The translations under genes were made by a program, and so were the position numbers. A stretch of 33,516 bases of DNA, taken from IMG/VR virus record IMGVR_UViG_3300044630_002195, positions 1 to 33,516 of that record, one strand, 5' to 3'. Numbering within the stretch: the stretch's first letter is position 1; every line of letters begins with the position of its first letter. Source of the stretch: a virus. Positions 1 to 33,516 of the stretch are shown here, piece by piece. Below the pieces are notes generated by a model. That model was not told where the DNA came from, did not search any database, and saw only the letters and a list, made by a program, of their open reading frames with translations.

Positions 1-503
1 GATGTTGTATTTGAAGGAAATGGAGTTATATCCGCTGCCTTCACTGTTACTGTCCAAGATGCTGTTGGTCCATTGACTGGGCTAGTTGTTAAAATCTTAG
101 CCTCATATGTTCCTGCTACTGTTGGAGCGCTCAAAGTTACCAAAAACTTTGCTGTTACATATGTTGGAGCGTTAACTGTTGAGTTAATATTTGCTAAAAC
201 ATTGCTGCCTGCAATTACTACTGAGGCTGTTGATGTTTCTAGAAGTGATAGGGTTGCAGACTTTGCTGATCCCGCTGGTTGTGAAAACATAGCAGAGATC
301 ACTGTTGCAGTATCTGCTGATGTTTCTGAAATAAATGACAATGTTACCACTGCTGTTGCGGTATCTCCAGATGTCACAACGTCAGTCGCTGAGTCAATTG
401 TAAGAGTTGGTGCATTAACAGCAGCACTTGTCGGAAGTGCTGTTAGTACGCCAAAAGACATTGCTGCAGCGATGCCTAGGGCGATTTTCTTAAATGAATT
501 CAT
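1..503 (-). CDS. Secreted Ser/Thr/Ala-rich protein with signal peptide (3' end cut off)
   Basis: Reading down from an ATG at 503 gives an open frame of 167 codons that runs off the left edge; a plus-strand frame over the same bases is its shadow. AAGGAG at 508-513 is an ideal ribosome binding site. The N-terminus is a textbook Sec signal peptide: K5-K6, a hydrophobic core at about residues 7-23, then P24 and a T-S-A-A cleavage region near residue 27-28. The mature part is rich in Thr, Ser, Ala and Val, has no Cys in the visible part, and alternates in a way typical of Ig-like beta-sandwiches or bacterial surface-layer proteins. No family is recognised with certainty. It has its own strong promoter (550-579), apart from the packaging operon. 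It could be a surface protein displayed by the infected cell or a virion protein made as a precursor. The signal peptide is seen; the role is unknown. Confidence 0.8.
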   Translation of the reverse strand, partial: MNSFKKIALGIAAAMSFGVLTALPTSAAVNAPTLTIDSATDVVTSGDTATAVVTLSFISETSADTATVISAMFSQPAGSAKSATLSLLETSTASVVIAGSNVLANINSTVNAPTYVTAKFLVTLSAPTVAGTYEAKILTTSPVNGPTASWTVTVKAADITPFPSNTT

Positions 504-549
504 TTTTCTCCTTGGTTTTATGTTATATCTGACATTTCGCCAGAATTCT

Positions 550-579
550 ATTATAGCAGATGTGTGAAGTCTGTGTCAA
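550..579 (-). promoter_or_regulatory. Near-consensus sigma-70-type promoter for the secreted protein gene
   Basis: On the minus strand there is a perfect -35 box TTGACA (complement of 574-579), an 18-base spacer and a perfect -10 box TATAAT (complement of 550-555). Transcription should start near 543, giving a leader of about 40 nt that carries AAGGAG before the ATG at 503. The -35 box overlaps the stop codon (576-578) of the preceding gene. It is the best promoter match I found in the window. Confidence 0.85.
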
Positions 580-1313
580 ACTAGACTTTGTTTTATTAAC
601 CTTAAAGTTCTTTTATTAAGACCACCCCGTACAAATTTATCATATAGGTATGACAAAGATCTGTTTGGGTCATGCCTTTTATATGTAGTAGTAGCATAAA
701 CAACATCTTCTAATTCCTGTGTCATATAAAATCTTTTAAGTTTAACATTATCGTGTGTTCTAAAATTAATATACATCAATGGGTCGCCTTTTTCAGATTT
801 AATGTTTTTATCTAAATTATCATAAAATTGTAAGGCTGGATTGACTGGTCTAAACCATTTAGAAATATCATAACTTCCAGGAACTATGTACCCGTTATTA
901 CAAAAATTACTTTTGTGCATAAAAGGACTTAGTATTTCTATTTCAACAGGTTCTTCTGAAAAAAAGATATACCCTGGCATATAATTTAAATTATAAGTAT
1001 CTTTGACTTGTAACACTCTATTCAGATATAAATCATCAAACGCCCTGTTACCTAAATTTAAAACTCTAGATTTTTCAACCCTTACATTTAGATCTACTGG
1101 ATTGGTCATCATATATAAATTTTTTGTATATTCTAAAAATGATCTACAGGAAAACATTGAAGCAATGTTTGGTATATCTTTATTACTTGTTTTCTTTAAA
1201 TCTTTATAAACAGAAACAAGATTATCTTCTAATAAATCAATTGCTGCATTAGTGTTAAAGGTGTTTTCAACTTTTTCAAATGTTGGCTTGGATGCATAGT
1301 AAACAGTAATCAT
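576..1313 (-). CDS. Conserved-looking phage protein of unknown function (245 aa)
   Basis: The ATG at 1313 overlaps the large terminase stop codon in an ATGA junction, so its translation is probably coupled to the terminase. The 245-aa product is soluble, with no signal peptide or membrane segment. It is rich in Tyr, Asn and Lys and has short aromatic-rich strands around residues 105-165, then a basic C-terminus (K-R-T-L-R-L-I-K). I recognise no motif. Its place directly after the terminase is where a portal or another head gene often lies, but at 245 aa it is too short for a typical portal protein and the sequence does not look like one. Function unknown; a packaging or head-assembly accessory role is only positional inference. 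Confidence 0.75.
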   Translation of the reverse strand: MITVYYASKPTFEKVENTFNTNAAIDLLEDNLVSVYKDLKKTSNKDIPNIASMFSCRSFLEYTKNLYMMTNPVDLNVRVEKSRVLNLGNRAFDDLYLNRVLQVKDTYNLNYMPGYIFFSEEPVEIEILSPFMHKSNFCNNGYIVPGSYDISKWFRPVNPALQFYDNLDKNIKSEKGDPLMYINFRTHDNVKLKRFYMTQELEDVVYATTTYKRHDPNRSLSYLYDKFVRGGLNKRTLRLIKQSLV

Positions 1314-3097
1314 AATAAATTTAACTTTCCTAAAAATTCTTTAACATCATCTGGCATCTCATTGTTTCTTTCATTTTCCAATTCTTGCCTTTTTTGCCTT
1401 TGCATTTCTTTGTGTGCGCTTGACCAAGTTCTAACCTCTACTTCAAGATTATTTTCTTTACTAGTATATGATATCGCACCAAAGGCTGCACCGCAAACTG
1501 CGTCAGCCAAATCTTTAGAAGATTTACGTGGATGGTCTACACGATTATTTTTCATAATTTTAAGTTCTGATAATTCTTCTAATAAAAGTGGAATGCTTGG
1601 CATAACAATTCTATCCTCATAAATAAGCATAGCCAAATCTTCATAATGTTTTTTAGCAACTGAGACTGTGTCTGTATCAATATTTACAGCCTTAAGTTCT
1701 TGCTGAATATCATATGATTGCCATCTATCGAATGTTACCTTGCCAATATTAAATCCTAATCTTCTAAGATTAATAATCCAGTTCTTTACCTCACTTAGGT
1801 TGACTGCTCCTTCTTTTTTAGGCTCCCACCATGCAACAGCATCTACTACAACAATTGGCGCTACTTGCTCATAGTCTTTAATAACCTGCAAGTTAACCCA
1901 TTTTTCAACGTGTGCAATTGCTACAGCACACTTATCATGTCTTTGTGCTAAGTCTGCGTGAATGTAATATGTTTTATTTGGATCTGGAACAAACCCTTGA
2001 TCAAATCTTCTAAATTCATCTACTGGATTACGAATGGTCATACATTTTTCTAACTTATCCTTTTGTTTAAAGAAAGCATCAGAAGAATATGTTGGCATAC
2101 ATAGGAACCGCATCATTGCATCTCCTAAGTCTGTATAAAAAGCAATTTTAAAATCATCAATACTTCTAGTTGGATTTACTTCCCATGTTGGTCTTTTAAG
2201 TGCCCATACTCCAGGAAATTTGTAAGAAATAATATGGTCTTCTTCCCACTCAATTTGTAATGTATTGTCTGGTGTTTCGTCTAGCAGTGGATTAATTATA
2301 AACTTATGTGATTTATGAACAATATCTTTGTCTGCTATAACACTCTCGTACTTTTCAGAAATGAAGTCTCCTTGATATCTTGGAAACGATAGCAATACAA
2401 CCTTTCCTAAATCAGGAAAACGAGAATCTACAGTTCCTCTAAATGCCTTATATATATTGTCTGCTGTTTTACCTTGTTCATTTCCAGTGCCAACCTCACT
2501 AGCAAACCCAGAAATTTCATCAAGAACTGCAAGCAATAAGTTTAAACCTTCATGGGATTCTCTTTCTGAATGTCCAGAATAAACTGTGATAGTTTTATCA
2601 AACTCAATAGAATCTACTTTAGCATTATATCTTCCTGCAAACCAAGGAGATCTTTCTATTTTTGTTTTAAATCCTTTGAAGAAGACGTTTTTTGCTTGTT
2701 GGGCGTTGATAGCAACGTTAATAAGGTCAATTGCATCACCAGGCGGTTTGCCAAAATACCTCGCGGGATCTTTAAGACATAGCAACTTATAAACAATATA
2801 GGCACAAGCAACAGTTGAAGTGAAGTCCTTGCCACTACCCTTCCCAAGTTGTAAAATAATTTCGTTCTTAGTGTACTTGTCATAATATCTTGCTCCTTCG
2901 ACATTCCCCATTAATAATTCAAGATCTGCCTTTTTATATATTTGACTCATTGCCTCTACAATTTCATATTGTGTATCTGACAATGGTGGTTGTCCAAGAT
3001 AGTCTGATGACTCGACAAATGTTTTTGCATCTACTGGAGTTTCTTCAAAAGGATTATCCTGTAGCGCTTCTAAAAAATCATTGAACATCGTGGACAA
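1310..3097 (-). CDS. terL: Terminase large subunit (TerL)
   Basis: This is the DNA-packaging motor: an ATPase that pumps DNA into the prohead plus a nuclease that cuts the concatemer. The N-terminal ATPase has a Walker A loop G85-K-G-S-G-K-D91 and a Walker B run L-L-A-V-L-D193-E194. The C-terminal RNase H-like nuclease shows acidic residues in H-A-D-L-A-Q (about residue 380), V-T-F-D-R-W and D-L-A-D-A-V near the end. The length of 595 aa fits the family. The residue after the Walker A lysine is Asp91 instead of Ser/Thr. The start is TTG at 3097, placed 7 nt after GAGGTG; an ATG three codons later (3088) is too far from that site. It overlaps the small terminase by 20 nt and is coupled to the next gene by ATGA. 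Confidence 0.93.
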   Translation of the reverse strand: MSTMFNDFLEALQDNPFEETPVDAKTFVESSDYLGQPPLSDTQYEIVEAMSQIYKKADLELLMGNVEGARYYDKYTKNEIILQLGKGSGKDFTSTVACAYIVYKLLCLKDPARYFGKPPGDAIDLINVAINAQQAKNVFFKGFKTKIERSPWFAGRYNAKVDSIEFDKTITVYSGHSERESHEGLNLLLAVLDEISGFASEVGTGNEQGKTADNIYKAFRGTVDSRFPDLGKVVLLSFPRYQGDFISEKYESVIADKDIVHKSHKFIINPLLDETPDNTLQIEWEEDHIISYKFPGVWALKRPTWEVNPTRSIDDFKIAFYTDLGDAMMRFLCMPTYSSDAFFKQKDKLEKCMTIRNPVDEFRRFDQGFVPDPNKTYYIHADLAQRHDKCAVAIAHVEKWVNLQVIKDYEQVAPIVVVDAVAWWEPKKEGAVNLSEVKNWIINLRRLGFNIGKVTFDRWQSYDIQQELKAVNIDTDTVSVAKKHYEDLAMLIYEDRIVMPSIPLLLEELSELKIMKNNRVDHPRKSSKDLADAVCGAAFGAISYTSKENNLEVEVRTWSSAHKEMQRQKRQELENERNNEMPDDVKEFLGKLNLL

Positions 3098-3614
3098 TTG
3101 TAATCACCTCGTCTGATCTTGATATATCAGACAACCTTTGCATAATTAAATCACGAACCTGTGGATGATCTTTTGCAATATCTTTTAATATATTAACAAG
3201 AACTTCTTGTCTTCTTTCAATTTCAACCACTTCTTCTGCAAGTTCTTTGTTTTCAAGCAATCCTGCTTTTTGCAACATCTCAATTCTTTTTGCTTCAATA
3301 TCTAGGACTAGTTTAATTCCAGCAGTTTTTGCTCCTAAGTTATTGTTCATTGTTGCTTCATCAATAACTTCATATGCTTTTGCAATAAGTTTTCCATAAT
3401 GTGTATCTGCAGCAGCAAGTGCTTCTTTAGCCCTAGAACGAATGGCATCATTTGCAGATACCATAACTTTCCATTCATTTAAATGTGCAACAACACGAGT
3501 TCTTGGAATACTCAAATCTTTAGAAATTTTTGTTGGATCGCTACCCTTTAAGTATTCTTCAACAACCTTATTAATTTCATCTAGATGTTCTACTATCTCA
3601 ATATCCTTAGACAT
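3078..3614 (-). CDS. terS: Terminase small subunit (TerS-like)
   Basis: The 178-aa helical protein lies directly upstream of the large terminase. Its N-terminal part (about residues 20-50) reads as a helix-turn-helix, with I-S-K-D-L-S-I-P-R-T-R-V-V-A-H-L as the turn and recognition helix. A long charged helical region follows (about residues 60-150), as in small terminases that form rings and recognise the packaging site. I chose the ATG at 3614 because AAGGA lies 5 nt before it; an ATG nine codons upstream (3641) has no good site. The start lies 8 nt inside the DUF3310 gene. The call rests on position, size and helix-turn-helix layout; sequence similarity was not tested. Confidence 0.75.
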   Translation of the reverse strand: MSKDIEIVEHLDEINKVVEEYLKGSDPTKISKDLSIPRTRVVAHLNEWKVMVSANDAIRSRAKEALAAADTHYGKLIAKAYEVIDEATMNNNLGAKTAGIKLVLDIEAKRIEMLQKAGLLENKELAEEVVEIERRQEVLVNILKDIAKDHPQVRDLIMQRLSDISRSDEVITIVHDVQ

Positions 3615-3846
3615 TTTTTCCTTCAATTCTATTAATTTCATCTTGTATATAAAAGATAGCCTTCTTTAAATCTTCAACATGTCTATACTCATCTTTTAAT
3701 CCTGCTCTCCATAAATATTTAAATGCATTTCCAATATTAAAATTTCTATGACGGGTAATCTGAATACACTCAACACCAGATGGATCTGACGTGTAATGCT
3801 CAGGGTGATTTACTTGGTCTACTGTGATTTTAAGACTATCGCTCAT
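3607..3846 (-). CDS. DUF3310 family protein
   Basis: The 79-aa product carries the DUF3310 signature seen in many phages: V-N-H-P-E-H-Y near the start, then V-E-C-I-Q-I, G-N-A-F-K-Y-L-W-R-A-G and E-D-L-K-K-A-I-F-Y-I. The family is sometimes labelled a nucleotide kinase; to my knowledge its biochemical role is not settled. The frame is open further upstream, but the ATG at 3846 has AAGGAAG 8 nt before it and forms an ATGA junction with the 51-aa helix-turn-helix gene, so the short form is the real gene. It sits in a run of small coupled genes between the resolvase and the terminase. Confidence 0.85.
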   Translation of the reverse strand: MSDSLKITVDQVNHPEHYTSDPSGVECIQITRHRNFNIGNAFKYLWRAGLKDEYRHVEDLKKAIFYIQDEINRIEGKNV

Positions 3847-3998
3847 CTTTTTGACTTCCTTAATCCAAATTTTGCAAGATAAACATAGATTGTTTCTATG
3901 CTTGCCCCACACTCTTTTGCAATTTCTTCTGGAGACTTCTTGTCAATAACAAATCTTTTCTTTAGCCATACCTCTGAAGTATAAAGTTTAGCAGACAT
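3843..3998 (-). CDS. Small helix-turn-helix protein (51 aa)
   Basis: A 51-codon frame fills what would otherwise be a gap between two genes. ATG at 3998 shares one base with the upstream stop codon (TGATG), has GAGG just before it, and the stop at 3843-3845 overlaps the DUF3310 start (ATGA). Residues about 20-43 read as a helix-turn-helix: S-P-E-E-I-A-K-E-C-G-A-S-I-E-T-I-Y-V-Y-L, typical of small phage DNA-binding proteins and of the resolvase/sigma HTH fold. The C-terminus is basic (R-K-S-K-R). The tight junctions on both sides support a real gene. It may be a regulator or a DNA-binding helper for packaging; the target is unknown. Confidence 0.78.
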   Translation of the reverse strand: MSAKLYTSEVWLKKRFVIDKKSPEEIAKECGASIETIYVYLAKFGLRKSKR

Positions 3999-4180
3999 CA
4001 TGCCTCTTTGTCAACCTTAATAACGGGATCAAGCCTATTCCAATATCCGTGAGGGCTACCTTGATACATCTGTCCAGTTTCACGATCCATCAATATCCAC
4101 TTTGTTGGAGCAAGAGTTCTTACAGTTAAGATTACGTCAGAATCTTCCTCTTTAAATAAAAACATGTCTCTATCGCTCAT
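3998..4180 (-). CDS. Small conserved phage protein, unknown function (60 aa)
   Basis: The ATG at 4180 overlaps the stop of the 214-aa gene (ATGA), with GGTGA a few bases before it, and the stop shares a base with the next start. The 60-aa product is acidic near the start (K-E-E-D-S-D) and has an aromatic centre (T-K-W-I-L-M-D-R-E-T-G-Q-M-Y-Q-G). That pattern looks like a small beta-rich fold. I recognise no named domain. The gene is supported by junction structure and protein-like composition only. Confidence 0.7.
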   Translation of the reverse strand: MSDRDMFLFKEEDSDVILTVRTLAPTKWILMDRETGQMYQGSPHGYWNRLDPVIKVDKEA

Positions 4181-4821
4181 ACTTCACCATCAGATTCAAG
4201 AACATCATAGTTATAGGCATTGGAATCCTCAAGTATCCACTTGTCGTAACTTTCAACATCCCACTTATTTGTATTAATTAGCCTATTTATTACTAGATCT
4301 TTTTTAGTAACAAATGATGGCTCTTTAATTCTTACCCTGTTGTTTGGCTGTACGGCAAAATTTCCATCATCTCTTTGAATAACATGTCCACATTTATGTT
4401 GCCCTGGATTTTCAGAATACCCATCATCCAAAATATTAGTTTCTGGGCTATGCCAATCTAAAGTAAATAGATAAGTTCCAGGAACATTAGTTTTATTTCT
4501 ATCAATATAAGACATTCTCATATTGCTTAATGCCTGAAACTTTGTAACAGAAACGTGTGAACTAAAAGAATTCCATAAAACAAGATTATGTATCGGTTCT
4601 TCTGGAACTCCTGGCTTAGTGCAGAATGCATTAATTGGCATTCTCCACCAAATCCCACCATCTTCCATCATAAAATGAAACAGTGGGCTTCTTGCTTTAA
4701 TACTTGAAACACCAAATATTACACATGGAAAATACTGATCATGACTATCCAATTGATCTCTTAAAAAATTTCCACGAACATAACATTCAATTGGTGGTAT
4801 GTTTGCATTTAACTCTGGCAT
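4177..4821 (-). CDS. Conserved phage protein, unknown function (214 aa)
   Basis: The product is soluble and unusually rich in Trp, Asn and His, with motifs L-V-L-W-N-S-F-S-S-H, G-T-Y-L-F-T-L-D-W-H and E-N-P-G-Q-H-K-C-G-H-V-I followed by N-F-A-V-Q-P-N-N-R. I associate this motif pattern, from memory, with a protein common in environmental tailed phages near replication and packaging genes; it has no assigned activity that I know of. The His/Cys/Asp-rich centre (H-K-C-G-H) could bind a metal, which is speculation. The start is ATG at 4821, which shares a base with the resolvase stop (TAATG) and has AAGGGG 7-8 nt before it; a TTG seven codons upstream is less likely. Confidence 0.8.
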   Translation of the reverse strand: MPELNANIPPIECYVRGNFLRDQLDSHDQYFPCVIFGVSSIKARSPLFHFMMEDGGIWWRMPINAFCTKPGVPEEPIHNLVLWNSFSSHVSVTKFQALSNMRMSYIDRNKTNVPGTYLFTLDWHSPETNILDDGYSENPGQHKCGHVIQRDDGNFAVQPNNRVRIKEPSFVTKKDLVINRLINTNKWDVESYDKWILEDSNAYNYDVLESDGEV

Positions 4822-5390
4822 TAACCAACCCCTTTTTCCCAATTATTTAAACCCCAATGTCCTATGCCACAAGCATCTGCCACATCATTGTCATCTATAA
4901 TCTTATCATAGTTGATTTCAATAAACTTTATAGTTCTTTCTTTTCTTATGTTACGCTCATAAGATTTATACCACGCATCTGACTTACCTGGATTTTTTGA
5001 TCTAATAACAAGTTTTTCTTCTTTAGATAATGCTTTATTTCCAATATAATTTTGCCAAGTTATTGGTGATACCTTTGCTACATTAAGCACCCCAGAAACT
5101 CCTGCTGCTCCAATAATAGCGCCTTGAACCAACGCAAGATCTGCTGCAGTTTTTGGACTATTCATAAATACGGTATGTTCAATAATTATAGAATCAGTAT
5201 TAATAAATGATTTATCTTTTAAAAACGACTGCACTTTTTTTGATGCATCAATACATTTTTGATAAATATCTTTTCCTTCAAAATTAATCTTTCCAATCAT
5301 TTTTAAATTGCCAAACTCAAAAAGGGCAAATGCTAAACTATTAGTGCTTGCATCAATAGCAACAAATTTTTCTGGTCTAACGTATGTCAT
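4821..5390 (-). CDS. RuvC-like Holliday junction resolvase
   Basis: The RNase H-fold nuclease would resolve branched DNA left by recombination and replication before packaging. Expected acidic residues are in place: D13 in V-A-I-D-A-S on the first strand, E71 in I-I-I-E-H, and D169 and D172 in the C-terminal N-D-V-A-D-A-C-G-I-G motif. At 189 aa it is close to RuvC (about 170 aa). Its neighbours fit: a Cas4-like nuclease upstream and packaging genes downstream. The ATG at 5390 lies 14 nt inside the zinc-knuckle gene; the nearest Shine-Dalgarno-like bases (AAAGGA) are rather far, so translation may depend on coupling. Confidence 0.88.
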   Translation of the reverse strand: MTYVRPEKFVAIDASTNSLAFALFEFGNLKMIGKINFEGKDIYQKCIDASKKVQSFLKDKSFINTDSIIIEHTVFMNSPKTAADLALVQGAIIGAAGVSGVLNVAKVSPITWQNYIGNKALSKEEKLVIRSKNPGKSDAWYKSYERNIRKERTIKFIEINYDKIIDDNDVADACGIGHWGLNNWEKGVG

Positions 5391-5670
5391 AATAGTCTAT
5401 TAGTCCTTTCAAATCTTTTAATGCTTTATTAACCTTTTTATTATCTACAGAACAGTTTTCACAATAGTTAGAGTCGTTATATGCTGAAAGAACAGTTCCA
5501 CATCCTCTTGCACATTTACGATCTTTGCCATGTCTTTTTTTTCGTTTATTAATTGCTTGCTTTTCTGCAATTTTAATCTTTGTCGCCTCTACTCGACATT
5601 CTGGACTACAATAAATTTGATAACTTACAGTAGGAGAAAATTCATTCTCGCACCACTCACATGGCTTCAC
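5377..5670 (-). CDS. Double zinc-knuckle protein (97 aa)
   Basis: Two four-cysteine clusters are visible: C4-x2-C7 with C21-x3-C25, and C53-x3-C57 with C70-x2-C73, joined by a very basic helix (K-R-K-K-R-H-G-K). This looks like a nucleic-acid-binding double zinc finger. The start is GTG at 5670 with GGAG 7 nt before it; the start lies inside the end of the Cas4-like gene (14-nt overlap). It sits between the Fe-S nuclease and the resolvase, so a DNA-binding role in recombination is plausible, but no enzyme motif is present. Confidence 0.78.
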   Translation of the reverse strand: MKPCEWCENEFSPTVSYQIYCSPECRVEATKIKIAEKQAINKRKKRHGKDRKCARGCGTVLSAYNDSNYCENCSVDNKKVNKALKDLKGLIDYYDIR

Positions 5671-6469
5671 TCAATTGCTCCAGCGAACCAATTTTAATTA
5701 CCCCTGGTTCCGATTGGGCGCATGCCTTTTGTATTGGACATGCTTTGCAAATTTTAGAGTTTGATCTATAATTTTTTTGTGGTAACTGCTTATCTTGCCA
5801 TGCTTGCCTTACGGTTTTCATCCAATCAAATGTAGTATCAATCCATTTTCTATAGTGGTCATTAACACTAATTGGAACTATAAACAACTCATAATTATTT
5901 TTATTCTCATAGATCATTAAGCCATTAGACATCTTCAATATCTTCATATAAATCAACAACTGTGCAATATGATATGTCTTTGCTTTGTTTGTTTTTTTAA
6001 TATATTCAAAACCTTCATTGCTTACAGTTTTAATTTCAATAACAAACTCTTCGTTATTCCACTCAATCATTCCATCTGCCCAGCCATAAATAGGAGGGTC
6101 GTTGCTAAGAATTTTAAACTCTGTTGTGTCCTTACCATCTTCATCTACAAACTTTTTGGCAATCCCAGACTTTAGTAGTGCATCTTGAATTCTACCGTGA
6201 GAAAGAGATCCATTAGACATATTTGCTACTGAAAACGGAGTGTTTGTGCTTTCAAAAACAACACCATCAAATGCATGATACCAATATCTAGGACATTCTC
6301 CATGTCCATAAATTAAGCCTGATGGCGCAAATGTTTTTTTCTTTTGATGTTTTGGATCTTGTCCGACCATATAGCCAGACTGTATTTTTTCAATAACTGC
6401 ATTCACATCTATATCATTTTCTGATTTTGCTGGTCTAACCATTACTTGCTGTAGTAAACTTTTAGTCAT
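5657..6469 (-). CDS. Cas4/RecB-like PD-(D/E)XK nuclease with Fe-S cysteines
   Basis: The 270-aa protein has the order of residues seen in Cas4, AddB and related phage exonucleases: C59 in G-E-C-P-R, H91, D132 in Y-G-W-A-D-G, E145-x-K147 in V-I-E-I-K-T, Q170 and Y174 in the QxxxY helix, then C241-x2-C244-x5-C250. The four cysteines should hold a 4Fe-4S cluster and the D/ExK core should bind the catalytic metal. A likely job is DNA end resection with the phage RecA. I chose the ATG at 6469, which has AAAGGA 5 nt before it; a TTG seven codons upstream (6490) lacks a good site. There is no CRISPR array or other cas gene in the window, so it is not an adaptation module. Confidence 0.87.
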   Translation of the reverse strand: MTKSLLQQVMVRPAKSENDIDVNAVIEKIQSGYMVGQDPKHQKKKTFAPSGLIYGHGECPRYWYHAFDGVVFESTNTPFSVANMSNGSLSHGRIQDALLKSGIAKKFVDEDGKDTTEFKILSNDPPIYGWADGMIEWNNEEFVIEIKTVSNEGFEYIKKTNKAKTYHIAQLLIYMKILKMSNGLMIYENKNNYELFIVPISVNDHYRKWIDTTFDWMKTVRQAWQDKQLPQKNYRSNSKICKACPIQKACAQSEPGVIKIGSLEQLSEAM

Positions 6470-6497
6470 TATATTCCTTTGTTTATACAAGTATACA

Positions 6498-6797
6498 CTA
6501 TTTCGTAATATATTTTAGTGCTGATACTAAATTGTTTACTGATTCTGCTGCAGTGTAGTAAATATTTTTCTTTGCCCTGTTGTTTTTGTCAACATTTGCC
6601 ATCCAAGTTGCCTTTAATGATAATTTAGCAGCAATAGCCTGAAGCCTGACAATCTCTAGTGTTGCCACTTGAATTGGGATATCTGGCTTAATGATAAGTT
6701 TAGCAATCATAGTAAGTGCAGTTGTAAGATCTTCATCTTCCATATATTCTGATATTTCTGAAAGACCATTAATCATTTCTAGTGTTGTTTTTTCCAT
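6498..6797 (-). CDS. Small helical phage protein, unknown function (99 aa)
   Basis: The ATG at 6797 shares a base with the stop of the upstream oxygenase gene, and AAAGGG lies 8-9 nt before it. The 99-aa product looks all-helical, with an acidic first third (E-Y-M-E-D-E-D-L) and a basic, polar last third (V-D-K-N-N-R-A-K-K-N). I see no domain. Its place directly before the Cas4-like nuclease suggests, but does not show, a link to recombination. Confidence 0.7.
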   Translation of the reverse strand: MEKTTLEMINGLSEISEYMEDEDLTTALTMIAKLIIKPDIPIQVATLEIVRLQAIAAKLSLKATWMANVDKNNRAKKNIYYTAAESVNNLVSALKYITK

Positions 6798-7429
6798 TAT
6801 ATTATCCCTTTGTCATATTTTAACTTTATTGTTTTTTGTCTTATATCTCTTTCTTTGATAAACTCTGGTGATATTTCATTGATATAGGTTGTTTTTTCAG
6901 AAAATTGACACAACAACATATCTAAATATTCATCATCATTAAAAACTTTTTTTTCTCTCCAATGTACTTCATTGGTTCCAGAAAATATTAATGCCTCATT
7001 ATTTTTTAAAATACTGCTTTCTCCTTCAACCACAATAGCCCAATCCAGGTTACTATCTAATTGAATATCAAAAGTTAATCTAGGAGTTTTAAATTTTGTA
7101 TCAACATGTGGATGTAAATTTGGACTTCCATATTGTTTTGAATATCTAGTAAAAGAAATACTTTCTAATTCTAATTGTTTGTTTAATTTTTTTTCTGCTA
7201 TATCAATAATTTTATCAAATATTTTTTTATTAATTTTTAAATTTATCGATCCATTATTTTCTTCCTTGTATTCTTTCCAATATAAAATTGAATACAAACG
7301 CCCTAATACTTCTTGAACAACATAATCTTCTTTTATAATATTATTAATTTCACTATAAAGAAAAGTCAATTCTTCTTCTGTAAAAATATTTTTTATAATT
7401 TTAGTATTAGTTATAGTATTTATATCCAT
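6797..7429 (-). CDS. HxD...H Fe(II)/2-oxoglutarate-type oxygenase, copy 3
   Basis: The 210-aa protein is the last of three tandem paralogs. Metal ligands are H108-x-D110 (in L-H-P-H-V-D) and H156 (in E-V-H-W-R). Between them is the shared framework: R/L-T-F-D-I-Q-L, N-L-D-W and N-N-E-A-L-I-F-S-G-T-N. The pattern is the double-stranded beta-helix facial triad of Fe(II)/2-oxoglutarate dioxygenases, which usually hydroxylate proteins, nucleic acids or small molecules. The conserved Arg right after the distal His (R158) is present in all three copies; the usual 2-oxoglutarate-binding Arg about ten residues further on is not obvious. ATG at 7429 lies 23 nt inside copy 2 and has only a weak ribosome site. 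The region is very A+T rich. Substrate unknown. Confidence 0.78.
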   Translation of the reverse strand: MDINTITNTKIIKNIFTEEELTFLYSEINNIIKEDYVVQEVLGRLYSILYWKEYKEENNGSINLKINKKIFDKIIDIAEKKLNKQLELESISFTRYSKQYGSPNLHPHVDTKFKTPRLTFDIQLDSNLDWAIVVEGESSILKNNEALIFSGTNEVHWREKKVFNDDEYLDMLLCQFSEKTTYINEISPEFIKERDIRQKTIKLKYDKGII

Positions 7430-8048
7430 TTTTCAATTCTTTATCTAGCCAAACTTTACTTTTTACTTCACTCATTTTAACATTTGGAGGATTTTTTAAA
7501 TCTTTAGAATCTAAAAAATGAAAGAAAACCATTTGTAAAAAATCATCTTCTTTAAAATCATATGGTCTTCTCCAGTGAACTTGATCTTTTACATTAATCC
7601 AAAATCCTTGTCCGTCCAATAACTCAACCTCTTTGCCCTCTACCATGCTACGCCAATTAATATTTGATTTTAATTGATAATTAAAAGTTATAAAAGAAGA
7701 TGTTTGGTCTAGATGTGGTGGCAAAAATGGCGTCCCATATTTTTTATTGTATTCTACAAAAAATGCTGGACCTAAATATAAAGATGGAGAGTATTGTTTA
7801 ATATAGTTATTGAAAAATTTAACAATTTCTAAATCTGGTGTTAAATTAATCCTAATTCTTCCCAACTCTTTATTTAACAATACTGACGGTTCTTCAAAGC
7901 GCATACTTTCATTATTATTTGTTTCTGCTAATGGCATAAACTTTCTTGTATCATCTAAAAATTTTTCAAAACTTTCTAAAACATCTGTTGGAAATATTTT
8001 GTCAATAATAACATTGTTATTTGTTAAAAAATCAACAGTTTCATTCAT
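7407..8048 (-). CDS. HxD...H Fe(II)/2-oxoglutarate-type oxygenase, copy 2
   Basis: This 213-aa protein is the most divergent of the three tandem paralogs. The facial triad is H112-x-D114 (P-P-H-L-D) and H158 (Q-V-H-W-R-R), with F-I-T-F-N-Y-Q-L, N-I-N-W and M-V-E-G-K-E matching its neighbours. The FSGTN segment of the other two copies is replaced by W-I-N-V-K-D, which borders the active site and may change the substrate. The N-terminus (V-I-I-D-K-I-F) aligns with those of copies 1 and 3, supporting the start. ATG at 8048 overlaps copy 1 by 8 nt and has AGAGAGGAAG about 9 nt before it. Confidence 0.77.
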   Translation of the reverse strand: MNETVDFLTNNNVIIDKIFPTDVLESFEKFLDDTRKFMPLAETNNNESMRFEEPSVLLNKELGRIRINLTPDLEIVKFFNNYIKQYSPSLYLGPAFFVEYNKKYGTPFLPPHLDQTSSFITFNYQLKSNINWRSMVEGKEVELLDGQGFWINVKDQVHWRRPYDFKEDDFLQMVFFHFLDSKDLKNPPNVKMSEVKSKVWLDKELKNGYKYYN

Positions 8049-8631
8049 TTATTTTTTCTTCCTCTCTGCTCATATTTAATTCACTTTGCCAAAAGTCACA
8101 CTCAGACTCAAGATATTCTCTATATTCAGGATCAAACTCAGCATATTGATCTGAAGAAAAATGAAAAAATATCATATCTAATTGTTGACCATCTAAAATT
8201 TTTTGATCTTTTCTCCAATGAATTTGATTTGTTCCAGAAAAAACAAGCGCTTCGTTATTATTTAAAACAAACTCTTTTCCTTTTACAAATAATGGCCATT
8301 CAAAATTGCCACCCAACTGAACATCTAACGTAATTCTTGGTTTAGGAAAAACTTCATCAAAATGAGGAAACAGTTTTGGTACGTATCCAGTTTCATTGGT
8401 ATAACTGACAAAACTGTGCTCTGTCAAATAAACAGAATAATCCAAAACATCATTCATTGTTTTGGTTACTTTATCTAAAATATTTGATGGCAAACCTGCA
8501 TGATAAATTTTTTGACCTAGCAGTGTGGATAAATGGGTGCTGTCTACTGTTTTTATAAATTCATATATTTGATTTATTTCATTTGCTGTAAATATATCAT
8601 TTATGATAAAGTTTTTATGGTTATTATACAT
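8041..8631 (-). CDS. HxD...H Fe(II)/2-oxoglutarate-type oxygenase, copy 1
   Basis: The first of three tandem paralogs, 196 aa from the ATG at 8631. The triad is H90-x-D92 (F-P-H-F-D) and H138 (Q-I-H-W-R). The framework is R-I-T-L-D-V-Q-L, N-F-E-W, N-N-E-A-L-V-F-S-G-T-N and L-D-M-I-F-F-H-F, nearly the same as in copy 3. An in-frame ATG exists at 8649, overlapping the preceding gene, but TATAAT at 8638-8643 ends exactly six bases before the ATG at 8631, the geometry of a leaderless transcript. The N-terminus then aligns with copies 2 and 3. Whether the enzyme acts on phage DNA, proteins or host metabolites cannot be told. Confidence 0.78.
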   Translation of the reverse strand: MYNNHKNFIINDIFTANEINQIYEFIKTVDSTHLSTLLGQKIYHAGLPSNILDKVTKTMNDVLDYSVYLTEHSFVSYTNETGYVPKLFPHFDEVFPKPRITLDVQLGGNFEWPLFVKGKEFVLNNNEALVFSGTNQIHWRKDQKILDGQQLDMIFFHFSSDQYAEFDPEYREYLESECDFWQSELNMSREEEKINE

Positions 8632-8637
8632 AATACT

Positions 8638-8666
8638 ATTATACACCATCCATATATTGTTCTAAA
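8638..8666 (-). promoter_or_regulatory. Candidate leaderless promoter for the oxygenase cluster
   Basis: On the minus strand TATAAT (complement of 8638-8643) is followed by six bases and then ATG at 8631, so +1 would be the A of the start codon. A partial -35 box TTTAGA (complement of 8661-8666, 4 of 6 to TTGACA) lies 17 bases upstream. The -10 box covers the stop codon of the preceding 94-aa gene. No Shine-Dalgarno sequence precedes this ATG. Confidence 0.55.
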
Positions 8667-8923
8667 ACGTCTACTTCTATTATAGCAAGTCTTATTTTTT
8701 TATTGCCTTCACCCAAAACAATAACAAGTGCTGGATCGCTATTATTCTTAATTGCATCTGTTACTACTTTTGCCCAAACAGCAGCATTAAGAGTAAATGA
8801 TTTTGCACTTTCCTTAAAATCTACAGTAAAACCATTCCAAGAAGCATCTCCCTTTTTAGTATTTCTACCAGAGTTTTTATGCTGTATAGCCCCTAACCTT
8901 TTAGACTCAGAACGCTCACTCAT
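8639..8923 (-). CDS. Small phage protein, possible PD-(D/E)XK-like nuclease (94 aa)
   Basis: The 94-aa product starts basic and polar (S-E-R-S-E-S-K-R), then has K-K-G-D-A-S-W-N-G-F-T-V-D-F-K-E-S, a spacing that resembles the D...(D/E)xK metal site of small resolvase-type nucleases. L-V-I-V-L-G and R-L-A-I-I-E read as further core strands. It is short for such an enzyme and I could not find an obvious N-terminal acidic partner beyond the basic tail, so the activity is tentative. ATG at 8923 overlaps the zinc-ribbon gene by 8 nt, with AAGGG about 10 nt before it. Its place after RecA fits a recombination role. Confidence 0.7.
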   Translation of the reverse strand: MSERSESKRLGAIQHKNSGRNTKKGDASWNGFTVDFKESAKSFTLNAAVWAKVVTDAIKNNSDPALVIVLGEGNKKIRLAIIEVDVLEQYMDGV

Positions 8924-9092
8924 TTTGATAATCCCTTTTTGATTTAGGAAGTAGGTTTACTTTAGATATATGTTTTTTCGTACACATCCAAGTTACGTCT
9001 TTTGTTTCAAGCCAAAACCTACAGACATCTATAACTTCACTACATTTTTGACATGCAAATTTACCAGTAAAAGTTTTAAACTTTTCAGACAT
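8916..9092 (-). CDS. Small zinc-ribbon protein (58 aa)
   Basis: The apparent gap after RecA holds a 58-codon frame. ATG at 9092 overlaps the RecA stop by 8 nt and the stop at 8916-8918 overlaps the next start by 8 nt, the same packing as its neighbours. The cysteines C14-x2-C17, C24 and C37, with H41, suggest a single zinc site; the C-terminus is basic (K-S-K-R). There is no clear ribosome site, so coupling to RecA is likely. A nucleic-acid-binding or regulatory role is inferred from the zinc ribbon alone. Confidence 0.72.
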   Translation of the reverse strand: MSEKFKTFTGKFACQKCSEVIDVCRFWLETKDVTWMCTKKHISKVNLLPKSKRDYQNE

Positions 9093-10101
9093 TATTAACT
9101 TTATTCTTTATCATATCTTGTAAGTCTAAATCTTCTCTTACTCTGCTTACAAATGTATCTCTACCCTGGATCTTTGTGCCATCGTCAAGTTGATACCAAG
9201 CACCAGTCCTATTGATTATCCCCAGACTTTCTGCTGTATCAACCAAATCAGCGATGGAATCAATACCAAGATCATCACCTCTAAAATAAAAATCGTACTC
9301 ACCAGATTGGAAGGATGGAGAAGTTTTTGAAAACTGTAACTCCCACCTAACTTTACGACCAACTTTTTCTTCAATGAGTTTGTCTCCGACATGTATCTTC
9401 CCCTTCAATGCTTGATTGTCTGATTCTGATGAAAATAGTTTAACAACAGTTGATGAGTAAAACTTTGTTGCCTGACCACCAGTTGGTTGTTGGCTGGTAT
9501 ACATTGCACTAATATTATTTCTTGATTGTGAAATAAGAATAAACAAAGTTGGCTTAACCTTATTGTTTGCATAATTAATCATCTTCCATGCATTACTAAA
9601 GTCACGAGATTCTGCACCAATTTGTTTAGTATTTTCTAATTGTTTTAGTTCATCCGTATCTTTTTCAAAATATATTGCTGGTAACAATGAAGTAATTGAG
9701 TCAACTACAATTAAATCAACTCCAGCCTCCATTAGTTGCACACCTACATCAACCATTTCATTAATTGTTCTAGCCTTTGAAACAATTAATTTAGATGTAT
9801 CTACACCAAGTTTTTGTGACCATTCTTTATCATATGACATTTCAGCATCAATCCAAGCACAAATCTTTCCTTCTTGTTGTGCTAAAGCAACTGTCTGAAG
9901 GCATAAAGAGGACTTAGCAGAAGACTTAGATCCCCACATAAGGACTTGTCTACCATACGGCAAACCACCGTTTAAAGCCCTATTAAGACCAGTGCTAGGT
10001 GTTGCTGCATATTCTGTTGCTGGAACTGAATCTCCAGACATTATGCTTTTACGTAATTTAGGATTAAGTTGTGCTAAAACTTCTTCTATACTAACTGACA
10101 T
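9085..10101 (-). CDS. recA: RecA-like recombinase
   Basis: The 338-aa ATPase forms filaments on ssDNA and drives strand exchange. Visible motifs are the N-terminal S-T-G-L-N-R-A-L-N-G-G-L-P-Y-G-R, a Walker A loop at residues 57-64 (G-S-K-S-S-A-K-S), E-M-S-Y-D in the W-I-D-A-E strand, Walker B L-I-V-V-D-S-I-T-S-L-L-P, and the L2-like Q-P-T-G-G-Q-A-T-K-F. The fifth Walker A position is Ala62, where nearly all RecA proteins have Gly. It is slightly shorter than E. coli RecA (about 350 aa), with little C-terminal acidic tail. I chose the second ATG (10101): GGAGG lies 6 nt before it but touches the first ATG (10107). It overlaps dnaE by 11 nt. Confidence 0.93.
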   Translation of the reverse strand: MSVSIEEVLAQLNPKLRKSIMSGDSVPATEYAATPSTGLNRALNGGLPYGRQVLMWGSKSSAKSSLCLQTVALAQQEGKICAWIDAEMSYDKEWSQKLGVDTSKLIVSKARTINEMVDVGVQLMEAGVDLIVVDSITSLLPAIYFEKDTDELKQLENTKQIGAESRDFSNAWKMINYANNKVKPTLFILISQSRNNISAMYTSQQPTGGQATKFYSSTVVKLFSSESDNQALKGKIHVGDKLIEEKVGRKVRWELQFSKTSPSFQSGEYDFYFRGDDLGIDSIADLVDTAESLGIINRTGAWYQLDDGTKIQGRDTFVSRVREDLDLQDMIKNKVNNV

Positions 10102-13100
10102 GTACATCCTCCAATGTTACTGTTCCGTCTTTTGTCTTTCCAAAATCAAACTTATAGGACTTTCCTTCTTCAATATGCATATATGCTTTTGCAAATGCCG
10201 TAGGAAATACTGTGACAGAATGAAGATCTCTAGATGTATCTGCAAGTGTTAGAGAAGCCATCTTTTTACCTGTCTTTGTAGTTCTTGACTTAAGAGATAT
10301 TACAAACATTTGATCGTCCTTGTATGGTAACTGCTTGTATCCAAGGAACTTAACAAGTGCGTTAGATGATTCTTTTATTTCTTCAGAAGGTATGGAAGAT
10401 ACAATCCTATTATCATTACAAAGAACCAAGTAAGAACGACCAGTCTCAATAGTCGTATTTTCATCATCAAATATACCCACAGACCCAGTTTTGTCCAAAA
10501 TTTCAACTCGTGACCATCCTGTTCCTCTTTTAATTGATTTTACCATACCCATAAAAATGTATGATCCCTTTTCTTCAAAGTCAACAATATCCTGAATAAA
10601 TGCATAGTAGTGAGAAGGTATTGCAATATTAAACTCTGGAAGGTTTAAGTATTCATACAAGTTCTCTTTAATCTCTTTATCATTTCTAGGGTTGTCATTA
10701 AATGTTGCAGCACCAATTACCCTTAATGCTTGTAGAGCACGACTATTTACTCCGTTCCCCTTGGTAAATGTGAACTGTTCAAGTTCTTTGTACGAACTAA
10801 AAGGTCGTGCTGAAATATATCTTTCTGCAATTTTATCAGATATGTACTTGATAGCAGTGAGCCCAAACCTAATGCCCTTACCCTCAATTTTAAAATCGAT
10901 ATCCGAATCGTTAATGTGAGGTAACTTAACGCTAATGCCCATTCTTTTTGCTTCAATAAGATATTCAGTTCTCGCATCTTTATCCTTTTCATTTTTTAAT
11001 AGTGCGAACATAAACTCTAGGGGGTAGTAGTATTTGAGCCACGCTGTCCAATACGAGAGAGTACTGTAAGCAACGGCATGCGATTTGTTGAACGAATACC
11101 CAGCATGCGCTTCAAAATCATGCCAAAGATCCAAAGCACTATTAGGGGAGATATACTTACTAGCACCACTAACGAAACGATCTTGGAACTCCTTAAACTC
11201 TTTAGCATCTTTTTTCTTGCCAATGATCTTTCTAACTTTATCTGCTTCCGACATGGACATACCGCCAAGGTGTACGCATGCTTGCATAACTTGCTCCTGG
11301 TAAAGAATGCACCCATAAGTATCCTCCGTAAATGGTTTTAGAATTTGGTGAAGATAATTAATATTCTGACGACCGTGCTTACGGTCAATATAATCTTTAC
11401 CAATTGTGTTAGCAGCACCTGGACGCACCAAAGCATTTGATGCTGCTAGTTCGTTGAGGTTCTTAACGCCCATCTTGACAAGAAGGTTGGTGTATGGTGC
11501 TGCTTCGCACTGAAACACTCCCTTTGTATATCCATCTGATATCATCTGATATACATTCGCATCGTCCATCTTAATCTTAAGAAGGTCAATCTTTTTGCCA
11601 TCTCGTTCTTTGATTATGTTAATTGTATCCTTAAGAACAGATAAAGTCTTAAGACCCAATGCATCAATCTTAATCAAACCAATTCTTTCAGCCTCTTCCA
11701 TATCAACACCAACGACAGGAATTCTTTCATCAGATCCTGTAGATGATCTTGTTTCAAGTGGTGCGTATCTAAAAATTGGTTCCTTACTTGTTACTACACC
11801 TGCTGCGTGGATTCCTGTACCACGAATGCGACCACGAAGTTGTTCTCCATAGACTTCTACTTCTGGATACTTCTCACGAAACTCTCTTGTTGATTTTGAA
11901 CTACAGAAATCATCCCAAGAGTCTACAGTCTTCAAAACCTTATTGACATCTGATAGCGGAATGTTCAACACTCGTGCAATATCTCTAACAATTCCTTTAC
12001 CAGTGAACTCAAGGAATGTAGCAATAGATGCAACATGTCGATACTGTCTAACTAGATAGTCTTTTACTTCTTCACGGCGAGTATCTTGAATATCTGTATC
12101 GATATCTGGAAAATCGTTACGCTCTGGGTTAATAAAACGGAAAAACAAAAGGTTGTGCTCAATAGGATCAATGTCTGTAATCTTTAGTGCATAACAAACA
12201 AGAGAACCAGCAGATGATCCACGACCAGGCCCAACCATAATCTCTTCTTTCTTTGCCCAGTTAATCATATTGCTTACAACAAGGAAGTACGGAGCAAACT
12301 TTTTATCTTTAATAATCTGCAACTCTTCTTCAAGTCTATCAAGATACTCCTGATTTTCTGACAAACCTCGTTCTACCAAACCTTCTAATGCAACCTTTGC
12401 AAGTTCCTTATCAGGACTCTTATACTGTACTGGTAGTAAGTCTAATCCTTCTTGGATTCCATAGTCTTCTACTGTCTCTGCTAACAGAATTGTGTTTGAA
12501 TAGATGTCAGGTCTATCTATCCCCTGCGATTCCATCGCTGCTTTAATCTCTTCGTATGAGAGCAGGTGAATATCAAACTTATTAAATGTAATCTGACGGT
12601 CTTCGCCATATAGATAATCTAGGCGTTCCATCATGCTGCCTTTTTTCTTTGACTTCTCATACGTTGCATCTTTTACAAACTTGCCATGTGTATTCATTAA
12701 CAACTTAAACTCTTGTACTTCTTTTTGTGATGTATCAACATGGTGACAGTCTGGCGTAACAATAACTTTAATGCCAAACTCGTCTGCAAGATCTATTAAA
12801 TGTTTATTAATATGCGCTTCGTTATGAGGCATTACTTCAATATAATAGTCATCTCCAAAGCGTTCTTTAAACCAAGATATGTACTTCTTGGCAAGAGCGA
12901 ACTCTTCTTCTTCTAATGCTTTTACAAGCACACTACTTGGACAAGCAGAGGTAACAATAATACCTTCTTTATACTTTTCCAAAATAGTAAAATCAAATCT
13001 TGGTTTCTTAAAAAAACCATCTGTCCAAGATAGTTCACTAATCTTGTTTAGATTTTCCAAACCAATTTGATTCTTGGCTAGAAGGATAATGTGATTATAG

Positions 13101-13366
13101 ACAAGATCTTGTTGACCTTCTCTTTCAGACTTATCTCGTGTATCAGATATGTCTGCACACATGTATCCTTCTAGACCCAGAATTGGCTTAATGCCCTTTG
13201 CTTTTGCAATACGGTGCAGTTCCCTATGCCCAGATAAAGTACCGTGGTCAGTGATTGCTATTGCTGGCATCCCTAACTCAACTGCACGGTCAACGTATTC
13301 TTCTGGAGTAGCAATCCCATCAAATAAACTAAAATGGGTGTGGACATGTAAGCCTACGTAATTCAT
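10091..13366 (-). CDS. dnaE: DNA polymerase III alpha subunit (DnaE-like)
   Basis: This is the phage replicative polymerase, 1091 aa. The N-terminal PHP domain keeps all nine metal-ligand positions known from bacterial DnaE: H7, H9, D16, H41, E66, H92, C142, D206 and H208, so it may proofread. The polymerase core has G-P-G-R-G-S-S-A-G-S-L, the catalytic P420-D-I-D-T-D and the third acidic residue in G-L-I-K-I-D-A-L-G-L-K. Finger/palm motifs such as L-Y-Q-E-Q-V-M and F-N-K-S-H-A-V-A-Y follow. The C-terminus has a helix-hairpin-helix-like stretch and an OB-like fold (G-M-V-K-S-I-K-R-G-T-G-W). It is a little shorter than E. coli DnaE (about 1160 aa). TAGGAG abuts the ATG at 13366, an unusually short spacing, three bases after the SSB stop. 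Its base composition is less A+T rich than the accessory genes. Confidence 0.96.
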   Translation of the reverse strand: MNYVGLHVHTHFSLFDGIATPEEYVDRAVELGMPAIAITDHGTLSGHRELHRIAKAKGIKPILGLEGYMCADISDTRDKSEREGQQDLVYNHIILLAKNQIGLENLNKISELSWTDGFFKKPRFDFTILEKYKEGIIVTSACPSSVLVKALEEEEFALAKKYISWFKERFGDDYYIEVMPHNEAHINKHLIDLADEFGIKVIVTPDCHHVDTSQKEVQEFKLLMNTHGKFVKDATYEKSKKKGSMMERLDYLYGEDRQITFNKFDIHLLSYEEIKAAMESQGIDRPDIYSNTILLAETVEDYGIQEGLDLLPVQYKSPDKELAKVALEGLVERGLSENQEYLDRLEEELQIIKDKKFAPYFLVVSNMINWAKKEEIMVGPGRGSSAGSLVCYALKITDIDPIEHNLLFFRFINPERNDFPDIDTDIQDTRREEVKDYLVRQYRHVASIATFLEFTGKGIVRDIARVLNIPLSDVNKVLKTVDSWDDFCSSKSTREFREKYPEVEVYGEQLRGRIRGTGIHAAGVVTSKEPIFRYAPLETRSSTGSDERIPVVGVDMEEAERIGLIKIDALGLKTLSVLKDTINIIKERDGKKIDLLKIKMDDANVYQMISDGYTKGVFQCEAAPYTNLLVKMGVKNLNELAASNALVRPGAANTIGKDYIDRKHGRQNINYLHQILKPFTEDTYGCILYQEQVMQACVHLGGMSMSEADKVRKIIGKKKDAKEFKEFQDRFVSGASKYISPNSALDLWHDFEAHAGYSFNKSHAVAYSTLSYWTAWLKYYYPLEFMFALLKNEKDKDARTEYLIEAKRMGISVKLPHINDSDIDFKIEGKGIRFGLTAIKYISDKIAERYISARPFSSYKELEQFTFTKGNGVNSRALQALRVIGAATFNDNPRNDKEIKENLYEYLNLPEFNIAIPSHYYAFIQDIVDFEEKGSYIFMGMVKSIKRGTGWSRVEILDKTGSVGIFDDENTTIETGRSYLVLCNDNRIVSSIPSEEIKESSNALVKFLGYKQLPYKDDQMFVISLKSRTTKTGKKMASLTLADTSRDLHSVTVFPTAFAKAYMHIEEGKSYKFDFGKTKDGTVTLEDVHVS

Positions 13367-13369
13367 CTC

Positions 13370-14017
13370 CTACCAGTCAGTATTTGTGCTGGTAATTGAT
13401 GGGCTGTCAAAGCCAAGGTAGAACGCTTCTTGTTCTGCATAAGGAATCTTACGAAGAGCAGACTCTAGTGGATATGGCTCTGTGCCTGTCCAATCAAATG
13501 GCTCCTTATCTGGTGCAGATGGAATAAGTGTGTAGTTGGTTTCAGTTCCCTGACCATTACGTCTCAACTTCCAGACAACATTTGAAATGCTTCCAGTCTC
13601 CATTGCATATTCCTTGATTGTATTAAATGATGATTGCTTGCTGATACCCATTGACCAGATAGCAACATATGGTGGCTCTAGGCCATCGTCTACAAGAACA
13701 TTGCAGTAGAAACGAAGACGGGCTCTCCAGCCAGCCTTTGGATCCTTGCGATGCATCTCTTCTGCCCAATCACGACCTTCTGACTCCATTGTATCTAGAG
13801 CCTTACGCTTGTAGTCCTTTGGGTTGGTGTGTTCCTTGACAACTAGTGCAAGTCCACGACCTTCGTTATAGTTTGCAGAGTCTTCGTCAAGTTCTTCAAT
13901 AAAACGAATCTTTGCTGATTGTCCGTCTGCTAACTTTAGCCAACGAACTTTTGGTCCATCTGATTTTGGTTTGTCGAGCAGGGCATTGATGTTTTTTAGT
14001 CCCTTTACTACGCTCAT
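13370..14017 (-). CDS. Probable ssDNA-binding protein (SSB/gp32-type)
   Basis: The 215-aa protein lies directly before DnaE and starts its transcription unit. It has a flexible N-terminus, a beta-rich core beginning with V-R-W-L-K-L-A-D-G-Q-S-A-K-I-R-F (the usual opening strands of phage gp32-like OB folds), many Trp and Tyr residues for base stacking, and a polar tail ending N-T-D-W. No zinc-binding set is seen. I infer the function from position and fold pattern, not from a decisive motif. AAGGAG lies 6 nt before the ATG at 14017. A hand count of 13441-13500 gives 27 of 60 G+C, clearly higher than in the halogenase gene next door, perhaps reflecting high expression or different ancestry. 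Confidence 0.62.
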   Translation of the reverse strand: MSVVKGLKNINALLDKPKSDGPKVRWLKLADGQSAKIRFIEELDEDSANYNEGRGLALVVKEHTNPKDYKRKALDTMESEGRDWAEEMHRKDPKAGWRARLRFYCNVLVDDGLEPPYVAIWSMGISKQSSFNTIKEYAMETGSISNVVWKLRRNGQGTETNYTLIPSAPDKEPFDWTGTEPYPLESALRKIPYAEQEAFYLGFDSPSITSTNTDW

Positions 14018-14082
14018 ATTATTCTCCTTTTTGTTTGTTTATTTATTTAGTTTATCATAGATGGTTGTTTTGTGCAACTATG
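14018..14082 (-). promoter_or_regulatory. Intergenic region with candidate -10 box for SSB-dnaE-recA
   Basis: This is one of the largest non-coding gaps in the window. On the minus strand TATGAT (complement of 14054-14059, 5 of 6 to the consensus) would start a transcript with a leader of about 30 nt, A-rich and ending in AAGGAG before the ATG. No -35 box is seen. A short imperfect inverted repeat (GTTG/CAAC with outer CATAG/CTATG) covers about 14056-14082 just after the halogenase stop; it lacks a U-run and I do not call it a terminator. Confidence 0.42.
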
Positions 14083-15516
14083 CTATAACAATTCTAGCAT
14101 ATCTTGGTGTTTAATCCATTGAATATCTTTTTTATTTATAATATCAATATATTGATAATATAATTTTTCATTATATTGATCAATTACAGAATAATTTTTT
14201 ATACCATTTCCATAGTATATTTTTATAAAATAATCATTGAGGTAAGACCCAGTCTTGTTAACAAAATCAGATTTACTTGGAACTGGAATGTTTGTTTTCA
14301 TTTGTTCTAAAAAGTTTGATATCTTATCTGGCATTTTATTGTTTTTAGTAAAATCTTGCCAAAAACTATTATTTTTTTTGTTAGTTACGTAATGTATATA
14401 AATTGCAGCAATTATGTCATCTTCTAGATTTTTTATATAGTTATTAATTTTATCTCTAAAATTGATTTTATCAACAAGATATTCCTCAAAAGAATCTGCA
14501 AACTCTTCCATAACTGAAATAACATTCATTAATGCGCTTGCTTCTAGTGGTTCAAAAAAACTAGCAGATAATCCTACTGCTAAACAGTTACCAATAAATT
14601 GCTTTTCATAAAATCCAGCATCATACTTTATACATCTTGCTGGTTCCCAGTTTTTATTTATTTTAGTTTTCATTTCTAGCACTGCATCTTCTTCGGAAAT
14701 AAAGTTACTATCAAAATTATATCCCATGCCATATCGTGATCTAGTTGGAATTTCAAACGTCCATCCATAGTCTAGTGCAGTTATTTTACTATAAGGTGGA
14801 ATAGAATCTCCCATTGGAACTTGACCAACAATAGAACTATTTATTGGTAAGGTTTTGTTAGCGCTTATCCATTTTTCTTTATAAAAGTTTCCAACAATAA
14901 CTCTATTAAATCCAGAACAATCAAAAACAAAATCTACATCCATAGAACTGTTTGATAATTGAATAGAATTAATTTCATCGCCCTCTGTTTTAAAACCTAC
15001 TACTAAATCATCAACTATTGTTATTCCCATATCAATGGCTACTTTTTTTAAAAACTTTGAACATAAAAATGTATCAAAATGTATTGCTGTTTGTAATCCA
15101 TTTTTTTTATTAAAAGAAACAGGAACTTTATTTTGCAATGAATATTTTGTACTTTCATCTATGTTTATTAAACTACCATCTTGTTTTATGGCTGTAGATA
15201 TTAAAGACAAATACTTATCATTATAAATTTTATTTTGTAATATTAATGGAACAAAGAAATCAATATCTTCATCATTCCAGTTGCAAAATAAAGACCCCAT
15301 CTTGATCGTGGCATTAGTCTCTTTCATAAAAGTACCAATATCAATACCAAATTCTTTTAACATTGGTAAAAAATTTCCAGAGGTTGCCTCTCCCACACCA
15401 ACAATGCCTATTGAAGAGTTTTCAATAACTGTAACATTATGATGTGGGAATTTTTTTTGCATCTTTAGAGCAACAATATAACCAGATGTTCCTCCTCCGA
15501 CTACAACTATTTTCAA
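14083..15516 (-). CDS. Flavin-dependent halogenase (tryptophan halogenase family)
   Basis: Family members use FADH2, O2 and a halide to make hypohalous acid, which a lysine passes to an aromatic substrate. The 477-aa protein has the FAD loop G7-G-G-T-S-G12, K72 in N-A-T-I-K-M aligned with the catalytic Lys79 of PrnA, and P-L-E325-A-S aligned with the catalytic Glu346 region. The family signature W-x-W-x-I-P reads W252-T-F-E-I-P257, so the second Trp is Phe. Length is near the usual 500-540 aa. The start is TTG at 15516 (TTGA overlap with the AhpD-like gene), with GGAG 9 nt before it. The gene is very A+T rich (12 of 60 G+C at 14401-14460 by hand count). Substrate and halide are unknown; related viral halogenases, such as VirX1 from a cyanophage, are known. 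It could be a broader flavin monooxygenase, but the Lys and Glu argue for halogenation. Confidence 0.87.
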   Translation of the reverse strand: MKIVVVGGGTSGYIVALKMQKKFPHHNVTVIENSSIGIVGVGEATSGNFLPMLKEFGIDIGTFMKETNATIKMGSLFCNWNDEDIDFFVPLILQNKIYNDKYLSLISTAIKQDGSLINIDESTKYSLQNKVPVSFNKKNGLQTAIHFDTFLCSKFLKKVAIDMGITIVDDLVVGFKTEGDEINSIQLSNSSMDVDFVFDCSGFNRVIVGNFYKEKWISANKTLPINSSIVGQVPMGDSIPPYSKITALDYGWTFEIPTRSRYGMGYNFDSNFISEEDAVLEMKTKINKNWEPARCIKYDAGFYEKQFIGNCLAVGLSASFFEPLEASALMNVISVMEEFADSFEEYLVDKINFRDKINNYIKNLEDDIIAAIYIHYVTNKKNNSFWQDFTKNNKMPDKISNFLEQMKTNIPVPSKSDFVNKTGSYLNDYFIKIYYGNGIKNYSVIDQYNEKLYYQYIDIINKKDIQWIKHQDMLELL

Positions 15517-16052
15517 ACCGAATATCTCCTATCGTATCCAGCCTTATTAATTTGTTCTGCTGCAAATTCCCACTCAGCATAATTTTCTTGAACAATTCCA
15601 TGCCCTTCAACGATTCTGTTATAGAAATTAAAAATTGCACAAACTGAAATTGCATCCTTGAGTTCTGCTTCAGAAAATCCAGCATCAAAAACATTTTGAT
15701 AATCAGATTTTGTTAGTTGTGAAGGAGTCAAAGTTAACTTTTTAACCAAGTCTAAAATTGTTTTTAGTTTGTGACTTTCATAATCTTGATCAACAATATT
15801 TTTTAATTCTTCTTCATCTGCATTTAAAGATTTTGCAAATACAAGATGAGATCCAGTGCAGTATTTACATCCATTCAAAGATGATGTAAACATAGCAACA
15901 ATCTCTCTATCTTTTGATGAAAGGGCGCTATCCTCTCTTAAAATTTCCTGAGCCAAAACTAATGCTGTTCCATACTTTTTTGGATTTTCCATAAATACAT
16001 CTACAATTGTAGAATTGTTATTAAAACTAGAAAATACGTTTTCAATTGCCAT
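15513..16052 (-). CDS. AhpD-like (carboxymuconolactone decarboxylase family) CxxC protein
   Basis: The 179-aa helical protein has the AhpD active-site pattern exactly: E50-x11-C62-x2-C65-x3-H69, within S-L-N-G-C-K-Y-C-T-G-S-H. In AhpD these residues form a redox-active disulphide with peroxidase or alkyl hydroperoxide reductase-partner activity; relatives are listed as peroxidase-related enzymes. The ATG at 16052 shares a base with the primase stop (TAATG) and its own stop overlaps the halogenase TTG start, so it is co-translated with the halogenase. It may protect the cell or the halogenase from peroxide leaking from the flavin reaction, or process the same substrate. This partnership is inference from gene order. 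Confidence 0.83.
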   Translation of the reverse strand: MAIENVFSSFNNNSTIVDVFMENPKKYGTALVLAQEILREDSALSSKDREIVAMFTSSLNGCKYCTGSHLVFAKSLNADEEELKNIVDQDYESHKLKTILDLVKKLTLTPSQLTKSDYQNVFDAGFSEAELKDAISVCAIFNFYNRIVEGHGIVQENYAEWEFAAEQINKAGYDRRYSV

Positions 16053-16996
16053 TATTGTAACCTTCCTATTATGTCTGATTTAAAATCACTTTCTAACTCT
16101 ATTATATCAGAATCTAGCATATCTCCAATATCTTTGTACTTTTTATCAAGTCTAATGATTTGTGATCTGCTGCCTATTTTTTCAACTATTTTACTTCCCA
16201 TGGAGTTTCCAGCATCATCATTGTCAACAATCACACACACTTCATTAAAATATTTTTTAAGCAATTCTATCTGAGAACTTGATACATTTGCACCTAATGT
16301 TGCTACTGCTGAAAATCCAACCTGGTCTAATCTAATAGCATCAAATGAGGACTCTACGACATAAACTTTATTTGACTGTTTTACTCTATGCAAATTAAAA
16401 AGTATTTTACTTTTTGGAAGTCCTGGAGTATTCTTAAACTCTTTATTTTCAATAGTTCGTGCAACAAAACCAATGGTCATTCCTTCTGGGGATTGAACTG
16501 GTATTGTAACCATATCTTGTTTTTCAGAATAGCCAAGGCTAAACTTCTCTATAGATTTTTTTGTTATTTGTCTACCTTCAAAATATCGCATTGCTCTAGG
16601 AGACTCTAGCGTTTGATTGTTCAATCTTTTGATTAATACCTCATCATATTGAATAAACTCTTTTGGTTTATATAACTTTTTATTAATAAGATTTTCAATG
16701 TTAGTTTCTTTTTCTTTACTCTTAATAAATCTGATAGACTCAAAATAAGACCTACCAGTCATCTTCATAATAAGTTCTTGAAGTTCTGCTGTTTGCTGAC
16801 AACTAAAACAAAAGAACAATCCACTTTCTTTAGACACTTCTCCTGCTGGTGTTCTTGTGTTATTGTGATATGGACAAAATATAATAAAGTCTGAACCAAC
16901 TTCTGATTCTAATGTTATGCCTGATCCAACAAGGACTCTTTTAATCTGTTCTTCTGTATATGTATTGGTCTGTACCCGTCTACCGCGATTATCCAC
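16052..16996 (-). CDS. dnaG: DNA primase (DnaG-like, zinc finger + TOPRIM)
   Basis: The 314-aa protein makes RNA primers at the phage fork. A zinc-binding domain has C41-x2-H44 and C63-x2-C66. The TOPRIM core has E215 in Y-V-V-E-S-S-F-D-A and D258-N-D260-D in V-I-V-D-N-D-D-A-G. It is about half the length of E. coli DnaG because it ends shortly after TOPRIM and lacks the C-terminal helicase-binding domain. The start is GTG at 16996 with GGAAGAAAGAAG upstream. No other start codon exists before the zinc finger, so the 82-nt overlap with the 107-aa gene is forced by the sequence. It works with the DnaB-like helicase two genes upstream. Confidence 0.92.
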   Translation of the reverse strand: MDNRGRRVQTNTYTEEQIKRVLVGSGITLESEVGSDFIIFCPYHNNTRTPAGEVSKESGLFFCFSCQQTAELQELIMKMTGRSYFESIRFIKSKEKETNIENLINKKLYKPKEFIQYDEVLIKRLNNQTLESPRAMRYFEGRQITKKSIEKFSLGYSEKQDMVTIPVQSPEGMTIGFVARTIENKEFKNTPGLPKSKILFNLHRVKQSNKVYVVESSFDAIRLDQVGFSAVATLGANVSSSQIELLKKYFNEVCVIVDNDDAGNSMGSKIVEKIGSRSQIIRLDKKYKDIGDMLDSDIIELESDFKSDIIGRLQ

Positions 16997-17238
16997 TGTA
17001 TCTTCTTTCTTCCAACGTGCATTCCATATGCTGTAAGGGCAAACTCAAAATAATTTTTGTCACTATCATATTTTAGCGTAAAGTCTGGTTCAATGTCAAT
17101 TCTTGGGGCATATCCAGTTTCACGCATCTGGATGACCAAAAGACGTAGATATTCTTCTTTAAGTCTAGGTATGTGAGATTCATCCTTGATGATGCCATCA
17201 AGATAGAAGTTTTTAATCGGTTTGTGATGAAGTGACAC
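16915..17238 (-). CDS. Unknown 107-aa protein between helicase and primase
   Basis: The product has a basic N-terminus, a helical first half (R-L-K-E-E-Y-L-R-L-L-V-I-Q-M-R-E-T-G-Y) and a beta-hairpin second half (Y-F-E-F-A-L-T-A-Y-G-M-H-V-G-R-K-K-I-Q-W). The start is GTG at 17238, six bases after the helicase stop, without a Shine-Dalgarno sequence but just after a TATAAT. Its last 27 codons overlap the primase start in another frame. I recognise no domain. Its position points to primosome function, for instance a helicase-primase adaptor replacing the missing primase C-terminus; this is a guess. Confidence 0.72.
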   Translation of the reverse strand: MSLHHKPIKNFYLDGIIKDESHIPRLKEEYLRLLVIQMRETGYAPRIDIEPDFTLKYDSDKNYFEFALTAYGMHVGRKKIQWIIAVDGYRPIHIQKNRLKESLLDQA

Positions 17239-17243
17239 ATTAT

Positions 17244-17249
17244 ATTATA
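17244..17249 (-). promoter_or_regulatory. Candidate -10 box, leaderless geometry
   Basis: TATAAT on the minus strand overlaps the helicase stop codon and ends five bases before the GTG at 17238. There is no -35 match and no ribosome site, so a leaderless start is possible. A chance A+T-rich match cannot be excluded. Confidence 0.33.
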
Positions 17250-18471
17250 ACGCCTTATCTTCGTAGTCTTTGTATCGATAGTAACCTTTATCAAAGTCTA
17301 CCTGCACTAAAAACTCACCCATAAAACCATTACGATTCTTTCTAAAGGCACACTCAATGATATCTGAGTTAGTTGCCCTACCCAAAGCCATAACCCAGTC
17401 AGCATCGTACGCAATCTGTCTAGACCAGGCAGTCTGACCAAGCGTAGGGACACTGCTAAGATCATTTACATCATCTGGGGTAGCAGAGGAGATAGCAATA
17501 ATTGGAACCTCTTCTGAAATAGCCATAAGTTTAAGTTCACGAGACAAGTTCTTCATTCTTACTGTTTCATTATCAGATTTTTGATTTGGTGTCATAAGTT
17601 GTAGATAATCCACAATAACAAAGTCTGGTTTATATTGGTCTATCTTGCCACGTAGAACAGACGGACTAATCTCTCCACCCTGATCATTTGAGATAATATG
17701 AAATGGGTTCTTGCCTTCAAGGTGGCGCTTGTGCCATTCCTTTAATGTGTCTATCTCAATATTACCTTGACTAATTTTACGATGCGACCAAAGTCCTTCA
17801 CCCATAATTGTAAATACACGATTACGAACCTCTGTTTCAGACATCTCAAGACTAATAATTAGTGGTGTCTTGCCTTGCTTCCAAGCCTGTACCGCAAAAT
17901 AAAGTGCAAGCCAAGACTTACCAATTCCTGGATATGCAAGGAATACTCCTAGTTGTCCACCAGTAATTCCAGATGGTAGATAGTTGTCAAATCCTGGTAG
18001 TCCAGTTTTAATTCCTACATTGCCCGCTGCTTCCATTTTTTTGAGATGATCAAAATAAGCAATTGCAGAATCTAGATCAATAACATCAATATCACGAACG
18101 GCAGATGTATTCTTTTTTAACTCTGACGTTTTTGTAATTAAATTATTTAATGCTTCTACACCCTTGTCATTTTGAACATCTCCTGCTGCAGAACGCAGAA
18201 TGTCTTTAAGGCTATCATTTAAATATTCATGCTGTAATTCTTCTAGATGGTGCTTAGTTGCTCCAATATCTTCAATTACCTCAAAGTCTCTAAACTTTTC
18301 AACGACAAGTGATGCTGGTGGAACAGAACTATTGTGCTCAAAATAATTTCTAATAAAATTCCAGATATCTGAGTGCGTTCTAAGAATGCCATCAACGTTA
18401 GCCTGTAATAGAACGTGTATCTGCTTATCTTTTAATACAGCATTAATTACTTTTGCTTCTGAGTTATTCAC
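17245..18471 (-). CDS. dnaB: Replicative DNA helicase (DnaB-like)
   Basis: The 408-aa helicase should form a hexamer that unwinds the fork on the lagging strand. The RecA-like motor has Walker A P181-G-I-G-K185-S186, the catalytic E209 in S-L-E-M-S, Walker B V-I-V-D288-Y-L-Q-L-M and a late basic F-R-K-N-R-N-G motif for the arginine finger. The N-terminal ~130 residues are helical and shorter than in E. coli DnaB (471 aa), but keep the general layout. The start is GTG at 18471, overlapping the 102-aa gene by 8 nt, with AAGGG about 9 nt before it. Primase follows two genes later. Confidence 0.94.
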   Translation of the reverse strand: MNNSEAKVINAVLKDKQIHVLLQANVDGILRTHSDIWNFIRNYFEHNSSVPPASLVVEKFRDFEVIEDIGATKHHLEELQHEYLNDSLKDILRSAAGDVQNDKGVEALNNLITKTSELKKNTSAVRDIDVIDLDSAIAYFDHLKKMEAAGNVGIKTGLPGFDNYLPSGITGGQLGVFLAYPGIGKSWLALYFAVQAWKQGKTPLIISLEMSETEVRNRVFTIMGEGLWSHRKISQGNIEIDTLKEWHKRHLEGKNPFHIISNDQGGEISPSVLRGKIDQYKPDFVIVDYLQLMTPNQKSDNETVRMKNLSRELKLMAISEEVPIIAISSATPDDVNDLSSVPTLGQTAWSRQIAYDADWVMALGRATNSDIIECAFRKNRNGFMGEFLVQVDFDKGYYRYKDYEDKAL

Positions 18472-18772
18472 TTAGCCACGCCCTTGCCTTCCTACGTCTT
18501 TCTAATCGATCTTTATCATCTTGCTCTTTATCAAGTTTAGCCTTTAAAATTTTTTCAGCATTATATGCAAAATAATTCCAAGACGGATCTTGTGCCACTT
18601 TAAAATAGTATTGAAGTAAATCGTAACATGCTGGCAATCCATAGGACTCAATTAACGCATCTGAGGCCCACTGTTCTACATTTAAATTTAAAGTAGACTT
18701 TGCCTGATATCTTTCGTTATGATACTTAGAATATCTGCTTAGCAAAGCCATTCGGTCTTTGCGGTCTGCCAT
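18464..18772 (-). CDS. Small charged protein before the helicase (102 aa)
   Basis: The product is helical and strongly charged; its C-terminus (K-E-Q-D-D-K-D-R-L-E-R-R-R-K-A-R) probably forms a long helix or coiled coil. The central segment is aromatic (Y-D-L-L-Q-Y-Y-F-K-V and S-W-N-Y-F-A-Y-N). ATG at 18772 shares a base with the upstream stop (TAATG), and the stop overlaps dnaB. Helicase loaders and origin proteins often sit here, but there is no ATPase motif. Function unknown. Confidence 0.7.
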   Translation of the reverse strand: MADRKDRMALLSRYSKYHNERYQAKSTLNLNVEQWASDALIESYGLPACYDLLQYYFKVAQDPSWNYFAYNAEKILKAKLDKEQDDKDRLERRRKARAWLSE

Positions 18773-18981
18773 TATTCTTCTATTTCTGCCTTAGCCTCAT
18801 TGATCTTCTCAGTCAATTTAGCCTCTACAAAGCCATAGACGCGTTCCATAGCATCGTTGGTTGTCTCACCCTGCCTCTTTGCATCTACTACTCCCAAATC
18901 AAGCCGTAGCGATTGAAAATTGCCAAGATTTAATGTATATCCTAAAGTAACAGATACCTTAGTGTTTTCGTTTTGTTCCAT
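18772..18981 (-). CDS. Small phage protein, unknown function (69 aa)
   Basis: The 69-aa product has a beta-rich first half (V-S-V-T-L-G-Y-T-L-N-L-G-N-F) and an acidic helical second half ending A-K-A-E-I-E-E. GGAGG lies 4 nt before the ATG at 18981, one of the strongest ribosome sites in the window. I recognise no family. Similar small proteins are common before phage replication genes. Confidence 0.72.
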   Translation of the reverse strand: MEQNENTKVSVTLGYTLNLGNFQSLRLDLGVVDAKRQGETTNDAMERVYGFVEAKLTEKINEAKAEIEE

Positions 18982-18996
18982 TAGTCCTCCAAAGGC

Positions 18997-19542
18997 CTAG
19001 TTAATGCTTTCATTCCAAACAGGGATAAATCTACCATCTTCAGTTCTTGTATATGTAAGTATACCATCGCCCATTCTGCGTGTCAACTCTTGTTTAGTGG
19101 GAGTATTATTGTTTGTAATTAGTCCATCTTTTCTTGGTTGCCCTTGATGAATTGATGCAAGAATATCTCTCATCTCTCTAACCTGACTTTCAGAATAATA
19201 TGATCTAATCTGAAAACCTACTTTTCCATATTTACTACATCCTTTAGGAGATGGAATAATACCTTTTTTCATTAAACGTGGCATATATTTTCTATGTCTA
19301 TTTAATAGTTGTGATGTTTCACTCACGGTATATGCTCGCTCTCTTTTCTTTTTAAACTCATGTAAAAAACAAATTTCATTTTGATCTTTATTAATGTTGT
19401 ATAAAGTTATAGTACCAGTAGATCTGCTATTGTGATATATTCTTACAAGGTCTCCATTAAGAAACCATATTTTTTTGCTGCCAGAAATTACAGGGGCGCT
19501 ATTGTAGTCTTTGCCCTTATCTTTTCCTGAGAAAGCAGCCAT
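18997..19542 (-). CDS. MerR-like helix-turn-helix protein (181 aa)
   Basis: The centre of the protein (about residues 69-120) reads as a winged helix-turn-helix of the MerR/excisionase kind: A-Y-T-V-S-E-T-S-Q-L-L-N-R-H-R-K-Y-M-P-R followed by L-M-K-K-G-I-I-P-S-P-K-G and a basic wing ending I-R-S-Y-Y-S. The first 65 residues look beta-rich, so a second N-terminal domain may be present. AGAGGG lies 4-5 nt before the ATG at 19542, and the start lies 55 nt inside the zinc-ribbon gene. Sitting between tail and replication genes, it is a candidate transcription regulator or DNA-end/origin-binding protein. Confidence 0.75.
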   Translation of the reverse strand: MAAFSGKDKGKDYNSAPVISGSKKIWFLNGDLVRIYHNSRSTGTITLYNINKDQNEICFLHEFKKKRERAYTVSETSQLLNRHRKYMPRLMKKGIIPSPKGCSKYGKVGFQIRSYYSESQVREMRDILASIHQGQPRKDGLITNNNTPTKQELTRRMGDGILTYTRTEDGRFIPVWNESIN

Positions 19543-19676
19543 GATCCCTCTTTAGAACTATCTGGTGGATGATAAAATTTTCTTTTACCACACATAATAC
19601 AGTATACCTCAAGATGCTCAGATGTGCTAAATTGACGGTCTACTAGGATTTTGCCTTTACATTTTGCACATTTCAA
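19488..19676 (-). CDS. Zinc-ribbon protein (62 aa)
   Basis: C3-x2-C6 and C26-x2-C29 form a standard zinc ribbon in a 62-aa protein. The start is TTG at 19676, overlapping the upstream stop (TTGA), with TTGGAA 7 nt before it; no in-frame ATG exists. Its last 55 nt overlap the MerR-like gene in another frame. The pair (zinc ribbon then helix-turn-helix) probably acts together in regulation, by analogy with adjacent small regulators in phages. Confidence 0.66.
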   Translation of the reverse strand: MKCAKCKGKILVDRQFSTSEHLEVYCIMCGKRKFYHPPDSSKEGSWLLSQEKIRAKTTIAPL

Positions 19677-20116
19677 TTTGGAATTCCAATAACAAGAACA
19701 TTAACATCTATTGTAGCAACACCATTAGAAGAAAACTTTGCAACAAGGTTGGCCTCTGATGTTGTAACATTTGTAAGAAACACAGAAACATTTTTACCAG
19801 CCTCTGTTCCACCCTTATTCCATGGTGTTGCAACTACAATTGGTGGATATTTAAAACTAAAGTTAACTTTAAATGGAACTTCTCCTCCAGCCGTAGTGGT
19901 AGCAGCATTAGTTACGTTTACAGTTTCGCCATATATAGAGGCTCCTGGTGTTGGAACCTCATAACCTGTTCTTGGTGTGGTAGTCCCAACAATTTTAGTA
20001 TTATTAGAAGATGTTGGAGAGGACTGTCTTAAAAGTTGATTAACTGTTGTAACAATGCTAGAGATGTATGAAACATCTAATGGCTGACCTCTTTGTGGTA
20101 TTGGTAACTCAGGCAT
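19673..20116 (-). CDS. Probable tail fibre tip / lectin-like protein (147 aa)
   Basis: The N-terminus (M-P-E-L-P-I-P-Q-R-G-Q-P-L) leads to a short helix and a Thr/Pro-rich linker. The C-terminal ~70 residues form alternating strands (F-K-V-N-F-S-F-K-Y-P-P-I-V-V-A-T-P) ending I-D-V-N-V-L-V-I-G-I-P, the pattern of H-type lectin and gp53-like fibre tips. It closes the tail module and is a candidate receptor-binding protein. ATG at 20116 has no Shine-Dalgarno sequence but an extended -10 box lies eight bases upstream. The zinc-ribbon start overlaps its stop. Confidence 0.6.
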   Translation of the reverse strand: MPELPIPQRGQPLDVSYISSIVTTVNQLLRQSSPTSSNNTKIVGTTTPRTGYEVPTPGASIYGETVNVTNAATTTAGGEVPFKVNFSFKYPPIVVATPWNKGGTEAGKNVSVFLTNVTTSEANLVAKFSSNGVATIDVNVLVIGIPN

Positions 20117-20124
20117 GATATTTA

Positions 20125-20130
20125 ATTATA
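20125..20130 (-). promoter_or_regulatory. Extended -10 promoter, near-leaderless
   Basis: The 26-nt gap before the 147-aa gene holds TG-C-TATAAT on the minus strand, a perfect -10 with the TGn extension, ending eight bases before the ATG at 20116. The transcript would have a leader of about 0-2 nt. There is no -35 match, which extended -10 promoters can do without, and no ribosome site. Confidence 0.55.
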
Positions 20131-20142
20131 GCACATTCCGAA

Positions 20143-20628
20143 TTAAAGATTTTCTTTAGTTGTTTTAACTAAAATCTGATTGGTATTTATTATCCTATCA
20201 TATGTTGCATTTTGAACAATAACATTAAAATTGTCTACGTCATTTTGATCTAACAGAAATCTAACACTAAAAAATCCTTGTTCGGTCTTGCTATATGAAT
20301 AGGTTGAAACTGCTGGTTCTCCAACCGCAGTATTTGTTTTTAAAAATATATCATAATTTCTCATATATTGCAACTCTATTCCTGAAGGAGCCCACTGTAA
20401 GATTACTTCATAAATTGAAGTGCTTCCCTGTTGTTGTACAGATAAAGTATATGAATATGGAGAAGCAATTGTTGGCAACGCAACCTCTTGTATTTTTGAC
20501 CAGTGCGATGCTCTGTTTCTATCTTCAGAAATAACTCTATATCTTAATCTAATTTTTCCAGTTTGCCCACTAAAAGGTGGAAGATCTTTGTTTTTAATAA
20601 TAGATTTTTTAATATTTTTATCTGCCAT
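20143..20628 (-). CDS. Tail-associated protein with fibronectin type III-like fold (161 aa)
   Basis: After a basic N-terminus (K-N-I-K-K-S-I-I-K-N-K) the protein reads as an all-beta domain with Y-R-V-I-S-E-D-R-N-R-A-S-H-W-S and the later V-I-L-Q-W-A-P-S-G and Y-D-I-F-L-K, the W and Y positions of a fibronectin type III fold. Such domains decorate tail fibres and baseplates. It is coupled by TAATG to the collar-fibre gene upstream. No enzyme motif. Confidence 0.68.
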   Translation of the reverse strand: MADKNIKKSIIKNKDLPPFSGQTGKIRLRYRVISEDRNRASHWSKIQEVALPTIASPYSYTLSVQQQGSTSIYEVILQWAPSGIELQYMRNYDIFLKTNTAVGEPAVSTYSYSKTEQGFFSVRFLLDQNDVDNFNVIVQNATYDRIINTNQILVKTTKENL

Positions 20629-21755
20629 TATTCAACACCAACAGACATCCTATACTCTATATAATTATTTGTGTTTGATGCTTTTAGTATTGGTTGCTCA
20701 TCAGCATTTTTTACTACTGTATATGCTGTTAATCCATATAGTGGATTTTGAGTTGTTACATTTTCAATTCTAATTGCATCAAGACCAATATAGTAATTAT
20801 CGGTCAATGCATTACTTGTAACTGCACAAGCATATATTTTTAAAGATGTTACATCTGCCCAAGAAAATCCATCTTCTTGTACAACATCTGAAATATTTTT
20901 TTCAATAGTATAATATCTATTGCTTGAAAAATCAATGCTTGCGTTTCCTGCATCAACAACATTAAAAATTAATCTTGCTTTTTTAGTAGATGTATTGATA
21001 AAATCAACAATAATTTTTACGCTATCTGGGCCAGTGTAGGGGGTTGAGAGTGTTAGGGCTGCAGACTTATTTATAACAGAAAAGGCAATTTTAATTTTAT
21101 CAGATAGAGAGTTTTGAGATAAGTTAATTGATGTTCCAGTTTTTAAAATATGATATGCCGATGATAAATTTGTAGAAGATGTAGCATCTTTAATACTAGA
21201 AAAATCTCCAGCCACAAGAATAACATTATTAAAAAACCTACATCTTTCATGATAGTCATTTCTATTATTTCTATAAAAAATTCTATTATCAGAATTTGCT
21301 TGAAAAACATCATAGGCAACATCAATAACATTATCATCACCAGGATCTAATGCAGTAGTTACAACAGGTATATTTGCTGTTGATGCAGTTACTGATTGCC
21401 AAGCCTCTTCTTGTGAAAATAAAACAATATTTCTGCTATCAAATCCCGCAGCAGATGGATTGCTTCCAGCAGAATAAATTCCAATTTCAGTAATTTCATA
21501 TTTTTCCTGGCTAGGAAGTTCTCCTGTAAACACTAACTTATTTACTCCATCTTCATATACATAACCACGAGATGAAATCGGTACCCTAAACATTTCAAAG
21601 TCTAACGATTCTTTTTGTGCATATGTATTAAAACTGTGTGAGTCTGCAGACCCTAATGGTTGTGGTCCAGAACCAAAAGCCATGTAGGATGCGAATGCTG
21701 GGGCAGTGCCTAAAAGGTACTTTGCCACAATTTCTTTGCCAGTATTAGTTATCAA
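20628..21755 (-). CDS. Tail fibre / tail-collar fibre protein (375 aa)
   Basis: The N-terminus has the tail-collar fibre pattern I-T-N-T-G-K-E-I-V-A-K-Y-L-L-G-T and Y-M-A-F-G-S-G, followed by E-I-T-E-I-G-I-Y. This is the module that anchors many phage fibres to the baseplate. The rest (about residues 160-340) is beta-rich and resembles a carbohydrate-binding sandwich. The start is TTG at 21755: an in-frame stop lies just upstream, the next ATG is 24 codons in and would cut the conserved N-terminus, and AGGGG lies about 10 nt before it. Function in adsorption is inferred from position and N-terminal motif. Confidence 0.78.
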   Translation of the reverse strand: MITNTGKEIVAKYLLGTAPAFASYMAFGSGPQPLGSADSHSFNTYAQKESLDFEMFRVPISSRGYVYEDGVNKLVFTGELPSQEKYEITEIGIYSAGSNPSAAGFDSRNIVLFSQEEAWQSVTASTANIPVVTTALDPGDDNVIDVAYDVFQANSDNRIFYRNNRNDYHERCRFFNNVILVAGDFSSIKDATSSTNLSSAYHILKTGTSINLSQNSLSDKIKIAFSVINKSAALTLSTPYTGPDSVKIIVDFINTSTKKARLIFNVVDAGNASIDFSSNRYYTIEKNISDVVQEDGFSWADVTSLKIYACAVTSNALTDNYYIGLDAIRIENVTTQNPLYGLTAYTVVKNADEQPILKASNTNNYIEYRMSVGVE

Positions 21756-21757
21756 GA

Positions 21758-22306
21758 CTAATCAACCCCTAATGTATCATTATATATTGTACCACCTGAA
21801 ATGATTTCAATTTGAATTCTTTCATCAGAAGCATTGTCTTTTGTTTCTATAATTAAGTCTCCATTTGCATCTATATATACATTAGTTCCATTTGTGCTAG
21901 AATCTGTTGGAACATCTGGTATTCTAGTGAGAAGGTTAATAGCAAAATTGAAAAAATACACATCTGAAGTATCCTGAAGGGCTATAATCTTTTTTGGATC
22001 ATAGGTGTTTTTAAAATTTGCAATATTTGCAATAGGCTGATAATCTATATTTTTAGTATTAACAAAATTTTTATTACTTAATATTAAAAGTTCGTGTCCA
22101 GCAATTTGTTCAAACAACAAATTTACAATTTCTCCCTCTCCTATAGGATTTATAACGTTTTCATCAAAACCAACATATTGGGGAGTTGCTATTTTAATAG
22201 AGGCTTTTGTCACTAAACTAGATGACTTTTGATCTATTTGTGGAACTGGTGGTGTTGCTGGTTTATCTTTGGTCATTTCTAACCATTCTTCTTCCCAAGT
22301 ACCCAT
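21758..22306 (-). CDS. Probable baseplate/tail accessory protein (182 aa)
   Basis: The first ~40 residues are polar with a Pro-rich linker (A-T-P-P-V-P-Q-I), as in tail-attachment segments. A mixed alpha/beta region follows, including F-A-I-N-L-L-T-R-I-P and an acidic segment. I recognise no family. I chose the ATG at 22306 because GAGGTG lies just before it, two bases after the hub-gene stop; a GTG at 22318 would lie inside that ribosome site. The gene lies between the hub and the collar fibre, so a virion role is likely. Confidence 0.68.
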   Translation of the reverse strand: MGTWEEEWLEMTKDKPATPPVPQIDQKSSSLVTKASIKIATPQYVGFDENVINPIGEGEIVNLLFEQIAGHELLILSNKNFVNTKNIDYQPIANIANFKNTYDPKKIIALQDTSDVYFFNFAINLLTRIPDVPTDSSTNGTNVYIDANGDLIIETKDNASDERIQIEIISGGTIYNDTLGVD

Positions 22307-22307
22307 A

Positions 22308-25300
22308 TTACACCTCACTCAAATAAACTGTCATAGATGGTCCACTATCATTTCTATCGTATTGAATATTATAAACGATAAATCTTGTATTTGTTGTTGC
22401 TACCATATCAATATCATCATTGTTTTTATAATCAATAGTAACAATATCTCCTAACTGAACTATTGGAGTTGCAAACATTTCAATCCCTACTGATTTTTTA
22501 GGTTGCATTAGTTTATTAATTATCCACCCCATTAAATTTTCAGCATCGTCAGATGTTTGAATATAATCACTTTCAATAGAAAAATCATTTTTTCCATAAA
22601 TAATTCTGCTATTTTTAATGGTATTATATTTTTGTTCTTCAGTAACAGGTGAATATACAATAGCATTTCCTTTAAGTTCTTGATCTGAAAAACTTGAAGT
22701 TTTCTTAAAATAATCATCAACAGTTAATGTATTAGTATTATCTTGTGTAAATGCAATACCTAGAATATTTAAAAAATTAAAAGATGTAGTTCCTAGGTCT
22801 AATAAAGAATCTGTTGAATTAAAAATTAAAAACTCTGCGCCATAAGCATTTGATTGATAATTTGAAATAGTAAAATCTTTTACTCTGTCTTGTGGTTTTA
22901 ATATCTGTGAAGATAGTGCTGGATATGCATTATCAAATCTAACATTTAAATATGCACACTCTCTCATAATAGTTCCAAACTCATCATAAAAAATTTTATA
23001 ATTTGGATTATTCCCAGGGCCAACACCAGATAAATATGTATCTTGTAAAACACCGCTTAGTGCATATTTTCTTAATGAGTCCTTAATATTAATTGAGTTA
23101 CCACTAAATACTTTACTAATTGGCTCAGTTATAGCAGTTGCTCCATTAGTAGAATAGTTTGGTCCCATGGCAAGTAGATGTTCAAACATACACTTTGATC
23201 CGCCACGAGTAAATAGTGCCGTATTATAATTTTTAGGAAGTGGGTCTTTGTCATCAACCGTAGCAATTAAAACATTGTTTATATACAAATAAAATCTTCT
23301 GCTATTTTGACCCAAAAGATTATCTACATACTCTACCGCTAAATCATAAACTGTTGTGTATTTGTCTTCAAACTTTTTAGAAATACCAACAAAGTTTCCA
23401 GAGTCAGATAAAATATCTCCGTTGCCACTCCACAAAAGTTCTGGTATTGCTTTAGTAGAATCTGAATCTTTTTTAATCTTATAAAATATAATATCTGGTT
23501 GCTCTTCAGTTCCACCATCTAAAGAAATAATTTCAAAATAATAACCATTGTTATTTGCTGCATTAACCAATACACCAAGTCCTCCAGAATTACCAGATAG
23601 TTTAATTGGTTGGTTTGGAGAACTTGTTGGTATTTGATAATATATTGATCCATCTAGTGGTGTAAGTGTTTTATACGAATCATTATTTTCGTCTTGAATT
23701 TCTCCAACAGATGCACCAATAATTCTAATTCTTGTACCAAAATAATTATATCGATCTTGAAAACTTTTAGTAATAAGCGTAATAAAATTTGTTGCATTTG
23801 GATCAGTACTTGTAAAGTTTGGACCTTTTAATACAAGTGCTGACGATTGTATAACTCCTTTATGTTTTTGTGGATTAATAATATTAGTTGTTGATATTTC
23901 ATTTTCTGTTAAATTAGATTTGCCCAAATACTTTTTAACAACACTGTTGGCTGTAGATTTTTTAGCCAAATCATTATCTACACCAGCAGGGCCAGTTGTT
24001 GTGCTTCCAGCAAAAGTACTTCCTCCAAAAAGATACTGTGATTCCATAACACAGCCTTTTCTGTTATCATAACTTAACCATTCTTGTAAAAGTCCAGCAG
24101 TGTGATAGGCAATTTGTGTTCCAAACTGAGCCCTTCCACTTGATATTACTGCACCTTCTTTCATTCTACTAGTTCCAGCAATAAGTTCATAATATGGCTC
24201 AGAGTATATTCTTACCCTACCAGTATGATATATTTTTCCATTGAATGGCATATTTGATAAATAATATTTATATTCAGCATCATTACTAATCCAAACATTT
24301 CCAATTCCTGCGACATTATACTCAACAGCATCATATTTTATAACTTCACCATTTGCATAAAAATAACCTTGATATCTAACTAACAAATATGCACTTTCGC
24401 CAAAATCAACAACATTATTTTGAATAACTCCACCTTGAACGGTAGGTGGTAAATTGCTAAGATCTTTATTTAAAACAAGCGCAGCAAGACTATATCCTCC
24501 AGAACTATTGCCAATCTTTGATTCTTGTGTATCTTGTATTTGCCATAACAAAGATGGTTTGTATATCCAAGATTTGTCTTCAGAACTAATACTTGTTTCT
24601 TGTCCTAATTGACTATACATCTTATCGATGTATCTTGTTTTATAAGTAATCTTTCCATCATTATATATTTTTTTATCTTGAGATGCCACACTAATAATAT
24701 TGGCAAGTTTTTTTCCGTCAATAATTTTGTTTTGAATAATATTGACAGTGTCAGTTACTTTTGAACCTATTAGTTCATAATTAATAGGTCTTTGCGATGC
24801 GCTTGGCATTAAATATTCTTTGCTCATAACTATAAAATTATTATATTCATCAAAAAACATTGCCGTCTGTGTTGATATTGCTAAATCATTTAATATTTCC
24901 GCTAAATTTTTATCTGGACTAACAAAAAAATATGGAATAACTGGATCAATATCGTTAACATTTCTTTTATAAATATAATTGCTAAATCCAACATAATCAA
25001 GTAATAGTGCTACAGCATAACTTAGTGAAACATTTGTAATAAATAATTCTGGTGCTGGCATTGACTCAAAATAAAAATATAAATCTCTTAATTCAATAGA
25101 AATTGTTCCACCTGTTATGTCTGCTTGAGGAAAACCTTCTGAGTATAAAGTTTTTATTGGAACTAAATAGTCATATCCAGAAACATTAATAACATTTTCA
25201 TAAAAAGTAAATTTAACATTTTTTCTAATATAGTCTGAAATCAAACTATTTGAGTTTTCATTAAAAGACTGATCTTCATCAAAAATATTTATTGTTCCAG

Positions 25301-26654
25301 TTGATGCAAGCAATTGTCCAATAGGTAGTGCGCCTGAGCCAAGATCTCCTAAAGATTTTGTAACATTATAAGAAACAACTCTGTCAGAAATGTCCACATT
25401 AAGTCGTGGAGAAAACTCAATAAGGTCAAATGTTGAATTAAATTTATTCATAGAGTCAACAATAATTCTAACACCACGAATATAATCAAACTCTCTATAT
25501 CTAGTTTGATTAGTTGTTGCTTCTAAATATGAAGATGGATTAACCAAGTTAGTTACAAAATGTTTTGTTTGATCTAATGATTCATCAGTCAAGAACCATG
25601 TATACTCTGGAACAAATTGACTGTACTCATTGTCTAAATTATTCCAAATGTAGTATGTACCTTTATCGGAACTACTAGTTATAACTAAATATGCATACCC
25701 ATCTACTGCATCTTTTGGAAGCAAGGTTGTTGATGATAAAATTTCAGCATGAATAAAACGAGATTTATATTGATCTGGAACTTTTAATCCGTAGGATAAT
25801 TCTACGTACCCATCATCTGGAACAATTGGAGATCCGTCTGGTCTTGTTGATGAAAAGTTAAAATCTTGAACAGTTACCCATTGATTTCCTTTTAATACTT
25901 GAATCTTCCATATAGTTGGAGTTGTTTTATTTACCATACCATAAAAAGGATCTGATAAAGTACTAATTGTAGATTTATACGGACCTAAATCAACACCACC
26001 AACATTGGTCTGCATTTTAATAATAACTCTATTAGATGGAACATTATTTTTATAAACAACAAATGGGGCTGCATCATCTAAATAATATGATTGTCCTATA
26101 AGTCTATTTGCTATACCTCGTTCTGTTGTATTAGCAGAAGAAGTAGATTCTTTTTCGGTTCTATAAGAAGTCCAGTATTTAAATTCATCATTTCTATCTG
26201 GCATATAATATCTTGGCCTTTGTGTAAAAAAAGAACCTTGATCATTTAATGCATCAGTAGTAAGCGAAGGGACATATCTGCCTGGAATATAAGATGTTTT
26301 GTTGATTCCTGATCTTGGTCTAAATGGCTTAATACAATCTTCTAAAGAATAATATAGTTTAAGTTGTTCTTTTGTTGCGGTATAAAATATTGGGTTGTCA
26401 TCATCATCTACCCCACCATCTACTACAACATCAGCATCTGTTGCACCAGTATAAAATTGTCCGACATCATTTGCATCAAATGTTGACTGAATTGTTAAAT
26501 ATCTAGTATCACTACTTTGTGGGCGATATCTATAGTTGCCTAACTTAAAAATATTATCTGGCATATTCATATTCCACTCAGCAACTATTTTTGATTTTGA
26601 CTGAATAGTTGGTGAATTTTGAAAATGATTTTTTAGCGCTGTATTATTAAACAT
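22308..26654 (-). CDS. Tail hub / large minor tail protein with LamG-like insert (1448 aa)
   Basis: The second gene after the tape measure and the largest fibre/hub protein. The N-terminal ~400 residues are beta-rich with repeated sandwich-like segments (V-I-I-K-M-Q-T-N, T-I-W-K-I-Q-V-L). About residues 420-620 look like a tail-hub (Tal/gp27-like) region: V-S-Y-N-V-T-K-S-L, a central T-I-S-I-E-L-R-D-L and N-L-A-E-I-L-N-D-L-A. About residues 985-1165 resemble a LamG/concanavalin-type sandwich, with F-Y-L-Y-I-N-N-V-L-I-A-T and a loop rich in Gly and Asn, suggesting glycan binding. The C-terminus returns to hub-like strands. No peptidase or lysozyme motif was found. The ATG shares a base with the distal tail stop. 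Domain limits are by eye. Confidence 0.8.
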   Translation of the reverse strand: MFNNTALKNHFQNSPTIQSKSKIVAEWNMNMPDNIFKLGNYRYRPQSSDTRYLTIQSTFDANDVGQFYTGATDADVVVDGGVDDDDNPIFYTATKEQLKLYYSLEDCIKPFRPRSGINKTSYIPGRYVPSLTTDALNDQGSFFTQRPRYYMPDRNDEFKYWTSYRTEKESTSSANTTERGIANRLIGQSYYLDDAAPFVVYKNNVPSNRVIIKMQTNVGGVDLGPYKSTISTLSDPFYGMVNKTTPTIWKIQVLKGNQWVTVQDFNFSSTRPDGSPIVPDDGYVELSYGLKVPDQYKSRFIHAEILSSTTLLPKDAVDGYAYLVITSSSDKGTYYIWNNLDNEYSQFVPEYTWFLTDESLDQTKHFVTNLVNPSSYLEATTNQTRYREFDYIRGVRIIVDSMNKFNSTFDLIEFSPRLNVDISDRVVSYNVTKSLGDLGSGALPIGQLLASTGTINIFDEDQSFNENSNSLISDYIRKNVKFTFYENVINVSGYDYLVPIKTLYSEGFPQADITGGTISIELRDLYFYFESMPAPELFITNVSLSYAVALLLDYVGFSNYIYKRNVNDIDPVIPYFFVSPDKNLAEILNDLAISTQTAMFFDEYNNFIVMSKEYLMPSASQRPINYELIGSKVTDTVNIIQNKIIDGKKLANIISVASQDKKIYNDGKITYKTRYIDKMYSQLGQETSISSEDKSWIYKPSLLWQIQDTQESKIGNSSGGYSLAALVLNKDLSNLPPTVQGGVIQNNVVDFGESAYLLVRYQGYFYANGEVIKYDAVEYNVAGIGNVWISNDAEYKYYLSNMPFNGKIYHTGRVRIYSEPYYELIAGTSRMKEGAVISSGRAQFGTQIAYHTAGLLQEWLSYDNRKGCVMESQYLFGGSTFAGSTTTGPAGVDNDLAKKSTANSVVKKYLGKSNLTENEISTTNIINPQKHKGVIQSSALVLKGPNFTSTDPNATNFITLITKSFQDRYNYFGTRIRIIGASVGEIQDENNDSYKTLTPLDGSIYYQIPTSSPNQPIKLSGNSGGLGVLVNAANNNGYYFEIISLDGGTEEQPDIIFYKIKKDSDSTKAIPELLWSGNGDILSDSGNFVGISKKFEDKYTTVYDLAVEYVDNLLGQNSRRFYLYINNVLIATVDDKDPLPKNYNTALFTRGGSKCMFEHLLAMGPNYSTNGATAITEPISKVFSGNSINIKDSLRKYALSGVLQDTYLSGVGPGNNPNYKIFYDEFGTIMRECAYLNVRFDNAYPALSSQILKPQDRVKDFTISNYQSNAYGAEFLIFNSTDSLLDLGTTSFNFLNILGIAFTQDNTNTLTVDDYFKKTSSFSDQELKGNAIVYSPVTEEQKYNTIKNSRIIYGKNDFSIESDYIQTSDDAENLMGWIINKLMQPKKSVGIEMFATPIVQLGDIVTIDYKNNDDIDMVATTNTRFIVYNIQYDRNDSGPSMTVYLSEV

Positions 26655-27289
26655 TACACTTCTTCCAAAGTAACAGAAATGTTCCAGAGATCGTGGTTGG
26701 TCCTACCTCTTTTTACAACATCATAACTAAAGTCTGCAATATACACCTGCACAATTTCACTATAACTTGTTAAGTGTAAGAATGCTGAATCATCTGATCC
26801 AAAATTTTTATAATTATCATATGATAAAAACATCCAAAATGGACCTTGGTGGTTTTCATACCAATCAAGAAGTTCAACTCCTCCTGCGCCACCGTCTGCT
26901 GTATACTCATTCTGTCCAGTAAGATCAGACTTACCCGTTGAATTAAAATCTGCAACCCTCAAATATGCTCTTGATGGCAAATTGTCCCAAGACATAGATA
27001 TAGTCATTTTGTCTGCAATATGATGAGATCTCATATTTCCATTAATCATTCTTTGTCGTTGTTCTATTCTTGTTGGCTTAAATTGTATTGATGATCTATT
27101 ATGATCTGATAAAATTAAAAATTGATTTGCTGGTTGAGCAGTAGTTGCTAATGATGAATCAGCACCTATTTCTTGTCCGATAGGAATATAAATACCAGTT
27201 GTATCTAATGTGCCAGAATTTTCTGACCAAATTATAGCCTGTGGCCTAGCATGTCTTTTTCTACCTAAAATATATGATGCTGTTGCCAT
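26654..27289 (-). CDS. Probable distal tail protein (211 aa)
   Basis: The position directly between the tape measure and the hub protein is that of the distal tail (Dit) protein in siphoviruses, which joins tube and tip. The 211-aa product is beta-rich: an N-terminal I-I-W-S-E-N-S-G-T-L strand region, a His/Arg-rich middle and a C-terminal sandwich ending H-D-L-W-N-I-S-V-T-L-E-E-V. No diagnostic motif is visible, so the name depends on synteny. TAATG junctions on both sides link it to its neighbours. Confidence 0.65.
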   Translation of the reverse strand: MATASYILGRKRHARPQAIIWSENSGTLDTTGIYIPIGQEIGADSSLATTAQPANQFLILSDHNRSSIQFKPTRIEQRQRMINGNMRSHHIADKMTISMSWDNLPSRAYLRVADFNSTGKSDLTGQNEYTADGGAGGVELLDWYENHQGPFWMFLSYDNYKNFGSDDSAFLHLTSYSEIVQVYIADFSYDVVKRGRTNHDLWNISVTLEEV

Positions 27290-30200
27290 TATCTATTACC
27301 CCTAATTCTTTGTGAATCAATTTGTTTAATTTGATTAATAACAGTTCTTGCAATATCATTTGGATTTGCATTGCTATTTGATACATTGACGCTTAGACTA
27401 TAATTATACACTGAGTTACCTGGAAGTTCTCCATTATTAATATTATTCATTACCCCTGTGCCAAGCATATCAACTGCTCTTTTTTGTATTACAAATTCTC
27501 CAGGAGTTAGCATTGCTGGAATAGTGTCTGTTCCTTTACCATATCCCCCTGCTGCAAAATATTTTGGAACAATTCCACCCATATTCATATATTTAGGAAC
27601 CATACCGCCCGTAGACCTATACATTGCCGTCCATGCTCCCGTTGCTCTACTTGCTGCTAAATTTAATGGAGATGTAATATTTGCTTTGGCAGTTGCTTTT
27701 GCAGACTCTGCTTTTTTATCTGCTGCTTGTGCATCTCTATTTAGCGTTGGGTTAGATACCCCTGCTCCCTCTATTGCTCTAATGCTTGGTTTATTAATTT
27801 GAGAAGCAATAGATATACTTGAAAACTTTTTATCTGCTGCTTGTGCATCTCTATTTAGCGTTGCTTGCTGTGCTGCAACTCCAGTATATATTTCAAACAT
27901 TGTATTGCTTAACTTTTTATCATTTATTCTACTTTCATTATTTGCGTCTGCTACCTTTTTTGCAATAATTGCTGTTGATGCTACTCTATCCGCCAGTCTT
28001 CCTGCGTCATTTGCTGCAGCAATTGCTTGTGGTACCGTTAAAGATTTTTTATCTGCTATTGCATTGTCTCTTGCTTCTATGGCTTTTGGCTCTGCAATTG
28101 CGTTCCGTTTTGCTTGTTCTATTGCTTCTGGAACAGTAAGAGCAGCCTTATCTTTTATTTGTTCTTCTCTAGCATTAGAGGCTGCTTTTTCATTTAATAT
28201 TCTTTGTACATCTGCTACATCTTCTTTTTTGGCTTCAGCCCTTGCATTATTTCCAAGGAATTGCATTGTACTTGAATAAATACCCATCATTTCTGCTACC
28301 AGAGGACTCATCCTACCAACTGCATCAGATGCGTTTGCTGAAGATCGTTCAGCATTTTTAGAAGCAGTAAGTTGATCAATATTTCTTTGTCTTTGTTCTT
28401 CTGCTAATTGTTCTTGACGTTCTACCCAAGCAACTGTTTCCCTTACAACATCAGAAGATGGCCTTACGTTAATATCAATACCTGATCCACTTACCGTTGT
28501 TGGTTTTGTTGTATCTCCGTTTCTTACATTTATTCCTGTTGGCGTAGTTACAACCTTTTTTTCTCCTTGTCTTACAGTTTCTGGTTTTTTTGTAGTAGGT
28601 TTTTTTGTAGTAGGTTTTTTTGTAGTAGGTTTTTTACCATCTGTAATTTTTGAAGAATTAGACGCTTTCTTTTTAGATGTTTTCTTTTTAGAAGGTTTAG
28701 ATGAAGAACTTACTGGGGTAAAATTAAATCCAAGTCCTCTATTAAACATCCAGTCATCTGCAATAGCACCAGACTCTGATGTGCTGTCGCTTTGTTCAGA
28801 TTTAGCAGATATAGATCCTACTGTAATTTTTTCTGTTAATGTTTTTAATGCTGCGGTATTATCAGTTGTAGCAGTCGTATTTATTCCTATTGGTGTTAGA
28901 TCTGTTTCGTTTCCAGAAGGCTTTACTATTGGATTACCATTTTCATCATAGTTCATTGCAACGCCTGCTACTTTAGCACCAAATAAATCTTTTATTCGTT
29001 CATTAATAACACCTGCTACAGATGACAAAAGTGCTTGAGGTTTTCCAGCAACGGCATCTTTAATTGCTGATAGTAGACTTTGGCTGTCAAGTTTAAATCC
29101 ACCAATTTCTTGAATTTTTGTAGCAATATCGTTATACGCCTTAAGTTCTTCTGGAGTTCTTTTAAGTGCTTTTGTAAACTCTTGAGCATATGCAATTTGT
29201 TTTTTAACAATATCTAAATTAATTTTAGCAAGGTCTGCAGCACTCTTAGCATTTTCTTCTTCAATTTGTTTTCTTGTTTTACCATCAGCAGTGATACTTT
29301 CAAGAGTTTTCTTTCTTGCCTCTTCAATACTCTTTCGTTTTGCTTCAAGTTGTGCCTGAATTTCTTGTTGTCTTACTGACTGAATTGCTCTTGCAGCAGC
29401 AGCCATATCTCCACGAGCAAGCGCTTCAGCAATGCTAAATCTTCCTTCTTGCAAGCGATTAATCTCTTCATTGCGTTTTACAATTTCATCTAATGCTTGA
29501 ATTTGTTTATCATAAACTTTATTGGCAAGTTCTTCTTCATAGTTTATAAGTTCTAATGCATAACCATTTCTTTTAGCAGCAATTTCTATTTCTGTTTTTT
29601 GTACAATAAATTGATTTTCTGCAATTGCATTTTGTAATTCAAGAAATTCCAACATTTGTTCATTTGCCGTTTGTTGACTTACAATTGCATCTTGTTGTTT
29701 AGTCAATACAACTTTATTATAATATTCTTCAAGATCGTTACGCTTTTGTTGTGATTCAACCAATTCCTCAAGCGCTTTACCCTTTAGTCTGCCATTTCTA
29801 ATTTCAAGAGCAATTGAGTCACTTTCTGTAATAGCCATTGCTGTAGCATAATCAATGCCTTGTTTCCTAAGTTTATTTACTGCAGCAGTTCTATTTTCTA
29901 GTTTTTGCATTTCTTTTGCATTGTTAGCAACTATTTCTCCTGCAGCAATTGAGGCAAGTGCTTTATTAATCTGTTCAGCACCTGCTTTAATACCATTTTT
30001 AAACTTAACAACACCTTTTTCAATTTCTAAACCAAATTTACCAAACTTCTTTTGTATTTCTTCTGGACTTAAGCCCTCTATCATATCTATAAATTCTGTA
30101 CTAAGTTTTTTGGTAGCAACCAATTGATTTGTTATGCCATTAAATGTCATGTAGGCTCCGCCTTTTTTGCCACCTAAATCCATAACTCTTTTTAGTTCTT

Positions 30201-33200
30201 TAAATCCCTTTAATGAATTAACTGATGCTTGCTGAAAAAGTTTTAATTTTTTATTCATATCATCAAATGTTGTATCTCTTCCATCGCCTTTTTTCTTTGG
30301 TGGTGGTGTACTACCGCTTGGTTTTGGAAGAATGCCAGTCTTACCATATATAGGCTTTACTTGACCAACAGTTGTTGCAACCTTGCCAACATCGCCTCTA
30401 ATTTTTTGTTGAACAGATTCTGGAAGTATACTTCCTCCAGCCTTTGCAATTGCAGCATCTTCTGCTGCTTTCTCTTCTTCTGGCGTTATTGTTTTATAAA
30501 TTTGAATGAATGACTGAATAGCAGTTTTTTGTTGTTCTTTTGGTAACTTACTTATATAGTCCCAAAAAGCCATTAATTCTTTTTGTTCTCCAGCCTGGAT
30601 ATCTAAGCCTTCTGTTAAAATATTCATTATGGCATTTTTTTCAATTGGGTCTGGTAAATTTTCAATTTTATTAGAAAGTTCAATTATTTGATCTAACTTC
30701 TCTAAACTTCCATTATCATCAATAATCATTGAGGCTTTGAGTTCTTTGCCCTGAAGTTTAAATAATGCTGCAAGGGTTGCTGCTCTATCTTCAAATTTTC
30801 CAGAACCCTTTTTAGATGTAATTTCAGTAAATATTTTTGCGCCAATTTCAGGATTTTTTTCTCCAAATAATGTATACAATACGTTAGAAACTTCAGAAAC
30901 TTGGCCTGCGTCATTAATTTCAAATGCTGTAGATACTGTCTTAAGCATTTTTTCTTTATCACTACCAAACATTTCTAGTAAATTAGTTGCAGCACCTACT
31001 TCAAGTGCGCCACCTCCAACAAGTGTGTCAATTATTACCTCTAGCCTTTGTGCTTTTACTCTAGTCTCATTAGTTGAAAATGCGCTAACTAAGTTTGAAG
31101 ATTTTGCTAAAAATGCCTCTGCTCCTGCAGCATTAGTATCTTTATATTTTTGTCTAACTTGCTCTTTTAATGATTCAAAAAATGGCACTTCTGTGCCTAA
31201 TTTAACATTATTTACATTAGCAAGTTCATATGCTTTCATCTGTTCGTCTAAAACTTTTCCAATACCTTTTCTTAATTGAGAAGTTTCTGTTTTTTGTTTT
31301 GTAGTTAATGCTGAAATTTGTTCATCAAGTGCTGCTTGTTTTTCTTTGTCTTTTGTTAATTCTTTTTGTTTTTTTAATTCTTGTATTTTTTTACTATATA
31401 GGTTATTTTGTGCATCTACTTGTGCCTGAACTGCCTCAATATTTTGTACATTTACTGCTGCTACTTGTGCTGCATATCTTTCTACTTCTGTTTCTGTAAA
31501 GATGGATTTAAGTCCACTCCATGTTTTACCTGCAATACCTAACTTACTTATAGACTCTTCAAATCCTTTTAAAGAATTTTTGCCAATATCTAAATTTTCT
31601 TCAATAATTCTTGTTCTTAATAGTAATGGTGTTTCTAATAAATTTTCTCCATTTGGGCCAAGCAGTTCTCTTAGTTCTCCTACAATTTGAGAAGAAACTG
31701 TCATGTCATTAAGAGAAATACCTATAGATCTTGCAAAACTTTCTGCTTGTTCTAAACTCATAACTCCATCTGCAACATAAGAGCCTAGTTGTAAACCAAA
31801 TTGTTTAACTGCTCCTCCTCTATCTGAAGAAAGTGCAACAGTAAAATTTTCATATATTTGTTTTCCAATGTCAGACTCCATCATTGATGTTCCAAACTGT
31901 TGACCTTTTCGATCAAAGCCAGTTAGATATTTATCTAATGTACCCATACTTCTTCGTTTATCCATTAATTCAGAAGCACCAATGTTGCCAGTTAATTTCC
32001 CAATTGATTTCATCTTTTCAGTCGTTGCAGACATAGTTTCTATATATTGTGATTGTGCTTTTGCCTGTTGTTTATTTTTTTCTAGTAGATAATAAAATCC
32101 AGCAACTAATGCAATAGCACCAACAGCAAGAGCACTCCAAGGTCCTTGAATCACTTGCATTGCCATAGTAGCAACATTCATTGCAACCATAAATGGGGCA
32201 GCCTTTTGTGCAATTCCATTACCCATCATTCCAAGAACAGAGGATAGTGACGACATTCCAAATAATACCCCGTTTGTTCTAGCAAGCATTATTTTTCTTT
32301 TTTGTCTTTCAGCATCTCTAAGTTGTCCATCTTTTTCATCCACAACATTAGGAGCAGTAGTTCCAACTGGAACTATTTTTAGGCCATCTCTTTTATATTT
32401 AGGTTGTTTTGTTTTTTCTGTTGGCACCAATTCGCCAGCAGCACCACTTCTTGTTAGTTTTGCAGCAGCATCTTTAAAACCTTTAATAGCACCTTTTGCT
32501 AATTCTGCTCCAGCAATATACATAATTCTAGATGGCGATTTAATTTCTGCGGTATCTTTAAATCCATCAATTGCTCCTCGTGCTGCTTGAGATCCAACCG
32601 TATATGATGCTTTTAAGATTTTATAAGTTTCTGCTTTATCTTGTTTGTATTCTGCATTAATGTTTGCGTCAACAATTGCACTTTGATTTCTTGATAATCT
32701 TCTTCCTGATAACCCTTTAAATGCTCTACCATTAAATTTTGCAGCATCTTCTGGCACAATCTCGTCATCCCCATACGGAGTTCCATATTGTAATTGGCTT
32801 CTCGGAATATCTCTTAAGACCATCTTTAACTGTGTTTTATTAAATACTTCAGTACTTGTTTTTGATTCATCATATCCAGCAAACATTGTAGAATGTTTTA
32901 ATAATGCAGCAGTATGTGCTTTTTCTAATATAACTTGTTTTTCTTTTTCTGACTTTGCCTGTAGTAATAATGGCTGTACTGCTTTTTCTGCCTCAAGAAT
33001 TTGATCTCTTGCCATAACTGAGGCTTTGCCTGCAGATACTCTACTTTTAATTAATGCATCTTCTATTGCTGCTGCATGCTTATCTCTTGAATAATCTATT
33101 TCTGCTTGTATTCTTTGTTTGTCAGTTAATCCAAGCATTTGTTTTTCAATATTGACTTGTTCAGAAACTAATGCAGCGGCTTCTTTTCTCTTATCTATAT

Positions 33201-33492
33201 CTTTGCCTGAACTAACATATTCTTTAGCCTTTGCTGATGCTGCAACAAGTTCTTCATATGTTTTTGGTTCGCCTGCAATTCCAGCAGCATTTAGCATTGA
33301 GTTTCTTTCGCTAGATCCAGGAGTAGTTGTTCCAGAAAATCTATCTGTTCCTACTGCCGTTAAACTTTCAATATTATTTTGACTTAATTCTGTTGCTAAA
33401 TCTTTTAAACTTATAATTAAAGGTTTTGCAATTGTTACCAATCCGTCTGTAGTTGTAGATAACACACGTAGACCAACTTTTACGTCTGGCAT
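27289..33492 (-). CDS. Tail tape measure protein (2067 aa, N-terminus near the edge)
   Basis: The largest gene sets tail length and helps DNA ejection. It is mostly helical with long Lys/Glu/Ala coiled-coil stretches, a hydrophobic block at about residues 410-470 (F-Y-Y-L-L-E-K after a Gly/Ala run), a Lys/Thr/Pro linker near residues 1620-1635, an Ala-rich degenerate repeat region, and the usual C-terminal Gly motifs (G-G-M-V-P-K-Y, then G-T-D-T-I-P-A-M-L-T-P-G-E-F-V). By the rule of about 0.15 nm per residue the tail could be near 300 nm. No lytic domain is seen. The ATG at 33492 has no clear ribosome site and the frame stays open to the right edge, so the true start could lie outside; however, another frame ends with TAA at 33498-33500, consistent with an upstream gene and this ATG. 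Confidence 0.93.
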   Translation of the reverse strand: MPDVKVGLRVLSTTTDGLVTIAKPLIISLKDLATELSQNNIESLTAVGTDRFSGTTTPGSSERNSMLNAAGIAGEPKTYEELVAASAKAKEYVSSGKDIDKRKEAAALVSEQVNIEKQMLGLTDKQRIQAEIDYSRDKHAAAIEDALIKSRVSAGKASVMARDQILEAEKAVQPLLLQAKSEKEKQVILEKAHTAALLKHSTMFAGYDESKTSTEVFNKTQLKMVLRDIPRSQLQYGTPYGDDEIVPEDAAKFNGRAFKGLSGRRLSRNQSAIVDANINAEYKQDKAETYKILKASYTVGSQAARGAIDGFKDTAEIKSPSRIMYIAGAELAKGAIKGFKDAAAKLTRSGAAGELVPTEKTKQPKYKRDGLKIVPVGTTAPNVVDEKDGQLRDAERQKRKIMLARTNGVLFGMSSLSSVLGMMGNGIAQKAAPFMVAMNVATMAMQVIQGPWSALAVGAIALVAGFYYLLEKNKQQAKAQSQYIETMSATTEKMKSIGKLTGNIGASELMDKRRSMGTLDKYLTGFDRKGQQFGTSMMESDIGKQIYENFTVALSSDRGGAVKQFGLQLGSYVADGVMSLEQAESFARSIGISLNDMTVSSQIVGELRELLGPNGENLLETPLLLRTRIIEENLDIGKNSLKGFEESISKLGIAGKTWSGLKSIFTETEVERYAAQVAAVNVQNIEAVQAQVDAQNNLYSKKIQELKKQKELTKDKEKQAALDEQISALTTKQKTETSQLRKGIGKVLDEQMKAYELANVNNVKLGTEVPFFESLKEQVRQKYKDTNAAGAEAFLAKSSNLVSAFSTNETRVKAQRLEVIIDTLVGGGALEVGAATNLLEMFGSDKEKMLKTVSTAFEINDAGQVSEVSNVLYTLFGEKNPEIGAKIFTEITSKKGSGKFEDRAATLAALFKLQGKELKASMIIDDNGSLEKLDQIIELSNKIENLPDPIEKNAIMNILTEGLDIQAGEQKELMAFWDYISKLPKEQQKTAIQSFIQIYKTITPEEEKAAEDAAIAKAGGSILPESVQQKIRGDVGKVATTVGQVKPIYGKTGILPKPSGSTPPPKKKGDGRDTTFDDMNKKLKLFQQASVNSLKGFKELKRVMDLGGKKGGAYMTFNGITNQLVATKKLSTEFIDMIEGLSPEEIQKKFGKFGLEIEKGVVKFKNGIKAGAEQINKALASIAAGEIVANNAKEMQKLENRTAAVNKLRKQGIDYATAMAITESDSIALEIRNGRLKGKALEELVESQQKRNDLEEYYNKVVLTKQQDAIVSQQTANEQMLEFLELQNAIAENQFIVQKTEIEIAAKRNGYALELINYEEELANKVYDKQIQALDEIVKRNEEINRLQEGRFSIAEALARGDMAAAARAIQSVRQQEIQAQLEAKRKSIEEARKKTLESITADGKTRKQIEEENAKSAADLAKINLDIVKKQIAYAQEFTKALKRTPEELKAYNDIATKIQEIGGFKLDSQSLLSAIKDAVAGKPQALLSSVAGVINERIKDLFGAKVAGVAMNYDENGNPIVKPSGNETDLTPIGINTTATTDNTAALKTLTEKITVGSISAKSEQSDSTSESGAIADDWMFNRGLGFNFTPVSSSSKPSKKKTSKKKASNSSKITDGKKPTTKKPTTKKPTTKKPETVRQGEKKVVTTPTGINVRNGDTTKPTTVSGSGIDINVRPSSDVVRETVAWVERQEQLAEEQRQRNIDQLTASKNAERSSANASDAVGRMSPLVAEMMGIYSSTMQFLGNNARAEAKKEDVADVQRILNEKAASNAREEQIKDKAALTVPEAIEQAKRNAIAEPKAIEARDNAIADKKSLTVPQAIAAANDAGRLADRVASTAIIAKKVADANNESRINDKKLSNTMFEIYTGVAAQQATLNRDAQAADKKFSSISIASQINKPSIRAIEGAGVSNPTLNRDAQAADKKAESAKATAKANITSPLNLAASRATGAWTAMYRSTGGMVPKYMNMGGIVPKYFAAGGYGKGTDTIPAMLTPGEFVIQKRAVDMLGTGVMNNINNGELPGNSVYNYSLSVNVSNSNANPNDIARTVINQIKQIDSQRIRGNR
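27713..27863. repeat. Two 37-bp exact direct repeats in the tape measure gene
   Basis: The same 37 bases occur at 27713-27749 and 27827-27863, with a period of 114 bp (38 codons), so the reading frame is kept. Both copies encode T-L-N-R-D-A-Q-A-A-D-K-K. The flanking protein also carries weaker repeats (D-K-A-A-L-T-V-P-E-A-I and D-K-K-S-L-T-V-P-Q-A-I). The identity at DNA level points to recent duplication. Confidence 0.85.
28591..28630. repeat. 15-bp tandem repeat (three copies) in the tape measure gene
   Basis: The ten-base core tgtagtaggt recurs at 28591, 28606 and 28621, separated by T runs, giving a 15-bp period and the peptide K-P-T-T-K repeated three times. The T runs make it prone to slippage, but the period is a multiple of three, so copy changes would keep the frame. 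It encodes a flexible linker in the tape measure. Confidence 0.85.
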
Positions 33493-33516
33493 TAGGCTTA
33501 ATACTTTTTGTAATAC

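Follow-up and report, generated by a model that had tools for sequence, protein, structure and literature searches.

The question raised by this locus is why a phage should carry, among its replication genes, a gene for a predicted flavin-dependent halogenase joined to one for an AhpD-like redox protein, and what the two products might do together. The window (the whole stretch of DNA analyzed, 33,516 nucleotides) corresponds to an IMG/VR virus record of 33.5 kb with its main genes all on the minus strand, in the order DnaB helicase, 107-aa protein, primase, AhpD-like protein, halogenase, single-strand DNA binding protein (SSB), DNA polymerase III alpha and RecA/UvsX. A longer contig of 73 kb (G002) was found to be near-identical to it (99.994% across the window). 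The window virus is regarded as a lake-type virus. Its most likely host is an actinobacterium, since a WhiB gene (PF02467) is present in G002 and in several relatives. No protein-level match to AhpD was found among 50,697 records of annotated phage genomes, so the relatives are metagenomic only; those carrying AhpD are fragmentary records, and their lineages are not independent. The features discussed are given in Table 1.

Table 1. Features of the locus and of related loci (positions are those of the window unless another contig or locus is named).
Feature	Position	Strand	Basis or remark
SSB, one flank of the insert	13370..14017	-	phrog_9721, 6.6e-41
Insert: AhpD, halogenase and spacer	14018..16051	-	missing from the relatives' empty primase-SSB site
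Predicted flavin-dependent halogenase	14083..15516	-	477 aa, TTG start; PF04820, phrog_2928, AlphaFold model, motif alignment
TTGA shared by the AhpD stop codon (TGA) and the halogenase start codon (TTG)	15513..15516	-	sequence; also in G013/G014 (L048, L049)
AhpD-like / CMD-family "peroxidase-related" protein	15513..16052	-	179 aa; TIGR01926, PF02627
AGGAG ribosome-binding site	15526..15530	-	9 nt upstream of halogenase TTG
TAATG shared by the primase stop and AhpD start codons	16050..16054	-	sequence
DnaG-type primase, other flank of the insert	16052..16996	-	Toprim / CHC2 zinc finger, phrog_47
Small membrane protein (examples, among others)	L103:6490-6780, L141:6530-6814, L151:6508-6801, L045:9666-9980, G007:82355-82654		
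phrog_7084 / DUF6065-like neighbors	L252:4562-5350 (Syn10), L025:10332-11051, L117:2837-3538, L151:4313-4999		

The halogenase gene is intact and its product, which is PrnA-like in sequence, matched PF04820 (E=1.2e-77, 262 bits with a cut-off of 21) and phrog_2928 (E=2.8e-95, 321 bits). Comparison of its AlphaFold model (pLDDT 91) with solved flavin halogenases (Tar14, SttH, PrnA, MibH and others) by Foldseek gave TM-scores mostly of 0.80-0.89. The GxGxxG motif is present, and the catalytic Lys and Glu, reported as in place in the initial annotation, were confirmed by alignment to PrnA as K72 (K79 of PrnA) and E325 (E346). According to the motif alignment, the Lys is kept in 100 and the Glu in 97 of 102 phage halogenase homologues. 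With catalytic residues, family and fold all intact, the protein should be an active flavin halogenase, as predicted from sequence and model. The residues that bind tryptophan in PrnA (H101, F103, S347, Y443/Y444, E450 and W455) are not conserved (H101 is replaced by V, F103 by L and S347 by A, nothing corresponds to the W455 region, and the remaining pocket residues are unaligned or changed), which makes free tryptophan an unlikely substrate and suggests that something else is halogenated. The WxWxIP signature takes the form W-T-F-E-I-P, with F in place of PrnA W274. This variant had initially been read as a hint of an altered substrate range, a proposal that was dropped since the position of the second W is occupied by F in 14 of the 102 phage halogenases (W in 87); the loss of the pocket residues is the better evidence. 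Variants of the signature, and its absence, are known among flavin halogenases (PMC8407142). Only one of 119 sampled genomes from the phylum of G032 had PF04820 matches better than 1e-10, so no host donor of the halogenase was seen.

The AhpD-like gene is likewise intact. Its product scored 86.1 bits against the TIGR01926 "peroxidase-related enzyme" model (cut-off 81.8) and above the cut-off for PF02627, with the AhpD core model TIGR00778 just under its cut-off. The motif E-x11-C-x2-C-x3-H, described beforehand as exact, is so (E50, C62, C65 and H69). A tyrosine (Y64), not a histidine, lies between the two cysteines, which separates the protein from AhpD proper, and the CMD-family fold, as its Pfam name indicates, covers non-peroxidase enzymes too. 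AhpC (PF00578) was not found in five related phage records; AhpC from the host could still serve the AhpD-like protein. The nearest chromosomal AhpDs, from freshwater Actinomycetota (L072:4762-5298 and L073:1665-2252), adjoin sugar-kinase (FGGY) or xylose-isomerase-like genes (names assigned by eye), have no halogenase neighbors and nest among the phage AhpDs in the tree as a possible host source. Several Actinomycetota AhpD homologues (L284, L285, L286, L287 and L293) have an in-frame TGA that is read through, which fits the known AhpD-like selenoproteins.

The TTGA junction between the two genes is as first annotated and, together with the TAATG overlap, places primase, AhpD and halogenase in one chain; the products would probably be co-translated, presumably early in infection. 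No good sigma-70 site was found between the halogenase and the SSB gene, and promoter and terminator counts equaled those of shuffles. A search with the SSB found the primase directly adjoining it in 79 of 80 relatives and separated from it by AhpD alone in one, with a halogenase in none of the 80 loci; the pair is therefore an insert, in agreement with its earlier description as inserted in the replication region. One of the empty sites (L172) has an SSB 98% identical to that of the window, and DNA similarity between the two is lost within the final ~45 nt of the primase gene and picks up again from the SSB leader. The contents of the primase-SSB slot range from nothing to AhpD, a small membrane protein (described below), both of these in either order, membrane protein with halogenase, and AhpD with halogenase.

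It had been left to a neighbor search to decide whether the two genes are ever adjacent elsewhere. They are, at several loci and with halogenases of several clades, and the pair is not a chance neighborhood. Alignment of AhpD found 29 viral loci. Within the primase-SSB slot, a halogenase comes after AhpD in the window phage (represented by three records) and in G013/G014, G015-G017/G020/G024 and G018/G019. L045/L046, L057/L060/L062 and L069 have AhpD in the slot but no halogenase there, and in L057/L060/L062 AhpD is its only occupant. The TTGA junction is common to the window and G013/G014, between which identity is 58% for AhpD and 61% for the halogenase and dS exceeds 1. In the other slot lineages the two genes overlap by 17 nt and the start is an ATG. 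Both genes are under purifying selection (dN/dS of 0.09-0.29 for AhpD and 0.11-0.25 for the halogenase). The association extends beyond the slot. In phages with AhpD at the WhiB locus, AhpD follows WhiB and the halogenase is convergent, the two overlapping in L058 and L064 and lying 0.7-0.9 kb apart in L005, L063 and L066. L056/L070 have a co-directional series consisting of AhpD, a pair of 2OG oxygenases, one unknown gene, a halogenase and a DUF6065-like gene, and AhpD is found together with halogenases, a DUF6065-like gene and a small membrane protein in L151 and L325.

A PF04820 gene was found in 23 of 30 AhpD-bearing virus records compared with 3 of 50 replication-module relatives without AhpD (Fisher p = 5e-11, for records that are not fully independent). 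By lineage, a halogenase is present in six of the eight AhpD-bearing lineages of the window's replication module (Fisher p 5e-5, the lineages again not being fully independent, and one of the eight, G007, carrying AhpD elsewhere in its genome). Among the 80 best phage halogenase loci apart from these, only one has AhpD within 5 kb, which indicates that most phage halogenases do without it. Taken together, these counts mean that AhpD goes with halogenases, whereas halogenases do not need AhpD. AhpD must also be useful by itself, as no halogenase was found in several AhpD-bearing records (G010, G011, G012, G022, G025, G026 and G027, all fragments) and the two are apart in G005, G006, G007 and G030. 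As a system, the pair is thus recurrent but not obligate. The neighbor behind AhpD in G018/G019 is without both catalytic residues (R and T), and Glu346 is replaced in the halogenase-family proteins of G005/G007b. Retention of the gene after loss of catalytic residues (K to R with E346 to T, or E346 to F) was noted for the halogenase-family proteins at L053:5777-7321, G007:111657-112865 and G005:35692-36930.

The halogenases of AhpD-carrying phages belong to several clades, with seven label changes in a 102-row tree, at least five of them forced by supported branches. The AhpDs of G014, G016 and G019 are about 90% identical and their halogenases fall into different clades, from which it follows that the halogenase was exchanged and AhpD stayed. 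AhpD is the steadier gene of the pair, and inheritance of the two as one unbroken unit was rejected on the same grounds.

The membrane protein (~95 aa, range 94-106, with three predicted long helices), hitherto undescribed, is a commoner halogenase partner than AhpD. Of 80 background halogenase loci, 30 encode it, and in 28 of these its gene abuts or overlaps that of the halogenase. A search with the protein itself gave 80 loci, in 63 of which a halogenase is directly adjacent (upstream and on the same strand in 60) and in 12 of which the membrane protein is the only gene between primase and SSB. Of the other five loci, four begin close to the end of a contig and in one a halogenase lies 0.8 kb away. 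In L151 the membrane protein separates halogenase from AhpD; G007, L045 and L069 have it in the primase-SSB slot, and in L045/L046, L069 and L151 it is a neighbor of AhpD. No meaningful score was obtained against PDB, Pfam or PHROG sequence families. No fold was assigned, since the best Foldseek matches (pyruvate carrier and SemiSWEET) had E above 1 on a model with pLDDT 69.5. One ORF (L325:2843-4288) has the membrane protein fused to the C-terminus of a halogenase lacking about 70 internal positions, in an operon that also contains a DUF6065-like gene, a second halogenase and AhpD; this fusion may be a degraded gene or an assembly fault. Genes of the phrog_7084 / DUF6065-like type adjoin phage halogenases in 15 of 80 halogenase loci compared with 0 of 80 SSB control loci, and several AhpD-linked halogenases also have one as an immediate neighbor. 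In G002 a carbamoyltransferase, two 2OG oxygenases and a DUF6065-like gene lie together (22644-26816), 21 kb from the halogenase. At the two ends of the 117.6 kb contig G007 (1-1149 and 116899-117623) a kinase-like and a small membrane gene recur with slight differences, perhaps through duplication or as a terminal repeat.

The reading that we favor, tentatively, is that of a flavin halogenase with a non-tryptophan substrate accompanied by an AhpD-like scavenger of leaked peroxide or hypohalous acid. AhpD and halogenase form a two-gene insert in an actinophage replication operon, and their overlapping reading frames would let them be produced jointly. The first product would be an AhpD-like enzyme that works through thiols (CxxC plus Glu and His), and the second would use FADH2 of the host, O2 and halide to form HOX, its target being a host metabolite, a peptide or a phage or host macromolecule and not free tryptophan. 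H2O2 and HOX leaked by the halogenase would be removed by the AhpD-like protein, which may protect the infected cell or the phage replication proteins during halogenation. The pair is one variant of a set whose members shuffle (AhpD, halogenase, ~95-aa membrane protein and DUF6065-like protein) and which phages retain in varied combinations. Scavenging is favored by the leakage of free HOX and H2O2 from the Thal halogenase (PMC7948982) and by the role in hypochlorous acid degradation reported for the AhpD-family protein RcsA (cited in PMC9751292). Two readings had been offered in the initial annotation, of which detoxification of peroxide is plausible on these grounds; the other, a compact pathway making a halogenated compound, is unlikely as a self-contained unit of two genes, since no scaffold-making gene lies beside the pair and a flavin reductase was not found in five related phage records.

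The main rival to scavenging, possible if somewhat doubtful, is that the primase-SSB junction is a cargo slot and AhpD a general thiol-peroxidase or antioxidant cargo from host actinobacteria, beside which halogenases arrive independently, with shared expression and no shared reaction. This is consistent with the slot being empty in 79 of 80 relatives, with AhpD alone in it (L057/L060/L062) or the membrane protein alone (12 loci), with the exchange of halogenases behind AhpDs that are ~91% identical (G014, G016 and G019), and with the near chromosomal AhpDs of freshwater Actinomycetota not being beside halogenases. However, the linkage is also found outside the slot and with other halogenase clades (WhiB-locus phages, L056/L070, L151 and L325), and in the same replication module a halogenase accompanies six of eight not fully independent AhpD-bearing lineages compared with 3 of 50 relatives without AhpD. 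It is unlikely that the AhpD-like protein is instead a catalytic partner that takes the product of halogenation or its precursor as substrate (by CMD-type decarboxylation, for example, or a thiol-dependent step) in a short pathway that modifies a host metabolite or peptide. The CMD-family fold does include non-peroxidase enzymes, and the carbamoyltransferase, two 2OG oxygenases and DUF6065-like gene of G002 resemble a cyanophage cluster (PMC7824862), but the complete E-x11-C-x2-C-x3-H motif argues for thiol redox chemistry, the pair is without a scaffold-making gene, and the published description of the cyanophage cluster includes no AhpD. Least probable, and hardly to be expected with the Lys and Glu needed for halogenation both present, is a monooxygenase or oxidase in vivo whose H2O2 AhpD disposes of; the F at W274 is shared by 14 of 102 phage homologues and falls within the known variation of the signature, and the remaining points for it are the loss of catalytic residues in related neighbors behind AhpD and the many PF04820 proteins that, to our knowledge, are without demonstrated activity.

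The presence of an AhpD-like redox partner suggests that leakage of peroxide or hypohalous acid carries a genuine cost in vivo, and that of a membrane-protein partner suggests a membrane-linked target or a transport step. The recurrent partnership, often with the small membrane protein as third member, points to a viral halogenation module. It is possible that this module is mobile and has interchangeable helpers (the AhpD-like scavenger of HOX or peroxide, the three-helix membrane protein and the DUF6065-like protein) which would make intracellular halogenation tolerable or localize it at the membrane during infection, and that its target is a component, of host or phage, that many aquatic phages have in common. 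Phage halogenases have long been known (some 80 phage records in the present data, with VirX1 known by assay), and their function is best approached through fixed partner genes; both partners make assays on that function feasible now. The pair may also be a better-behaved halogenation biocatalyst than a lone halogenase.

The kind of enzyme is already known and the AhpD-halogenase partnership is new. In the mainly open-access literature covered, no description of an AhpD-halogenase or membrane protein-halogenase partnership was found, which bears out the initial view that the pair is not a described system; the one open-access paper containing both "halogenase" and "AhpD" deals with chlorite dismutase neighborhoods. 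The annotated actinophage DSL-LC01 has a halogenase with AhpD not beside it. A cluster for a halogenated metabolite, with carbamoyltransferases, 2OG oxygenases and a halogenase, was predicted in jumbo cyanophages (Iyer et al., 2021; PMC7824862), in a paper that makes no mention of an AhpD-like partner coupled to the halogenase. G002 combines the same three kinds of gene, but not in one cluster. PrnA, RebH and Thal share with the window halogenase the fold, the flavin motif, K79 and E346, whereas the latter has a shorter C-terminus and no conserved pocket for free tryptophan. VirX1 is the flavin-dependent halogenase of cyanophage Syn10 (PDB 6QGM), and a 530-aa gene product of Syn10 is taken to be VirX1 by its length. 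It is an assayed phage halogenase (PMC8407142) and, like the window protein, a phage flavin halogenase with catalytic Lys and Glu. The two are sequence relatives, but with 25% identity over the full length and in different clades of the tree of 102 phage halogenases. The gene adjoining the putative VirX1 in Syn10 is phrog_7084/DUF6065-like, as with several AhpD-linked halogenases, although no AhpD or membrane-protein neighbor was found within the stretch examined. The AhpD-like protein shares E-x11-C-x2-C-x3-H with Mycobacterium AhpD and TIGR01926, and reads C-K-Y-C where Mycobacterium AhpD reads C-S-H-C. RcsA of Pseudomonas aeruginosa is a bacterial stress gene, for which we know of no halogenase link. 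Its product belongs to the same AhpD family and has a reported role in the degradation of hypochlorous acid (as cited in PMC9751292), the likeness to the window protein being one of family.
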